Origin: Crenalkalicoccus roseus
GTDB taxonomy: Bacteria; Pseudomonadota; Alphaproteobacteria; Acetobacterales; Acetobacteraceae
Assembly: GCF_004761865.1 (NCBI RefSeq)
Contig: NZ_SJDM01000002.1
Coordinates: 228,522-292,521, forward strand
Direction of reading: 5' to 3'
DNA length: 64,000 bases
Shown here: in pieces, positions 1 through 64,000 of the stretch
Layout: every line of letters starts with the position of its first letter
How positions within the stretch are numbered: position 1 is the stretch's first letter
Notes under the pieces: model-generated
What the model was told of the DNA's origin: nothing
Seen by the model: the letters and a program-made list of their open reading frames with translations, nothing else
Databases searched by the model: none
Program-made: the position numbers and the translations under genes

Positions 1-1245
1 CGTTGGGCCGGGCGCCACCCGCTCGGGCAGGAGCTCAACGCGCGCCTGGCGGAGCTCTCGGCACCCGACGACCGCACCATCCTGATCCGGCTCCACCGGC
101 CCTACGCCCTGCTGGCGGAGGCGCTGGGCAGCCCGGTCACGCCCTGCTGCTTCATCATGCCCGAGCGCTTGGCGCAGACCGACAGCGCCCGCCCGGTCGG
201 CGAGATCATCGGCAGCGGGCCGTTCCGCTTCCTCGCCGGGGAGCGCGTGCAGGGCAGCCGCTTCGTCTATGCGCGCAACGCGGACTACGTCCCGCGCGAG
301 GGGGGCGAGCCCTCCTGGACCGCGGGGCCGAAGCGGGTGCATGTCGAGCGGGTCGAGTGGCACATCATGCCCGATCCGGCCACCGCGGCCGGGGCGCTGC
401 AGGGCGGCGAGGTGGACTGGTGGGAGACGCCGACCGCCGACCTGCTGCCGGTGCTCCGGCGCAACCGCAACATCGTGGTCGCGCTGCCGAACCCGACCGG
501 GATGATGGCGTGGGGACGCTTCAACCACCTCCATCCGCCCTTCGACAACCAGCGCATCCGCCGCGCGCTGATGGGCGCCATCAACCAGGCGGACTACATG
601 ACCGCCGTCACCGGCACGGACCGCTCGCTGTGGCGCGACGGGGTGGGCTTCTTCCCGCCCGAGACCCCCTTCGCCTCCGATGCCGGGCTCGAGGTGCTGC
701 GCGGGCCGCGCGACCTCGACCGGGTGCGGCGGGAGATCGAGGCGGCGGGCTATCGCGGGGAGAGGGTGGTGCTCCTCGGCACCACCGACGTGCCGACGCT
801 GGCCGCGCTCAGCCATGTCGGGCACGACATGCTGCGCCGGGCGGGGCTGAACGTGGAGTTCGTCGCCACCGACTGGGGCACCGTGGTGGCGCGCCGCGCC
901 AGCCGCGAGCCGCCGGAGCGGGGCGGCTGGAGCATGTTCTTCACCTTCTGGACCGGGCTCGACAACATCAATCCCGGCGTGAACCAGCCGATCCGCGGCA
1001 ACGGCCGCGACGGCTGGTGGGGCTGGGCGACGAGCGAGCGGCTGGAGGCGCTGCGCGCCCGGTGGTTCGACGCCGACGACCTCGCCGCCCAGCAGGCGAT
1101 CGCGCGGGAGATGCAGGCCATCGCCTTCGAGGAGGCGCCGACCCTGCCGCTCGGACAGTATTTCCAGACCACTGCGCACCGCCGCGCGATCACCGAGGTG
1201 CAGCAGGGGCTGCCGGTGTTCTGGAGCCTGCGCAAGAGCGGCTGA
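1..1245 (+). CDS. Peptide-type ABC transporter substrate-binding protein (5' end missing)
   Basis: Extracytoplasmic solute-binding protein family 5 (DppA/OppA type), which delivers peptides or similar solutes to an ABC importer. The window opens inside the gene; 414 residues and the stop are visible. The reading frame is open from base 1, so the signal peptide is not seen. Family landmarks include MPERLA, GSGPFRF, FNHLHPPF and the closing PVFWSL. It is clearly paralogous to the next two genes, sharing the stretches ATDWGTVV, DPATAAGALQ and RRNRNI. It lies 78 bp ahead of the second paralogue on the same strand. The substrate cannot be told from sequence. Confidence 0.9.
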   Translation, partial: RWAGRHPLGQELNARLAELSAPDDRTILIRLHRPYALLAEALGSPVTPCCFIMPERLAQTDSARPVGEIIGSGPFRFLAGERVQGSRFVYARNADYVPREGGEPSWTAGPKRVHVERVEWHIMPDPATAAGALQGGEVDWWETPTADLLPVLRRNRNIVVALPNPTGMMAWGRFNHLHPPFDNQRIRRALMGAINQADYMTAVTGTDRSLWRDGVGFFPPETPFASDAGLEVLRGPRDLDRVRREIEAAGYRGERVVLLGTTDVPTLAALSHVGHDMLRRAGLNVEFVATDWGTVVARRASREPPERGGWSMFFTFWTGLDNINPGVNQPIRGNGRDGWWGWATSERLEALRARWFDADDLAAQQAIAREMQAIAFEEAPTLPLGQYFQTTAHRRAITEVQQGLPVFWSLRKSG

Positions 1246-1323
1246 GCGCTCCACCCCCCGGTCTTGCGGAGGGGCGGCGGCGGTGGTCCCATGGGGGCAA
1301 GCAAGACCACCCGGAGGCTCACG

Positions 1324-2916
1324 ATGAACCGGCGTTCCCTCCTCAAGGCGTCCGCTGCGGCGGGGGCCGTCGCGGCGCTGCCCCGCTTCGCCATCGCCCA
1401 GCCGCGGCAGGCGCGCCTCCTGCGCTTCGTGCCGCACGCCAACCTCGCCGTGCTCGACCCGATCTGGACCACCGCTTATATCAGCCGCAACCACGGGCTG
1501 ATGGTCTACGACACGCTGTTCGGGATCGACCGGGAGTTCCAGCCGCAGCCGCAGATGGCCGAGGGGCTGGCGGTGGAGGACGACGGCCGCACCGCAACCG
1601 TGACGCTGCGCGAGGGGCTGTACTTCCACGACGGCGAGCGGGTGCGCGCACAGGACTGCGTGGCCAGCCTGAAGCGCTGGATGAAGCGCAACCCCATCGG
1701 GCAGCATCTCGAGGGCCTGACCGAGGAGCTGACGGCGGTGGACGACCGGCGGCTGCGCTTCCGCCTGAAGCAGCCCTTCCCGATGCTGGCCCACGCGCTC
1801 GGCACCATCGGCGCGCCCATCCCCTTCATCATGCCGGAGCGGCTGGCCAATACCGATCCTTTCCAGCAGGTGCGCGAGGTGGTGGGCAGCGGCCCCTACC
1901 GCTTCAAGGCGGACGAGTTCAACTCCGGCAGCCTCGTGGTGTACGAGCGCTTCGCCGGCTACGCCCCGACGCCGCATGCCGGCAACGGGCTGCTCTCCGG
2001 CCCGAAGACGGTGCATTTCGACCGCGTCGAGTGGCACATCATCACCGACGCGGCGACCGCGGCCGGGGCGCTGCAGGCGGGCGAGATCGACTGGTACGAG
2101 CAGCCGCCGCCGGAGATCCAGCAGCTTCTCCGCCGCAACCGCCAGATCAGCGTCGAGCCGCTCGACCGGCTGCCGCTGACCGGCATCATGCGCTTCAACC
2201 ACCTGCATCCGCCCTTCAGCGAGAAGCGGATGCGGCAGGCCATCCTCCCGGCGGTGAGCCAGGAGGATCACATGATCGCCATCGTCGGCACCGACAAGGA
2301 CCTGTACCAGACCGGCACCGGCATCTTCACCCCCGGGACGCCGCTCGCCAACGACGAGGGGATGGAGGTGCTGACCGGCCCGCGCAGCATCGAGCGCGCG
2401 CGCCAGCTCCTGCGCGAGGCCGGCTACACCAACCAGCCGATCCGCCTGCTCGGCTCCACCGACATCCTCGCCCCCTCGGCCATGACCCAGGTGGCGGCGG
2501 ACATGTTCCGCCGCCTCGAGGTCAATCTCGACCTGGTGCTGACCGACTGGGGCACGGTGGTGCAGCGGCGCGCCTCTCGCGAGCCGCTGGAGCGCGGCGG
2601 CTGGTCGGTGTTCTGCACCGCCTTCAACGCCTACGACTTCCTCGACCCCGCCGGGCACTTTCCGCTGCGCGGCAACGGCACCAGCGGCTGGTTCGGCTGG
2701 CCGACCGTGCCGCGCCTGGAGGAGCTGCGCCTCGAATGGTTCGGCGCCCCCGACCTCGAGGCGCAGCAGCGGATCGCGCGCGAGATCCAGCGCGTGGCGC
2801 TGGACGAGGTGGTCTACGTGCCGCTCGGCTCCTACCTCTCCATCATGGCGATGCGCCGGAACCTGGAGGGGCGGGTGCCCGGCCCGCCGGTGTTCTGGGG
2901 CATCCGTCGGGCCTGA
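1324..2916 (+). CDS. Peptide-type ABC transporter substrate-binding protein, second paralogue
   Basis: A 530-residue family 5 binding protein. The start is placed at the ATG encoding MNRRSLLKAS because this gives a Tat-type signal peptide (N-R-R-S-L-L-K, then an alanine-rich stretch ending near AIAQP). An upstream in-frame ATG at 1264 would bury that signal. The mature protein runs from RLLRFVPHANL to PVFWGIRR. The family segment with HDGER and DCVASLKRW (about residues 105-120) is intact. It lies between two paralogues, with a hairpin just after its stop, so it may be transcribed apart from the transporter genes downstream. Ligand unknown. Confidence 0.93.
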   Translation: MNRRSLLKASAAAGAVAALPRFAIAQPRQARLLRFVPHANLAVLDPIWTTAYISRNHGLMVYDTLFGIDREFQPQPQMAEGLAVEDDGRTATVTLREGLYFHDGERVRAQDCVASLKRWMKRNPIGQHLEGLTEELTAVDDRRLRFRLKQPFPMLAHALGTIGAPIPFIMPERLANTDPFQQVREVVGSGPYRFKADEFNSGSLVVYERFAGYAPTPHAGNGLLSGPKTVHFDRVEWHIITDAATAAGALQAGEIDWYEQPPPEIQQLLRRNRQISVEPLDRLPLTGIMRFNHLHPPFSEKRMRQAILPAVSQEDHMIAIVGTDKDLYQTGTGIFTPGTPLANDEGMEVLTGPRSIERARQLLREAGYTNQPIRLLGSTDILAPSAMTQVAADMFRRLEVNLDLVLTDWGTVVQRRASREPLERGGWSVFCTAFNAYDFLDPAGHFPLRGNGTSGWFGWPTVPRLEELRLEWFGAPDLEAQQRIAREIQRVALDEVVYVPLGSYLSIMAMRRNLEGRVPGPPVFWGIRRA

Positions 2917-2921
2917 CGCCG

Positions 2922-2947
2922 CGCGTCCCGGAGCGCTTCGGGACGCG
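2922..2947 (+). terminator. Hairpin after the second binding protein
   Basis: Nine-base perfect arms (2922-2930 and 2939-2947, CGCGTCCCG and its complement) enclose an 8-base loop, starting 6 bases after the stop of the preceding gene. There is no T-run, so it would be a Rho-assisted or attenuating hairpin rather than a classical intrinsic terminator. It lies upstream of the sigma54-like site, in a 234-bp gap. Confidence 0.45.
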
Positions 2948-3003
2948 GCGGTCCCGGCTGCGCCCGTCGGAGCACGGGATGGCGGGCCGGCCGCCGGGGC
3001 GCT

Positions 3004-3019
3004 TGGCACGGCGCATGCA
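3004..3019 (+). promoter_or_regulatory. Candidate sigma54 (RpoN) promoter for the third binding protein and transporter
   Basis: TGGCACG (3004-3010), four bases, then ATGCA (3015-3019). The sigma54 consensus is TGGCACG-N4-TTGCA, so this differs at one position and keeps the invariant GG and GC with exactly ten bases between them. It is 132 bp before the ATG at 3151, in the gap that follows the 2922-2947 hairpin. RpoN control of peptide uptake by nitrogen status would make sense, but no enhancer site or RpoN-dependent activator gene was recognised in the window. Confidence 0.4.
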
Positions 3020-3150
3020 AACCTTCTCCCCCGTCGCCCGCACCCAGCGGCGGAGCGCCCGTGGAGCCTCTGCGATGGTCCCTGGCGCTCTGCCCGGCCT
3101 TAAGGCAGTTTGATGGAAATCCGGGCGAGGCAACGGCTGGGAGAGAGAAC

Positions 3151-4752
3151 ATGGACCGGAGGCATTTCCTGAAGGCGGCCGCAGCCGCCGGCGCACTGGC
3201 CGGAACGGCCGGGCTTGCGGCGCCGGCCCTGGCGCAGGGCACGGCGGCGCGCACGCTGCGCTTCGTGCCGCAGGCCAACCTGGCGAATTTCGACCCGATC
3301 TGGGGCACGCAATACGTCGTGCGCAACGCCTCGGTGCTGGTGTGGGATACGCTCTACGGCCTGAACGCGGAACTCCAGCCGCAGCGCCAGATGGTCGAGG
3401 GCGAGGAAATCTCCGACGACGGGAAGACCTGGACCTTCCGCCTGCGCGAGGGGCTGCGCTTCCACGACGGGGAGCCGGTCAGGGCGCAGGACTGCGTCGC
3501 CAGCCTGAACCGGTGGATGGTGCGCGACGGTATGGGCCAGATGCTGCGCGCCATCCAGGAGGAGCTGGTGGCGGTGGACGACCGCACCTTCCGCTGGCGC
3601 CTCCGGCAGCCCTACCCGAAGATGCTGCTGGCCCTCGGCAAGACCAACACGCCGATGGCCTTCATGATGCCGGAGCGGCTGGCGAGGACCGATCCGTTCC
3701 AGCAGATCACGGAGTATGTCGGCTCCGGGCCGATGCGCTTCCTGCGCAACGAGTGGGTGCCGGGGGCGCGGGCGGTGTTCGCGCGCTTCGAGAACTACGT
3801 TCCCCGTGGCGAGCCCGCCTCCTGGCTGGCCGGCGGCAAGCGCGTCACGATAGACCGGCTGGAATGGATCATCATGCCCGATCCCGCCACCGCCTCGGCG
3901 GCGCTGCAGAGCGGCGAGGTCGACTGGTGGGAGACGCCGCTGACCGACCTCGTGCCGCAGCTCCGGCGCAACCGCAACATCCAGGTGGACATCGCCGACC
4001 CGCTGGGCAACATCGGCTCCTTCCGCTTCAACCACCTGCACCCGCCCTTCAACGACGTCCGCGCGCGCCGCGCCGTCGCCATGGCGCTCAACCAGGAGGA
4101 CTATATGCGCGCGGTGGTCGGCGACGACCGCAACCTGTGGCAGACGTCGGCCAGCTTCTTCACCCCCGGCACGCCCCTCTACACCGAGGAGGGCGGCGAC
4201 ATCCTCAAGGGCCCGCGCGACATCGAGGGCGCGCGGCGGCTGCTGCGCGAGGCGGGCTACGACGGCCAGCCGATCACCGTGCTGGTGGCGCAGGACCAGG
4301 CACCGCTCAAGGCCATGGGCGAGGTGACGGACGCGCTGCTCCGCTCGATCGGCATGACCGTGGACTTCGTGGCGACCGACTGGGGCACGGTGGGTCAGCG
4401 CCGCGCCTCCAAGGCGCCGCCGGGGCAGGGGGGATGGCACGTCTTCCACACCTGGCACGCGGGCGCCGACTGCACCAACCCGGCGACGCAGATCCAGATC
4501 CGCGCCAATGGCGACGGCGCCTGGTTCGGCTGGCCGAAGGACGAGGCGGTGGAGGCGGCGCGCGACAAGTGGTTCGAGGCGCCGGATCTCGAGGCGGAGA
4601 AGGCGGCGGTGGCGGAGATGAACCGGGCGCTGTTCAACCACGTCACCTACGCGCCGACCGGCTTCTACAAGACCTACCAGGCCTGGCGGCGCAACGTCTC
4701 CGGCGTTATCGGGGCGCCGATCCCCTTCTTCTGGGGCATCGCCAAGACCTGA
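3151..4752 (+). CDS. Peptide-type ABC transporter substrate-binding protein, third paralogue
   Basis: A 533-residue family 5 binding protein with an N-terminal Tat signal (MDRRHFLKAA, hydrophobic alanine stretch, cleavage likely after ALAQ). The start is chosen for this signal and for the GGGAGAGAG ribosome site just upstream; a longer open frame from 3061 is not needed. It shares LRFVPQANL, MMPERLARTD, ATDWGTV and a C-terminal FFWGIAK with the two upstream paralogues. The permease gene starts 20 bp after its stop, so it is the most likely dedicated partner of this transporter. It is probably periplasmic, binding a peptide or opine-like solute. Confidence 0.94.
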   Translation: MDRRHFLKAAAAAGALAGTAGLAAPALAQGTAARTLRFVPQANLANFDPIWGTQYVVRNASVLVWDTLYGLNAELQPQRQMVEGEEISDDGKTWTFRLREGLRFHDGEPVRAQDCVASLNRWMVRDGMGQMLRAIQEELVAVDDRTFRWRLRQPYPKMLLALGKTNTPMAFMMPERLARTDPFQQITEYVGSGPMRFLRNEWVPGARAVFARFENYVPRGEPASWLAGGKRVTIDRLEWIIMPDPATASAALQSGEVDWWETPLTDLVPQLRRNRNIQVDIADPLGNIGSFRFNHLHPPFNDVRARRAVAMALNQEDYMRAVVGDDRNLWQTSASFFTPGTPLYTEEGGDILKGPRDIEGARRLLREAGYDGQPITVLVAQDQAPLKAMGEVTDALLRSIGMTVDFVATDWGTVGQRRASKAPPGQGGWHVFHTWHAGADCTNPATQIQIRANGDGAWFGWPKDEAVEAARDKWFEAPDLEAEKAAVAEMNRALFNHVTYAPTGFYKTYQAWRRNVSGVIGAPIPFFWGIAKT

Positions 4753-4772
4753 GCGGAGCAGCCTGACACACC

Positions 4773-5713
<941 letters not shown>

Positions 5714-5714
<1 letters not shown>

Positions 5715-6649
5715 TGGCCTCCGCCCATACCGCGCCGCTCGGCCTCGCCGCGGAGTCCCGCCCGCCCGTCGCGGCCGCCCCCCCGATGCCGGACGTGCTG
5801 CCGCCGGTGAAGCCCCGCCGGGGCCTCGTGGGCTTCGTGTACCGCCACCCGACCATGGCGATCGGCGGCTTCCTGCTGCTGGTGATGATCTTCATCGCCG
5901 TCTTCGCGCCCCTGCTCTGGACCGTGGACCCGACCGCCCTGGCCCCGGCGCGGCGCACGCGCGAACCCTCCCTGGAGCACTGGTTCGGCACCGACATGCT
6001 GGGCCGGGACGTCTATTCGCGCGTGATGTACGGGGCGCGGGTATCGCTGATCGTGGGCTTCGCGGTCGCCATCCTCTCCTCCGTCATCGGCCTCGCCATC
6101 GGGCTGGTCTCGGGCTTCATCCGCGTCGCCGACGGCATCATCATGCGGATCATGGACGGTCTGATGTCCATCCCGCCGATCCTGCTGGCGATCGCGCTGA
6201 TGGCGCTCACCCGCGGCTCGGTGCAGAACGTCATCATCGCCATCACCATCGCCGAGATCCCGCGCGTCTCGCGCCTGGTGCGCGGCGTGGTGCTGTCCTT
6301 GCGGGAGCAGCCCTACGTGGAGGCGGCGGTGGCGGCGGGCACGCGCACGCCGATGATCATCCTGCGCCACATCCTGCCGAACACCCTCGCGCCGATCACC
6401 GTGCAGGCGACCTACATCTGCGCCTCGGCGATGATCGTGGAGGCGATCCTCTCCTTCATCGGCGCCGGCACCCCGCCCATCATCCCCTCCTGGGGGAACA
6501 TCATGGCGGAGGGGCGCGCGCTCTGGCAGGTGAAGCCCTACATCGTGTTCTTCCCCGCCCTGTTCCTCTCCATCACCGTGCTCGCGGTGAACCTGCTGGG
6601 CGACGGCCTGCGGGACGCGCTCGATCCGCGCATGGCGAAGAGGCTCTGA
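5714..6649 (+). CDS. ABC transporter permease, DppC/OppC type
   Basis: Second permease subunit of the importer, 311 residues. A proline-rich cytoplasmic N-terminus of about 45 residues is followed by a first helix ([16 protein letters not shown]) and the DppC hallmark [16 protein letters not shown]. Later helices surround the EAA loop ([14 protein letters not shown]). The C-terminus, [12 protein letters not shown], is diagnostic of the family. It is coupled to DppB by a one-base overlap and lies 3 bp ahead of the first ATPase gene. Confidence 0.96.
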
Positions 6650-6652
6650 CGC

Positions 6653-7645
6653 ATGGCACTGCTCGAGATCGAGAACCTGCAGACGCACTTCCGCACGCCC
6701 GACGGGGTGAACCGCGCCGTGGACGGCGTCTCCTTCAACGTCGAGGCGGGGGAGACGCTGGCGGTGGTGGGCGAATCGGGCTGCGGCAAGTCCGTCACCG
6801 CCATGTCCATCCTGCGCCTGATCCCGGAACCGCCGGGCAGGATCGCCGGCGCCATCCGCTTCCAGGGGCGCAACCTGCTCGAGCTCTCCGACCGCGAGAT
6901 GCGCGACATCCGCGGCAACGAGATCAGCATGATCTTCCAGGAGCCGATGACCAGCCTGAACCCGGTGCTGACCGTGGGGCGGCAGATCGGCGAGACGCTC
7001 AGGCTGCACCAGGGGCTGAACCGCCAGCAGGCCGAGGCGCGGGCGGTGGAGATGCTGCAGCTTGTCGGCATCCCGGAGCCGCAGCGCCGGGTGCGGGAGT
7101 ATCCGCACCAGCTCTCGGGCGGGATGCGCCAGCGCGTGATGATCGCCATCGCGCTCGCCTGCAACCCGAAGCTGCTGATCGCGGACGAGCCCACCACCGC
7201 GCTCGACGTCACCATCCAGGCGCAGATCCTCGACCTGATGCGCGACCTGAAGCGCCGCGTCGGCGCGGCCATCGTTCTCATCACCCACGATCTCGGCGTG
7301 GTGGCGGAGGTCGCGGAGCGCGTCGTCGTCATGTATGCCGGACGCAAGGTGGAGGAGGCGCAGGTTGGCCCGCTGTTCCGCACGCCGCGCCATCCCTACA
7401 CCCAGGGGCTGCTCGGCTCGGTGCCGAAGCTCGGCTCCTCGCTCACCGGCACGGAGACGCGGCTGGCGGAGATCCCCGGCCTCGTCCCGAGCCTCAAGCA
7501 GAAGATCCCGGGTTGCGTCTTCGCCAGCCGCTGCCCGCACGCGACCGACCTCTGCCGCGAGGTGGCGCCGGCGCTGGAGGAGAAGGCGCCCGGCCATGTC
7601 GCCGCGTGCCACTACGCGGCCAGGGAAGGGGCAATGGCGGCATGA
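6653..7645 (+). CDS. ABC transporter ATP-binding protein, DppD/OppD type
   Basis: Cytoplasmic ATPase of the importer, 330 residues. Walker A GESGCGKS at 40-47, signature LSGGMRQRV near 160, Walker [14 protein letters not shown] just after it, and the switch histidine in ITHDLG. The C-terminal oligopeptide-ABC extension carries cysteines ([10 protein letters not shown]...LC...AACH) as in other OppD/DppD proteins. The last four bases (ATGA) overlap the start of the second ATPase, so the two are probably made in equal amounts as a heterodimer. Confidence 0.96.
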
Positions 7646-8670
7646 GCAGGCCGATCCTCGAGGTCAAGGACCTCAAGAAGCACTTCCCCATCCATGGCGG
7701 CTTCTTCGGCGGCGTCACCGGCCATGTCTATGCGGTGGACGGCGTCTCCTTCGACATCGCCAGGGGCGAGACCCTGTCGCTGGTCGGCGAGTCCGGCTGC
7801 GGCAAGTCCACCGTAGGCAAGGCGATCCTGCGCCTCTTCCCCATCACCGCGGGCCAGGTGGTGCTGGACGGCACGCGCATCGACGACATGCCGGCCGGCA
7901 GGCTGCGCCCGCTCCGCCGCCGCATCCAGGTGGTGTTCCAGGACCCGTTCAGCTCGCTCAACCCGCGCATGCGGGTGCGCGACATCCTGGCCGAGCCGAT
8001 CCGCAATTTCGGCCTGGCGAAGGGCAAAGACGAGATGGAGGAGCGGGTCGCGGCGCTGATGGACAAGGTGCGCCTGCCGCGCGACGCGGTGGGGCGCTGG
8101 CCGCACGAGTTCTCCGGCGGGCAGCGCCAGCGCATCGGCATCGCCCGCGCGCTTGCGGCCGAGCCGGACATCATCATCTGCGACGAGGCGGTTTCGGCCC
8201 TCGACGTGTCGGTGAAGGCGCAGATCGTGAACCTCCTGCAGGACCTGCAGAAGGAGCTCGGCCTCGCGATGCTGTTCATCTCGCACGACCTCGCCATCGT
8301 CGAACACATGACGCACCGCGTCGCCGTCATGTACCTCGGCAAGATCGTGGAGGTGGCGCCGAAGCGCGAGTTGTTCGCCGCACCGAAGCACCCCTACACC
8401 GAGGCGCTGCTCTCCGCCGTGCCGGTGCCGGAGCCGGGGGCGCAGCGGCAGCGCATCATCCTCAAGGGCGACGTGCCAAGCCCGATCAACCCACCGAAGG
8501 GATGCCGCTTCCATACCCGATGCCCTTACGCTTTCGACCGCTGCCGGGTGGAGGAGCCGCCCCTGCGGCCGTTGGAGGCGGGGCACCTCGCCGCCTGCCA
8601 CCTGCACGACCGCCCGGCGGCCGAGAACCCGTTGGCCGGCGCCAGGGGGGGCGCGCTGCTGCCCGCCTGA
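7642..8670 (+). CDS. ABC transporter ATP-binding protein, DppF/OppF type
   Basis: Second ATPase of the importer, 342 residues. The start ([16 protein letters not shown]) overlaps the previous stop by ATGA. A long open frame continues upstream in this frame but is a high-GC shadow of the permease and first ATPase genes. It shows Walker [10 protein letters not shown], signature [10 protein letters not shown], Walker [14 protein letters not shown] and the OppF-style C-terminal [15 protein letters not shown]. It is the last gene of the transporter operon and is followed by a GC-rich hairpin. Confidence 0.96.
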
Positions 8671-8687
8671 TCCCTCCGCCCGGATCG

Positions 8688-8717
8688 CCGGCGGCCCCGG
8701 GCGCCCGCGGCCGCCGG
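8688..8717 (+). terminator. GC-rich hairpin ending the peptide transporter operon
   Basis: Arms CCGGCGGCC (8688-8696) and GGCCGCCGG (8709-8717) pair perfectly. The 12-base loop can itself form a short CGGG/CCCG stem. It begins 18 bases after the stop of the last ATPase gene. No T-tract follows. Confidence 0.4.
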
Positions 8718-8745
8718 GCGGGCGGCCAGTGAGGGGAGGCGCGCC

Positions 8746-9105
8746 TTGGCCGAGCCGGTGATGCTCGAGGTGCGCGAGCGGCGCAGCCCGTTCGGGCGCT
8801 TCTGCAAATGGGCCTTCTGGATCTTCCAGGGGGTGATGCTGCTGCTGGCGCTCGGCACCTGCGCGGCGGTGACGCCCTACCTGGCCGATCCCGACCCCGA
8901 GGTCGCGATGGGGGCGGGCATGTTCGGCGCCCTGGCGCTCGGGGCGCTGTGGGCGATCTGGCCCGGGGGCACCGTGATCCTGGGGGTGCTCGTCCTGCTG
9001 ACGCGGGGGCGCAAGCGCCTGATCCCGGCGCCGGACGGCGCCGCCGCGCCGTCGGGCCGGAGCCGCGGCGGCGGCAGCGTGCCGCCGACCGGACCGCCCC
9101 GCTGA
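8746..9105 (+). CDS. Small two-helix membrane protein, unknown function
   Basis: A 119-residue protein not recognised as a named family. The start is a TTG with a strong GAGGGGAGG ribosome site 5 bases upstream; the next ATG is at codon 5. It has a basic N-terminus ([14 protein letters not shown]), one membrane segment at about 22-43, an acidic hairpin ([12 protein letters not shown]), a second long hydrophobic stretch at about 57-84, and a Gly/Pro/Ser-rich basic tail. Both termini are therefore predicted to be cytoplasmic. It lies between the peptide transporter and the Mo hydroxylase genes with no evident link to either. Confidence 0.7.
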
Positions 9106-9215
9106 CGCCGTTTCGCGGCGCTTGACGGAGAGGCGGGCGCGGGGTGAGCTTTCGCATCATGCGCGGTCCCCCGGGCCGCCGGCCATTTGCGAACGGAATC
9201 CTTGGGAGGCGCGGA

Positions 9216-9719
<504 letters not shown>

Positions 9720-9773
9720 CGGGCGGCCCGCCGCTGCGGGCATGGCTGGCGTCAGGGGGTGGGAGACGGTCCA

Positions 9774-12158
9774 ATGAACGTGGTGGTTCCCTTCGAGGGC
9801 ATCGGGGCCAGTGTGAGGCGCAAGGAAGACCCGCGCTTCCTCTCCGGCCGCGGGCAGTACACGGACGACATCGTCCGCCCGAACCAGGCCTATGCCTGTA
9901 TCCTGCGCAGCCCGCACGCCCACGCGGCGATCCGCGGCATCGACACGGCCGCGGCGAAGGCGATGCCGGGCGTGCTCGCGGTCTTCACCGGCGCCGACAT
10001 GGCCGGCATCGGCGGCCTGCCCTGCGGCTGGCAGATCCACAGCAAGGACGGCTCGCCGATGGCCGAGCCGAAGCACCCCGTGCTGGCCGAGGGCAAGGTG
10101 CGCCACGTCGGCGACCCCGTCGCGGTGGTGGTCGCGGAGACGCGCGCCCAGGCCAGGGACGCGGCCGAGGCGATCGTCGTGGACTACGAGGTGCTGCCCG
10201 CCGCCGCGACCATGGAGGCGGCGCTCGCCCCCGGCGCGCCGGCGATCCACGAGGGCGCGCCGGGCAATATCTGCTACGACTGGCATCTCGGCGACAAGGC
10301 GGCGACCGACGCGGCCTTCGCCGCGGCGCACAAGGTGGTCTCCTTCGAGACCTCCAACAACCGCCTGGTGCCCAACGCCATGGAGCCGCGCGCGGCGATC
10401 GGCGACTACGACACCGCGACGGGCGAGTACACGCTCTGGACCACCAGCCAGAACCCGCACGTGATCCGCCTGCTGATGGGCGCCTTCGTGCTGCAGATCC
10501 CGGAGGCGAAGCTGCGCGTGATCGCGCCCGATGTCGGCGGCGGCTTCGGATCCAAGATCTTCCACTACGCCGAGGAGGCGATCGTCACCTGGGCCGCCGG
10601 CCGCCTCGGCCGCCCGGTGAAGTGGACGGCCGATCGCACCGAGAGCTTCATGTCCGACGCGCACGGCCGCGACCATGTCACGAAGGCGGAGCTAGCGCTG
10701 GACAAGGACGGCAAGTTCCTGGCGCTGCGCGTCTCCACCCTCGCCAACATGGGTGCCTACCTCTCCACCTTCGCGCCGAGCGTGCCGACCTACCTCTACG
10801 CCACGCTGCTCGCCGGCTGCTACACCACGCCGGCCATCTATGCCGAGGTGAAGGCGGTGTTCACCAACACCGTCCCGGTGGACGCCTATCGCGGCGCCGG
10901 CCGGCCGGAGGCGACCTTCCTGCTGGAGCGGCTGGTGGACATCGCCGCGGCGGAGATGGGCATGGACCGGATCGAGATCCGGCGCCGCAACTTCATCCCC
11001 CCCGACGCCTTTCCCTACCAGACGCCGGTGGCGCTGCAGTACGACAGCGGCAACTACCACGCGACTCTGGACGCGGCGCTGCAGGCCGCCGACTGGGCCG
11101 GCTTCGAGGCCCGGCGGGCGGAGGCGGCGCGGCGCGGCAGGCTGCGCGGCATCGGCTGCTCCACCTACATAGAAGCCTGCGGCATCGCGCCTTCCGCCGT
11201 GGTGGGCTCGCTTGGCGCGCGTGCCGGCCTCTACGAGGTCGGCACCATCCGCGTCCATCCCACGGGCAGCGTGACGGTGCTGACGGGGGCGCACAGCCAC
11301 GGGCAGGGACATGAGACCACCTTCGCCCAGCTTGTCGCCGACCAGCTCGGTGTGCCGCTGGCGCAGGTGGAGGTGGTGCACGGCGACACGGCGCGGGTGC
11401 CCTTCGGCATGGGCACCTATGGCAGCCGCAGCCTCGCCGTCGGCGGCTCCGCCATGGTGAAGGCGATGGACAAGATCATCGCCAAGGGCAAGCGCATCGC
11501 CGCGCACCTGATGGAAGCCTCGGTCGAGGATGTGGAGTTCGACCGCGGCACCTTCCGTGTCGCCGGCACCGACAAGACCAAGTCGCTCGCCGAGATCGCC
11601 CTTGCCGCCTATGTCCCGCACAACTACCCGATCGAGGAGCTGGAACCGGGGCTGGAGGAGACCGCCTTCTACGACCCCAAGAACTTCACCTATCCCGGTG
11701 GCTGCCACATCGCCGAGGTGGAGATCGACCCCGAGACCGGCCAGGTGCAGGTGGTGAACTTCACCGCCGTGGACGATGTGGGCCGCGTCATCAACCCCAT
11801 GATCGTCGAGGGCCAGGTGCAGGGCGGGGTGGCGCAGGGCGTCGGCCAGGCGCTGCTGGAGCAGGCGGTCTACGACGCGGAGGGGCAGCTCCTCTCCGGC
11901 AGCATGATGGACTACTGCCTGCCGCGCGCGGAGGACCTGCCGCCGGTCGGCGTCGCCACCCATACCACCCTCTGCACCCACAACCCCCTCGGCGTGAAGG
12001 GCTGCGGCGAGGTGGGGGCGATCGGCTCCCCGCCGGCGGTGATCAACGCGGTGGTGGACGCGCTGCGCGACTACGGCGTGCGCCACATAGAAATGCCGGC
12101 GACGCCGCAGAGAATCTGGAGCATCATCCATGCCAAGCGGCCGGCGGCCGCCGAATAG
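9774..12158 (+). CDS. Molybdenum hydroxylase large subunit, form-II CoxL-like
   Basis: Mo-pterin-cytosine-dinucleotide catalytic subunit, 794 residues. The aldehyde-oxidase a/b hammerhead domain spans roughly 20-130, and the Mo-binding domain follows, with the cofactor loop GGGFGSK near 260. The active-site loop at 371-379 reads AYRGAGRPE. Genuine form-I CO dehydrogenases carry AYRCSFR with a catalytic cysteine, so this is form II and should not be called a CO dehydrogenase on sequence alone. The catalytic glutamate is in GCGEVG (Glu746). There is no signal peptide, so it is probably cytoplasmic. The substrate is unknown; purines, aldehydes or N-heterocycles are all possible for the family. 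Confidence 0.94.
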
Positions 12159-12294
12159 AACGGACCCCGGAGGAGCGGGATCGGCCGCAGGCGCGGACCC
12201 GCCCTCCGCATGAACAGACAGGGCCGCTTCCGCGATGACGGTCGGGCGGGAACGGCCCCACCCCTACGGCCCAAGCAGTCGGGAGATCGGTTCC

Positions 12295-13092
12295 ATGTAC
12301 GACTTCGCCTACCATAAGCCGGGTTCCGTCGCCGATGCGGTGAAGCTCCTCACCGCCGATCCGGAGGCGCGGCCGATCTCCGGCGGCCAGACCCTGCTGC
12401 CGGCGCTGAAGCACCGGCTGAACCGGCCGACCGCGCTGGTGGACCTTTCCGGCATCGCCGAGCTCAAGGGCATCCGCAAGGAGGGCGACACGCTGACCAT
12501 CGGCGCCCTGGCCCGGCATGTCGATGTGGCCGAGAGCGCCGAGGTGACCTCCGCCATCCCCGCGCTGGCACGGATGGCGGCCAATATCGGCGACATCCAG
12601 GTGCGCAACCGCGGCACCATCGGCGGCAGCGTCGCCAACAACGACCCGGCGGCGGACTATCCGGCGGCCGTGCTCGGCCTGGGCGCGACCATCGTCACCG
12701 ACAGGCGGCGCATCGCCGCGGACGACTTCTTCCAGGGCATGTTCACCACGGCGCTGGAGCCCGGGGAGCTGCTTGTGGCGATCGAGTTCCCGATCCCGGA
12801 GAAGGCCGGCTACGCCAAGATGCGCAACCCGGCCAGCCGCTACGTCATGACCGGCGCCTTCGTCGCCCGGCTCAGATCGGGCGAGGTGCGCGTCGCCATC
12901 AACGGCGCAGGTCCCTGCGTCTTCCGCCAGGCGGAGATGGAGAAGGCGCTTTCCGCCAACTGGTCGCCAGAGGCGGTGGCGAACATCCGGCAGTCCCCGG
13001 AGGGGCTGAACAGCGACATCCATGGCAGCGCCGAATACCGCGCGCACCTCGTCACGGTGATGGCGAAGCGCGCCGTGGCCGAGGCCGGCTGA
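12295..13092 (+). CDS. Molybdenum hydroxylase FAD subunit (CoxM type)
   Basis: Medium, FAD-binding subunit of the same enzyme, 265 residues. The two flavin-contact motifs are SGGQTLLP (about 29-36) and RNRGTIGGS (about 102-110). The C-terminal CO-dehydrogenase flavoprotein domain begins near 170. The start is set at MYDFAYHKP, the usual N-terminus, after a GGGAGATCGG ribosome site. The order S-L-M differs from the cox operon order M-S-L. The 136-bp spacer from the large subunit holds no gene I could support. Confidence 0.94.
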   Translation: MYDFAYHKPGSVADAVKLLTADPEARPISGGQTLLPALKHRLNRPTALVDLSGIAELKGIRKEGDTLTIGALARHVDVAESAEVTSAIPALARMAANIGDIQVRNRGTIGGSVANNDPAADYPAAVLGLGATIVTDRRRIAADDFFQGMFTTALEPGELLVAIEFPIPEKAGYAKMRNPASRYVMTGAFVARLRSGEVRVAINGAGPCVFRQAEMEKALSANWSPEAVANIRQSPEGLNSDIHGSAEYRAHLVTVMAKRAVAEAG

Positions 13093-13138
13093 TACCGCCG
13101 GCGGCATCGCCGGACGCATCCGCGCGCAGGGGTTGCCG

Positions 13139-13170
13139 GGGTCCCATCGCGGCGGGCCGCGATGGGGCCC
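13139..13170. terminator. Strong 15-bp hairpin between convergent genes
   Basis: GGGTCCCATCGCGGC (13139-13153) pairs with 13156-13170 along 15 positions with one G-T wobble. The few bases between the arms mean the innermost pairs must open to form the loop. It starts 46 bases after the FAD-subunit stop and sits in the 226-bp gap facing the convergent acylase gene. It is the most stable-looking short hairpin in the window and could act from either side. The rest of the gap holds the inverted repeat at 13256-13310. Confidence 0.55.
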
Positions 13171-13255
13171 GGACGCAAGCTCACGCGATTGCCAGCGGCC
13201 GCAGCACAGCCATCCGCGCGGATGCGGCCGCGGGCAAGAGCCTACCCTGCATGCG

Positions 13256-13310
13256 GCGCCAGGGCGGATCCCGCTCGGCGGTTTTGCTGGAACAGGCTCC
13301 GCCCTGGCGC
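13256..13310 (-). terminator. Long-loop inverted repeat after the acylase gene
   Basis: Thirteen-base perfect arms (13256-13268, GCGCCAGGGCGGA; 13298-13310) separated by 29 bases, beginning 9 bases past the acylase stop in the direction of its transcription. The position suits a terminator or 3' stabilising stem. The architecture resembles the inverted repeat at 47790-47849. Confidence 0.45.
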
Positions 13311-13318
13311 GCCAGCCT

Positions 13319-15736
13319 TCAGGGCCGGAGGCGCAGCCGGCCGTGCGGCGCCGCGACCTCGCGCTCCAGCGACAGCATCTCCCCATCCCGCCAGGCCCCG
13401 ACCAGGTCGCCCCAGTGGCGCGACAGGGGATGGCCGGACTGGCCGGTGGCGATCACCGCCAGCGTCCGCTCCGGATCGGCAAGATCGGCGACGAGGCGCA
13501 TGCCCGCGCCGTGCACGTTCTCCCAGGGGTTGGGGCGCCCGGTGCCGCGGAAGCCGCCGCGATTCACGGTCTCCCCGTCCCCGCCGGTCGGGACCTCGAG
13601 CCGCGTCAGCGGCCCAAGCAGGGGCAGGTGGCGCAGCACCGGATGCTCGAACCGCACGACATGGACATGGCCCCACCGCCAGGCGGCGGGATCGGGGCCA
13701 TGCTCGGCCTGCAGCTCCTCCACCACCTCCACGAGGGTCTCGGCCGCCATCGCGCGGCAGTCGCCGCCGCACCACCAGGCGCCGCGGCCATCGGGGCGCA
13801 TGAGGAAGCCGATGAACTCGGCGCCGACGATCCACGCACCGGGAGGCACGCCGGCATTCTCCAGGGCGCGCCGGCCCAGGCGCACCTTCCAGGCGTTGTA
13901 GATCAGCGGCTGCGGCAGGTCGGCGCGGATGTCGCCATCCCACGCGCGCAGCAGGTCATGGGCCCGCCCCGCCGCGCCGTCCGGGCGGGGCAGGGCGCGG
14001 AACAGCGCCTGCGGCGCCACCACCAGCTCCCGCGCCAGGAGCGAGACCGTGTCGAGCTGCATGGCGGCGAAGCCCGCGGCATCGTGCCGCCCCTCCGCTG
14101 CCGTGCCGGTCCCCCCGCTCGCGGCCAGCATCTCACCGATGCGGCGAAAGCGCCAGTCGCCGAACCAGTCGCGCCCGAGGAAGACCGGCCAGTCCGGCGG
14201 GCTGACGCGATTGTTGGCGTTGACCAGCACGCCGCTCTCCGGCCTTTCCACATGCGGCATCTCGTCGAACGGCACCCAGCCGATCCAGCGGTGGCTGTCG
14301 TCCCAACCGGGCGCCGGCAGGGTTCCGTCCCCGCCCCGGCGGAGGGGCGTGCGGCCGGTCAGGAACAGGCCGATCCCCCCATCCGCCGCCGCTACCATCA
14401 GGTTCTGCGGCGGGCTGGTGATCAGCGCCGCGGCGGCGCGCGCTTCCGCGAGGCTGCGGGCGCGGTTCAGCGCCAGCAGCCCGGAGGCGGCGCTGTCCGG
14501 CGTCGCCAGGTTGGCCATCGCCACGGCGAGGGCGGTGTCCTCGCCGGTGGCGTAGGGGGCGAGGTCGGAGATCACCACGCCGTTGCGCGTCTCGCGCACG
14601 CGCAGCGTCACCGGCTCCCTGCCGCGCACCCGGATCGTCTCCTCGAAGACCCGGAAGGGCCGGGGTCCCTCGGGGGTCTCGTAGGTGTCGGGGCCGAGCA
14701 CCCGCTCGACGAACACGTCCTGCGTGTCGGAATGCGTGGTGGTGAAGCCCCAGGCGATGCGCTCATTGCGCCCGAACACCATGAAGGGCACGCCGGGGCT
14801 GGTTCCGCCGGCCAGGACACGGCCTCCGGGCAGGTCGATGCGTGCCAGGTACCAGAGGATCGGGGCCTGGAAGGGCAGGTGCGGATCCGCCGCGAGCAGC
14901 GGCGCTCCCGAGGCCGAGTGCCGGGAGGCGACGGCCCAGGCATTGCTCGCGGCGGATGGCAGGGTTCCCGGATCCGGGAAGCGGGGCAGGGCCTCGGCGA
15001 GGCGGGCGAGCCCCGCCGGATCGAGCCGGCTCAGGGCGTCGGCATGCCATGGCTGGTCGGGCCGTCCGGCGGTTTCGTCGGCGGGCCAGAGCTCGTTCAG
15101 CCGCTCGGGCGGCAGCAGGGCGCGCAGGCGTGCCCGGTCAAGCTCGATCCGCCAATTGCCGGAGAGCCATACGCCCATCAGCTTGCCCCAGAGCAGGCTG
15201 TGCTCCGGCCGCCAGGGCTCTGGCGCACCGAGCAGCAGGAATTCCGGCGCGGCGAAGCGGCCGCGGGCGGCGATCCAGCCATTGACGCCCGCGGCATAGG
15301 CTTCCAGCAGGTCGCGCGTCTCCTCCGCCAGGGCGGCGAGGTCCGCCTCCGCCCGCCGCGCCAGGCCGAGGGTGCGCATGAAGCGGTCGAGCGGCAGCGC
15401 CTCGGCGCCGAAGAGCTCCGCCATCCGCCCGCCGGCGCTGCGGCGCATCAGCTCCATCTGGAACAGGCGGTCGCGCGCGTGCATCCAGCCGAGGGCCATC
15501 ACCGCGTCGCGTTCCGTGGCGGCGGCGATGCGCGGAATGCCGTGGGCATCGAGCGTGATCTCGACCGGGGCGGAAAGCCCGGCGAGGCGCAGCGTCTGCT
15601 CGTGCGCCGGCAGGGTCCACCACAGCGCCGCCGCGGCGCCGAGCACCGCGAGCAGCAGCGTGGCGCCGAGGCCGAGCAGGAGGCGGCGCAGCCACGGCAG
15701 GGCGCGCCTTCGGGCTTGGGGATATCGTGGCGGCAT
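13319..15736 (-). CDS. Penicillin acylase family (S45) N-terminal nucleophile amidohydrolase
   Basis: An 805-residue precursor of the Ntn-hydrolase family that includes penicillin G acylase and acyl-homoserine-lactone acylases. It cleaves acyl amides after self-processing into alpha and beta chains. An N-terminal signal anchor lies at about 17-40 after an Arg-rich stretch. The new N-terminal nucleophile of the beta chain is Ser264 in the SNAWAV motif, preceded by the spacer. Expected beta-chain motifs follow: ADPHLPF, GxxxPGVPFMVFGRN, WGFTTTHSD and VNANNR. Periplasmic or membrane-attached. The substrate could be a quorum-sensing lactone, a lactam or an N-acyl amino acid; sequence does not decide. 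Confidence 0.92.
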   Translation of the reverse strand: MPPRYPQARRRALPWLRRLLLGLGATLLLAVLGAAAALWWTLPAHEQTLRLAGLSAPVEITLDAHGIPRIAAATERDAVMALGWMHARDRLFQMELMRRSAGGRMAELFGAEALPLDRFMRTLGLARRAEADLAALAEETRDLLEAYAAGVNGWIAARGRFAAPEFLLLGAPEPWRPEHSLLWGKLMGVWLSGNWRIELDRARLRALLPPERLNELWPADETAGRPDQPWHADALSRLDPAGLARLAEALPRFPDPGTLPSAASNAWAVASRHSASGAPLLAADPHLPFQAPILWYLARIDLPGGRVLAGGTSPGVPFMVFGRNERIAWGFTTTHSDTQDVFVERVLGPDTYETPEGPRPFRVFEETIRVRGREPVTLRVRETRNGVVISDLAPYATGEDTALAVAMANLATPDSAASGLLALNRARSLAEARAAAALITSPPQNLMVAAADGGIGLFLTGRTPLRRGGDGTLPAPGWDDSHRWIGWVPFDEMPHVERPESGVLVNANNRVSPPDWPVFLGRDWFGDWRFRRIGEMLAASGGTGTAAEGRHDAAGFAAMQLDTVSLLARELVVAPQALFRALPRPDGAAGRAHDLLRAWDGDIRADLPQPLIYNAWKVRLGRRALENAGVPPGAWIVGAEFIGFLMRPDGRGAWWCGGDCRAMAAETLVEVVEELQAEHGPDPAAWRWGHVHVVRFEHPVLRHLPLLGPLTRLEVPTGGDGETVNRGGFRGTGRPNPWENVHGAGMRLVADLADPERTLAVIATGQSGHPLSRHWGDLVGAWRDGEMLSLEREVAAPHGRLRLRP

Positions 15737-15866
15737 GAGGGGGCGTCGTCAGCTTCCCGGCCTGCCCGCCCGTCATCCGCCCGCCATTCGGCCCGCGCGG
15801 GAGAGGCGCGGCAGGGCGGATGCCGCGCCCGCAGGACGGCGTTGTCCGAACAGGGATGCGGGGAAG

Positions 15867-15895
15867 GGGAGGGGCGGCCTTGGCCGCACCCTCCC
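15867..15895 (-). terminator. Hairpin after the I78 inhibitor gene
   Basis: GGGAGGGGCGGCC (15867-15879) and GGCCGCACCCTCCC (15882-15895) pair over about 12 positions with a one-base bulge. It begins 12 bases downstream of the inhibitor stop on the minus strand. It probably ends the aldehyde dehydrogenase/inhibitor transcript before the acylase gene. The rest of the 170-bp gap shows nothing I can name. Confidence 0.4.
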
Positions 15896-15906
15896 GCGCA
15901 TGGCGG

Positions 15907-16191
15907 TCAGCCGCAGCGGATGCTCTCCACCCTGCCGCCGCGTGCCCGCACCGTGACGCGATCGGGGCGGTGATCCATCGTCACCATGTCGTCGGGGCCG
16001 ACCATGCGGACGGTGCGGATGCCCGGCATCCGCTCCAGCGCCGCCCGCGCCTCCTCCGCCGGGCGGCCGAGAAGGGCCGGGAAGCGGTCCTCGTTCCGGG
16101 CGCACTCCCCGCCGCCGGGCGGCGCCGCCTGTGCGCAGCCCAGGGCGGCCAGCAGCAGGGCGAGGCCGGCGGCGCGCGCCGGGCGCCTCAT
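15907..16191 (-). CDS. Peptidase inhibitor I78 family protein, exported
   Basis: A 94-residue secreted protein. The signal peptide ends around LLLAALGCAQA; the Cys could be a weak lipobox. The mature part matches the I78 inhibitor pattern: Cys30 near the start, LLGRPAEEARAAL, RTVRMVGPDDMVTMDHRPDRV and a final Cys two residues before the end (SIRCG). I78 proteins are small serine-peptidase inhibitors of the periplasm; the two outer cysteines commonly form a disulfide. Its ATG overlaps the stop of the aldehyde dehydrogenase by ATGA, so the two are co-translated, an unexpected pairing. The penicillin acylase gene follows downstream. Confidence 0.8.
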   Translation of the reverse strand: MRRPARAAGLALLLAALGCAQAAPPGGGECARNEDRFPALLGRPAEEARAALERMPGIRTVRMVGPDDMVTMDHRPDRVTVRARGGRVESIRCG

Positions 16192-17699
16192 GCCATGTTC
16201 ACCATGATGGTCTTCTTGTGGGTGAAGTGCTCCAGCATCGCCTCCAGCGAGGCCTCCTTGCCGAGGCCGGAGGACTTCACGCCGCCGTAGGAGAGGTTGG
16301 CCTGCACCACCAGGTTCTGGTTGATCTGCACGAGGCCGGCCTCCAGCCGGTGCGCGAGGTCGAGCCCGATCCTGAGGTTGTTGGTCCAGATGCTGGCGGC
16401 GAGGCCGTATTCGGAATCGTTCGCCTCCGCCAGCACGCTCTCCGCGTCGTCGAAGGGGGCGATGACGGTGACGGGGCCGAAGATCTCCTCGCGCACCAGC
16501 CGGCTGTCCTTCGGCAGGCCGGTGAAGATGACGGGCTGGATGAACAGGCCCTTCTTCAGGGCCGGGTCGTCGGGCAGGCGGGAGCAGACATGCGCGGTGG
16601 CGCCGGGGGTGCGCCTGCCCTCCTCGATGAAGCCGCGCACCTTCTCGAGCTGGCCCTCGGAGACGATGGTGCCGATATCCGTCCTCTCATCCAGCGGGTC
16701 GCCCATCACCATCCGGTCCACCGCCTCCTTCATGGCGGCAACGAACCTGTCGTAGATCGGGCGCTCGACGTAGATGCGGCTCGCCGCGGTGCAGCTCTGC
16801 CCCTGGCGGGTGAAGCGCATGGAGGTCAGCGCGCCCTGCACCGTCCTCTCGAAGTCGCAATCGGCGAAGACGATCATCGGCGACTTGCCGCCGAGCTCCA
16901 GCGTGACCGGGATGATCTTCTCCGCCGCCGTCTTGTAGACGATCTTTCCGGTCTCGACCGAGCCGGTGAAGGTCACCTTCCTCACCAGCGGGTGCGACAC
17001 GAGCGGGGCGCCGCATTCGGGCCCGAAGCCGGAGAGGATGTTGAACACGCCCGGCGGCAGCACGCGGTTCAGGAGCTCGCAGATGCGCAGCACCGCGAGC
17101 GGCGCCTCCTCGGCCGACTTCACCACCACGGAGTTGCCCGCCACCAGCGCCGGCGCGATCTTCAGCGCCATCAGCAGCATCGGCACGTTCCAGGGAATGA
17201 TGGCCCCGACCACGCCGAGCGGCTCGCGCACCGTCACGGAGAGCACCTTCGGGTCGAAGGGCACGCTCTCCCCCTTCAGCTCGCCGCCCAATCCGCCGTA
17301 GAATTCGAAGATGTCGGCGACGACGTTCGCCTCCACACGGCTCTCGGTGCGCAGCGCCTTGCCGGTCTCGAGGGCGATCAGCCTCGCCAGCTCCTCGGCA
17401 TGCTCCTTGAGCAGCGCCGAGCACTGATGCACCAGGGCGCCGCGCTTGCGGGCCGGCACCTTCGCCCATTCCTTCTGCGCCTTCGCCGCGTTCTGCACCG
17501 CGGCGTCCACATCGGCCGCGTCGCCCTCCGCGGCGCGGGCCACCTCCGCGCCGGTCGCCGGGTTCACCACCGGGAAGGTCCTGCCCGAGCGCGCGGGCAC
17601 ATAGCCGCCGCCGATGAAATGATGGCCGGACAGCGCCTTGGCGAGGGCGAAGGGATCGGTGGTCGGCTTGGCGGGGGTCGGGTGCGGACGGTCGAGCAT
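16188..17699 (-). CDS. NAD(P)-dependent aldehyde dehydrogenase
   Basis: A 503-residue aldehyde dehydrogenase superfamily enzyme that oxidises an aldehyde to its acid. Catalytic Cys303 lies in GQSC, the general base Glu268 in LELGGK, and the oxyanion Asn171 in PWN. The start MLDRPHP is preferred because GGGAGG lies just upstream; an in-frame ATG 69 bases earlier has no such support. It is 93 bp from the phosphatase gene and overlaps the I78 inhibitor gene by four bases. The substrate is unknown; the succinate-semialdehyde and betaine-aldehyde groups are both possible. Confidence 0.93.
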   Translation of the reverse strand: MLDRPHPTPAKPTTDPFALAKALSGHHFIGGGYVPARSGRTFPVVNPATGAEVARAAEGDAADVDAAVQNAAKAQKEWAKVPARKRGALVHQCSALLKEHAEELARLIALETGKALRTESRVEANVVADIFEFYGGLGGELKGESVPFDPKVLSVTVREPLGVVGAIIPWNVPMLLMALKIAPALVAGNSVVVKSAEEAPLAVLRICELLNRVLPPGVFNILSGFGPECGAPLVSHPLVRKVTFTGSVETGKIVYKTAAEKIIPVTLELGGKSPMIVFADCDFERTVQGALTSMRFTRQGQSCTAASRIYVERPIYDRFVAAMKEAVDRMVMGDPLDERTDIGTIVSEGQLEKVRGFIEEGRRTPGATAHVCSRLPDDPALKKGLFIQPVIFTGLPKDSRLVREEIFGPVTVIAPFDDAESVLAEANDSEYGLAASIWTNNLRIGLDLAHRLEAGLVQINQNLVVQANLSYGGVKSSGLGKEASLEAMLEHFTHKKTIMVNMA

Positions 17700-17754
17700 G
17701 GGGGCCTCCCGAGGCTGTCGGCCCGACAATGGGCCGCGGCACCGGGTGCGGCAA

Positions 17755-17778
17755 GGGCCGGCCCGCATCGCCCGGCCC
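17755..17778 (-). terminator. Short hairpin after the phosphatase gene
   Basis: GGGCCGG (17755-17761) pairs with CCGGCCC (17772-17778) around a 10-base loop, 14 bases past the phosphatase stop and before the aldehyde dehydrogenase start. In DNA this GC-rich a 7-bp stem could be chance. Confidence 0.25.
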
Positions 17779-17792
17779 CGCCGCGGCCCGCC

Positions 17793-19361
17793 TCAGGCGA
17801 ACCAGCTTCCGGTTGCTTCGTAGTTGGCGGTCACCCGGGCGGCGAGCGCGTTCCAGTCCACCGCCGGGGCCAGCGGACCCGCCGGGTCCGGCACCGCTGC
17901 GCCGACGAACCAGCTTCCGGTCGCCTCGTAGTTGGCGGTCACCCGGGCGGCGAGCGCATTCCAGTCCACCGGCTCGGCCATGGTGTCGGATCGCGTGATG
18001 CCCATGGCGACGGCCATGGCATCGAACAACTCGTTGTGCTGAAGCCAGTACTGCATTTCCTCCGGCACGCCAAGATTGGCAAGGCCAGGGTCGGGGCGCG
18101 TCGCCAGGGTGGCGATCAGGTCGCTGCCAGCGCCATGGGCCCAGATCGGCACCAATTCGTTGGTGTGGGTGTTAGAATGCCACTGTACCAACGGCAGCTC
18201 GCCTTGGCCCCGGCCGATGATGGGCTGGAAGAAGACGGTGTCCGAGTCCGGCCCAAGCATGAGGCCGTTGCCGTGATCCGTAGTGACGATGACGAGCGTC
18301 TCGTCCCAGCTGCTGTAGGCTTCGACCCAGCGGACCACTGCCTCGACGGAGCGGTTGAAGTCCACCTGCTCCTCGATGATGCGCGGCAGATTGTTGGCGT
18401 GCGCAGCCCAATCCACGGCGCCGCCCTCGATCATCAGGAAGAAGCCTTCGGTGCTGTCCTGCAGCACGCGCAGGGCGCCGAGGGTCATGGTCTCAAGGCT
18501 GGGCACTCCCTCGTTGAGGGGGTCCATGCCGTCGCCGTCGCGGTTGTACTGCAGGGTGTTGGCGACCCGGGCGGTGCCGAGGATCCTGTCGCCGGGTGTG
18601 AGGTCGAAAGTACCGGCGGCCAGCGCCTCGAAATCCTCCAGGCTGTCGATGAAGCGGTAAGCGGTGCGGCCCGCCAGGAGATCAGCGAGAGTCTCCTCAC
18701 CGCCAACGAAGCGGAAATGGCCGGGCGCAGGCTCGCGCGGCTGAGCGTTGTCGTCATAGAAGGGATGCCCGGCCCCCATGACGACCCTGGCCTGCCCCTC
18801 CTCCACGATCTGCCGCGCAATGCCCACGTAATCGTTGCGCGTGGCGTTCTGGGCCAGAAAGGCGGCGGGCGTCGCATGCGACCATTGCACGCTTGTGACG
18901 ACTCCAAGCTCCCGGCCGCTCTCCACCGCCAGATTGCCGATGTGGAGCAGCGGGTTGCCGAAGTTGTCGACGTTCAGTGCGTTGTTGTAAGTGAGCTGCC
19001 CGCTGGCGATGCCGGTGCCAGCGGCGGCGCTGTCGGTCCAGGCTGCGCGGAGATAGTCGTACCCTTCGAAGGACGGGGCGTAACCCCGATAGGACTGCGT
19101 GGAGGGCGTATCGGACCAGGCGCGGGCCGGATCGTACCCCACCTCGGATTCCACCGAGAAGGTTGGGGTGGAGGAGGTGTTAAGGGGGAAGGTCGACATG
19201 AAGCGGGCGACCTCGAAGGCATCATACGCCTCCTTGCCGAGTTCGCCGTGCCGCCAATAGCTCGCGGCCTCCCAGGTGGAGTAGCCGGCGCCATCCGAGA
19301 TGAGCAGGATGACGTTCCTGGCGGCGCCTAACGCCACTTCCCAGCCTGTCTGCAATTGCAT
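17793..19361 (-). CDS. Alkaline phosphatase with duplicated C-terminal repeat
   Basis: A 522-residue alkaline phosphatase superfamily enzyme (phosphomonoester hydrolysis). Metal ligand Asp23 is in LISDGAG, nucleophile Ser111 in TDSAAAGTG. Later metal-site motifs are MIEGGAVDWAAH, VTTDHGNG and HSNTHTNE. No signal peptide is visible from the chosen start (MQLQTGWEVAL) or from an upstream ATG at 19409. The C-terminus carries two 22-residue near-identical repeats (465-486 and 501-522) that end the protein. A Pho-box-like half-site lies 65 bp upstream. Absence of a signal plus a C-terminal repeat suggests export by another route, such as type I secretion; this is inference. Codon use looks slightly less GC-extreme than its neighbours. 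Confidence 0.9.
   Translation of the reverse strand: MQLQTGWEVALGAARNVILLISDGAGYSTWEAASYWRHGELGKEAYDAFEVARFMSTFPLNTSSTPTFSVESEVGYDPARAWSDTPSTQSYRGYAPSFEGYDYLRAAWTDSAAAGTGIASGQLTYNNALNVDNFGNPLLHIGNLAVESGRELGVVTSVQWSHATPAAFLAQNATRNDYVGIARQIVEEGQARVVMGAGHPFYDDNAQPREPAPGHFRFVGGEETLADLLAGRTAYRFIDSLEDFEALAAGTFDLTPGDRILGTARVANTLQYNRDGDGMDPLNEGVPSLETMTLGALRVLQDSTEGFFLMIEGGAVDWAAHANNLPRIIEEQVDFNRSVEAVVRWVEAYSSWDETLVIVTTDHGNGLMLGPDSDTVFFQPIIGRGQGELPLVQWHSNTHTNELVPIWAHGAGSDLIATLATRPDPGLANLGVPEEMQYWLQHNELFDAMAVAMGITRSDTMAEPVDWNALAARVTANYEATGSWFVGAAVPDPAGPLAPAVDWNALAARVTANYEATGSWFA
17796..17969 (-). repeat. Two 66-bp direct repeats encoding the phosphatase C-terminal repeat
   Basis: Copies at 17904-17969 and 17796-17861, period 108 bases. 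Each encodes VDWNALAARVTANYEATGSW plus Phe and a final variable residue. The copies differ at only a few positions, mostly silent, so the duplication is recent or homogenised. The linker is GAAVPDPAGPLAPA. Other members of the family with more or fewer copies would be expected if the unit is modular. Confidence 0.85.
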
Positions 19362-19413
19362 GAGGAATCTCCGTGCCTGTCTGGGCGGCCGTGCGCAGCG
19401 CCCGGGCATGGTA

Positions 19414-19432
19414 TCGACGGTCGTGATGACAG
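19414..19432 (-). promoter_or_regulatory. Pho-box-like site upstream of the phosphatase gene
   Basis: Read on the minus strand: CTGTCAT, five bases, CCGTCGA, ending 52 bases before the phosphatase start codon. The first half is a perfect match to the PhoB half-site CTGTCAT. The second half matches 4 of 7 and is one base further away than the usual 11-base period. The location in front of an alkaline phosphatase is what raises it above noise. No clear -10 element follows. Confidence 0.3.
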
Positions 19433-19475
19433 GCCGGCCACGCCGACGTAGAGGAAATGTTAAGTTCCGGCCGCG

Positions 19476-20789
19476 TTAAGACGCCGGCGTCGGCTGGGCG
19501 GCGCCCTGGAAGGCCAGGCGCCAGACGGTCCACGCGCCCTCCCGCGTCAGCGCCGCCCGTCCGCCGACCTGCCGCGCCAGCGCCTCGGCGAGGGTCAGGC
19601 CGGCGCCCCGCGCGACGGCGGGCACGGGCGGCGCTGACGCGGGAGGGCCGATCCCGTCATCGCACACCATCACCATGCCCTCCGCCTTCCCGGCGGGAGC
19701 CCGGAAGGCGAGGCGCAGGACGCCGCGCCTCGCGTCCGGAAAGGCGTGTTTGAAGGCGTTGGCGATCGCCTCCGAGGCGGCGAGGCCGAGCGGCACGGCG
19801 GTGTTCAGGTCGAGGCGCCCCGCCGAGGGCGCGACCTCGATCCGCACCCGCTCGGCCATGCCGTAGCTCGCCGCCGTTGCCGCCGCGAGGCTGCCGAGAT
19901 AGGCGGCGAAATCGATGCCGCTGGTATCGCCGCCCCCGTACAGGGCCTCATGCACCAGGCTCATCGCCTTGATGCGCCGCAGGGTCTCGGCAAAGGCCTC
20001 CCGGCCGGCCGGGTCGGCGCCGCGCCCCGCACGCAGCCGGAGCAGGGCGGCGACGACCTGGAGGTTGTTCTTGACCCGGTGGTGCACCTCCCGCAGCAGA
20101 ACCTCCTTCTCGGCGAGCGCGCGGCGAAGCTCGGCGGTGCGCCGTGCGACCCGCGCCTCGAGTTCGGCATTCGCCTGGCGCAGCGCCTCCTTGGCCCTTG
20201 TCACCGAGGCGCTCTCGATCATCGTCCAGGCGCCGCGCCGGCGCGCCAGGGCGAATTCGTGGTTCTGCACCACGTCCATCGCCTCGCCCGCATCGCAACG
20301 GAGGGTGCAGTAGCTGCACAGGGCAAGGACGCGCCGGCCGCAGAAGCAGGCGCTGACCTTGCGCTCGTATTCGGTGAAGGAGTCCCAGTCGTCCGCCTCG
20401 AGGAAGTAGGTGTTGCCGGTCAGCCGGAAGCCGGACCAGCCCCTGGCCAGCGCCGTCTCCTTCCGCCGCATCCACCCGGCGATCACCGCATCGGCCCCGG
20501 CCTTGCCACCGCCCTGCAGGTACCATTCGTCGTGGTCCAGGATCTCAATCTGGCCGCGGGCCATGCGCCGGTCGAGGTCGGGAACCGCGGTGCGCAGCGC
20601 GTCGGCGGCGTCGGCGGCGCGCAGGGGGGTGGAGGTCACCCACATGCACTGCTCGTTGGCGAGGAGGCCGGCCCTGAAATACGGGACCAGAGTGTCCACT
20701 AGATCCGCCGCCGTCTCGTAGAACTGGCAGAAATGCGTCCCCCAGGGGACGGCTCCCACCGCCTCGATGCCGCTGTCGACGTGATCCAT
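19476..20789 (-). CDS. MEDS-domain sensor histidine kinase with cysteine cluster
   Basis: A 437-residue cytoplasmic sensor kinase. The N-terminal MEDS (DcmR-like sensory) domain spans about 14-185 (WGTHFCQFYET near the start). A coiled coil follows at about 198-230. Then comes a HisKA_2 dimerisation/phosphoacceptor segment (EVHHRVKNNLQ, His236/237) and a HATPase domain (N-box EAIANAFKHAFP, G-box DDGIGPP). Five cysteines fall within 18 residues of the sensory domain (148, 150, 158, 161, 165). No response regulator is adjacent. The ATG at 20789 is chosen because it leads straight into the sensory domain; an in-frame ATG at 20849 is possible. The phosphatase gene follows 114 bp downstream on the same strand. 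Confidence 0.87.
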   Translation of the reverse strand: MDHVDSGIEAVGAVPWGTHFCQFYETAADLVDTLVPYFRAGLLANEQCMWVTSTPLRAADAADALRTAVPDLDRRMARGQIEILDHDEWYLQGGGKAGADAVIAGWMRRKETALARGWSGFRLTGNTYFLEADDWDSFTEYERKVSACFCGRRVLALCSYCTLRCDAGEAMDVVQNHEFALARRRGAWTMIESASVTRAKEALRQANAELEARVARRTAELRRALAEKEVLLREVHHRVKNNLQVVAALLRLRAGRGADPAGREAFAETLRRIKAMSLVHEALYGGGDTSGIDFAAYLGSLAAATAASYGMAERVRIEVAPSAGRLDLNTAVPLGLAASEAIANAFKHAFPDARRGVLRLAFRAPAGKAEGMVMVCDDGIGPPASAPPVPAVARGAGLTLAEALARQVGGRAALTREGAWTVWRLAFQGAAQPTPAS

Positions 20790-20990
20790 GTGGGGCGGAC
20801 TCCGCTCCGGAAGGCGGAAGGCATCCCATGCCGTGCCGGCCGCCGCCATGCCAGCCCCGTATCATGCCCGCCGCGCCTTGTGATGCCGGGGCAGGGCGCG
20901 GCCGGCAGCGGGTTCCGCCACGGCCCGCCGCGGACTATAGGATGGAGCGGGCGAGAGGGCCCATGGCCGGCAGACAGGCAGGAGACAGGA

Positions 20991-22199
20991 ATGGAGCAGG
21001 CGCCGAGCGGTCCGCTGAAGGGCATCCGGGTGCTGGATCTGACGCGCGTGCTGGCCGGGCCCACCTGCACCCAGATGCTGGGCGACCTCGGCGCCGAGGT
21101 GATCAAGATCGAGCGGCCGGAGGCCGGGGACGACACCCGCGGCTTCGCGCCCCCCTTCTGGCCGAACACGAGGGAAAGCGCCTACTTCCTCGGCGTCAAC
21201 CGCAACAAGAAGTCGCTGACGCTCGACATAGCGAAGCCCGAGGGCCAGGCCGTCATCCACCGCCTGCTCGGGCATTGCGACATCCTGGTCGAGAATTTCA
21301 AGGTCGGCGCGCTGGCGAAGTACGGCCTCGGCTGGGAACAGCTCAAGGCGCGGCACCCGCGGCTGATCTACTGCTCGATCACCGGCTTCGGCCAGACCGG
21401 ACCCTACGCGCCGCGCCCGGGCTATGACGCGCTGATCCAGGCGATGGGCGGCATCATGTCCCTGACCGGGGAGCCGGACGGGCCGCCGCAGAAGGTCGGC
21501 GTGCCGGTCGCCGACCTGTTCGCCGGGCTCTACGGCTGCATCGGCATCCTCGCCGCGCTGAACCACCGCCACCAGACCGGCGAGGGCCAGCACATCGACA
21601 TCGGCATGCTGGACACGCATGTGGCCTGGCTGGCCAATCAGGGCATGAACTACCTCGCCACCGGCGAGAACCCGCCGCGGCTCGGCAACCAGCACCCGAA
21701 CATCGCGCCCTACCAGGAATTCCCGACCAGGGACGGCTACATCATCCTCGCCATCGGCAACGACCCCACCTTCGAGCGCTTCTGCCGCGCCTTCGGCTGC
21801 GAGCACCTGCTGGCCGACGAGCGCTTCGCCACCAACCCGAAGCGCGTGGAGAACCGCCAGCTCGTCACCGAGACGCTGACGCCGGTGATGAAGTCGAAGA
21901 CCACCGCCGAGTGGATCGAGGCGCTGGAGGCGCTGAAGATCGGCTGCGGGCCGATCAACACGCTGCGGGACGTCTTCGCCGACCCGCACGTGCTGGCGCG
22001 CGGCATGACGGTGGAGCTGCCCCATGCCAGCGGCGAGCGGGTGAAGGTGATCGCCAACCCGGTGAGGCTTTCCGCCACCCCGCCCGACTACCGCATCCCC
22101 CCGCCCGTGCTCGGCGAGCACACCGGGGCGGTGCTGGGCGGGCTGCTCGGCATGGCGGAGGAGGAGATCGCGGCGCTGAAGGCCAAGGGGGTGGTGTGA
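20991..22199 (+). CDS. CaiB/BaiF family CoA-transferase
   Basis: A 402-residue class III CoA-transferase that moves CoA between carboxylic acids. The N-terminal LKGIRVLDLTRVLAGP and GDLGAEVIKIERP are diagnostic. The catalytic aspartate, equivalent to Asp169 of formyl-CoA transferase, is Asp175 in VADLFAG. The start follows a GGAGACAGG ribosome site; the open frame to 20733 lies over a divergent intergenic region. The 201-bp gap to the kinase gene is divergent. The stop overlaps the GTG start of an alpha/beta hydrolase, so acyl-CoA transfer and hydrolysis may be coupled. Substrate not known. Confidence 0.94.
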   Translation: MEQAPSGPLKGIRVLDLTRVLAGPTCTQMLGDLGAEVIKIERPEAGDDTRGFAPPFWPNTRESAYFLGVNRNKKSLTLDIAKPEGQAVIHRLLGHCDILVENFKVGALAKYGLGWEQLKARHPRLIYCSITGFGQTGPYAPRPGYDALIQAMGGIMSLTGEPDGPPQKVGVPVADLFAGLYGCIGILAALNHRHQTGEGQHIDIGMLDTHVAWLANQGMNYLATGENPPRLGNQHPNIAPYQEFPTRDGYIILAIGNDPTFERFCRAFGCEHLLADERFATNPKRVENRQLVTETLTPVMKSKTTAEWIEALEALKIGCGPINTLRDVFADPHVLARGMTVELPHASGERVKVIANPVRLSATPPDYRIPPPVLGEHTGAVLGGLLGMAEEEIAALKAKGVV

Positions 22200-23050
22200 C
22201 CCCCCGCCAGGGCGCGCTCCGCTACCTGCTGCCGCAGGGCTTCTTCACCCTGCGCTGGTGGGAGTGGGGGCCGGAGGCAGAGGAGGCGAAGGGCACGCCG
22301 GTGGTCTGCGTGCATGGCCTCACCCGCACGGGGCGGGATTTCGACGCCCTCGCCCGCGCCCTCGCCGCCGAGGGGCGGCGGGTGCTCTGCCCCGATCTGC
22401 CGGGCCGCGGCCTCTCCGACTGGCTGCCGGACCCCGCGCTCTACGTGCCGCCCACCTACGTCACGGCGCTGTCGCACCTGCTGGCGCGGCTGGAAGGGCC
22501 GGTGGACTGGGTCGGCACCTCCTTGGGCGGCATCTGCGGCATCGCCGTCGCGGCGCTGCCCGGCAACCCGGTGCGGCGGCTGGTGCTGAACGACATCGGC
22601 GCGCACGTGCCCAAGGCCGCGATCGGTCGCATCCGCGACTATGTGGGCCAGGAGGGCAGCTTCCCCGACCTCGCGGCGGTGGAGGCGCATCTGCGTCGGG
22701 TCCATGCCCCCTTCGGCGCGCTCTCCGACGCGGAGTGGCGCCACCTCGCCGAAACCTCCTGCCGCCCCGGCGAGGAGGGCGGCCTGCGCCTGCACTACGA
22801 CCCGGCGATCGCCGTGCCGATCCGGGCGGCGGAGCCGGAGGCGATGGACCTCTCCCCCTTCTGGCAGCGGGTGCAGGCGCCGACGCTGCTGATCCGCGGC
22901 GCGGAGAGCGACCTGCTGCTGGCCGGCACCGCCGCCGAGATGGCGCGGCGGCCGGGGGTGGAGGTGGTGGAGATCCCCGGTGCCGGCCACGCCCCGGCGC
23001 TGATGGATCCGGCGCAGACCGCGCTGGTGGCGGCGTTCCTGCGGCGCTGA
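22196..23050 (+). CDS. Alpha/beta hydrolase
   Basis: A 284-residue alpha/beta-hydrolase fold enzyme. It starts with GTG overlapping the upstream CoA-transferase stop (GTGA); no ATG occurs before the fold begins. The oxyanion HG is in VVCVHGLTRTG, nucleophile Ser109 in GTSLGG, and catalytic His265 in GAGHAP; the acid is probably the Asp in RGAESDLLL. No signal peptide, so cytoplasmic. Co-translation with a CaiB enzyme suggests it acts on an ester, lactone or thioester in the same pathway. Confidence 0.9.
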   Translation: MTPRQGALRYLLPQGFFTLRWWEWGPEAEEAKGTPVVCVHGLTRTGRDFDALARALAAEGRRVLCPDLPGRGLSDWLPDPALYVPPTYVTALSHLLARLEGPVDWVGTSLGGICGIAVAALPGNPVRRLVLNDIGAHVPKAAIGRIRDYVGQEGSFPDLAAVEAHLRRVHAPFGALSDAEWRHLAETSCRPGEEGGLRLHYDPAIAVPIRAAEPEAMDLSPFWQRVQAPTLLIRGAESDLLLAGTAAEMARRPGVEVVEIPGAGHAPALMDPAQTALVAAFLRR

Positions 23051-23085
23051 CGCGACCGGCGCGGCTTCGGCGCGTTGGGGTGTCC

Positions 23086-24153
23086 ATGCAGCCCCAGACC
23101 GTCCCGTTCCGCGCCCGCCCCCCCTGGTATGGCGGCACCCTGCAGACCCTGCGGGCGATCCGCATCCCGGTCAGCGCCTCGCTGCCCCACGGGGAGCGGC
23201 TGTGGCTGCCGCTGCCGGATGGCGACGCGCTGGCGGCGAGCCTGCACTTCCCGGAGGGGCGGCGCCCGCCCCCCCGGCCTCTCGCCGTGCTGGTGCACGG
23301 GCTGACCGGATGGGAGGACGAGCCCTATCTGCGCGACGCCGCCGCCGGGCTGCTGCGCCGCGGCTTCCCGGTGCTGCGCCTGAACCTGCGCGGCAACGAC
23401 CTCAGCCGGCCGCGCAGCACCAGCCACTACCATCTCGGCCGCAGCGAGGATATCGCGGATGCGCTCAGGGCGCTGCCCGGTCCGCTGGTCGCCGCCGGCG
23501 TCCTGCTGGCCGGCTGGTCGCTCGGCGGCGCGCTGACGATCCTGACGCTGGCGCGCCACGCCGGGGCGGCCGGGATGCCGCGCCTGCTCGGCGGCGCGGC
23601 CATCTGCCCGCCGCTGCAGCCCGAACTCGCCTACGCCGCGGTGGATGCCAACCGGATCCTCGGCCGCGCCCTGCTGGCCCTGTACCGCCAGGAGGTGCTG
23701 GCGGTGCGGGCGCGGGACCTGCCGCCGCCGCTGCGCGAGGCGGCGAGGCGCGCCCGCAGCCTGCAGGAGTTCGAGGCCAGCGTCACCGCGCCCCGCTTCG
23801 GCTACCCCTCCTACGAGGTGTTCGTGGAGATGAACCGCCCGGCCGCCGCCCTGCCCGCGCTGAAGCAGCCGCTGCTGCTGCTGATGGCCGAAGACGATCC
23901 GCTGGTGCCGCCCGCCTCGCTCGAGGGCATAGACTGGGCGGCCTGCCCGGCGGTGGTGCCGCTGCTCGCCTCCGGCGGCGGGCATTGCGGCTTCTACGAC
24001 AAGGCCCCGGAGGGGATGGCGGTGCGCATCCTCGGCGCCTTCTGCGAGGGCGTGGCGGATCAGGCGGAGAGCGCCTCCGCCGCGGCGAGCCAGGGAGAGG
24101 GATCCTCCCCGTCCTCGATCGCCCAGCAGGCGGCGAGCGCGGCGCTGGCATAG
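23086..24153 (+). CDS. YheT-like alpha/beta hydrolase with C-terminal extension
   Basis: A 355-residue hydrolase of the YheT/AB-hydrolase group. HGLTGWEDEPYLR and RLNLRGNDLSRP are typical, with nucleophile Ser145 in GWSLGG, acid region AEDDPLVPP and His in GGGHCGF. The last 30 or so residues (AESASAAASQ onwards) are low-complexity and lie exactly where the gene runs into the antisense of the convergent phosphotransferase gene (94-bp overlap). This looks like a lost original stop with read-through into the neighbour. It starts 35 bp after the previous hydrolase. Confidence 0.88.
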   Translation: MQPQTVPFRARPPWYGGTLQTLRAIRIPVSASLPHGERLWLPLPDGDALAASLHFPEGRRPPPRPLAVLVHGLTGWEDEPYLRDAAAGLLRRGFPVLRLNLRGNDLSRPRSTSHYHLGRSEDIADALRALPGPLVAAGVLLAGWSLGGALTILTLARHAGAAGMPRLLGGAAICPPLQPELAYAAVDANRILGRALLALYRQEVLAVRARDLPPPLREAARRARSLQEFEASVTAPRFGYPSYEVFVEMNRPAAALPALKQPLLLLMAEDDPLVPPASLEGIDWAACPAVVPLLASGGGHCGFYDKAPEGMAVRILGAFCEGVADQAESASAAASQGEGSSPSSIAQQAASAALA

Positions 24154-24917
24154 GCCCAGCCGGCCATCCGCGCCCGGTCGAGCCCCGCCGTCTCGGCCAG
24201 GATGGCGAGGCGCCGCGGGGCGCGGCGCAGCAGCGGCGAGGCCGGAGGGTTGCGAAGCAGCGCCGCCGCCTCGAAGGCCGGATCGCCGCAGAGGCCGCGC
24301 GGGTCCACCGCCCGCCATCCCGGCCCGTCGGCCAGGATGTTGCCGTGGTGCAGGTCGCCGTGCAGCAGCGCCGGCGCGGGTGCGGAGGCGGCGAGGTCCC
24401 GGAACAGTCCGGCGGCGCGGTCCAGCATCGGGCGGGGAAGGGGCCAAGCCCCGGCCAGGGCGCGGTCGAGCAGCCGCACCCAGCCGGCCGCCTCGGCCAG
24501 CAGCGCGCCGGGGGGCGGGGGGCGGCGCAGCGCCGCCATCACCGCCCCCGCCGCGCGGGTCGCCGCGTCGTCGTCCCGCGCCGCCAGCGCCGTGAGCGGG
24601 GTGCCGGGAGAGAGGCGCTCCAGCAGCAGCGCCCCTTCCGCCGGGTCGGCGGCGAGGAGGTGGGCGGCGCCGCTGCCACCGAAGCCGGCCAGCGCGTCCG
24701 CTTCCGCCCGCACCGCCTGGCCGGGCAGGGAGAGCTTCAGCACCGCAGGGCCCTGCGGCGCCTCGGCGGCGAAGAGCCGGGCGCCGGTGGCGCCGCCGGG
24801 GATCGGCGCGAGCCCGCGCAGCGCCCAGCGCTCCGCGAGCGCCGCGGCGCGGGCGGGCAGCCCGGCCTCCCAGGCGGTGCGGCGGGCGCGGCGGCGGGGC
24901 GGGGAGGCGGTGTTCAC
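24060..24917 (-). CDS. APH-like small-molecule kinase (streptomycin/hydroxyurea phosphotransferase type)
   Basis: A 285-residue aminoglycoside-phosphotransferase-fold kinase. The catalytic loop LLHGDLHHGNIL and the metal-binding region AVDPRGLCGDPAFE match the APH(6)/hydroxyurea phosphotransferase branch. The nucleotide-binding lobe lies upstream (PIPGGATGARLF, AVLKLSLPG). It could phosphorylate an aminoglycoside or, more often for chromosomal copies, an unidentified metabolite. Its 3' end overlaps the convergent hydrolase gene by 94 bp, and the SDR gene is 25 bp upstream on the same strand. Confidence 0.83.
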   Translation of the reverse strand: MNTASPPRRRARRTAWEAGLPARAAALAERWALRGLAPIPGGATGARLFAAEAPQGPAVLKLSLPGQAVRAEADALAGFGGSGAAHLLAADPAEGALLLERLSPGTPLTALAARDDDAATRAAGAVMAALRRPPPPGALLAEAAGWVRLLDRALAGAWPLPRPMLDRAAGLFRDLAASAPAPALLHGDLHHGNILADGPGWRAVDPRGLCGDPAFEAAALLRNPPASPLLRRAPRRLAILAETAGLDRARMAGWAYASAALAACWAIEDGEDPSPWLAAAEALSA

Positions 24918-24942
24918 GGAACGTCGCGCCGCCTCGGCTCGG

Positions 24943-25737
24943 TCAGTATCCGGGGCGCGGCGTCAGCTCCATGATCACTTGGTCGAGCCCGCCATCCACC
25001 AGGATCTCGGCGCCGGTGACGTAGGCGGCGCGGGGGCTGGCGAGCCAGGTCACCGCGTCGGCGATGTCCTGCGGGGTGCCGACCCGGCGCAGCGGCAGCA
25101 TCGCCGCCCGCCGCGCCGCGATGTCGGGATCCTGGTAGAAGCTTTCCGACATCGGGGTGCGGATCATCCCCGGGCTGACCACGTTGCTGCGCACTCCCTC
25201 CGGCCCCCATTCCAGCGCGAGCTGGCGCGACAGCATGGCGACCGCGGCCTTGGACGGGCTGTAGGCGCCGCTCCTCGGCTGGGGGTTGGAGGCGGCGATG
25301 GAGGCGATGTGCACGAGCGCCCCCGATTTCCGCTCGATCATCCCCCGCCCGAAGGCCTGGGCGCAGAGCAGGTAGCCGGTGAGGTTCACCGCCAGGAGCT
25401 GGTCCCACTCGGCGCGGGAGAGGGTGGCGAGCGGGCCGGGGCGCAGGATGCCGGCATTGTTCACCAGGATGTCGGCCGGGCCGAGCCGCGCCGCCACCGC
25501 CTCGGCGGCGGCGCCGACGCTGCCCTCGTCGGTGGTGTCGCAGCCGATGGCGAGCGCGCGCGCGCCCTTCGCCGCGAGTTCGGCGGCAAGGCCCTCGGCC
25601 GCCGTCGCCTCGCGGTCGAGCAGCGCCACGGCGGCGCCGGCCGCGGCGAGATTCGCCGCGATCGCGCGGCCGATGCCACCCGCCGCGCCGGTGACGACGG
25701 CGGTCTTCCCGCCCAGCCCGAGCCAGTCGCTGGCCAT
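24943..25737 (-). CDS. Short-chain dehydrogenase/reductase
   Basis: A 264-residue classical SDR. Cofactor motif TGAAGGIG at 16-23, NNAG at 93-96, catalytic Ser146, Tyr159 and Lys163 (YSPSK). Asp41 (LLDRE) at the end of the second beta strand favours NAD(H). The C-terminus has the usual GAEILVDGG. It lies 169 bp downstream of hemB and 25 bp upstream of the APH-like kinase. The substrate cannot be assigned; alcohol/ketone oxidoreduction is assumed from the family. Confidence 0.92.
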   Translation of the reverse strand: MASDWLGLGGKTAVVTGAAGGIGRAIAANLAAAGAAVALLDREATAAEGLAAELAAKGARALAIGCDTTDEGSVGAAAEAVAARLGPADILVNNAGILRPGPLATLSRAEWDQLLAVNLTGYLLCAQAFGRGMIERKSGALVHIASIAASNPQPRSGAYSPSKAAVAMLSRQLALEWGPEGVRSNVVSPGMIRTPMSESFYQDPDIAARRAAMLPLRRVGTPQDIADAVTWLASPRAAYVTGAEILVDGGLDQVIMELTPRPGY

Positions 25738-25818
25738 GCCCGTTCCCTCCCGCTGGTCCGGCGATCAGACGCGGGTGCGGCGGAGCGGGTCAAGCCCCAG
25801 AGCGGAAGCGCCCCTGCG

Positions 25819-25844
25819 GCGTGATCCGCTTCGACGGATCGCGC
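25819..25844 (-). terminator. Hairpin downstream of hemB
   Basis: GCGTGATCCG (25819-25828) pairs with CGGATCGCGC (25835-25844) over ten positions with one G-T pair and a 6-base loop (CTTCGA). It sits 63-88 bases past the hemB stop in a 169-bp gap, before the SDR gene. There is no T-tract. It would separate the hemB transcript from the SDR and kinase genes. Confidence 0.5.
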
Positions 25845-25906
25845 TCCCGCCCTTCATTGCGTGCCCGGTTCACCGCTCCGGCGCTCCCGCCGTCGCGGAA
25901 CGCGCG

Positions 25907-28275
<2,369 letters not shown>

Positions 28276-28423
28276 CAGCCCTGTCCCTGCTGTGCTCGTC
28301 TGGCAGGGGAGCCTAGGGCCTGCCCGGGCGCTCCGCCAGCCCGGCCGGTTGACCCGGCCCGGCCTTTGCGTGCAGGAACGCCGCGACGGGCGAGGCCCGC
28401 CGCAGGGAAGGGACGCAGCCGGA

Positions 28424-30736
28424 ATGACGATGCTCAAGCCGCATGCCTCGCATTGGGGCTTCTTCGACGCGGTGGTGGAAGGCGGCCGCGTCGTTGGCGT
28501 CCGCCCCTTCGGGCCGGACCCCTTCCCCGGCAGCCTGATCGAGAGCGTGCCGGACGTGGTCCACGCCCCCTGCCGGATCGACCGCCCCTACATCCGCAAG
28601 GGCTGGCTGGAGGGGCGCCGGCGCGGGGCGATGCGCGGCGGCGAGCCCTTCGTCCCCGTCTCCTGGGACCGCGTCACGCGCCTGCTGGCGGAGGAGACGC
28701 GGCGCATCCGCACCGAGCACGGGCCGACCGCGATCTACGGCGGCTCCTACGGCTGGTCCTCGGCCGGGCGGTTCCATCACGCCAAGACGCAGCTCCAGCG
28801 CTTCCTCGGCCTCGGCGGCGGCTTCACCTCCTCGATCCACGCCTATTCCTACGCCACCGGCCAGGCGCTGATGCCGCACGTCGTCGGCACGGCGGAGATC
28901 CTGCTCGGCCGCATCACCGACTGGGAGGCGATCGCGCGGAACGCGCGGCTGATGCTCTGCTTTGGCGGGCTGGCGGCGAAGAACGGCCTCGTCCTCTCGG
29001 GGGGGATGGGGCGGCACGACTACCTGCCGCTGATGCGCAAGGCGCGCGCCGCCGGAGTGCGGCTGGTCAGCATCTCCCCCTATCGCGGCGACACCGAGGC
29101 CGATCTCGGCGCCGAATGGGTGCCGATCCGCCCCGGCACCGACGCGGCGATGATGCTGGCGATGGCGCACGCGCTGCTCGCCGAGGGGCGCGAGGACCGC
29201 GCCTTCCTCGCCACCCGCTGCGTCGGCTGGGAGCGGCTGCGCGCCTACATCCTGGGCGAGACGGACGGCACGCCGAAGACGCCCGCCTGGGCCGCGCCGA
29301 TCACCGGCGTGCCGGCGGAGACGATCCGCCGCCTGGCGCTGGACTGCGCGGACACCCCCAACATGCTCACCGCCGCCTGGTCGCTGCAGCGCGCCGATTA
29401 CGGGGAGCAGCCCTGGTGGATGCTGGTGGCGCTCGCCGCCATGCTCGGCACCATCGGCAGGCCCGGGCAGGGGGTGGGCTTCGGCTACGGCTCGACCAAC
29501 GGCATGGGTACGCCGCGGCGGGAGCTGCCCGCCGTGTCCTCCCCGGTCGCACGCAACCCGGTGCCGCTGACCATCCCGGTGGCACGCATCACGGAGATGC
29601 TGGAGCGGCCGGGTGAGGTGCTGCAGTTCAACGGCCGCGACATCACCCTGCCGGACATCCGCATGATCTGGTGGGCCGGTGGCAACCCCTTCCACCACCA
29701 CCAGGACCTCAACCGCCTGCTGCGCGCCTGGTCCCGCCCCGAGACCATCGTGGTGCAGGAGCCCTGGTGGACCGCGGTGGCGCGCCACGCCGACATCGTG
29801 CTGCCGGCGACCACCACGCTCGAGCGCAACGACATCGCCTTCTCCTCCCGCGACCGCTTCGTGCGCGCCATGCACCAGGCGATCCCGCCCCAGGCGCAGG
29901 CGAGGAACGACCACGACATGCTGGCCGACATCGCCGAGGAGCTCGGCTACCGCGACCGCTTCACCGAGCAGCGCGACGAGGCGGCCTGGCTCCGCCACCT
30001 CTACGAGCGCTGGCGGCAGGTCTGCGCCGGCATGGGCTTCGAGGCCCCCTCCTTCGACCGCTTCTGGGAGGAGGGTCATGTCGAGGCGCCGGAGCCGCCG
30101 CCGGAGGAGGCCTACACGCAGTTCGCCGACTTCGCCGCCGACCCGGAGGAGCACCCGCTCGACACCCCCTCCGGGAAGGTGGAGATCTTCTCCGAGACCA
30201 TCGCCTCCTTCGGCTACGACGACTGCCCCGGCCACCCGGTCTGGATCCCGCCGCGCGAGTGGCTGGGGGCGGAGAAGGCGGCGCGTTTCCCGCTGCACCT
30301 CCTCTCCTACCAGCCGGCGACGCGGCTGCACGGGCAGCTCGATCCCGGCCGGGTCGCCGCTGCCGACAAGATCCAGGGCCGTGAGCCGGTCCTGATGCAT
30401 CCGGAGGACGCCGCCGCGCGCGGCCTCGTGGAGGGGCAGGTGGTGCGCGTGTTCAACGACCGCGGCGCCTGCCTCGGCGGCCTCCGGCTCGATGCCGGGC
30501 TGCTCCGTGGCGTGGTCACGATGGCCACCGGCGCCTGGTTCGATCCGCAGGAGCCGGGCGTGCCCGGCAGCCTCTGCGTCCACGGCAACCCCAACGTGCT
30601 GACGCCGGATGTCGGCACCTCGCGCCTCGGCCAGGGACCCTCGGCGCAGTCCTGCCTGGTCGAGGTGGAGCGCTGGGACGGGCCGCTGCCGCCGGTGCGC
30701 GCGCACCTCCCGCCCCCGATCGAGGAGCCGGCGTGA
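28424..30736 (+). CDS. DMSO-reductase family molybdoenzyme, BisC-like
   Basis: A 770-residue Mo-bisMGD oxidoreductase. Early landmarks are HWGFFDAVVEGG and PYIRKGWLEG. The loop SYGWSSAGRFH supplies the Mo-ligating serine, Ser113 by alignment to DMSO/TMAO reductase. The C-terminal molybdopterin-dinucleotide domain starts around 640 (HLLSYQPATRLHGQ). There is no N-terminal FeS motif and no Tat signal, matching cytoplasmic BisC (biotin/methionine sulfoxide reductase) rather than periplasmic TorA/DorA. The start at 28424 is the first ATG before the conserved region; a second ATG is two codons later. Its stop overlaps the GTG start of the next gene. Confidence 0.92.
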   Translation: MTMLKPHASHWGFFDAVVEGGRVVGVRPFGPDPFPGSLIESVPDVVHAPCRIDRPYIRKGWLEGRRRGAMRGGEPFVPVSWDRVTRLLAEETRRIRTEHGPTAIYGGSYGWSSAGRFHHAKTQLQRFLGLGGGFTSSIHAYSYATGQALMPHVVGTAEILLGRITDWEAIARNARLMLCFGGLAAKNGLVLSGGMGRHDYLPLMRKARAAGVRLVSISPYRGDTEADLGAEWVPIRPGTDAAMMLAMAHALLAEGREDRAFLATRCVGWERLRAYILGETDGTPKTPAWAAPITGVPAETIRRLALDCADTPNMLTAAWSLQRADYGEQPWWMLVALAAMLGTIGRPGQGVGFGYGSTNGMGTPRRELPAVSSPVARNPVPLTIPVARITEMLERPGEVLQFNGRDITLPDIRMIWWAGGNPFHHHQDLNRLLRAWSRPETIVVQEPWWTAVARHADIVLPATTTLERNDIAFSSRDRFVRAMHQAIPPQAQARNDHDMLADIAEELGYRDRFTEQRDEAAWLRHLYERWRQVCAGMGFEAPSFDRFWEEGHVEAPEPPPEEAYTQFADFAADPEEHPLDTPSGKVEIFSETIASFGYDDCPGHPVWIPPREWLGAEKAARFPLHLLSYQPATRLHGQLDPGRVAAADKIQGREPVLMHPEDAAARGLVEGQVVRVFNDRGACLGGLRLDAGLLRGVVTMATGAWFDPQEPGVPGSLCVHGNPNVLTPDVGTSRLGQGPSAQSCLVEVERWDGPLPPVRAHLPPPIEEPA

Positions 30737-32292
30737 TCCGGCGCCGGCAGATCCTGGCCGCGAGCGCCGCCCTCGCGGCCCCGGCGCTTGCCCGCGCCCA
30801 GGCCCGCCCCCCCGAGTTCGGCGCCCTCGCCCTGCCGGTGCGGCAGGACGACACCGTCGCCCCCGGCTACCGGCGCGACGTGCTGGTGCGCTGGGGGGAT
30901 CGCGTCACCTTCGATGCGCCACCCTGGAACCCCCGCGCCCCGTCGCCGCGGGCGGCCGCCACGCAATTCGGCTGGGATGCGCGGGTCTGCGGCATCGCCA
31001 TCCCGCCGCCGGCGGCCGACAGCATCCCGCGTGGCGTGCTGGCGGTGGTGCACCCTACGGTGAACCCGGCCATGGCCTGGCCGGGCGGACGGGACCGGCC
31101 GGAGGTGGCGGCGGCGATGCAGGGCGCCTCGCTGCTCAACATCGAGAAGCGGGACGGGCGCTGGGTGGTGGTGGATGGCGGCTTCCAGAGCCGGCGCCTG
31201 GCCGCCGACACCCTCTGCCGCATCTCGGGCCCGGTCGCGGTCGGGGCGGAGAGCGCCCTTGGCGTGCTTGGGCCGGTCGGCGGCGGCGTGACGCCCTGGG
31301 GCACGCTGCTGCTGGCCGAGGGCGATCCGCGCGGCTGGCTCTCGCGCCTCGCGCCGCTGCACCCCCGCTTCACCCATGGCGAGGGCTTCGGCTGGGTGCT
31401 GGAGCTCGACCCCTTCGACCCGCTGTCGCTGCCGGTGAAGCGCACCGCGCTCGGCCGCTTCGCCCATGGCGACGTGGCGGCGGCGCTGGCGAGCGACGGG
31501 CGCGCCGTGGTGTACATGACCGACCGGCGCCCGGCCGGCTTCCTCTACCGCTTCGTCTCCGCCGACCTGGCGACGGCACGGGACGCGCTCGATGCCGGGC
31601 GGCTGTTCGTGGCGCGGCTGGAAGGGGACAGGCTGCGCTGGCTGCCGCTGCCGGAAGGGGGGGAGACGGCGCGCGACCCCGGCGCGTCGGCGCAGCGCGC
31701 CGGCGGCACGCCCTTCGACGGCCCCTCCGGCCTCGGCCTTGATCCGCGCCGGCAGCGCCTCCTGCTCGCCTGCCGCGGCAGCCCGGCCCGCCCGGCGGGA
31801 CATGTGATCGAGATCACCGCCGCCGATGGCGACGACGGGGCGGAAACCGCGCTCGCGCGCCTGCTCTTCGCCGCCGGCGATCCGCGCGACCCGGCGGCGC
31901 GCTACGGCGGAGGCGGGCTGCCGCCGGGCAGCGCCATCCCGCTCAACCCCGACACGGTGGCGGTGGACGCGCGCGGGCGTGCCTGGATCGGCACCGACAA
32001 TGGCGGGGTTGTGCGCGGCCAAGCCGAGGGCCTCTATGTCTGCGAACTGGACGGCCCGCGCCGCGGCGTGCCGCTGCCGGCCTATGGCGCGCCGCGCGCC
32101 GCCTCGATCGGCGGCGCGGCGCTGCCCCCGGACGGGGAGATCCTGTTCGCCGCCGTCCGCCACCCCGGCGCCGAGCCGGGCGCGAGCTTCGAGCGGCCGG
32201 CGACGCGCTGGCCGGCCTTCGAACCGGGCGTGCCGCCGCGCACCACCCTGATCGGCCTCACGCGCCTCGCTGGCGGCGCCGTCGGCGGCTGA
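30733..32292 (+). CDS. PhoX/DUF839 family protein, Tat-exported
   Basis: A 519-residue protein of the DUF839 group that includes PhoX phosphatases. A twin-arginine signal (IRRRQILAAS, hydrophobic alanines, ARAQA) marks periplasmic export. The family opening PGYRRDVLVRWGDRV is at about 43-60. A beta-propeller-like body contains HGEGFGWVLELDPFDP, TPFDGPSGLGLDP and NPDTVAVDARGRAWIGTD. PhoX enzymes use calcium and iron to hydrolyse phosphate esters; whether this member is active is not certain. The GTG start overlaps the upstream Mo enzyme stop (GTGA). Second candidate phosphatase in the window. Confidence 0.85.
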   Translation: MIRRRQILAASAALAAPALARAQARPPEFGALALPVRQDDTVAPGYRRDVLVRWGDRVTFDAPPWNPRAPSPRAAATQFGWDARVCGIAIPPPAADSIPRGVLAVVHPTVNPAMAWPGGRDRPEVAAAMQGASLLNIEKRDGRWVVVDGGFQSRRLAADTLCRISGPVAVGAESALGVLGPVGGGVTPWGTLLLAEGDPRGWLSRLAPLHPRFTHGEGFGWVLELDPFDPLSLPVKRTALGRFAHGDVAAALASDGRAVVYMTDRRPAGFLYRFVSADLATARDALDAGRLFVARLEGDRLRWLPLPEGGETARDPGASAQRAGGTPFDGPSGLGLDPRRQRLLLACRGSPARPAGHVIEITAADGDDGAETALARLLFAAGDPRDPAARYGGGGLPPGSAIPLNPDTVAVDARGRAWIGTDNGGVVRGQAEGLYVCELDGPRRGVPLPAYGAPRAASIGGAALPPDGEILFAAVRHPGAEPGASFERPATRWPAFEPGVPPRTTLIGLTRLAGGAVGG

Positions 32293-32305
32293 TACCGGAT
32301 CCCAC

Positions 32306-32324
32306 CGGGCGCGGCTTGCGCCCG
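32306..32324. terminator. Hairpin between convergent genes
   Basis: CGGGCGC (32306-32312) and GCGCCCG (32318-32324) pair perfectly around a 5-base loop, 14 bases after the PhoX-like stop, in the 102-bp gap facing the GGT-like gene. There is no T-run. Confidence 0.4.
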
Positions 32325-32394
32325 CCGCCGCGCGTGCGGCGAAGCCAGGCACGCGCCGGCATCCGGGGGCGGATCGGTCACGCTCCGCGGGGGT

Positions 32395-34026
32395 TCAGAC
32401 GCCGCCGGCATAGCCGTCGCGCTGCGGGTCGGCGCCGCCCTCGGGCACGCCGTCCCACCGCGCGATGCCGTGCACGCCGGCGAAGGCGTAGGACTGGTAG
32501 CTGCGCCGGACCGCGTAGCCCTCCGCCTCCAGCGCCTTCTGCACGGCGCGGGGGATGCGGTTGGAGATGTCGATGGCGTCGCTGGTGGCGGAGAAGCGCG
32601 GGGCGCTCACCGCCTCCTGCATCGTCATGCCCCAGTCGAGCAGGTTCAGCAGCACCTGCGCCACCGCCACCGTGATCCAGGCTCCGCCCGGCGCGCCGAG
32701 GGTCGCCACCGGGCGCCCGTTCTCCAGCACGATGGCGGGCGACATGGCGGAATAGCGCCGCTTGCCCGGCGCAATGGAGCCGGAGCGGCCGGGCCGCGGA
32801 TCCATCCAGTTCATCGCGCCGTTCAGCATGAAGCCGAGGTCGGGCGGGATCACGCCGGAAGGGGTGGCCAGGGTGTGCGTCATGGACACCATCATGCCGT
32901 CGGCATCCACGCAGGAGACATGAGTGGTATTCTGCGCATCCGCCGTCACCCGCGGCAGGCTGGTGCGCTCGCCGCGGCGGATGCGCGCGGCGCACTCCTC
33001 GGCATAGGCAGCGGAGAGCAGCCGCTCCACCGGCACGGGGGTGAAGGCGGGGTCGCCGACATGCGTCTCCTTGTCGCGGCCGGCGATCTTCATCGCCTCG
33101 GCCACGGTGCGGATGTAGGCGGGCGTGTTGTGCCCGAGCGCCACGAGGTCGAAGCGCTCCAGGATGCGCAGCATCTCGCCCACCACCACCCCGCCTGCCG
33201 GCGGTTCGGGCAGCGCCACGACGTAGCCGCGATAGGGCACGCGGAGCGGCGCGCTCTCCGCCGGGCGGAAGCCGGCCAGATCCTCCATCGAGAGCAGGCC
33301 GCCGCCCTGCCGCACCGCCTCGACGATGCACCGCGCGATGGTGCCCCGATAGAACGTCTCCGCGCCCTCGCGCGCGATCAGCCGCAGCGTCCCGGCCAGC
33401 GCCGGGTTGCGCACCAAGTCACCAAGGCGCTTCGGCGTACCGTCCGCCCGGCAGTAGAGGCGGTGCCCCTCCTCGGTGAAGCGCAGCTTGTCGGCGTAGG
33501 AGAGGCGGCCGTAGGGGCTCTCGTCCATGGTGAACATGGCGTGGACATGAGGGCGGACGATCCAGCCCTCCTCGGCGAAGCCGATCGCCGCCTCGAACAG
33601 CGCGTGCCAGGGCCTGCGCCCGAGCCGCGCATGCGCCTCGGCGAAGACGCTGAGCGCGCCCGGCGTGGTGATCGCCTGCGGGCCAAGCTCGTTCACATGA
33701 CCCTTCACGCGGTAGCCGAAGCCGTCGCTGCACTCGCCCTCGAAGAGATCCGCCCACATGCCCTCGCGGGCGGCGCCGGGGCAGGTGCCGAGGCCGTTCA
33801 GCACGACATGCGTACCGCTCGCCGGGTCGAGCACCTGCAGCGTGGCGATGCCGCCGATGCCGCACATCATCGGGTCCACCACGCCCTGCGTCAGCGCGCA
33901 GGCCAGCGCCGCGTCCAGCGCGTTGCCGCCGGTGGCAAGCATGGCGGTGCCGGCCTCCACCGCCTCGGGCTGCGGGGCGACGATCATGGCGCGCGGCGCG
34001 GGCAGGCGGCGGGGCGGGCGGGGCAT
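32395..34026 (-). CDS. Gamma-glutamyltransferase-like Ntn hydrolase, cytoplasmic type
   Basis: A 543-residue member of the GGT family, which transfers or hydrolyses gamma-glutamyl groups after self-cleavage. The small subunit should begin at Thr367 in NTTHVSCVD. Other hallmarks are GGNALDAALA near the start, ALPEPPAGG, FMLNGAMNWMDP and LGAPGGAW. No signal peptide is seen (MPRPPRRLPAPRAM), unlike periplasmic glutathione GGTs, so a different substrate is likely. The start follows AAGGAG. A very long open frame continues upstream on this strand but is a GC shadow. Third gene of the ACAD/ECH/GGT block. Confidence 0.92.
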   Translation of the reverse strand: MPRPPRRLPAPRAMIVAPQPEAVEAGTAMLATGGNALDAALACALTQGVVDPMMCGIGGIATLQVLDPASGTHVVLNGLGTCPGAAREGMWADLFEGECSDGFGYRVKGHVNELGPQAITTPGALSVFAEAHARLGRRPWHALFEAAIGFAEEGWIVRPHVHAMFTMDESPYGRLSYADKLRFTEEGHRLYCRADGTPKRLGDLVRNPALAGTLRLIAREGAETFYRGTIARCIVEAVRQGGGLLSMEDLAGFRPAESAPLRVPYRGYVVALPEPPAGGVVVGEMLRILERFDLVALGHNTPAYIRTVAEAMKIAGRDKETHVGDPAFTPVPVERLLSAAYAEECAARIRRGERTSLPRVTADAQNTTHVSCVDADGMMVSMTHTLATPSGVIPPDLGFMLNGAMNWMDPRPGRSGSIAPGKRRYSAMSPAIVLENGRPVATLGAPGGAWITVAVAQVLLNLLDWGMTMQEAVSAPRFSATSDAIDISNRIPRAVQKALEAEGYAVRRSYQSYAFAGVHGIARWDGVPEGGADPQRDGYAGGV

Positions 34027-34088
34027 GGCGCGTCTCCTTCTCGCCGGGGAGCATCGCGCCCGCGGGGCAGGGGCCGCAAGCGCGGCGG

Positions 34089-34856
34089 TCAGCGCCCCTT
34101 CCACACCGGCTGGCGCTTCTCGGCGAAGGCGCGCGGACCTTCCTGCGCGTCCTCGCTCATGTACACCGGCTGGAACAGGTGCCGCGCCGCGCGCAGGGCC
34201 GCCGAGCGGCCCATCTCCTGGCTGAGGTAGACCAGTTCCCGGCAGGCGCGCACCGTCAGCGGTGCGTTGCCGGCGATGCGTTCCGCCAGCGCCAGCGCCG
34301 CCTCCATCAGCCGCTCGCCCGGCACCACCTGGTTGATGTAGCCGAGCTCGAGCAGGCGCCGCGCCGGGATCGGGTCGCCGGTCAGCAGGACCTCCATGGC
34401 GACGCGCTGCGGCAGCATGTGGACGAGCGGCGCCGCCCAGGGCGTGCCGCGCCCCACCTTCGCCTCGGTGATGGCGAAGGTGGCGTGCTCGGCGGCGACG
34501 CAGAGGTCGCACATCTGCGCCAGCATCCAGCCGCCTGCCATGGCGAAGCCGTTCACGGCGGCGATGGTGGGCTTCGTCACCTCCAGCGTGTCGCCGATCA
34601 GCGGCAGGAAGCCCCGGGGCAGCACGCCCCGGCCTTCGGAGGCGGCCTCCTTCAGGTCCATGCCGGCGCAGAAGGCGCGCTCGCCGGCGCCGGTGAGGAT
34701 GGCGACCTGCGCCGCCGCGTCCGCCTCGAAGCGCCCGAAGGCGGCGAAGATGCCGTCGCGCACGGCGCGGTTGATGGCGTTGCGCGCCTCCGGGCGGTTG
34801 ATGGTGATCACCGCGACCGGGCCGCGCATCTCGTAGAGGACGGCGTCGCTCATCAT
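34089..34856 (-). CDS. Enoyl-CoA hydratase/isomerase family protein
   Basis: A 255-residue crotonase-fold protein acting on CoA thioesters. Oxyanion-hole segments are AFCAGMDLKE and AVNGFAMAGGWML. The glutamate in AITEAKVGRG corresponds to one catalytic position. It ends in FAEKRQPVWKGR, typical of enoyl-CoA hydratases. A second ATG one codon in is equally possible as start. It lies 24 bp after the acyl-CoA dehydrogenase and 62 bp before the GGT-like gene, consistent with one transcript; dehydrogenation followed by hydration is the obvious sequence of steps. Confidence 0.94.
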   Translation of the reverse strand: MMSDAVLYEMRGPVAVITINRPEARNAINRAVRDGIFAAFGRFEADAAAQVAILTGAGERAFCAGMDLKEAASEGRGVLPRGFLPLIGDTLEVTKPTIAAVNGFAMAGGWMLAQMCDLCVAAEHATFAITEAKVGRGTPWAAPLVHMLPQRVAMEVLLTGDPIPARRLLELGYINQVVPGERLMEAALALAERIAGNAPLTVRACRELVYLSQEMGRSAALRAARHLFQPVYMSEDAQEGPRAFAEKRQPVWKGR

Positions 34857-34880
34857 CCCTCTCCTTGGCGGGGGCCGGCG

Positions 34881-36047
34881 TCAGTAGCTCTTCGGCAGGC
34901 CGAGCACCCGCTCGGCGATGTAGCAGCAGATCAGGTTGGGGCTCACCGGGGCGATCCAGGGGATCATCGCCTCGCGCAGGAAACGCTCCACATGGTATTC
35001 CCTGGCATAGCCGAAGCCGCCATGGGTCATGATGGCGTTCTGGCACGCCTTCAGCCCGGCCTCGGCGGCAAGATACTTCGCCGCGTTCGCCTGCGCGCCG
35101 CAGTCGAGGCCCTGGTCGTAGCGCCAGGCGGCCTGCAGGCACATCAGCCACGCCGCCTCCAGCGCCATCCAGTCCTGCGCCAGCGGGTGCTGCACCGCCT
35201 GGTTCTGCCCGATCGGGCGGCCGAACACCACGCGCTCCCGCGCGTAGTCGGCGGCGCGGCGCAGCGCGGCGCGGCCGATGCCCACCGCCTCGGCGGCGAT
35301 CAGCACCCGCTCCGGGTTCAGCCCGTGCAGGATGTAGCGGAAGCCCTTGCCCTCCTCGCCGATGCGGTCCTCCTCCGGCACCTCCATGTCCTCGAAGAAG
35401 ATCTCGTTGGAGTCCACCGCCTTGCGGCCCATCTTCTCGATCTCCCGCACGCTGGCACGCGCGCGGTCGAGCCTGGTGTAGAACAGGGAGATGCCGTCGG
35501 CCGGGTTGCGGCACTGCTCGACCGGCGTGGTGCGCGCCAGCAGCAGGATGTTGTCCGCCACCTGCGCCGTGCTGATCCACACCTTCTGCCCGTTGACGAC
35601 GTAGCGGTCGCCGCGCCGCTCGGCCCGCGTCTTGAGGCGTGTGGTGTCGAGGCCGGTGGTCGGCTCGGTGACGCCGAAGCAGGCCTTCACCTCGCCGCGG
35701 GCGATCGGCGGCAGCATGCGCCGCTTCTGCTCCGGCGTGCCGTGCACCACCACCGGATGCAGGCCGAAGATGTTGAGATGCACCGCCGTCGCGCCCGACA
35801 TGCCGGCGCCCGAGGCGGCGATCGCCTCCATCATCAGCGCCGCCTCGGTGATGCCGAGGCCGGAGCCGCCATACTCCTCCGGGATGCAGATGCCGAGGTA
35901 GCCGGCCTCCGCCACGGCGCGGTGGAACTCGTGCGGGAAGCCGCCCTCGCGGTCCTTTGCCAGCCAGTAGGCGTCGTCGAAGCGGGCGCAGAGCGCGGCG
36001 ACGCCCTCGCGTATCGCCTCCTGCTCCGGTGTCAGCGCGAAATCCAT
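34881..36047 (-). CDS. Acyl-CoA dehydrogenase
   Basis: A 388-residue FAD flavoenzyme that introduces an alpha-beta double bond into an acyl-CoA. N-terminal MDFALTPEQEAIREGV, FAD-contact ACFGVTEPTTGLDT and VWISTAQVADN, central RVVFGRPIGQNQAVQHPLA, and a C-terminal QNAIMTHGGFGYAREYHVERFLRE are all as expected. The start is set at MDFALTP after a GGGGGAGG ribosome site. First gene of the minus-strand block, 109 bp from the divergent DMFase-like gene. Chain length preference not predictable. Confidence 0.95.
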   Translation of the reverse strand: MDFALTPEQEAIREGVAALCARFDDAYWLAKDREGGFPHEFHRAVAEAGYLGICIPEEYGGSGLGITEAALMMEAIAASGAGMSGATAVHLNIFGLHPVVVHGTPEQKRRMLPPIARGEVKACFGVTEPTTGLDTTRLKTRAERRGDRYVVNGQKVWISTAQVADNILLLARTTPVEQCRNPADGISLFYTRLDRARASVREIEKMGRKAVDSNEIFFEDMEVPEEDRIGEEGKGFRYILHGLNPERVLIAAEAVGIGRAALRRAADYARERVVFGRPIGQNQAVQHPLAQDWMALEAAWLMCLQAAWRYDQGLDCGAQANAAKYLAAEAGLKACQNAIMTHGGFGYAREYHVERFLREAMIPWIAPVSPNLICCYIAERVLGLPKSY

Positions 36048-36156
36048 GGCGGCGTCCTCCCCCTGCAGCCTCGCGCCCGGCCGCCGAGGGGTCAACCGGG
36101 CTCGCCTCGCCCGGCGGCCTGGGGCATGCTGGTGTGGCTGGCAAGGGGGTGGGCGC

Positions 36157-38343
36157 ATGGTGGTGCCGCTGATCGGCTATCTCGACCGCTTCTCGGCCCG
36201 GCCGGGCGAGCGGCTGGCGGTGAAGGTCTCCTCCGCCCTCGGCGAGCCCTACGAGGCCGATCTGGTGCGCATCCGCCACGCCGACCCGAACCCGGCCGGG
36301 CCGGGGATGAAGCTGATCCCGGTGCCGGCGCCCTGGGCGGGCCGCTACCCTTCGCGTGCGCAGCCCGTGCATCGCGGTTCCTGGGGCCGGGCGGAGGGGG
36401 TGCTCGACCTCGGCGAGTCCTTCACCGTGGCGCTGCGCGTGCAGCCCTGGCTGCTGCGCGAGGCGCCGCAGACGCTGCTGGCCCTGGAAGGCCCGGGGCG
36501 GCGCCTCATCCTGCGCGTCACCGCCGGCGGGGTGGAGGCGGAGGCGGTGGCGGAAGGCGCCACGGCGCGCTGCGCCGTCGCCGCCCCGCCGGTGGCGCGG
36601 CGCTGGTACGAGGTGACGGCGACGCTGCGGGACGGGCGGCTGCGCCTGGCGCAGCGGCCGCTGCGGCCGAGCTGGGGCGCGGCGGATGCGGGCGCGGCCG
36701 AGGCCCGGCTTGCCGCCGTGCCGTGGTCGGGCCGCTTCGCCGTGACCTTCGCCGCCGAGGCTGGGCCGGACGGGACGATGCGGGGCCACCTGAACGGCCG
36801 GCTCGAGGATCCGCTGCTGCTGCGCGGCGCCGCGCCTTTCGTGCCCGTTGCGCCGGAGGCGCTGCTCGCCTCCGGCCGCCTCGCCGCCTGGTGGGATTTC
36901 CGCCGCGGCATCGAGGGCGAGGGCATCGAGGATCGCGGCCCCGCCGGGCTGCACGGGCGGCTCGTCAACCTGCCCGCCCGCGCCGTGCGCGGCAGCGCCT
37001 GGGACGGCGGCGCGCATTGCTGGCGGCACGATCCGGCGCAGTACGGCGCCATCCACTTCCACGAGGACGACCTCGAGGATTGCGGCTGGGCCACGGATTT
37101 CGAGGTGGACATCCCCGCCGACATGCCGAGCGGCGTCTATGGCGTGCGGCTGCGCGCCGGCGGGCAGTGGGACGTCATCCCCTTCTTCGTGCCGCCGCCG
37201 AGGGGCGAGGCGCGGGCGCCGATCGCGTACCTCGCTGGCACCTTCACCTACCAGGTCTATGCCAATTACCGGCGCGTCGAGCTGCCGGAGTCGCAGCTTG
37301 CGCGGCGGGCGGAATGGGGCGCCTACCCGCATTGCGGCAATCTCGACGCCGATTACGGGCTTTCCACCTACAACACCCACCCGGACGGCAGCGGCATCCA
37401 CCTCTCCTCGCGCCTGCGTCCGATCTTCAACCTGCGTCCGGGCTTCCTCGCCGTGCCGGACGAGAAGGGCTCCGGCCTGCGGCACCTGCCGGCCGACAGC
37501 CACCTGACCGACTGGCTGGAGGAGAAGGGCTTCGCCTTCGACGTCATCACCGACGAGGACCTCGACGAGGAGGGGCTGCCGCTGCTCGCGCGCTACCGCT
37601 GCGTCGTCACCGGCTCCCACCCCGAGTACCACACGCAGCGCACGCTGGACGCGCTGCAGGACTACGTGGCGCAGGGCGGGCGGCTGGCCTATCTCGGCGG
37701 CAACGGCTTCTACTGGAAGGTGGCGCGCCGCCCCGACCGGCCGCACATCCTGGAGATCCGCCGCGCCGAGGGCGGCATCCGCGCCTGGGCCGCGGAGCCC
37801 GGCGAGTACTACCACCAGCTCGACGGCACGCTCGGCGGGCTGTGGCGGCGCAACGGGCGACCGCCGCAGATGCTCTGCGGCGTCGGCTTCTCCGGCCAGG
37901 GCAAGTTCGAGGGCAGCCATTACCGCCTGCTGCCGGAGGCGGAGGACCCGCGCGTCGCCTGGATCCTGGAAGGTACCGGCCTCCGCCCGGGCGATGCCTT
38001 CGGCGGCTTCGGCCTCTCCGGCGGCGGCGCCGCGGGCTTCGAGCTGGACCGCGCCGATCCCATGCTCGGCACGCCGCCCAACGCGGTGATCCTCGCGCGC
38101 TCCGAAGGCCATCAGGAGCATTTCGTCACCGTGCCGGAGGAGCTGCTGACCCACATCACCACCGTCACCGGCGAGCCGCCCGAGGCGCTGATCCGCAGCG
38201 AGATCGTGCATTTCGAGACGCGGGGCGGCGGCGCGGTGTTCTCGGTCGGCTCCATCACCTTCTGCGGCAGCCTCTCGCACGGCGGCTACCGCAACCCGAT
38301 CTCGCGCATGCTCGAGAACGTGCTGCGCCGCTTCAGCGCCTGA
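36157..38343 (+). CDS. N,N-dimethylformamidase large-subunit family protein
   Basis: A 728-residue protein similar throughout to the large (beta) subunit of N,N-dimethylformamidase, a mononuclear-iron amidohydrolase. The start (PLIGYLDRFSARPGE, ALVRI-type DLVRIRHADPNPAGPG) and a laminin-G-like N-terminal half (about 80-300) fit. Near the centre, STYNTHPDGSG (Tyr405) and TGSHPEYHT (His488, Glu490) resemble the family's Tyr/His/Glu iron ligands; the His-x-Glu spacing is exact and the Tyr spacing close. No gene for the small DmfA1 subunit is adjacent. The natural substrate may be another small amide. PepN follows after 15 bp. Confidence 0.85.
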   Translation: MVVPLIGYLDRFSARPGERLAVKVSSALGEPYEADLVRIRHADPNPAGPGMKLIPVPAPWAGRYPSRAQPVHRGSWGRAEGVLDLGESFTVALRVQPWLLREAPQTLLALEGPGRRLILRVTAGGVEAEAVAEGATARCAVAAPPVARRWYEVTATLRDGRLRLAQRPLRPSWGAADAGAAEARLAAVPWSGRFAVTFAAEAGPDGTMRGHLNGRLEDPLLLRGAAPFVPVAPEALLASGRLAAWWDFRRGIEGEGIEDRGPAGLHGRLVNLPARAVRGSAWDGGAHCWRHDPAQYGAIHFHEDDLEDCGWATDFEVDIPADMPSGVYGVRLRAGGQWDVIPFFVPPPRGEARAPIAYLAGTFTYQVYANYRRVELPESQLARRAEWGAYPHCGNLDADYGLSTYNTHPDGSGIHLSSRLRPIFNLRPGFLAVPDEKGSGLRHLPADSHLTDWLEEKGFAFDVITDEDLDEEGLPLLARYRCVVTGSHPEYHTQRTLDALQDYVAQGGRLAYLGGNGFYWKVARRPDRPHILEIRRAEGGIRAWAAEPGEYYHQLDGTLGGLWRRNGRPPQMLCGVGFSGQGKFEGSHYRLLPEAEDPRVAWILEGTGLRPGDAFGGFGLSGGGAAGFELDRADPMLGTPPNAVILARSEGHQEHFVTVPEELLTHITTVTGEPPEALIRSEIVHFETRGGGAVFSVGSITFCGSLSHGGYRNPISRMLENVLRRFSA

Positions 38344-38358
38344 CCCATCGGATCCTCC

Positions 38359-41019
38359 ATGCCCGACACACAGCGCGACGCCTCCGCCACGCCGCAGCCC
38401 ATCCGCCGGCAGGACTACCGCCCGCCCGCCTTCCTGGTGGACACGGTGGAGCTCGTCTTCGATCTCGATCCCTCCGCCACCACCGTGCGCGCGCGGCTGG
38501 CGCTGCGGCGCAACAGGGCGCATGGCGACCTGGCGGCGCCGCTCCGCCTCGATGGCGAGGGTCTGGAACTGCTGGAGATCGCGCTGGACGGCGTGCCCCT
38601 GCCGCCGAACCGGTACCGCATCGGGCCGGACGGCGCGCTGTGCATCCCGAACGCGCCGGGCATCTGCACGCTGGAGACGCGCGTGCGGATCGCGCCGGAC
38701 CGCAACACGGAACTGTCCGGCCTCTACACCTCCGGCGGCAATTTCTACACGCAGTGCGAGGCCGAGGGCTTCCGCCGCATCACCTTCTTCCCCGACCGGC
38801 CGGACGTGATGGCGCGCTACACCGTCACCCTCATCGCCGACCGCGCGCGCTGGCCGGTGCTGCTCTCCAACGGCAACCCCGAAGGCTCCGGGGCGGCGCA
38901 GGGCGGGAAGCACTGGGTGCGCTGGGTGGATCCCCATCCCAAGCCGAGCTACCTCTTCGCCCTGGTCGCCGGCGACCTGGTGAACGTGCACGACACCTTC
39001 ACCACCCGCTCCGGCCGCCAGGTCTCTCTGAACATCTGGGTGCGGCGCGGCGACGAGCCCCGCTGCGGCCACGCCATGGAGAGCCTGAAGCGCGCCATGC
39101 GCTGGGACGAGGAGACCTTCGGACTGGAATACGACCTCGACGTGTTCAACATCGCCGCCGTCTCCGACTTCAACATGGGGGCGATGGAGAACAAGGGGCT
39201 CAACATCTTCAACACCAAATACGTTCTCGCCAGCCCGGAGACCGCCACCGACGCCGACTGGCAGGGCATCGAGACCGTGGTCTCGCACGAGTACTTCCAC
39301 AACTGGACCGGCAACCGCGTCACCTGCCGCGACTGGTTCCAGCTCTCGCTGAAGGAGGGGCTGACGGTCTTCCGCGACCAGGAATTCTCCGCCGACCAGG
39401 GCAGCCGCGCGGTGAAGCGCATCCGCGACGTGCGCGGGCTGCGCGCCGCGCAATTCCCCGAGGATGCGGGACCGATGGCGCATCCGGTGCGCCCCGACAG
39501 CTACATCGAGATCGAGAATTTCTACACCCCGACCGTCTACCAGAAGGGCGCGGAGGTGGTGCGGCTGATCCATACCCGCATCGGCGCGGCCGCCTTCCGC
39601 AAGGGGATGGACCTCTACATCGCCCGCCACGACAACCAGGCGGTGACGATCGAGGAGTTCGTCCAGGCCATGCAGGACGCATCCGGCGAGGATCTCTCCG
39701 CCTTCATGGGCTGGTATTCCCAGGCCGGCACGCCGGAAGTGACGGCCGAAGATGCCTACGACCCCGCCGCGCGCCGCTACACGCTGACGCTGCGCCAGCG
39801 CACGCCTCCGACGCCGGGACAGCCGGAGAAGCGCCCTCTTCCCATCCCCGTCGCCATGGGCCTGCTCGATCCTGCGGGCCAGGCGCTGCCGACGCGCCTC
39901 GCCGGGGAGAACGAGGCCCGCGCCGGCACGCGCATGCTGCTGCTCGACCAGGCGGAGCGGCGCTTCGTCTTCGAGGATGTCCCCGCCCCGCCCGTGCCCT
40001 CCCTGCTGCGCGGCTTCTCCGCCCCGGTGCGGCTCGGCGGCATCCCGCGCGAGCGGCTGCGCTTCCTCGCCGTGCACGACACGGACCCGTTCGTGCGCTG
40101 GGATTCCCACCAGCAATACGCGACCGCGCTGGTGCTCGACATGGTCGCGGCGCATCGCCGTGGCGAGCCGCTCGGCTTCGACCCGGCGCTGGCCGAGGCG
40201 GTGACGACCACCCTCGCCGGCGCCGATGACGACCCGGCCTTCGCCGCCGAGGTGCTCGCCCTGCCCTCGGAGGGGGTGATCGCCGACCAGATGGAGGTCG
40301 CCGACCCGGAGGCGATCCACCTCGCGCGCGAGCATCTGCGCCGCGAGATCGGCCGCCGCTGCGCCGACACCCTGCGCGCCGCCTACGAGGCGCTGACCGA
40401 CACCGGCCCCTACCGCATCGACGGGCGCGGCATCGGCCGCCGTGCCCTGCGCAACGCCTGCCTCGGCTATCTCGCCGCGGCGGGGGAGGAGGGGGTGCGC
40501 CTCGCCAAGGCGCAATTCGATGCGCAGGCGAACATGACCGACGTGCTCGCCGCCCTGTCGCTGCTCGCCGACACCGATGCGCCGGCGCGGGAGGAGGCGC
40601 TCGCCGCCTTCCACGCGCGCTGGCGCGGCGACGAGCTGGTGCTGGACAAGTGGTTCGCGATCCAGGCCATGTCCTCGCGCCCGGATACGGTCGCCGCGGT
40701 GCGCGCGCTCTACCGGCACCCGGATTTCGACCTGCGCAACCCGAACCGCGCGCGGGCGCTGATCGGGGCCTTCGCCTCCGGCAACCCGGCGCGCTTCCAC
40801 GACGCCTCCGGCGAGGGCTACCGCTTCCTGGCCGATGCGGTGATCGCGCTCGACCCGATCAACGGCGCCACCGCGGCGCGCCTCGTCTCGCCGCTCGGCC
40901 TGTGGCGCCGCCAGGCGCCGGAGCGCGCGGCGCTGATGCGGCGCGAGCTGGAGCGGATCCTGGCGCTGCCGTGCCTCAGCCGCGGCACCTTCGAGAAGGT
41001 CTCGAAGGCGCTCGCGTGA
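38359..41019 (+). CDS. pepN: Aminopeptidase N (M1 family)
   Basis: An 886-residue zinc aminopeptidase close in length to E. coli PepN (870). The exopeptidase motif MGAMENKGLNIFN precedes the zinc site HEYFH (His310, Glu311, His314), with third ligand Glu333 nineteen residues on, as in PepN. The C-terminal PepN-type helical domain extends to the end (LSRGTFEKVSKAL). It removes N-terminal residues in cytoplasmic peptide breakdown. It is probably co-transcribed with the DMFase-like gene (15 bp upstream) and the MmgE/PrpD gene (28 bp downstream). Confidence 0.97.
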   Translation: MPDTQRDASATPQPIRRQDYRPPAFLVDTVELVFDLDPSATTVRARLALRRNRAHGDLAAPLRLDGEGLELLEIALDGVPLPPNRYRIGPDGALCIPNAPGICTLETRVRIAPDRNTELSGLYTSGGNFYTQCEAEGFRRITFFPDRPDVMARYTVTLIADRARWPVLLSNGNPEGSGAAQGGKHWVRWVDPHPKPSYLFALVAGDLVNVHDTFTTRSGRQVSLNIWVRRGDEPRCGHAMESLKRAMRWDEETFGLEYDLDVFNIAAVSDFNMGAMENKGLNIFNTKYVLASPETATDADWQGIETVVSHEYFHNWTGNRVTCRDWFQLSLKEGLTVFRDQEFSADQGSRAVKRIRDVRGLRAAQFPEDAGPMAHPVRPDSYIEIENFYTPTVYQKGAEVVRLIHTRIGAAAFRKGMDLYIARHDNQAVTIEEFVQAMQDASGEDLSAFMGWYSQAGTPEVTAEDAYDPAARRYTLTLRQRTPPTPGQPEKRPLPIPVAMGLLDPAGQALPTRLAGENEARAGTRMLLLDQAERRFVFEDVPAPPVPSLLRGFSAPVRLGGIPRERLRFLAVHDTDPFVRWDSHQQYATALVLDMVAAHRRGEPLGFDPALAEAVTTTLAGADDDPAFAAEVLALPSEGVIADQMEVADPEAIHLAREHLRREIGRRCADTLRAAYEALTDTGPYRIDGRGIGRRALRNACLGYLAAAGEEGVRLAKAQFDAQANMTDVLAALSLLADTDAPAREEALAAFHARWRGDELVLDKWFAIQAMSSRPDTVAAVRALYRHPDFDLRNPNRARALIGAFASGNPARFHDASGEGYRFLADAVIALDPINGATAARLVSPLGLWRRQAPERAALMRRELERILALPCLSRGTFEKVSKALA

Positions 41020-41047
41020 GCGGCGCCGCGAGAAGGGAGGAAAGGCC

Positions 41048-42415
41048 ATGACCGAACCGCTCAGCCTCCGGATCGGCGCCTTCGCCGCCGGCTTCGGCCC
41101 GCACCGCCTGACGGCGGAGGAGGCGCGCCTGGCGCGGCGCGCGCTGCTCGATACCCTGGCCTGCGCCCTCGGCGGCCTCCGCGAGGAGCCGACGGCGCGG
41201 GCGCTGCGCTACGCCCGTGCCGTCAGCGGGCCCGGCGTCGCGCGCGTCTGGGGCACGTCCGAGCGGCTCGGCCTCGAGCAGGCGGCCTTCGTCAACGCCG
41301 TCGGCGGCCATGTGCTCGACTATGACGACGTCGCCACCCCGCTGCGCGGCCACCCCTCGGTCGCCATGCTGCCGGCCCTGGTCGCGCTGGCGGAGGCGGA
41401 GGGGCTCGGGCTGCAGGCGCTCGCCGCCGCCTATGTCGTCGGCTTCGAGGTGATGGGCCGGATCGGCGAGGCGATCGGCGACGAGCACTACGCCAAGGGC
41501 TGGCACGCCACCGCCAGCATCGGGCTGCTCGGCACCACCGCCGCCTGCGCCAGCCTGCTCCGCCTCCCGGCACGGGCGACGGCGGACGCGATCGGCCTCG
41601 CCGTGGCGCAGGCGGCGGGCTGCCGGGAGAATTTCGGCACCGACGCCAAGTCCTTCCAGGCCGGCCACGCCAACCGCGCGGCGCTGCAGGCGGTGCTGCT
41701 GGCGCGCGAGGGGTTCGGCGCCTCGCCCGCCGTCTTGGAGGGGCCGCGCGGCTATGGCGCGCTCTACGGCGCCGGGGAGGATCTGGCGCGGGCGCTGGAG
41801 GGCATCGGGGAGGCGCCGCGTCTGCTGACCCGGGCGGGACTCGAGGTGAAGAAGTACCCCATGTGCTACGCCACCCACCGCGCCCTGGACGGCCTGCTCG
41901 ACCTGAAGGCGGAAACCGGCATCGGCCTCGGCGAGGTCGCGGCGGTGGAGGTGGAGGGCAGCCACCGCGCCTTCGCGCCGCTGCTGCACGACCGGCCGCG
42001 GACCGGGCTCGAGGCGAAGTTCAGCCTGCCCTATGCCGTGGCCGCGGCGCTCGCCGACGGGCGCGTGACGCTCGCGAGCTTCGAGGATGCGGCGGTGCGC
42101 CGGCCGGAGATCCAGGCCTTCCTGCCGCTGGTGACGAAGCGCGAGGCCGACGGCCCGCTCAACCCGCGCTACGCCGAGATCACGGTGCGGCTGCGCGACG
42201 GCCGCACGCTGCGCCGCCGTGTCGAGGCGCTGCGCGGCGGGGCGGCGCTGCCGCTCTCCGAGGCGGACCTCGTCGCCAAGCTCGCCGACTGCCTGGCCCA
42301 TGCCGGCATCGCCGCCGATGCGGAGCGGGTGGCGGCGGCCATCCTCGGCCCGGCCGACCGCCCGCTGGCGGAGGTGCTGGCGCTGCTGGCGCCGGTCCGC
42401 GCCGCCGCCGAATAG
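41048..42415 (+). CDS. MmgE/PrpD family protein
   Basis: A 455-residue member of the MmgE/PrpD family (2-methylcitrate dehydratase, cis-aconitate decarboxylase and iminodisuccinate epimerase relatives). Recognisable blocks are LDTLACALGG near 35, HVLDYDDVATPLRGHPSVA at about 90, AYVVGFEVMGRIGEA at about 130, and KKYPMCYATHRALD near 275 followed by the C-terminal domain. No methylcitrate genes are adjacent, so PrpD function is unlikely; many genomic members have unknown substrates. Last gene of the plus-strand block, ended by a hairpin. Confidence 0.9.
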   Translation: MTEPLSLRIGAFAAGFGPHRLTAEEARLARRALLDTLACALGGLREEPTARALRYARAVSGPGVARVWGTSERLGLEQAAFVNAVGGHVLDYDDVATPLRGHPSVAMLPALVALAEAEGLGLQALAAAYVVGFEVMGRIGEAIGDEHYAKGWHATASIGLLGTTAACASLLRLPARATADAIGLAVAQAAGCRENFGTDAKSFQAGHANRAALQAVLLAREGFGASPAVLEGPRGYGALYGAGEDLARALEGIGEAPRLLTRAGLEVKKYPMCYATHRALDGLLDLKAETGIGLGEVAAVEVEGSHRAFAPLLHDRPRTGLEAKFSLPYAVAAALADGRVTLASFEDAAVRRPEIQAFLPLVTKREADGPLNPRYAEITVRLRDGRTLRRRVEALRGGAALPLSEADLVAKLADCLAHAGIAADAERVAAAILGPADRPLAEVLALLAPVRAAAE

Positions 42416-42427
42416 GGCAACGCCGCA

Positions 42428-42458
42428 GCCCGGGGGCGCCGCGCGCCGCCCCCCGGGC
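42428..42458. terminator. GC hairpin between convergent genes
   Basis: GCCCGGGGG (42428-42436) pairs with CCCCCGGGC (42450-42458) around 13 bases. It occupies most of the 51-bp gap between the convergent MmgE/PrpD and Bug-type genes and so could serve both. Confidence 0.5.
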
Positions 42459-42466
42459 CGCCGCCG

Positions 42467-43441
42467 TCAGTCGAGGCGGATGTTGTAGGCCTCGATCACC
42501 CTCTGGAAGGCGTCGCGCTGCTCGCGCAGATAGGTGACGAAGGCCTCGCCCCGGCGGACATCGGGTTCCACGCCGATCGAGGCGAAGCGCTCCCGCACCT
42601 CGGGGTTCGTCATGGCGCGCTCCACCTCGATGGCGAGCCGCTCGATGATCGGCGCCGGCGTTCCGGCGGGCACCATCATTCCCACCCAGGCGCCGGCATC
42701 GAAGCCGGCCAGCCCCTCGGTGCGGGACAGGGGAGGGATGTCCGGCGCCAGGCTGGTGCCGTTGACGAGCGAGACGCCAAGCGCCCGCAGCCTGCCCTGG
42801 CGGATCAGCGGCCCGGTGCCGGCCAGCGTCTCCATCGCGTAGTCCACCTGCCCGGCGACCACCGCCGTCAGCCCCGGCGCGCTGCCCTGGAAGGGCACGT
42901 GCACGCTGTCCAGCCCGGCGGCCCTGTGGAACATCAGGGTGATGAGGTGCGCGGCCGCGCCGGTGCCCGAGGTGGCGAAGGTGTAGCGGCCGGGATTGGC
43001 CCGCACCACGCGGATGAACTCCTCGATCGTCTGCGCCGGGAAATTCGGGTTGGTGACGACCACGTAGGGGGAGAGGCCGAAGCTCGCCACGGGGGCGAAG
43101 TCGCGCTCCGGGTTGTAGGGGGTGCGCTGCACCAGCGGCGCGGTGGTGATCGGCCCGGTGGAGGCGGCGAGCAGGGTGTAGCCGTCCGGCGCCGCCTTGG
43201 CGACGGCGTCGGTGCCGATCATGCCGCCGGCGCCGGCGCGGTTCTCCGGCACCACCGGCTGGCCGAGCTGCTCGGAAAGGCGCTGGGCGATCACCCGCCC
43301 GGCGAGGTCGGTCGCCTGCCCCGGCGGCCAGGGGATGATGATGCGCAGCGGCCGCTGCGGCCAGGCCGGCTGCTGCGCCCGCGCGCCGGCGGCGGCGCCC
43401 AGGAGGGCGGGAGTGGCGAGAAGGAGGGTCCTGCGCTGCAA
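42467..43441 (-). CDS. Bug/TctC-type periplasmic carboxylate-binding protein
   Basis: A 324-residue binding protein of the tripartite tricarboxylate transporter (TctC/Bug) family. The most plausible start is a TTG giving MQRRTLLLATPALLGAAAGARAQ, a twin-arginine-like signal, with AGGGAG 12 bases upstream. The ATG 81 bases earlier would put 27 irrelevant residues before the signal. Family motifs: PLRIIIPWPPGQATDLAGR, GAGGMIGTDAVAKAAPDGYTL and VPFQGSAPGLTAV. No TctA/TctB membrane partners occur nearby, as is usual for orphan Bug proteins in this group of bacteria. Confidence 0.92.
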   Translation of the reverse strand: MQRRTLLLATPALLGAAAGARAQQPAWPQRPLRIIIPWPPGQATDLAGRVIAQRLSEQLGQPVVPENRAGAGGMIGTDAVAKAAPDGYTLLAASTGPITTAPLVQRTPYNPERDFAPVASFGLSPYVVVTNPNFPAQTIEEFIRVVRANPGRYTFATSGTGAAAHLITLMFHRAAGLDSVHVPFQGSAPGLTAVVAGQVDYAMETLAGTGPLIRQGRLRALGVSLVNGTSLAPDIPPLSRTEGLAGFDAGAWVGMMVPAGTPAPIIERLAIEVERAMTNPEVRERFASIGVEPDVRRGEAFVTYLREQRDAFQRVIEAYNIRLD

Positions 43442-43552
43442 GGTGACGTTGCTCCCTGTTGCGGTCGTGCCGCGTCGCGGCGGCCACATAGGCCTTGTGG
43501 ACCGGTCCGGGAGCGCTGCCAAGCGGGCCGCGCCCTTCCCCGCCGGGCGGCC

Positions 43553-44665
43553 TCAGTACAGCACCACCGAGCGGATCGACTCCCCCCTTTCCATCAGCTC
43601 GAAGCCCTCGTTGATCCGCTCGAGCGGCATGGTGTGGGTGATCAGGTCGTCGATGTTGATCTTTCCCTCCATGTACCAGTCCACGATCCGCGGCACGTCG
43701 GTGCGCCCGCGCGCGCCGCCGAAGGCGGTGCCGCGCCAGGCGCGACCGGTGACGAGCTGGAAGGGTCGCGTCGCGATCTCCTGCCCTGCCGCGGCGACGC
43801 CGATGATGATGCTCTCCCCCCAGCCGCGGTGGCAGCACTCCAGCGCCTGGCGCATGACCTTCACGTTGCCGATGCACTCGAAGGAGAAGTCGGCGCCGCC
43901 ATCCGTCAGGTCCTGGATCGCCTGCACCACCTTGTCGTGCCCGACCTCGTCCGGGTTGACGAAGTGCGTCATGCCGAACTTCTCGGCCATGGCGCGCTTC
44001 TTCGGGTTGATGTCGACGCCGATGATGCGGTCGGCGCCCACCATGCGCGCGCCCTGGATCACGTTGAGCCCGATGCCGCCGAGGCCGAACACGGCGACGT
44101 TCGCGCCGGGCCAGACCTTCGCCGTGTAGATCACCGCGCCGAGGCCGGTGGTGACGCCGCAGCCGATGTAGCAGATCTTGTCGAAGGGCGCGTCCTCCCG
44201 CACCTTGGCCAGCGCGATCTCCGGCAGCACGGTGAAATTGGCGAAGGTGCTGCAGCCCATGTAGTGGAACACCTGCGCGCCGTCGCAGCGGAAGCGGCTG
44301 GTGCCGTCCGGCATCACCCCCTTGCCCTGCGTCGCGCGGATCGCGGTGCAGAGGTTGCTGCGCCGCGACAGGCATGTCTTGCACTGCCGGCATTCCGGCG
44401 TGTAGAGCGGGATCACGTGGTCGCCCGGCTTCAGCGTGGCGACGCCCGGCCCCACCTCGCGCACGATGCCCGCGCCCTCATGGCCGAGGATGGCGGGGAA
44501 CAGCCCCTCCGGATCGGCCCCCGAGAGGGTGTAGTGGTCGGTGTGGCAGATGCCGGTGGCCTTGATCTCCACCAGCACCTCGTCCTGCCTCGGTCCCTCG
44601 ATCTCGATCGTCTCGATGCTGAGCGGCTTCCCCGCCGCCCAGGCGACCGCAGCGCGCGTCCTCAT
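43553..44665 (-). CDS. S-(hydroxymethyl)glutathione dehydrogenase / class III alcohol dehydrogenase
   Basis: A 370-residue zinc alcohol dehydrogenase of the class III (glutathione-dependent formaldehyde dehydrogenase) group. It oxidises S-hydroxymethylglutathione with NAD. Catalytic zinc ligands are Cys40 (GICHTDHYTLSG) and His62/Glu63 (GHEGAG); structural zinc cysteines are 92, 95, 98 and 106. The NAD motif is GLGGIGLNV. No adjacent S-formylglutathione hydrolase or GSH-formaldehyde-activating gene is seen. The start follows a GGAG whose vicinity can fold into a leader hairpin. Confidence 0.93.
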   Translation of the reverse strand: MRTRAAVAWAAGKPLSIETIEIEGPRQDEVLVEIKATGICHTDHYTLSGADPEGLFPAILGHEGAGIVREVGPGVATLKPGDHVIPLYTPECRQCKTCLSRRSNLCTAIRATQGKGVMPDGTSRFRCDGAQVFHYMGCSTFANFTVLPEIALAKVREDAPFDKICYIGCGVTTGLGAVIYTAKVWPGANVAVFGLGGIGLNVIQGARMVGADRIIGVDINPKKRAMAEKFGMTHFVNPDEVGHDKVVQAIQDLTDGGADFSFECIGNVKVMRQALECCHRGWGESIIIGVAAAGQEIATRPFQLVTGRAWRGTAFGGARGRTDVPRIVDWYMEGKINIDDLITHTMPLERINEGFELMERGESIRSVVLY

Positions 44666-44676
44666 CGCCCAACTCC

Positions 44677-44696
44677 CTCTCCGGACCGCCGGAGAG
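44677..44696 (-). promoter_or_regulatory. Leader hairpin next to the ribosome site of the class III ADH gene
   Basis: CTCTCCGG (44677-44684) and CCGGAGAG (44689-44696) form a perfect 8-bp stem with a tetraloop. On the mRNA its 3' arm ends directly against GGAG, the presumed Shine-Dalgarno, 12 bases from the ATG. Folding could limit ribosome access or the stem could protect the message end. This is a structural observation only. Confidence 0.35.
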
Positions 44697-44733
44697 TGGA
44701 GGCGCGGCCGGCCCCGGTCCAGTCACGCCGGCG

Positions 44734-44749
44734 CCCGGCCATGGCCGGG
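44734..44749. promoter_or_regulatory. Perfect 16-bp palindrome in a divergent promoter region
   Basis: CCCGGCCATGGCCGGG is fully self-complementary and lies midway between the divergent class III ADH and Bug genes (188-bp gap). It could be an operator for a dimeric regulator, but no regulator gene is adjacent and GC-only palindromes arise easily here. Confidence 0.25.
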
Positions 44750-44807
44750 TTTCCCCCTCGGGGCGGCGGAGCGGCTTGACGCGCTTCCCGCAAGGGCAGG
44801 ATCCTCC

Positions 44808-44832
44808 CCCCGCCCCGCGCGGCAGGGCGGGG
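44808..44832 (+). promoter_or_regulatory. Leader hairpin before the first tandem Bug gene
   Basis: CCCCGCCC (44808-44815) pairs with GGGCGGGG (44825-44832) around 9 bases, ending just before the GGGAGGGAGG ribosome site (44841-44850) of the gene that starts at 44854. Confidence 0.25.
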
Positions 44833-44853
44833 CCAAGACAGGGAGGGAGGACG

Positions 44854-45810
44854 ATGCTTCCAGGACGCCTGGCGCTCGCCGCGCTGCTCCTCCTCGCCGC
44901 CTCCGCGGCGGGGGCGCAGGAGCGCACCGTCCGCGTCGTCAGCGGCTTCGCCGCCGGCGGCGCCTCGGATTTCGTCAGCCGCTTGGTGGCGGAGGCGGTG
45001 GGGCCGATGCTCGGCGCGCGGGCGGTGGTCGAGAACCGCACCGGCGCGAACGGCGCGATCGGCGCGGCCGAGGTGGCGCGCAGCGCGCCCGACGGCGGCA
45101 CCGTCTTCCAGTGCCCGATGAGCACGCTCGCCATCGCGCCGCAGCTCATCGGCGCCAGCCTGCCGGTGGACCCCGGCACGGCGCTGCAGCCGATCGCCAC
45201 GGTGGCGCTCTCCTCCTACGGCTTCGTGGTGGCGGCGGACGGCCCCTACCGCAGCGTCGAGGATGTGTTGGAGGCGGCGCGCCAGCGCCCCGGCCAGGTC
45301 ACCTTCGCCAGCGCCGGGGTCGGCTCCGCGCAGCACCTCTCGGGCGAGCTGCTGCAGCAGAAGACCGGGCTGCGCATGACGCACGTGCCCTATCGCGGCG
45401 CCACGCCGGCGATCGTGGACATCCTGGGCGGGCGCACCGACTTCATGATCACCAATCTCGGCGACGCCACGCGCCACATCCAGGGCGGGAAGCTGCGGCT
45501 GCTCGCCATCGCCGACGACAGCCGCTCTCCCCTCTTCCCCGAGACGCCGCCGCTCTCCCGCATCGTTCCCGGTTTCGACGTCACCGGCTGGTTCGGCATC
45601 TGCGGCCCGAAGGGGCTCTCGGGCGAGCCGCTGCGCCGCTGGGAGGAGGCGCTCCGCGCGGCGCTGCGGGACGAGGCGGTGGTCCGCCGGCTCGCCGACA
45701 ACGGGCTGACGCCGCATTTCGAGGACTCCGCCACGCTGGCGCGGCGGCTGGAGAACGACCGGCGCACCTGGCTCGAGGTGATCCGCGCCGTGAATGTGCG
45801 GGCCGAGTAG
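44854..45810 (+). CDS. Bug/TctC-type periplasmic binding protein, tandem copy 1
   Basis: A 318-residue TctC-family binding protein. It has a Sec-type signal peptide (MLPGRLALAALLLLAASAAGAQ). Family motifs are VVSGFAAGGASDFVSRL, NRTGANGAIGAAEVARSAPDG and VPYRGATPAIVDIL. The start is fixed by GGGAGGGAGG four bases upstream. It shares long stretches (SGFAAGG/VGFAAGG, FASAG, TNLGD, TGWFG) with the next gene, so the pair arose by tandem duplication. No membrane components are present. Ligand unknown, probably a carboxylate. Confidence 0.93.
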   Translation: MLPGRLALAALLLLAASAAGAQERTVRVVSGFAAGGASDFVSRLVAEAVGPMLGARAVVENRTGANGAIGAAEVARSAPDGGTVFQCPMSTLAIAPQLIGASLPVDPGTALQPIATVALSSYGFVVAADGPYRSVEDVLEAARQRPGQVTFASAGVGSAQHLSGELLQQKTGLRMTHVPYRGATPAIVDILGGRTDFMITNLGDATRHIQGGKLRLLAIADDSRSPLFPETPPLSRIVPGFDVTGWFGICGPKGLSGEPLRRWEEALRAALRDEAVVRRLADNGLTPHFEDSATLARRLENDRRTWLEVIRAVNVRAE

Positions 45811-45835
45811 CCCGCCCGGCAAGAGGGAGGAACCG

Positions 45836-46783
45836 ATGCGCCTGCTGCTTGGGCTGCTGCTCGCGGCCCTGCCTTTCGTCGCCCACGCCTTCCCAGAGCG
45901 CCCGCCGCGCATCCTGGTGGGCTTCGCCGCCGGCGGCACCTCGGACCTCGTCTCCCGCCTGGTCGCCGAGGGCGCGGCGCCCGTGCTCGGCCCGGTGGTG
46001 GTCGAGGTGCGCTCGGGCGCGAACGGCTACATCGCGGCCGAGGCGACCGCGCGCGCCGCGCCCGACGGGCACACCCTCTACCAGTGCGCCATGGGGCCGA
46101 TGACCATCCTGCCCCAGCTCATCGACGTGCGGCTGCCGATAGACCCGCGGCGCGACCTCGTGCCGGTGGCGAACGTGGCCCGGGCGAGCTGGGGGTTGGT
46201 GGTGGGCGCGGGCGCGCCCCACCGCAGCCTGCAGGACCTGCTCGCGGCGGCGCGGCAGCGCCCGGGCGAGGTGAGCTTCGCCAGTGCCGGCACCGGCACC
46301 GGCCAGCACCTGACCGGCGAGCGGATCGCGGCGATGGCCGGGGTGCGGATGCTGCACGTCCCCTACCGTGGCGCTGCCGCGGCGCTGCCGGACCTGATCG
46401 CGGGGCGGGTGGATTTCATGGTGACCAATCTCGGCGACATCGCCGCCCAGGTGCGCGGCGGCCAGCTCCGGCTGCTCGCGGTCGGAGACGAGGCGGCGCG
46501 GGAGTTCTTCCCCGAGGCGCCGACACTCGCGGAGACGATCCCGGACCTCGCCATCACCGGCTGGTTCGGCCTGTGCGGGCCGCGCGGCCTGCCCGAAGGG
46601 GTGGTGCGCCGCTGGGAGGAGGCGGTCCGCACCGCGCTCGACCAGCCCGCGGTGCGCCAGCGGCTGCGCGAGAACGGCCTCACCCCCGCCTTCGAGACGG
46701 CTGCGGATTTCGCCCGCACCATGGAGCGGGACTGGACCGCCTGGGGCGAGGTGATCCGCGCCGCCGGCGTGCGCGCACAGTGA
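45836..46783 (+). CDS. Bug/TctC-type periplasmic binding protein, tandem copy 2
   Basis: A 315-residue paralogue of the preceding gene, 25 bp downstream. Signal peptide MRLLLGLLLAALPFVAHA. Conserved blocks are ILVGFAAGGTSDLVSRL, RSGANGYIAAEATARAAPDG, VPYRGAAAALPDLIAGRVDFM, TNLGD and TGWFGLCGPRGL. The start follows AGAGGGAGGAA. The stop is only 15 bp from the convergent universal stress gene. Differences from copy 1 in the ligand loops suggest a different solute, not redundancy. Confidence 0.93.
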   Translation: MRLLLGLLLAALPFVAHAFPERPPRILVGFAAGGTSDLVSRLVAEGAAPVLGPVVVEVRSGANGYIAAEATARAAPDGHTLYQCAMGPMTILPQLIDVRLPIDPRRDLVPVANVARASWGLVVGAGAPHRSLQDLLAAARQRPGEVSFASAGTGTGQHLTGERIAAMAGVRMLHVPYRGAAAALPDLIAGRVDFMVTNLGDIAAQVRGGQLRLLAVGDEAAREFFPEAPTLAETIPDLAITGWFGLCGPRGLPEGVVRRWEEAVRTALDQPAVRQRLRENGLTPAFETAADFARTMERDWTAWGEVIRAAGVRAQ

Positions 46784-46798
46784 CGGCGCCGCGCCCCG

Positions 46799-47629
46799 TC
46801 AGTGCGACAGCAGCACGGGCAGGGTCATGCTGCGCAGCAGGGTGCGGCTGACGCCGCCCATCACCAGCTCGCGCAGCCGCGAATGGCCGTAGGCGCCGAC
46901 GACCAGCAGATCCGCCCCGGCCTCGGCCGCGGCGTTCAGCAGCGCCTCGCCGTCCGGGACCTCGGGCGCCACAACATGCTCGGCGGTGGCCTTCACCCCG
47001 TGGCGGGCGAGGTGCCGCGCCAGGTCCGCGGCGGGCCCCTCGCTGTCCCCGTCCAGCCCCTCGGGCGGGTTCACCGCCAGCACGGTGACCGCCTCCGCCG
47101 CGATCAGCAGCGGCATCGCATCGTGCACCGCGCGCGTCGCCTCCCGGCTCTCGTTCCAGCCGACCAGCACCCGCCGCCCGATCGCCGGGAACTCCCCGGC
47201 GAAGGGGATCGCCAGAACCGGGCGTCCGGTGGCGAAGATCGCCGCCTCCAGCACCCGGGAGCCGGCATCCGGATCGTCCTGGCCGAGGATGACGAGGTCG
47301 GCGTAGCGCCCGTGGCGCGCGACCTGGTCGGCGGTCAGGCCCTCGACCAGGCGCCAGGTGCCGATGATCCCCTCGCGGCGCAGCCGGTCGTCGAAGCGGC
47401 GCTCGATCTCGGCCGCGCCCTGGAGGCCCGAGGTGCGGAGCTGCTCGTAGAGCATCGCCACGCCCGCGCCCCCCGCATCCGGCACCACGCTGGTCGGGAC
47501 CGGGACGTCGAGCACGTACAGCCCGGTCAGGTGCGCGCCGTGCCGCTGCGCGAGCGCGATCGCGATGTCGAGGCGCGCGGCCGAGCGGCCGGAGGCGTCG
47601 AGATGCACCAGGATGTCCTTCAGCGGCAT
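46799..47629 (-). CDS. Tandem-domain universal stress protein (UspA family)
   Basis: A 276-residue protein with two Usp domains (about 1-140 and 150-276). The second retains the ATP-binding pattern G-x2-G-x9-G-x-S (GAYGHSRLRELVMGGVS); in the first it is degenerate (GQDDPDAGSR). The start MPLKDILVHLDASG is usual for the family and follows GGGAGGG. It is cytoplasmic and likely helps survival in stress or stationary phase by nucleotide binding. It stands alone: a 239-bp gap precedes it, holding its presumed promoter and, at the far end, the inverted repeat of the polysaccharide operon. Confidence 0.93.
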   Translation of the reverse strand: MPLKDILVHLDASGRSAARLDIAIALAQRHGAHLTGLYVLDVPVPTSVVPDAGGAGVAMLYEQLRTSGLQGAAEIERRFDDRLRREGIIGTWRLVEGLTADQVARHGRYADLVILGQDDPDAGSRVLEAAIFATGRPVLAIPFAGEFPAIGRRVLVGWNESREATRAVHDAMPLLIAAEAVTVLAVNPPEGLDGDSEGPAADLARHLARHGVKATAEHVVAPEVPDGEALLNAAAEAGADLLVVGAYGHSRLRELVMGGVSRTLLRSMTLPVLLSH

Positions 47630-47789
47630 GGATCCCTCCCATCGGCACCGGCGGCCCGGCCAGCCTGCCGTTCCAGCTTCGCCCGCGCCTTGACCGGTCG
47701 CAATCCCTGCCGGCGCGGCCGCGGCGCGTCCCCTTCGCAAGGCCGCCTGGGTGGGACCCGCCCTGGAGACGCTTCCGTCGGGAGTGATC

Positions 47790-47849
47790 GCGGAAACGGC
47801 CCCCGGTCCATTGTTCGCGGAGCGGATTCGCGCCTCCGGCCGTTTCCGC
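47790..47849 (-). terminator. Large inverted repeat ending the polysaccharide operon
   Basis: GCGGAAACGGCC (47790-47801) and GGCCGTTTCCGC (47838-47849) are perfect complements separated by 36 bases. An outer pair GATCGCGG (47786-47793) and CCGCGATC (47853-47860) extends the symmetry. It begins 8-20 bases past the stop of the ElyC-like gene, as expected for a terminator or 3' stabiliser of the operon. Its AAAC/GTTT core is less GC-rich than the surroundings. The rest of the 239-bp gap towards the stress gene shows no gene. Confidence 0.5.
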
Positions 47850-47868
47850 CCTCCGCGATCCGCCCGCT

Positions 47869-48666
47869 CTATGGCGCCGGGAACAGCGCCCCGGTGCGGC
47901 CGAGCAGGCGGTAGGCGAGGAGCCCGACCCATTCGCGCAGCGCGCCCTCGAACTGGTTCAGCCGGGTCGGGAAGGGCGCGTCGTACCAGGCGCGCGGCGT
48001 GCCGCCGGTGGTGTAGTTCACCGGCCAGGCGGTCACCTCCCAGCCGGCCTGGCGGAACACGCCGACCGAGCGCGGCATGTGGCTGGCCGAGGTGACGAGC
48101 AGCCAGGTCTCGCCCGGCTGCGGCCGCGCCAGGCGGTGCGACAGCACCGCGTTCTCCCAGGTGTTGCGCGAGCGGTCCTCGTACAGCACGCGCTCCTGCG
48201 GCAGGCCCATCGCGGTCCAGAGCTGGCGCGCCACGTCGGCCTCGGTCAGGCCGCCCTGCAGGAAGGTGCCCTGGCCGCCGGTGAAGAGCAGCCGCGCCTC
48301 CGGATAGCGGCGGGCGAGCACCACCATCTCGGTCATCCGCTCCGCCGCGCCGTTGAGCGCGGGGATGCCGTGCGCCTCGGTCAGCACCTGGTCCACCGCG
48401 CCGCCGAGCACGATCACGCCGTCCACCCGCCCGGGCGGCGGGACGGGGCGGGAGAAGCGGGTCTCCAGCGGCAGGGTGATCCACTGGCTCGCCGGCGTGA
48501 CCAGCACGAAGGCGTAGTAGCCGAGGCCGGCGAGCAGCAGCCAGCGCCCGGCGCGGCGGTGGCGCCAGACCAGCGCCAGCCCGACCAGCGCCAGCACCAG
48601 CGCCAGCGTGTTCGGCCGCAGCAGGAACCACAGCAGCTTGGAGAGGAGAAAGAGAAGGTCTTCCAC
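47869..48666 (-). CDS. ElyC/SanA/YdcF (DUF218) family membrane protein
   Basis: A 265-residue protein with two N-terminal membrane helices (about 8-34 and 41-60) and a periplasmic DUF218 domain: VDGVIVLGGAVDQ, FTGGQGTFLQGGLTEAD, DRSRNTWENA and VTSASHMPRSVGVFRQAGW. E. coli ElyC affects peptidoglycan and lipid-carrier homeostasis. Placement as last gene of an exopolysaccharide operon (6 bp after a GT2 gene) suggests a role linked to undecaprenyl-phosphate supply or envelope control. No biochemical function is settled for the family. Confidence 0.9.
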   Translation of the reverse strand: MEDLLFLLSKLLWFLLRPNTLALVLALVGLALVWRHRRAGRWLLLAGLGYYAFVLVTPASQWITLPLETRFSRPVPPPGRVDGVIVLGGAVDQVLTEAHGIPALNGAAERMTEMVVLARRYPEARLLFTGGQGTFLQGGLTEADVARQLWTAMGLPQERVLYEDRSRNTWENAVLSHRLARPQPGETWLLVTSASHMPRSVGVFRQAGWEVTAWPVNYTTGGTPRAWYDAPFPTRLNQFEGALREWVGLLAYRLLGRTGALFPAP

Positions 48667-48672
48667 GGCGCC

Positions 48673-49539
48673 TCAGAGCTGCAGGATCCGCCCCGGCGCC
48701 GCGCGGCCGCGCAGCAGGTCCCAGAGGCCGAGCACGTTGCCGCGCAGGCGCCCGAACCGGTCCACATGCGGGTCCGGCCACAGGCTGCGCACCAGGTTGA
48801 CGGCGCAGTGCCGCGCCGCGCTCGGCACGGCGTGGCTCCACGGGAAGCTGCCCTTGCGGGCGAGGTAGACCGGGTTCACCACCTGCGAGTAGCCGAGCCT
48901 CGTCCCCGGCGTGCGCGCCGACTTGGTGCCGAGATGCACGCCGCGCGCGCCGGCGAGGCGCAGGATCGCGCCGTGCCGGCCGAGGCGGCGGGTGAAGTCG
49001 ATGTCCTCGTACCAGGCATAGAGCGGCAGCGCCTCGTCCACGCGGATGCCGTACGCGCGCACCACCGCCATGCGCACCGCCATGTTGCAGCCATAGCCGT
49101 TGAAGTGCGGCGCGGCGGCGAACGGGTCGCCATCGTAGTGGTCGCGGGCGAGGAGGGCGCGCCCTTCCTCGATGCCGATCCCCGGCCCCTTGGCGCCGTC
49201 GGCGATGACATGCCCGGTGGTGACCACGGCATCGGGCCGGGCGCGGAACACCGCCTCCGTCACCGCCAGGTAGTCCGGTGCCGGCAGGAAGTCGTCGTCG
49301 AGGAACAGCACCAGGTCGCAATCGGCGGCGGCGTCGAGGATGCGGTTGCGCTGCCGCGGCAGGCCGGGTGGGCTGGCGAGGAACTCCACGCCCTCCATGG
49401 CGCAGCCGGCGATGTCCTCCGGCACGGTGTGGCAGACGATGGTGCGGTCCGGCCGGCGGCGCTGCCGCCGCACCTCGGCCAGCACTTCGGCCAGCGTCGC
49501 GGCGCGGCCGCGCGTGGCGATGCCGATGGCGACGCGCAT
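48673..49539 (-). CDS. Family 2 glycosyltransferase
   Basis: A 288-residue GT-A fold glycosyltransferase. It opens MRVAIGIATRGRAATLAEVL, has the DXD-type metal site in LFLDDDFLPAPDYL (about 94-98) and an acceptor-side motif WYEDIDFTRRLGRHG. No membrane segment, so cytoplasmic or peripheral. Its ATG shares one base with the stop of the upstream GT2 gene. It would add one sugar to the lipid-linked repeat unit of the polysaccharide; which sugar cannot be read from sequence. Confidence 0.92.
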   Translation of the reverse strand: MRVAIGIATRGRAATLAEVLAEVRRQRRRPDRTIVCHTVPEDIAGCAMEGVEFLASPPGLPRQRNRILDAAADCDLVLFLDDDFLPAPDYLAVTEAVFRARPDAVVTTGHVIADGAKGPGIGIEEGRALLARDHYDGDPFAAAPHFNGYGCNMAVRMAVVRAYGIRVDEALPLYAWYEDIDFTRRLGRHGAILRLAGARGVHLGTKSARTPGTRLGYSQVVNPVYLARKGSFPWSHAVPSAARHCAVNLVRSLWPDPHVDRFGRLRGNVLGLWDLLRGRAAPGRILQL

Positions 49540-50393
49540 CAGGCCGCCCCGCCGGCGCGGAAGCCGCTGAGCCGGCCGCGCAGGCTCGCCCAGTAATAGG
49601 CCGCGTCACCGAGGCGCAGCCTGGCCGCGCTGAGCGCGACGCCGCCCAGGGGCCGCACGAAATAGGGCAGCCAGACCGAGGGCGGCACGCCATGCCGGCG
49701 CAGCACGAAGCCGAAGCCGCGCCCGTAGCGATAGGCCCGCTCCCGCGCCACCTCGGTCAGCCGCTTGTCGGGGTGGAGGATGCGCAGCGCCGGGTCGTAT
49801 TCGGCACGGTGCCCGGCGCGGAGGGCACGCAGCACCAGGTCGTTGCCCTCGGCCGAGCCGAGATCGGTGCCGGGGCCGAGCCGCTCGTCGAAGCCGCCGA
49901 GGGAGAGCGCGACCTCACGGCGCAGGAACAGGTTGAACTCGATCACGCTGGTCCAGACATTGGCCGGGGTGATCGGCCCGCCCTCCCGCCGCCACCGCCC
50001 CGATCCCAGCCCGCCGGAGGGCGAGGCGGCGGGGCCGGTGAGCACGGCGAGACCGGGATCGGCGGCGAAGGCCGCATCCACCCGCTCCAGCACGCCCTGC
50101 GGGTAGAGGCAGTCGTCGTCCGGGAAGGCGACGATGTCCCCGCGCGCCCCGGCGAGGCCGAGGTTGCGCGCGTGGCAGGCATTGGCGACGGCGGAGCGGC
50201 GCCAGGACAGCGCCAGCCGGCCGGCATGGGCGGCGATGACGGGGCCCAGCCGGTCGTCGCCGTTCTGGTCCACCACGATCACCTCGAGATCCCGCCGCCC
50301 CCCATGAGGGTTTTTCTGGGCGAGCAGGCTGTCGAACAGCTCAGTGAGCTCCCGCGTCCTGCCGCGCGTCGCCACGATCAGGGAGAACCGCAT
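49539..50393 (-). CDS. Family 2 glycosyltransferase
   Basis: A 284-residue GT2 enzyme (MRFSLIVATRGRTRELTELF, VVDQNGDD, DXD site VAFPDDDCLYPQGV, and GSAEGNDLVLRALRAGH). A long tail (YGRGFGFVLRRHG onward) may contact the membrane. The start at 50393 is required by the family N-terminus and makes the gene overlap the upstream GT4 gene by 53 bases, so the GT4 C-terminal tail is read in two frames. Its stop overlaps the next GT2 start by one base. Confidence 0.92.
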   Translation of the reverse strand: MRFSLIVATRGRTRELTELFDSLLAQKNPHGGRRDLEVIVVDQNGDDRLGPVIAAHAGRLALSWRRSAVANACHARNLGLAGARGDIVAFPDDDCLYPQGVLERVDAAFAADPGLAVLTGPAASPSGGLGSGRWRREGGPITPANVWTSVIEFNLFLRREVALSLGGFDERLGPGTDLGSAEGNDLVLRALRAGHRAEYDPALRILHPDKRLTEVARERAYRYGRGFGFVLRRHGVPPSVWLPYFVRPLGGVALSAARLRLGDAAYYWASLRGRLSGFRAGGAA

Positions 50394-51540
50394 CGCCTTC
50401 CTGCCACCGCCCCCCGGCCCGCTCGGCGAGGAGGCTGTCCACCAAACTCCGCATCGCGGTGCGGAACCGTTCGCGCGAGAAGCGCAGCGCGTTGCGCCGG
50501 CAGGCCTCCGGGTCGAAGGCCGCCGCATCGGCCTCGAACGCCTCCACCGCCGCGACGATGGCCTCGGCGCTCTGCTCGGGGAAGAGCAGGCCGGTCGGCG
50601 CCTCGGCGGGCGGCGGGCGGAGGATGTCGCGGGCGCCGCCCCTGCCGAAGGCGATCACCGGCGTGCCGCAGGCCTGCGCCTCCACCGTGGCGATGCCGAA
50701 ATCCTCCTCGGCGGCGAAGACGCAGGCGCGCGCCGCGCCGGTCAGCCGCACCAGCTCCGCCCCGTCCACCCGGCCGCGCAGCGTGATGTTCGGCGCCCCG
50801 GCGGCGGCGGCGCGCACCAGCGCCTCGCTTGGCCCGTCGCCCACCACCACCAGCCGGCGGGAGGGCATGCGGCGGAACGCCTCCACCACCAGCTCGACCC
50901 GCTTGTAGGGCACGAGGCGGGAGGCGACGAGGTAGAACGCCTCCTTGTCGCGGCGCAGCGCGAAGCGCTCCACATCCACCGGCGGGTGGATCACCAGGCT
51001 GTCGCGTCGCCACGCCTTGCGGATGCGCGCGGCGATGTAGTGCGAGTTCGCCACGATCACGTCCACCCCGGCGGCGCTGGCGCGGTCCCAGAGGCGCAGA
51101 CGGTGCAGCAGCCAGCGCGTCCAGGCGCCCTTCAGGCCGCGCTCCAGCCCCGCCTGGCGGAGGTACTGGTGCTGCAGGTCCCAGGCGTAGCGCATCGGGC
51201 TGTGCACGTAGCTGACATGGAGCTGCCCCGGCCCCGTCAGCACCCCCTTGGCCACGGCGTGGTTCGAGGAGAGGACGAGGTCGTAGCCGGAGAGGTCGAG
51301 CTGCTCGATCGCCAGCGGCATCAGGCCGAGATACCAGCGGAAGCGCCGGCGGGCGAAGGGCAGGCGCTGGATGAAGGTGGTGCGCGGCACCTTGCCCTTG
51401 AGGAAGCCGCGCTGGTCCTGCGGCAGGAAGTCGCAGACGGCGAAGAGGTCGGCCTCCGGCCAGGCCTCCAGCAGCGCCTCCACCACGCGTTCCGAGCCGG
51501 CGTAGGTGTCGAGCCATTCGTGGACGATCGCCACCTTCAT
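50341..51540 (-). CDS. Family 4 glycosyltransferase
   Basis: A 399-residue GT-B fold glycosyltransferase. N-terminal MKVAIVHEWLDTYAGSERVV and mid-region VSYVHSPMRYAWDL and NSHYIAARIRKAW are typical. The nucleotide-sugar site includes SRLVPYKRVELVVEAF and the E-x7-E motif EEDFGIATVEAQACG. The final 17 residues or so (AVLPDRGDARQDAGAH) lie in the overlap with the downstream GT2 gene. Its start overlaps the upstream GT4 stop (ATGA). Retaining transfer from a nucleotide sugar, for example mannose or glucose, is the family expectation. Confidence 0.93.
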   Translation of the reverse strand: MKVAIVHEWLDTYAGSERVVEALLEAWPEADLFAVCDFLPQDQRGFLKGKVPRTTFIQRLPFARRRFRWYLGLMPLAIEQLDLSGYDLVLSSNHAVAKGVLTGPGQLHVSYVHSPMRYAWDLQHQYLRQAGLERGLKGAWTRWLLHRLRLWDRASAAGVDVIVANSHYIAARIRKAWRRDSLVIHPPVDVERFALRRDKEAFYLVASRLVPYKRVELVVEAFRRMPSRRLVVVGDGPSEALVRAAAAGAPNITLRGRVDGAELVRLTGAARACVFAAEEDFGIATVEAQACGTPVIAFGRGGARDILRPPPAEAPTGLLFPEQSAEAIVAAVEAFEADAAAFDPEACRRNALRFSRERFRTAMRSLVDSLLAERAGGRWQEGDAVLPDRGDARQDAGAH

Positions 51541-52622
51541 GCGGCCTGCCTCTCGGGCTGGATCAGGGCGAGCAGGGTCTCCGCCGCGCGGCGCCAGGAG
51601 AAATGCGCGGCGCGGGCGAGGCCGGCGGCGCGCAGGCGCTCGCGCAGCCCCTCCTCGTCGAGCAGCCGCGCCAGCGCCTCGGCCGGGCGGCGCGGCCCGT
51701 CGGTGTCGAACCACAGCGCCGCCTCGCCGCACACCTCCGGCACCGCGCCGGAGGCGGCGGCGATGACGGGGCAGCCGCAGGCCATGGCCTCCAGCGGCGG
51801 CAGGCCGAAGCCCTCGTAGCGCGAGGGGAAGACCAGGCAGAAGGCGGCCTCGTAGAGCGCCCGCAGCTCCGCGTCGCCGACCCGGCCGAGGGCGCGCACC
51901 GCCTCTCCGCCCGCGCCCGTGGCGGCACGGAACGGCCCCGCGCCCGCCCCGCCGGCCACCGCGAGCACCATGCCCCGCGCTGCCAGCAGCCCCGCCGCCT
52001 CGCGCAGCGCCGCCAGGTTCTTGTGCGCCGCCTGGGTGCCGACCACCAGCGCGAAGCGGCCGGGGAGGAGGCCGTGCCGCGCCAGCACGGCGGCATCCGC
52101 GGGCAGGCGCAGGATGTGCTCGCCCCCCTCCGGCACCACGCCGAGGCGGGCGGGGGCGATGCGGAGGTGTCGCGCCAGCCGCTGGCGGGAGAATTCCGAG
52201 ACGGTGAGCAGCCGTGCCCCCAGCCGCGCCAGCGCGTGGTGCAGCGCGCGGTACCAGGCGCGGAAGGGCAGGGTGTAGCTCTCCGGCGTGTCGAACACCC
52301 CGGCGTCGTGGATCACCACCGCCTGGGCGCGCCCGGCCAGCAGCGGCGCGGTGTTGCCGAGGCTGAGCAGCATGCTGCCGCGCGCGGCGCGCGGCAGTTC
52401 CGCCTGCTCCCAGGCCTGGCCCCGCAGCCGCCCGTGCCGCTCGACGGCGAGGTGGCGGAAGGGGGGCGAGGCCAGCGCCCCGGCCGGGGCCAGCACGCGC
52501 GTCGGCGGCCAGGCGCCCTCGGCGCGCAGGGCATCGGCGGCGAGCGCGATCTCGGTGGCGAAGCGCTGCACCCCCGTCATCCCCTGGGTGAGGAAGCGGC
52601 CGTTGAGCACGAGCGGGGTCAT
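51537..52622 (-). CDS. Family 4 glycosyltransferase
   Basis: A 361-residue GT4 enzyme resembling mannosyltransferase B-like proteins. It starts MTPLVLNGRFLTQGMTGVQRF, has VVIHDAGVFDTPESY, SEFSRQRLARHL, the donor site VVGTQAAHKNLAAL, and the E-x7-E motif RYEGFGLPPLEAMACG. It overlaps the flippase stop upstream and the next GT4 start downstream by four bases each, part of an unbroken chain of translational coupling through the operon. Confidence 0.93.
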   Translation of the reverse strand: MTPLVLNGRFLTQGMTGVQRFATEIALAADALRAEGAWPPTRVLAPAGALASPPFRHLAVERHGRLRGQAWEQAELPRAARGSMLLSLGNTAPLLAGRAQAVVIHDAGVFDTPESYTLPFRAWYRALHHALARLGARLLTVSEFSRQRLARHLRIAPARLGVVPEGGEHILRLPADAAVLARHGLLPGRFALVVGTQAAHKNLAALREAAGLLAARGMVLAVAGGAGAGPFRAATGAGGEAVRALGRVGDAELRALYEAAFCLVFPSRYEGFGLPPLEAMACGCPVIAAASGAVPEVCGEAALWFDTDGPRRPAEALARLLDEEGLRERLRAAGLARAAHFSWRRAAETLLALIQPERQAA

Positions 52623-54145
52623 GCGCCGGTCAGGCCGCTCGGGCGCAGCGCCGCCTGCGGGTTGCGCAGCAGCGCCCGCAGGCCCCGCCGCTCCTCCGCC
52701 GCCAGGGCGCGGAGGGCGAGCAGGGCGAAGGCGAGCAGCGCCGCCCCGCCCACCCCGGCGAGGGCCGGCCAGCCGGCCAGGGGCAGCAGCGCGAGCACCC
52801 CGAGGCCCCCCGCCAGCAGCGGCGCCGCCAGCCGCCGCGCCGCCTCCGCCGCCGCCGGGTAGAGGCGGGCGGCGAGGACCAGCTTGCCGAGGCAGTCCAC
52901 GGCGGCGCGCAGCGCCCAGGCCGCCGCCGCGCCCTCGATCCCCTGCCAGAGCAGCAGCAGGGCCGAGAGCGGCAGGAACAGCAGCGCCTGGGCCAGCACG
53001 AAGCGTGCCGTCACGTCCGGGCGGCCGATGGCGTCGAGCAGCGCCGCGGGGGCGAAGGCGACGCAGGAGAAGAAGATGCCGACCGCGAGGATCTGCAGCA
53101 CCCGCGCCCCGCCGGCGGCGAACTCCGCCCCGAGCCAGAGCAGCAGGATCTCCCGCGCCCCGCCCGCCAGCACCAGGCAGGCGGGCAGCACCAGCGCCAT
53201 CACCAGCAGCGCGCCGCGCCGCAGCAGGTCCGCGGTCTGGCGCGGCAGGGTGGCGTAGGCCGAGGACATGGCCGGCAGCAGCGCCTGCGCCACCGCCACC
53301 GGCAGGATCCAGGCGCGCATGACGAGATCCAGCGGCGTGGCGTAGAAGGCGACGGCGGCGAGCGAAACGAGGGCGCCGATCAGGAAGCGGTCGGCGTAGA
53401 GCAGCGCCTGGGTCAGCATCCCGGCGAAGGTCATCCAGCCGCCGAGGCGCAGCAGCGGCAGCGCGCGCCGCAGGCGGAGGCCGCGGAACACCGGCCCCGG
53501 CAGCGCGCCGCGCAGCAGCCAGGCGTAGCTCAGCGTGTTGGCCAGCCGGCAGGCGACCAGGGCCAGCATCGCGCCGACCAGGCTGTCCCAGACCAGCAGC
53601 GTCAGCACCGGGCCGAGATAGTAGAACAGGCTGACCGGCATGGTGACGAGGTTGGCGGCGCGGAAGCGCTGATAGGCGGCGAGCACGCCCCAGAGCGCCG
53701 CGTTCACCACCACCAGCGGCGCCGCGGCGGTCAGCACCCGCATCGCCGCCACCGCCTCGGCCTGCAGCGCCGGGGGCACGTTGAGGATGCGCTCCACCAG
53801 CGCCGGCACGAAGGCCCAGAGGGCGGCGGCCATCACCAGGCTGATGCCGAGCAGGGTGGCGAGGGCGGCGCCGACCAGCCCTGGCGCCTCCTCCCCCCGC
53901 CCGGCGCCGATGCGTTCGGAGATGGCGCGCGTCAGCGCCTGCCCGACGCCGAAATCGAACACGCCGAACACCCCGACCATGGCGAGGGCGAGGGTGAACA
54001 GGCCCCAGCGCTCGATCCCCATCAGCGCCACCAGCACCGGCGTCAGCGCCAGCGCCAGCAGCAGCGGCAGGCCGCGCCCGGCGGCGTTCCAGGCGACGCC
54101 GGAGACCAGGGTGCGGCCGCGGGTTCGGGACTCGGCGTCGGTCAT
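52619..54145 (-). CDS. Polysaccharide flippase (Wzx/MOP superfamily)
   Basis: A 508-residue integral membrane protein with about a dozen hydrophobic segments and the MOP-superfamily N-terminus GRTLVSGVAWNAAGRGLPLLL, then GIERWGLFTLALAMVGVFGVFDFGVGQAL. It should flip the undecaprenyl-PP-linked repeat unit across the inner membrane. The start at 54145 has AGGAG upstream; another ATG 27 bases earlier is possible. It lies 74 bp after the ExoY-like gene and overlaps the first GT4 gene by four bases. No Wzy polymerase or Wza/Wzc export genes are in the window. Confidence 0.92.
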   Translation of the reverse strand: MTDAESRTRGRTLVSGVAWNAAGRGLPLLLALALTPVLVALMGIERWGLFTLALAMVGVFGVFDFGVGQALTRAISERIGAGRGEEAPGLVGAALATLLGISLVMAAALWAFVPALVERILNVPPALQAEAVAAMRVLTAAAPLVVVNAALWGVLAAYQRFRAANLVTMPVSLFYYLGPVLTLLVWDSLVGAMLALVACRLANTLSYAWLLRGALPGPVFRGLRLRRALPLLRLGGWMTFAGMLTQALLYADRFLIGALVSLAAVAFYATPLDLVMRAWILPVAVAQALLPAMSSAYATLPRQTADLLRRGALLVMALVLPACLVLAGGAREILLLWLGAEFAAGGARVLQILAVGIFFSCVAFAPAALLDAIGRPDVTARFVLAQALLFLPLSALLLLWQGIEGAAAAWALRAAVDCLGKLVLAARLYPAAAEAARRLAAPLLAGGLGVLALLPLAGWPALAGVGGAALLAFALLALRALAAEERRGLRALLRNPQAALRPSGLTGA

Positions 54146-54219
54146 CGCGCGCTCCTGCGCGGCGCATAGCATGTCCGGGCAGCCTCCGCCCGCCTGGACG
54201 GGAGGGGGACCCGGGCGGC

Positions 54220-54969
54220 TCAGTAGGCGCCGCGGCGCAGCAGCACGGCGGCGGGGGTGCGGAGCAGGATGCGGATATCGGTCCAGAGCGAGGGGTTGGC
54301 CGCGTACCGCACGTCGAGCGCCACGCGGGAGGCGTAGCTCGTGTCGCTGCGCCCGCTCACCTGCCACAGGCCGGTGATGCCGGGGCGCACCGAGAGGTAG
54401 TGCGCCGCCGCGGCGCCGTAATGCGTCTCGAGCTCCGCCGCCTGCACGGGGCGGGGGCCGACGAGGCTCATCTCCCCCCGCAGCACGTTGAGGAGCTGGG
54501 GCAGCTCGTCGAGGCTGGTGGCGCGCAGGAAGCGGCCGATCCAGGTGACGCGCGGGTCGTGCCGCAGCTTGCGGCGCGCCTCCCATTCCGCCCGCGCCGC
54601 CGGGTCCTGCTCCAGCAGCGCCGCGAGGCGCCGGTCGGCATCCACCACCATGGAGCGGAATTTCAGGCAGCCGAAGGGGCGGCCGCCGCGGCCGATGCGC
54701 GGATGGGCATAGAACACCGGCCCGCCATCCCGCCGGACGAGCAGGGCGATGACGAGGAAGGCCGGCAGGCAGGCGAGCAGCAGCGCCAGCGCGCCCAGCA
54801 CGTCCATGGCGCGCTTCAGCCCCGGCCGGAGGGCGGCGCGCAGCGCCGTGCCGGGCGCGGCCAGGGCCACCGGCGGCAGCGGCGCCGCCTCCGCCGGGAT
54901 CTGGGCCGGCAGGATGCCGGCGCCCGCGGAGGCGGGCCGCAACGTCTCGCAGGCTTCAACGCCAAGCAT
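54220..54969 (-). CDS. Undecaprenyl-phosphate sugar-phosphate transferase (ExoY/WbaP C-terminal type)
   Basis: A 249-residue initiating sugar transferase that loads the first sugar-1-phosphate onto undecaprenyl phosphate. A roughly 50-residue Pro/Ala-rich N-terminus is followed by one membrane helix (about 55-77: [15 protein letters not shown]). The catalytic region has [34 protein letters not shown] and [15 protein letters not shown]. It is the short ExoY form without the multi-helix N-terminal domain of WbaP. First gene of the operon; its promoter should lie in the gap above 54969. Confidence 0.95.
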
Positions 54970-55254
54970 GTACGACCTCGGTTCCCCTGAGACCGCGCCG
55001 CCGCTGCGGGCGAGCGCTGGCTGGTGCTGCCGGTCGCGGGAGGGAGGATCCGACCCGCCCCGGCTCAGGCCCAGGATGACGCCGCGGCGGAACGGGATTG
55101 CGACGGGGTTGCGGCCGGATTGTGGCGCCTGCCGAAGGATTCCGGTGTGGCTTCCGAGGTCCGCCTGACCGGAGGTTTCAGCGGCAACGACGGTTTCGCG
55201 TGTATATTGCGGCGTGGCCGGGCATACTCAACCCGCTTCCGGAGGGCCCGGCCG
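54970..55254. other. 285-bp noncoding stretch upstream of the polysaccharide operon
   Basis: Between the ExoY-like start (minus) and a small plus-strand candidate gene. It should contain the operon promoter. I see one AT-rich patch (TATATT, 55203-55208) but no convincing -35 partner on either strand, no long dyad and no repeat. Confidence 0.5.
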
Positions 55255-55428
55255 ATGCCCGACATGCCGGATGCCAGGGCTGATGCTCTCCCCACCGCCC
55301 GCCGGCGGGAGGGGCGGCCGCGTGCGCGCCACGGCCGTGGCGCGGCACGCGGGGTGGTGCTGGCGCTGCTGCTGTCGCTGCCGGCTTGGCTCGGGCTCGG
55401 CGCCCTCGCCCGGCGCCTGATCGGATGA
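55255..55428 (+). CDS. Candidate 57-residue single-pass membrane protein
   Basis: A short open frame with a GGAGGG ribosome site 8 bases before its ATG. The N-terminal 32 residues are Arg-rich (ARRREGRPRARHGRG), followed by one membrane helix (GVVLALLLSLPAWLGLGALA) and a basic end (RRLIG), an architecture typical of small membrane proteins. It ends 11 bp from the convergent HIRAN-like gene. Not recognised as a family; the size and high GC leave real doubt that it is translated. Confidence 0.4.
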   Translation: MPDMPDARADALPTARRREGRPRARHGRGAARGVVLALLLSLPAWLGLGALARRLIG

Positions 55429-55439
55429 GGGCCGGCCGG

Positions 55440-55739
55440 TCAGCCCGCCACGACCCGTATGTGGATGCGTGCCCCGTCGGCATGGGGCGGACGCGGCACC
55501 AGGGCGGCAATGCACGCCCGCAGCGAGCAGAGGCCGGCGCCGATCAGCGGCGCCAGCACCTGCCGCTCCGCCGGGGGCAGCCGGCCGAGGCGCGGGCCGC
55601 GCGGCAGCCAAGCCTCGATCTCCGTCCCGCCCGGCCGCAGGCGCAGCTCCACCGCGTCGCCGACGCGAAGGGGGCGCAGCGCCGGTCCCGGCTCGGCCGC
55701 ATCGGTCAGGTAGGTGAGCAGCTCAGGGGTCTGGGTCAT
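55440..55739 (-). CDS. Small HIRAN-like domain protein
   Basis: A 99-residue protein. The start MTQTPELLTYL is chosen over an in-frame ATG 123 bases upstream because the extra residues look like shadow coding. The segment LRVGDAVELRLRPGGTEIEAWLPRGPRLGRLPPAERQ, then LAPLIGAGLCSLRACIAAL, resembles the HIRAN fold (G-x2-V-x-L-x-R, a LG-x-LP turn, then a helix over a cavity). HIRAN domains bind DNA ends when fused to helicases; stand-alone bacterial ones are uncharacterised. The assignment is by pattern only. Confidence 0.6.
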   Translation of the reverse strand: MTQTPELLTYLTDAAEPGPALRPLRVGDAVELRLRPGGTEIEAWLPRGPRLGRLPPAERQVLAPLIGAGLCSLRACIAALVPRPPHADGARIHIRVVAG

Positions 55740-55833
55740 GCGCGTCGGGCCTCGTCCTGGACCACGGCGCGGGGATGCCCGAGCGCCGCGGCCGGCGCCA
55801 TCACGGGCGCATGACATCACGCGGGCGGGGGGC

Positions 55834-56940
55834 TCAGCCCGCCGCGACCACCTCGGCCACATGCGCCGCCAGGGCGAGGGAGGCGGTCAGGCCCGGGCTC
55901 TCGATGCCGAACAGGTTGACCAGCCCCGCCACCCCGTGCTCGCGCGGCCCCTGCACCACGAAATCCTGCGCCGGCGCGCCGGGGGGGACGATCTTCGGGC
56001 GGATGCCGGCATAGCCGGGCGCCAGGGCGCCGTCCTTCAGCTCCGGCCACCAGCGCCGGATCGAGGCGTAGAAGCTCTCGCCGCGCCGCGGATCCACCTC
56101 GTAGGCGATGCGGTCCACCCACTCCACGTCGGGCCCGAACCGCGCCTGGCCGGCGAGGTCGAGCGTGAGATGCGTGCCGAGGCCGCCGGGCACCGGCACC
56201 GGGTAGATCAGCCGCGAGAAGGGGCAGCGACCGGTCAGGGTGAAGTAGTTGCCCTTGGCGTAGTAGGGCGTGGGCACCTTCTCCGCCGGCATTCCCGCGA
56301 TCGCGCGGGCGAGCTTCGGCGCGTGCAGCCCGGCGGAGTTCACCAGGGTGCGGCAGAGGAGACGCATCCCCTCCGCCCCGCCGACCGTGATTTCGATCCC
56401 CGCCTCGCCGGCGCGGCCGGACAGCACCGGGGCGTGGAAGGCGAACACCGCCCCGGCATTCTCGGCATCGCCCTGCAGCGAGAGCATGAAGGCGTGGCTG
56501 TCGACGATGCCGGTGGAGGGGGAGAGCAGCGCCGCCGTGCAGCGGAGCGCCGGCTCCATCGCCACCGCCTCCTCGCGCGTCAGCAGGCGGAGGTCGTCCA
56601 CCCCGTTGGCCGCCGCGCGCGCCCGGATGGAGGCGAGGCGCCCCGCCTCCTCCTCGCTGGTCGCCACGATCAGCTTGCCGCAATTGCGGTGCGGGATGCC
56701 GCGCTCGCGGCAGTAGTCGTAGAGCATCCACTTCCCGGCGACGCAGCTCCGCGCCATCAGGCTGCCGGCGGGGTAGTAGATGCCGGCGTGGATCACCTCG
56801 GAATTGCGCGAGGAGGTCTCGGTGCCGATCCCCTCCGCCGCCTCCAGCACCAGCACCTCGCGCCCGGCGAGCGCCAGCGCCCGCGCGACGGCGAGGCCGA
56901 CCACGCCCGCGCCGACGACGACGCAATCCACCCGCTCCAT
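55834..56940 (-). CDS. FAD-dependent oxidoreductase, L-2-hydroxyglutarate oxidase-like
   Basis: A 368-residue DAO-fold flavoprotein. The FAD motif [16 protein letters not shown] starts at residue 7. The region [19 protein letters not shown] is characteristic of the L-2-hydroxyglutarate dehydrogenase/oxidase (LhgO) group, as are [29 protein letters not shown] and the C-terminal [15 protein letters not shown]. It oxidises a 2-hydroxy acid to the 2-oxo acid. It follows the enoyl-CoA hydratase gene by 7 bp on the same strand, so they are co-transcribed. The exact hydroxy acid is inferred, not shown. Confidence 0.9.
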
Positions 56941-56947
56941 CGCCGCC

Positions 56948-57757
56948 TCAGCGCCCCTGGAACACCGGCCGGCGCTTCTCGCGGAAGGCGGCGAGCCCCT
57001 CCCTGAGGTCCTCGCTGTCCTTGCAGGCGGCGATGCGCGCGGCCAGCGCCTCGCGGTCCAGCTCGCCACGGGCGATCTCGTTCAGCGCCCGCTTCATGCC
57101 CTGCACCGCGAGCGGCGCCATCTCGCACAGGCGCCCGGCCAGCGCCTCCACCCGCGCGTCGAGCTCGGCCTCGGGAACCAGCTCGGTGAGGTAGCCGATG
57201 CGCAGGAGCTCCCGCGCCCCGATCCGCTCGGCGGTGAGGAACAGGCGCTTCGCGGCGTCGAGGCCGAGGCGGGAGACGTAGCGGCGCAGCCCCCCCTCGT
57301 AGTAGTGCACGCCAAGCCGCCCGGCCGGCATGACGAGCTCGACCCCCTCGTGCCCGATGCGGAAGTCGCAGGTGAGGGCAAGGTCGGTCGCGCCGCCATA
57401 CACACCCCCCTGCAGCCGGGCGATGGTCGGCACCCGCACCCGCTCCAGCCGGTCCACCATGGCGTCGAAGTCGTTGGTGGCCGGCGGGGCGTCCCGCTGC
57501 GCACTGCGCTCGGCGAGGTCGCCGAGGTGGTAGCCGGCGGAGAAGGCGCGGCCGGTGCCGGTCAGCACCAGCACGCGCAGCGCCGGGTCGGCGTCCACCG
57601 CCTCGAACAGCCGGATCAGCTCCGCGAGATCCGCGGGCTCGATCCGGTTGCGGTGGCGGGGGCGGTTGAGGCGGATGGTGGCCCGGGCGCCGGCGATCTC
57701 GAGGAGCGGCAGGCCCCCCTCGGCCTCGGCGGCGGTCGTCTGCGCTGCTGCGCTCAT
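56948..57757 (-). CDS. Enoyl-CoA hydratase/isomerase family protein
   Basis: A 269-residue crotonase-fold enzyme. Oxyanion segments [13 protein letters not shown] and [22 protein letters not shown]-terminal [13 protein letters not shown]. Where classic hydratases have a catalytic Glu, this one has [18 protein letters not shown], so the acid/base residues differ and another crotonase reaction (isomerase, hydrolase or lyase) is possible. The start at 57757 follows GGAGGAGG. Divergent from the HMG-CoA-lyase-like gene across a 127-bp gap. Confidence 0.92.
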
Positions 57758-57884
57758 GCGGGCCTCCTCCGGAATGTCCGGGGCTATGTGCCGGGGGGGC
57801 GGGCGCGCCGCAAGGGCAGGGGGGGTGCTGGCGCGAAGGCCCGCCCGGGGGCACCATCGGTCCGACGCGACGGAGGAACACGCC

Positions 57885-58844
57885 ATGTCCGACCTGCCGC
57901 AGACGGTGGACATCCACGAGGAGGGGCCGCGCGAGGGCTTCCAGATCGAACCCGGCCCGATCCCCTCCGCCGACAAGATCGCCCTGATCGAGGCGCTGGC
58001 GGGCACCGGCCTCCGCCACATCCAGGTCGCCTCCTTCGTCAGCCCGCGCCTGGTGCCGGGCTGGGCGGATGCGGAGGCGGTGGTGGGCGGGTTCCGGCCG
58101 CGCGAGGGCGTGCGCTACACCGCGCTCTGGTTCAACGAGAGCGGGCTGAACCGGGCCATGGCCTTCCGCGACCGGCTGCACCTCACCGGCTCGATCGCGC
58201 TCTCCGCCTCCGACGCCTTCTCGGTCAAGAACCTGAACCGCGGCCATGCCGAGAACCTGGAGGCGATGCGCAGGCAGACCGCGCTGCACCTGAAGGCCGG
58301 GCTTCCCGTGACGCGCATCGGCGTGATGGCCGCCTTCGGCTGCAACTACCAGGGCGACATCACCCCGGCGCAGGTGGTGCGCACCGTCGCCGACGGGCTC
58401 GCCATCGCCGCCGAGCAGGGCGTGACGATCACCGACGTCTCGCTCGCCGACACCATGGGCTGGGCGACACCGGCGCGCATCGAGCGCGGCGTCGGCGCGG
58501 TGCGCGAGCGCTGGCCCGATCTGCGCATCGGCCTGCACCTCCACGACACGCGCGGCCTGGCGGTGGCGAACGCCCATGCCGGGCTCCGGCTCGGCGTGCG
58601 GCGCTTCGATTCCACCGTGGGCGGCCTTGGCGGCTGCCCCTTCGCCGGGCAGAAGGGGGCGGCGGGCAACATCTGCACGGAGGAACTCGTGCTGCTCTGC
58701 GAGGAGATGGGCGTCGGCACCGGCGTCGATCTCGACGCGCTGATCGAGGTCGGGCGCATGGCCGAGCGCATCGTCGGCCACCAGCTTCCGTCGGAGCTGC
58801 TGCGCGCCGGCAGCCTGGACGCCTTCCGCAAGAGGGCGGCGTGA
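57885..58844 (+). CDS. Hydroxymethylglutaryl-CoA lyase-like enzyme
   Basis: A 319-residue TIM-barrel lyase of the HMGL family, which cleaves a 3-hydroxy-3-methyl-acyl-CoA such as HMG-CoA to acetyl-CoA and a keto acid. The N-terminal signature is EEGPREGFQIE; classical HMG-CoA lyases have PRDGLQ, so the metal-ligating Asp is Glu here. Metal-site HLHDTRG at 218-224 and the flexible active-site loop GGLGGCPFAG with Cys251 are kept. The ATG follows GGAGG. Its stop overlaps the GTG start of the CaiB gene, coupling a CoA-transferase to a lyase. Confidence 0.88.
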   Translation: MSDLPQTVDIHEEGPREGFQIEPGPIPSADKIALIEALAGTGLRHIQVASFVSPRLVPGWADAEAVVGGFRPREGVRYTALWFNESGLNRAMAFRDRLHLTGSIALSASDAFSVKNLNRGHAENLEAMRRQTALHLKAGLPVTRIGVMAAFGCNYQGDITPAQVVRTVADGLAIAAEQGVTITDVSLADTMGWATPARIERGVGAVRERWPDLRIGLHLHDTRGLAVANAHAGLRLGVRRFDSTVGGLGGCPFAGQKGAAGNICTEELVLLCEEMGVGTGVDLDALIEVGRMAERIVGHQLPSELLRAGSLDAFRKRAA

Positions 58845-60064
58845 GCGCGACCCCGCTCAAGGGCCTCAGGGTCCTCGAATTCAGCCACACCATCATGGGC
58901 CCCTGCGCGGGGTTGGTGCTGGCCGATCTCGGCGCCGAGGTGGTGAAGGTGGAGCCGGCGCCCGCGGGCGACCACACGCGCCGCCTGCCCGGCTTCGCCA
59001 GCGGCTTCTTCGCCACCTTCAACCGCAACAAGCGCAGCCTGGCGCTGGACCTGAAGCGCCCCGAGGGCCAGGCGGTGGCGCACCGCCTGGCGGCGCGGGC
59101 CGACATCGTGCTGGAGAATTACGGCCCCGGCACCATGGAGCGCCTCGGCTGCGGCTGGGAGCGGCTCTCCGCCGCCAATCCGCGGCTGGTCTACCTGGCG
59201 CTGAAGGGCTTCCTCGCCGGCCCCTACGAGCACCGACCCGCGCTCGACGAGGTGGTGCAGTTCCAGTCCGGCCTCGCCTACATGACCGGCCCGCCGGGGC
59301 GGCCACTGCGCGCCGGCGCCTCCATCGTCGACATCCTCGGCGCCGTCTTCGGCGTCGCCGCGGCGCTCGCCGCGCTGCGCGAGCGCGACGCGACAGGCAA
59401 GGGGCAGCGCATCAGCAGCGCCCTGTTCGAGAGCGCGGTGTTCCTGATGGGCAGCCACATGGCCGGCCTCGCCGCGACCGGGGAGCCGCCGCCGCCCATG
59501 CCGGCGCGCCGCGGCGCCTGGGGCATCTACGACGTGTTCGAGACCGCGGGCGGGGAGGGGGAGGACAACCAGCTCTTCATCGGCATCACCAGCGACCAGC
59601 AATGGGCGCGCTTCACCGCGGAGTTCGGCCTGCGGGAGATGGCCGCCGATCCGCGCCTGGCCACCAACGCGCTGCGCGCCGCCGCGCGGCCCTGGCTGAT
59701 CCCGGCGCTGCAGGAGGTGATCGGCGCGCTGCCGCGCGAGGAGGTGGCGGCGCGCTGCGAGCGCGCGGCGATTTCCTGGGCGCCGGTGGGCAGGCCGGGC
59801 GACCTGTTCGAGGACCCGCACCTGCTCGCCGGCGGCGGGCTGCTGCGGACCGCGATCGACGCCGCCGGCGGCGGGGCGCTGTTCGGCCTGCCGGCGCTGC
59901 CGGTGGAGTTCGGCGTCGCCCGCGCCCGCCCCGGCCTGACGCGCCAGCCGCCGCGCCTGGGCGAGCACAGCGCCGAAGTGCTGGAAGAGGCCGGCTACTC
60001 CGCGGCCGAGCGCGAGCGCCTGCTGCGCGAGGGCATCGTCGTCGCCGCGCCGGAGGCGGGCTGA
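58841..60064 (+). CDS. CaiB/BaiF family CoA-transferase
   Basis: A 407-residue class III CoA-transferase. It starts with GTG in a GTGA overlap with the lyase gene; MSATPLKGLRVLEFSHTIMGP is the normal N-terminus. LADLGAEVVKVEP and NRNKRSLALDLKRPEGQ follow. The catalytic Asp is Asp164 in SIVDILGA. It is only distantly similar to the CaiB protein at 21 kb, so not a recent duplicate. It would activate the acid that the lyase cleaves. The convergent FMN dehydrogenase gene begins 13 bp beyond its stop. Confidence 0.94.
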   Translation: MSATPLKGLRVLEFSHTIMGPCAGLVLADLGAEVVKVEPAPAGDHTRRLPGFASGFFATFNRNKRSLALDLKRPEGQAVAHRLAARADIVLENYGPGTMERLGCGWERLSAANPRLVYLALKGFLAGPYEHRPALDEVVQFQSGLAYMTGPPGRPLRAGASIVDILGAVFGVAAALAALRERDATGKGQRISSALFESAVFLMGSHMAGLAATGEPPPPMPARRGAWGIYDVFETAGGEGEDNQLFIGITSDQQWARFTAEFGLREMAADPRLATNALRAAARPWLIPALQEVIGALPREEVAARCERAAISWAPVGRPGDLFEDPHLLAGGGLLRTAIDAAGGGALFGLPALPVEFGVARARPGLTRQPPRLGEHSAEVLEEAGYSAAERERLLREGIVVAAPEAG

Positions 60065-60077
60065 CGGCGCCGGCGGA

Positions 60078-61325
60078 TCACGCCTCCGCGCCCTTGATCC
60101 GCCGCAGCCTGTCGCGCGTCATCTGCGCAAGCGCGGTGATGCCGAGCATCGCCATGTCGCGGTCCACCTCCTGCCGCAGCAGGGAGATGGCGTGCGCCAC
60201 CCCCTCCTCCCCGGCCACCGCCGCGGCGTAGAGGAAGGGACGGCCGACGAAGACGAACTGCGCCCCGAGCGCGAGCGCCTTCAGCACGTCGGTGCCGCGG
60301 CGCACGCCGCCATCCAGGATCACCGCCATGCCGCGCGCTTCCTCGGCGATCTCCGGCAGCACGCGCAGCGGCGAGACGGCGCCGTCGAGCTGCCGCCCGC
60401 CGTGGTTCGAGACCATCACGCCGTCGACGCCGCTCTCGCGCGCGATGCGGGCATCCTCCCGCGCCATCACGCCCTTGATCAGCAGCTTCCCCGGCCAGCG
60501 CCGCCGGATCAGCTCCAGATGCTCCCAGGCGAGGCCGTCGCGCCGCCCCACCTTGCGGATCAGGTCGGCGGAGAGCACCGGCGGGCCGCGGCCGGCATCC
60601 ATGTTCTCGAAATGCGGCATGCCGTGCGCGCGGAGCGTGCGCAGCGCCGTGCCGAGCAGCCAGCGCGGATGGCTGATCCCCTCCCAGGCCAGGCGCAGGT
60701 TCGGCCGCAGCGGCAGGGCGTAGCCGTTGCGGACATTGTTCTCGCGGTTGGCCGAGACCGGCACGTCCACCGTCAGCACGAAGGTGTCGAAGCCCGCGGC
60801 CAGCACGCGGTCCACCAGCGGTTCGATGCGCGCCGGCTCGCCCGGCAGATAGGCCTGGTACCAGGTGGCCTCCCCGCCCTCCCGCCGCACCTCCTCGAGC
60901 GGGATCAGGGAGGAGGCGGAGAGGATCATCGGGATCCCGGCCGCCCGCGCGGCGCGCGCCAGCACGATGTCGCCGCGATAGGCGGAGAGCGCCGAGGCGC
61001 CCATCGGCGCGATGCCGAAGGGGGCCGCGTACTCCCGCCCGAGCAGCGCCGCGCGCGTGCCGCGGCCGGTCACGTCCACCAGCCCGCGCGGCAGGAAGCC
61101 CCATTCGGCGAAGGCGGCGCGGTTGTCGCGCAGCGAGAGGTCGGTTTCGCAGCCGCCGGAGACGAAGCCGTAGAGCATGCGCGGCAGGTGCCGCCGCGCC
61201 GCCGGCTCGAAATCGTCGAGGCAGAGGAAGCGCCGCAAGCGCCGCGGCACCTCCGGCTCGCGGCGCGTCTCGGCGATGGTCGCGCGCGAAGCCGCCTGCC
61301 CCGCCGCCCTCGTGTCGTCCGGCAT
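60078..61325 (-). CDS. FMN-dependent alpha-hydroxy-acid dehydrogenase
   Basis: A 415-residue member of the L-lactate dehydrogenase (LldD)/mandelate dehydrogenase/glycolate oxidase family. The FMN barrel begins at about 60; key segments are FGIAPMGASALSAYRGD, KGVMAREDARIA, the family signature SNHGGRQLDG with the catalytic His, and DGGVRRGTDVLKALALGA. The N-terminal extension of about 50 residues is basic. The start at 61325 follows GGGGGAGGAGG. It oxidises a 2-hydroxy acid to the oxo acid; with the FAD oxidoreductase at 55.8 kb it is the second hydroxy-acid oxidising enzyme in this island. Confidence 0.93.
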   Translation of the reverse strand: MPDDTRAAGQAASRATIAETRREPEVPRRLRRFLCLDDFEPAARRHLPRMLYGFVSGGCETDLSLRDNRAAFAEWGFLPRGLVDVTGRGTRAALLGREYAAPFGIAPMGASALSAYRGDIVLARAARAAGIPMILSASSLIPLEEVRREGGEATWYQAYLPGEPARIEPLVDRVLAAGFDTFVLTVDVPVSANRENNVRNGYALPLRPNLRLAWEGISHPRWLLGTALRTLRAHGMPHFENMDAGRGPPVLSADLIRKVGRRDGLAWEHLELIRRRWPGKLLIKGVMAREDARIARESGVDGVMVSNHGGRQLDGAVSPLRVLPEIAEEARGMAVILDGGVRRGTDVLKALALGAQFVFVGRPFLYAAAVAGEEGVAHAISLLRQEVDRDMAMLGITALAQMTRDRLRRIKGAEA

Positions 61326-61384
61326 GCGCCTCCTCCCCCGGTCCGCTTGCCGGGAGTTTGCGCGCCGGCGCCGCCGGGTCAAAT

Positions 61385-62671
61385 TCAGGCGGCGTACTCG
61401 AAGACGATGGCGGAGACGGCGAGGGAGAGCGGACGCGGATCGGCGCTCGCGCCATCGCGTTCCGGGATGCCGTGGCGCAGCGCCTCCAGCGACAGGGACT
61501 GGCAGGGACGGGGGCCGCCCTCAGGCTCCAGCCGCACCAGATCGCCCCGCACCACGCGCGGCAGGGCGGGGGTGCCGTCGAAGCCGGCGCGCAGCGCCGG
61601 CTGCGCCGCACCGTAGAGGTGGCGGATGCGGAGGATGGCGGCGGCCACGGGGCGGAAGGGCTCCGGGTTCACCACCAGGGCGGCTTCGCCCATCCAGCGG
61701 AAGGGGCCTTCCGCATCCCGCTCGGGCGCGTGCCAGCCGATCGCCAGATGGCCGGAATCCGGTGCGATCTCCACCCGCGCGCCGAGGCGCGGCGGCTCGG
61801 CCGGCGGCGCGGCGGGCGCTGCGGCCTCCGCCACTAGGCGGTGCAGGGCGGAGAGGGCGGGGTCGGCCGGTGCCTCCCCTCGCGGCACGCCGGCGATCCG
61901 GTCGAGCAGCAGGGAGGCGGCGGCGGCGATGAAGGAATCGATGCGCTCCTGCTGCAGCGCGGCCTGGCGGCGCATCTCCTCCTCCGCCTGCCGCGCCGCC
62001 GCGGCGGCGCCCCGCTCCAGCCGTTCGAGCCGCGCCTCCAGCGTGGCGAGGCGCGGCGCCGTCCCCTCGGCGTCGGCGCGGGCGAAGGCGTAGCGCGCCA
62101 GCGGCGCCTCCAGCCCGACCAGGTGCAGGGTGACGGAAAGGCCGCTCTCGGTCAGGTCGCCCGGCTCCAGCGGCAGGGCGAAGCGGAAGGCGCAGCCGCC
62201 CTCCGGCAGCGGGACAGGGCGCTCCACCGCCACGCCGCGGGCACCACATTCGTTGATCCGCGCATACATCACGGGTTCGAGCAGGCCGTTGGCGCGGTCG
62301 GTGGCGTAGCCGCGCAGCACGCCCTGCTCCAGCCGCAGCTCCTCCACCGCCACCTCGCCGGGGCCGAGCAGTTCCAGCGCCGCCGCCGCGTTGGGAAGCG
62401 GCCAGGGCGGGGCGATGTCCGGCCCCCCGACGGCCAGGGAGAAGCGCAGCTCGGCCGGCAGGGTGACGCGCGGCAGGCGCGCGATCGGCACCTCGATCTC
62501 CATCCCGGCGGCGAGAGCGCCGGGGAGGGGGCGCCGCCCCACCTCGATGCCGCGGCAATGCGCCAGGATCTCGCCCACGACCTCGACGCGCCGCAGGCAG
62601 CGCAGCCGCACCCCGGCGCGGCTGGCCGCCAGGGGCAGGAAGGGAAGCGCCGCGACCGCCGAGCCGTCCAT
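61385..62671 (-). CDS. Unrecognised 428-residue protein with central coiled coil
   Basis: Not assigned to a known family. Three parts can be seen: a beta-rich N-terminal half (about 1-200) with several repeated short hydrophobic strands (EIEVPIARLP, LRFSLAVGG, VSLHL-like VTLHLVGLEAP); a coiled coil with heptads rich in Glu, Arg, Ala and Gln (about 206-245); and a C-terminal beta-rich domain (about 285-428: LGARVEIAPDSGHLAIGWH, FRWMGEAALVVNP, SLAVSAIVFEY). No signal peptide or membrane helix, so cytoplasmic. It is divergent from the GT4 gene at 62.8 kb by 102 bp, so a role in glycan assembly is possible. Codon bias supports real coding. Confidence 0.75.
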   Translation of the reverse strand: MDGSAVAALPFLPLAASRAGVRLRCLRRVEVVGEILAHCRGIEVGRRPLPGALAAGMEIEVPIARLPRVTLPAELRFSLAVGGPDIAPPWPLPNAAAALELLGPGEVAVEELRLEQGVLRGYATDRANGLLEPVMYARINECGARGVAVERPVPLPEGGCAFRFALPLEPGDLTESGLSVTLHLVGLEAPLARYAFARADAEGTAPRLATLEARLERLERGAAAAARQAEEEMRRQAALQQERIDSFIAAAASLLLDRIAGVPRGEAPADPALSALHRLVAEAAAPAAPPAEPPRLGARVEIAPDSGHLAIGWHAPERDAEGPFRWMGEAALVVNPEPFRPVAAAILRIRHLYGAAQPALRAGFDGTPALPRVVRGDLVRLEPEGGPRPCQSLSLEALRHGIPERDGASADPRPLSLAVSAIVFEYAA

Positions 62672-62773
62672 TGCGCCCGCACGCTAGCTCGCGGACTCGC
62701 GCCGGGGCAAGCGCCACTGGACAATTGCCTCCGCCGCGCGCTACCGCCGGTAGTGATGGCGGGGCAGGATGAC

Positions 62774-64000
62774 ATGACCGCGCGCGACGCGCTGACGGCG
62801 TTCACCCCGCTGCCGCCGGCGCGAAACGGCATCGCCGACTATGCCGCCCTGCTGCTCGGCGCCCTCACCGCGCATTACGACTGCGCCGCCGCCTGCGAGG
62901 ACTGGCTGGCCGAGGCGCCCCCCGGCGTCGCGGTGCTCGACCCGGCGCTGGCCCACCGACGCATCGCTCCCGGCGGGCGGGTGCTGCACCAGCTCGGCAA
63001 CAACCCGCAGCATGGCTTCGTGCTGCAGGCGCTGCGCCGCCACCCCGGCGTGACGACGCTGCACGATCCCGGCCTGCTGCATCTGCACGAGGCGGCGGGG
63101 GAGGGGGTGGAGCGGATCCTCGCCGGCATGGCGGGGGCCACGCCGGCGCTGGCGCCCTTCGCGCGCCACCTGCGCGACCACGGCCTCTGCACCCGCGCCA
63201 ACCACCTGCTGTTCGACCTGGCGGGGGAGGTGCTGGCGCGCTCCCGCGCGGTGGTGGTGCATTCCCGCTTCGCCCTGGGGCGTCTGCGCGCCTTGCATGG
63301 CGAGGCCCGCACCGGCCATGTCGCGGTGGTGCCGCACCCGCTGCCCGCCGCGGCGATGCCGGAGCGGGCGGCGGCGCGGGCGCGGCTCGGCATCGCGGAG
63401 GAGGATGTGCTGGTGGTCACCGCCGGCTTCGCCACCGCCGCCAAGCGCCTCGACTGGGTGATCGAGGCGCTGGAGCGCGCGCTCGCCGCGGGCGCGGCGC
63501 TGCGCTGGGTGCATGCCGGGGCGGAGCGGCCGGAGGAATTCCCCCTCTCCGCCCGCATCGCCGGGCGCGAGGCGCTGCGCCCTTGCGCCCGCGTCACCGG
63601 CTGGCTGCCGCAGGCGGCGCTGGACGAGCACATCGCCGCCGCCGACGCGCTGCTGTGCCTGCGCTTCCCCTCCTTCGGGGAGAGTTCCGGCGCGCTGGCG
63701 CGCGGCCTCGCCGCCGGCACCTGCTGCCTGGTCTCCGACACCGGCGCCTATGCCGAGCTGCCGCGGGAGGCGGTGCTGCACATCCCGCTCGCCGGCGCGG
63801 TCCCGGCGCTGGCCGCGGCGCTGGCGGCGCTGGCGCGGGAGAGGGCGCTGGCACGGCGCATCGGCGCCGCCGGGCGGGAATTCGCGGCGCGGGAGATGGC
63901 GCTGCCCGCCGTGGCCGCGGCCTACCGCGAGGTCATCGAGGCCTCGCGCGAGCGCCCGGTGGTGGCGCCGCCCCCGGCCGGGGCGGCGCCCCTCCTGGTG
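62774..64000 (+). CDS. Family 4 glycosyltransferase (3' end beyond window)
   Basis: A GT-B fold glycosyltransferase, open to the last base (409 codons visible). MTARDALTAFTPLPPARNGIADYAAL is the usual N-terminus of this group. It continues with TLHDPGLLHLHEAAG, VVHSRFALGRL, the donor-site phosphate loop GFATAAKRLDWVIEAL, and FPSFGESSGALARGLAAG in place of the common EGFG-x2-LEAMA motif. An in-frame ATG at 62756 would add MAGQDD; the ATG at 62774 is favoured by GGGGCAGG upstream. It may open a second polysaccharide gene set to the right. Confidence 0.9.
   Translation, partial: MTARDALTAFTPLPPARNGIADYAALLLGALTAHYDCAAACEDWLAEAPPGVAVLDPALAHRRIAPGGRVLHQLGNNPQHGFVLQALRRHPGVTTLHDPGLLHLHEAAGEGVERILAGMAGATPALAPFARHLRDHGLCTRANHLLFDLAGEVLARSRAVVVHSRFALGRLRALHGEARTGHVAVVPHPLPAAAMPERAAARARLGIAEEDVLVVTAGFATAAKRLDWVIEALERALAAGAALRWVHAGAERPEEFPLSARIAGREALRPCARVTGWLPQAALDEHIAAADALLCLRFPSFGESSGALARGLAAGTCCLVSDTGAYAELPREAVLHIPLAGAVPALAAALAALARERALARRIGAAGREFAAREMALPAVAAAYREVIEASRERPVVAPPPAGAAPLLV

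Follow-up and report, generated by a model that had tools for sequence, protein, structure and literature searches.

The window analyzed here, a stretch of 64,000 nucleotides, contains a gene for a 728-residue protein resembling the large subunit of N,N-dimethylformamidase (DMFase). The initial annotation, made from the sequence alone, had located such a gene here, 15 bp before pepN and followed by a gene of the MmgE/PrpD family, with no DmfA1-like small gene adjacent to it. All of this was borne out: the open reading frame was confirmed by its Pfam match and by a full-length match to the DMFase large subunit (PDB 6lvb), its ATG agrees with the starts of homologues, and its neighbours encode an acyl-CoA dehydrogenase upstream and PepN downstream.

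34881..36047, minus strand: acyl-CoA dehydrogenase gene, divergent from the amidase gene; probable start at 36047, based on an in-frame ATG and 388-aa homologues at two related loci (L009 and L011)
36157..38343, plus strand: amidase gene, DMFase-large-subunit-like, 728 aa; ATG at 36157, stop codon ending at 38343
36979..38283, plus strand: catalytic domain DMFA2_C, residues 275-709 of the amidase (PF20254, 333.8 bits)
38359..41019, plus strand: pepN, M1 aminopeptidase N, 15 bp after the amidase stop codon
41048..42415, plus strand: MmgE/PrpD family protein, 28 bp after pepN; best solved relative 2hp3

The mechanical list of open reading frames draws the start of the dehydrogenase at 36158; the in-frame ATG at 36047 was preferred, which leaves a gap of about 110 bp between the two divergent genes. 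The nearest solved relative of PepN is Aminopeptidase N 2hpo, which we take to be the Escherichia coli enzyme, and that of the MmgE/PrpD protein is the iminodisuccinate (IDS) epimerase 2hp3 (248 bits). Gene neighbourhoods were compared for 87 loci (the best 80 of 276 amidase loci, 6 plasmid loci, and the window), with neighbouring genes defined by our own clustering of open reading frames and no gene caller; the best 80 are biased to close relatives, and several are short contigs with little flanking sequence. Since the MmgE/PrpD cluster occurs in 3 of these 87 neighbourhoods, at unrelated positions, its adjacency to the amidase gene carries little weight, and it was set aside as a pathway partner for want of a conserved position among relatives.

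The protein scores 333.8 bits against the Pfam family DMFA2_C (PF20254), for which the cut-off is 27, and is therefore a member of this family, whose description as 'beta subunit-like' is misleading for the branch described below; a search of NCBIfam returned no match. By its match to DMFase, the protein would consist of a putative Ig-like domain I, a pentraxin/laminin-G-like domain II, and a ThuA-like catalytic domain III. A sequence search of solved chains (E up to 1) retrieved five distinct sequences from two proteins, both matching over the whole length: an N-acetyl-(R)-beta-phenylalanine acylase (8huy, 8i59, and 8i5a; 678 bits, E 1.6e-202 for 8huy) and, second, the large subunit of DMFase with its mutants (434 bits, E 1.3e-128 for 6lvb). 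The same order was obtained with an AlphaFold2 model calculated from a 48-row alignment (mean pLDDT 93.1, pTM 0.92), for which Foldseek gave a TM score of 0.93 to the acylase (46% identity) versus 0.87 to the DMFase large subunit. Structure comparison aligned the model with 8huy over 713 residues (Z 57.6, rmsd 2.2 Å, 47% identity) and with 6lvb over 704 residues (Z 50.3, rmsd 2.4 Å, 35% identity); the predicted protein thus has the fold of the DMFase large subunit over its whole length. Lower-ranked fold matches were set aside for single-domain coverage or poor alignment. ThuA-like proteins such as 4jqs resemble the catalytic domain in its core (Z 15.6), a likeness of fold alone and of one domain, which has also been noted for DMFase (PMC7686228).

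The acylase is known here by its PDB names and titles and by its sequence, a literature search for a paper on N-acetyl-(R)-beta-phenylalanine acylase having found none. Its source is presumably a Burkholderia strain. It is about 15 residues longer than the window protein within the aligned part.

In DMFase from Paracoccus (DmfA1/DmfA2, PDB 6lvb), the Fe3+ ion is held by Y399, Y440, and E521, whereas H519 lies about 3.5 Å from the iron as a non-ligand whose replacement by Ala inactivates the enzyme, and N547 is a further active-site residue (PMC7686228). After the alignment numbering had been verified against these known residues, the following equivalents were read from the alignment.

37258..37260, plus strand: Tyr368, equivalent to iron ligand Y399 of DMFase
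37369..37371, plus strand: Tyr405, equivalent to iron ligand Y440 of DMFase
37618..37620, plus strand: His488, equivalent to H519 of DMFase, an essential non-ligand there
37624..37626, plus strand: Glu490, equivalent to iron ligand E521 of DMFase
37702..37704, plus strand: Asn516, equivalent to N547 of DMFase, in the active site

Residue counts were made on 116 rows, namely the tree set described below with 36 omitted loci added back, and all five positions are invariant both in the 96 single-chain rows and in the 20 rows of the DMFase side. The window protein therefore shares with DMFase the two Tyr, the Glu, the His, and the Asn in addition to the fold, and has the residue set for a putative 2-Tyr-1-Glu Fe site with its essential His. 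An iron site made of His-x-Glu and a nearby Tyr had been proposed before, with a structural overlay of Tyr405, His488, and Glu490 on DMFase as the check. These positions were correct, being by alignment those of Y440, H519, and E521; the His, however, is not an iron ligand in DMFase, and the second Tyr (Tyr368) had been missed. A His-x-Glu plus Tyr site was rejected on the strength of the ligands described for DMFase (PMC7686228).

DMFase has no activity as the large subunit alone and depends on a small subunit of 15 kDa, and the entrance to its active site lies where the two subunits meet (PMC7686228). For the window protein we found no such partner. Beside the gene there is no DmfA1-like gene and no room for one between the divergent acyl-CoA dehydrogenase gene and pepN. 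The search for a separate small subunit elsewhere in the genome, which the initial annotation had called for, was carried out on the genome of origin (99.95% complete) and returned none at E up to 10, with either of two profiles. Profile A1 was built from sequences of the Paracoccus aminophilus plasmid pAMI2 (dmfA1) and of Rhodococcus and Burkholderia vietnamiensis plasmids and, resting on three sequences, may miss diverged small subunits; profile A4 has 20 rows. As a control, A4 found the small subunit in 8 of 8 positive genomes that contribute no row to it, at E 1e-27 or better; these genomes had been flagged by A1, so this result shows that A4 works and does not speak for its reach beyond A1. 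The same profile was positive in none of five genomes with a pepN-linked amidase, the genome of origin among them. Around the 80 nearest loci (the best 80 of 276), no small-subunit-like open reading frame of at least 60 aa scored better than E 1. A small subunit fused into the amidase was also rejected, as none of the target reading frames of the 87 neighbourhoods was among the matches of profile searches run with filters off. The true matches of these searches were three small-subunit genes, which are the profile's own rows, and the residual ones (8 reading frames at E 3.7-9.8 in one search and 3 at E 1-2.2 in another, all below 9 bits) were taken as chance. Finally, DmfA1 itself was searched against the PDB, where it matched the small-subunit chain of 6lvb, 6lvc, 6lvd, 6lve, 6lvv, and 7w8j, and otherwise rows no better than chance (E 0.24 or worse). 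No DmfA1-like chain was found in the acylase entries, and with above-chance matches confined to DMFase entries, the acylase was evidently solved without such a chain.

Among 289 genomes sampled from the class, 55 encode the large-subunit domain and 27 the small subunit, all 27 within the 55; among 150 genomes sampled from the family, the corresponding numbers are 50 and 13, again with all 13 inside the larger set. The large-subunit domain thus occurs without an A1-detectable small subunit in 28/55 and 37/50 genomes, respectively. The class sample has 46 places encoding a small subunit, and each of the 30 that were fetched (L117-L146) adjoins a large-subunit gene or fragment.

In order to place the window protein, a tree of 80 rows was calculated (LG+G4, short search), comprising 44 of the best 80 loci (hand-picked for spread, with 36 omitted), 6 plasmid loci, 27 of the 29 loci from the class sample (L088 and L097 were left out), the two PDB sequences, and the window protein. 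The tree has two sides. One, with 60 rows and not a single small subunit, holds the window protein and 8huy, which fall together in a 31-row clade with an SH-aLRT of 100, inside which the position of 8huy is not resolved; the acylase sits on a long branch (0.83), unlike the window protein. The other, the DMFase side, has 20 rows, namely all 15 with a small subunit and 5 without (L052, L091, L106, L110, and L112), and the small-subunit label switches three times on the 80-row tree. The single-chain state is therefore common to a whole sampled branch of the family and not peculiar to this locus, nor is it novel, as the acylase provides a solved precedent. A missing small subunit is by itself no mark of the acylase branch, since none is detected in five rows of the DMFase side either.

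The two kinds of rows also differ in sequence at several positions, the clearest being the following.

37273..37275, plus strand: Arg373, in 96/96 single-chain rows versus 0/15 small-subunit rows
37480..37485, plus strand: Arg442-His443, in 96/96 single-chain rows versus 0/15 small-subunit rows

At position 442, the small-subunit rows usually have Trp in place of the Arg. Asn at position 406 is found in 94/96 single-chain rows versus none of the 15 small-subunit rows, where Asp is usual, and Gly at 440 in 96/96 versus 3/15. We defined R373, N406, G440, R442, and H443 as a signature in the present analysis, and it is not taken from published work. The window protein carries it in full, and 8huy is identical to it at these positions as well as at the active-site residues. 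L052, at the base of the DMFase side and without a small subunit, has N406, G440, R442, and H443 with Ser at 373, and L091 has of the signature the Arg at 442 only. In the single-chain enzymes, we infer, the signature residues close and charge the pocket and bind the carboxylate of the substrate; Arg373 is a candidate anchor, the placing of the arginines at the carboxylate being a guess.

The four remaining loci of the DMFase side that lack a small subunit (L091, L106, L110, and L112) encode large subunits with no small subunit detected in about 600 bp upstream, and in two of the four genomes concerned (G197 and G187) none was found anywhere. Their small subunit is lost, very diverged, or encoded apart.

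Two kinds of genes recur beside the single-chain amidases. pepN is directly the next gene in 14 of the 87 neighbourhoods (L002-L012, L017, L019, and the window), including all 13 relatives with at least 65% identity, which come from Acetobacteraceae or Roseomonadaceae-type loci; the ends of the two genes overlap in L004, L007, and L012, and at other loci they lie a few bases apart. In the genome of origin, pepN is the sole copy matching PF17432. Ten same-strand amidase-pepN pairs were picked by eye in the family sample (G000, G298, G311, G322, G323, G349, G397, G405, G406, and G422), several being of the same species as best-80 loci, with equal identities, and hence not independent; in one of them (G298, locus L174), the amidase is 50% identical and the genes are about 450 bp apart. 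The second recurring gene encodes a class III aminotransferase, identified with Pfam on one member and by clustering for the others, with generic class III or omega-transaminases as nearest solved relatives. It is present in 18/87 neighbourhoods, 17 of them single-chain and one two-subunit (L086). In seven, all single-chain (L013, L014, L015, L020, L022, L043, and L084), it immediately precedes the amidase gene on the same strand, and in L083 it is upstream with one gene between. An upstream aminotransferase would be expected if the product of the amidase were an amino compound. None of these seven loci belongs to the pepN-linked group of the window; among the 17, only L007 combines an aminotransferase with a pepN-linked amidase, at a distance of 7 kb. 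The window locus has no aminotransferase, its linked gene being pepN, and the eight class III aminotransferase-like matches elsewhere in its genome are not tied to the amidase gene. Transport genes of the TRAP, ABC family-5, branched-chain, and TctC types also recur across the neighbourhoods. We read the aminotransferase and transport neighbours as the pattern of a catabolic deacylase yielding an amino compound.

Taken together, these results lead us to propose, with a probability of about two in three, that the product of this gene works on its own as a mononuclear Fe(III) amidohydrolase of N-acyl amino acids, with a site of the 2-Tyr-1-carboxylate type, and that its most likely substrates are N-acetyl or N-formyl amino acids resembling beta-amino acids in shape. 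The protein is closer over its full length to 8huy than to DMFase and shares with it a clade without small subunits. The site is presumably occupied by Fe3+, and the substrate is presumably an N-acyl amino acid, with the beta type favored by kinship with the acylase. The 46-47% identity to that enzyme does not fix the substrate, and our label is acylase-like only. The earlier suggestion of a single-subunit amidase on an unknown amide therefore stands as to the single subunit; the amide is no longer a complete unknown, since an N-acyl-beta-amino-acid acylase is the nearest relative of known structure. In a mechanism like that of DMFase, Fe3+ would be held by Tyr368, Tyr405, and Glu490, and the iron would polarize the amide carbonyl and activate water for attack on the amide, with His488 as a second-sphere acid/base and Asn516 lining the site. 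Arg373 and/or Arg442 with His443 may hold the substrate carboxylate, and these three residues might take over what the small subunit contributes to the pocket in DMFase. Hydrolysis would release a free amino acid together with a carboxylate, either acetate or formate.

The conserved linkage to pepN suggests another use of the same chemistry, in which the enzyme would strip short blocked peptides of the acetyl or formyl group at their N-terminus and PepN would then finish their degradation. For the peptide-derived amide considered in the initial annotation, this linkage, kept among close relatives, counts for more than the MmgE/PrpD neighbour, whose position is not conserved. PepN needs a free alpha-amino group, and it is encoded directly downstream in every one of the 13 relatives with 65% identity or more and in a single copy in the genome. 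DMFase takes off a formyl group (PMC7686228), and the name of the acylase implies removal of an acetyl group. Further neighbours point the same way: L004, L006, L007, and L008 have an M81 metallopeptidase and a gamma-glutamyltransferase nearby, and in L019 a solute-binding protein of family 5 (oligopeptide-type) is encoded upstream. PepN is, however, a general aminopeptidase, its linkage is limited to one lineage of Roseomonadaceae-type loci, and in the next relatives out (L013-L015) it is the aminotransferase that lies upstream. The association of the amidase with PepN across the 150 family genomes is no more than moderate (33/50 versus 35/100; Fisher p 0.0005, uncorrected for genome size and relatedness), and the pocket might not be open enough to admit peptides. 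We consider peptide deblocking a possible but improbable function. A related proposal, which we put forward as speculative and rather doubtful, is that the pepN-linked group forms a functionally distinct iron deacylase, which makes N-acylated peptides (formyl or acetyl, possibly beta-linked) accessible to PepN; if true, a 2-Tyr-1-carboxylate iron enzyme would take part in peptide turnover in Roseomonadaceae.

The predicted fold and the iron-site residues are those of DMFase and would also suit a hydrolase of small formamides that has lost its small subunit. This is quite unlikely, in that the DMFase large subunit is inactive alone (PMC7686228), the single-chain branch is deep and has R442 for Trp and N406 for Asp at positions where the DMFase side is fairly uniform, and the window protein is closer to the acylase in both sequence and fold. 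As the small subunit that defines DMFase, an alpha2beta2 enzyme, was sought at the locus and in the genome and not found, we do not file the protein as a DMFase. An iron-binding protein that is catalytically idle or structural is very hard to reconcile with five active-site residues invariant in 96/96 single-chain rows and with a solved relative named as an acylase. Under the acylase-like assignment that we favor, genes annotated as 'DMFase beta subunit' that have no partner are not necessarily broken DMFases: partnerless DMFA2_C genes can belong to a large, deep, and apparently self-sufficient branch of iron amidohydrolases, and the signature residues together with the coupling to pepN provide a handle on what this branch cuts.

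Several variants of these loci were met in other genomes. Upstream of the amidase-pepN pair in L004 (5637-12178), L006, L007, and L008, the M81 (MlrC-type) metallopeptidase gene and the antisense gamma-glutamyltransferase gene are accompanied by genes for an FMN-dependent dehydrogenase and a PEP-mutase, possibly a catabolic island for peptides or N-acyl compounds. A third set of DMFA2_C proteins, in both the class and family samples (e.g. G033:C8:253353-254639), consists of short frames of about 520-655 residues with weaker matches that begin some 7-41 positions into the profile, and the N-terminal domains of these proteins may be incomplete. In L099, L101, and L103, the length of the frames hinted at N-terminal fusions, which were rejected as probable read-through frames in G+C-rich DNA, the extensions having no Pfam match. 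On the small-subunit side, five sampled genomes from two families (L118 337-1851, L206 310-1851, L207 286-1845, and also L208 and L209) have the small-subunit domain as the C-terminal part of a frame of about 505-520 residues, with the large-subunit gene directly after it. All three frames scanned have a branched-chain ABC permease as their N-terminal part (PF02653, 79-90 bits). Because an in-frame ATG follows a GGAGG stretch at the four junctions inspected, the cell may produce a free small subunit as well as the fusion, which may tie the amidase to its importer.
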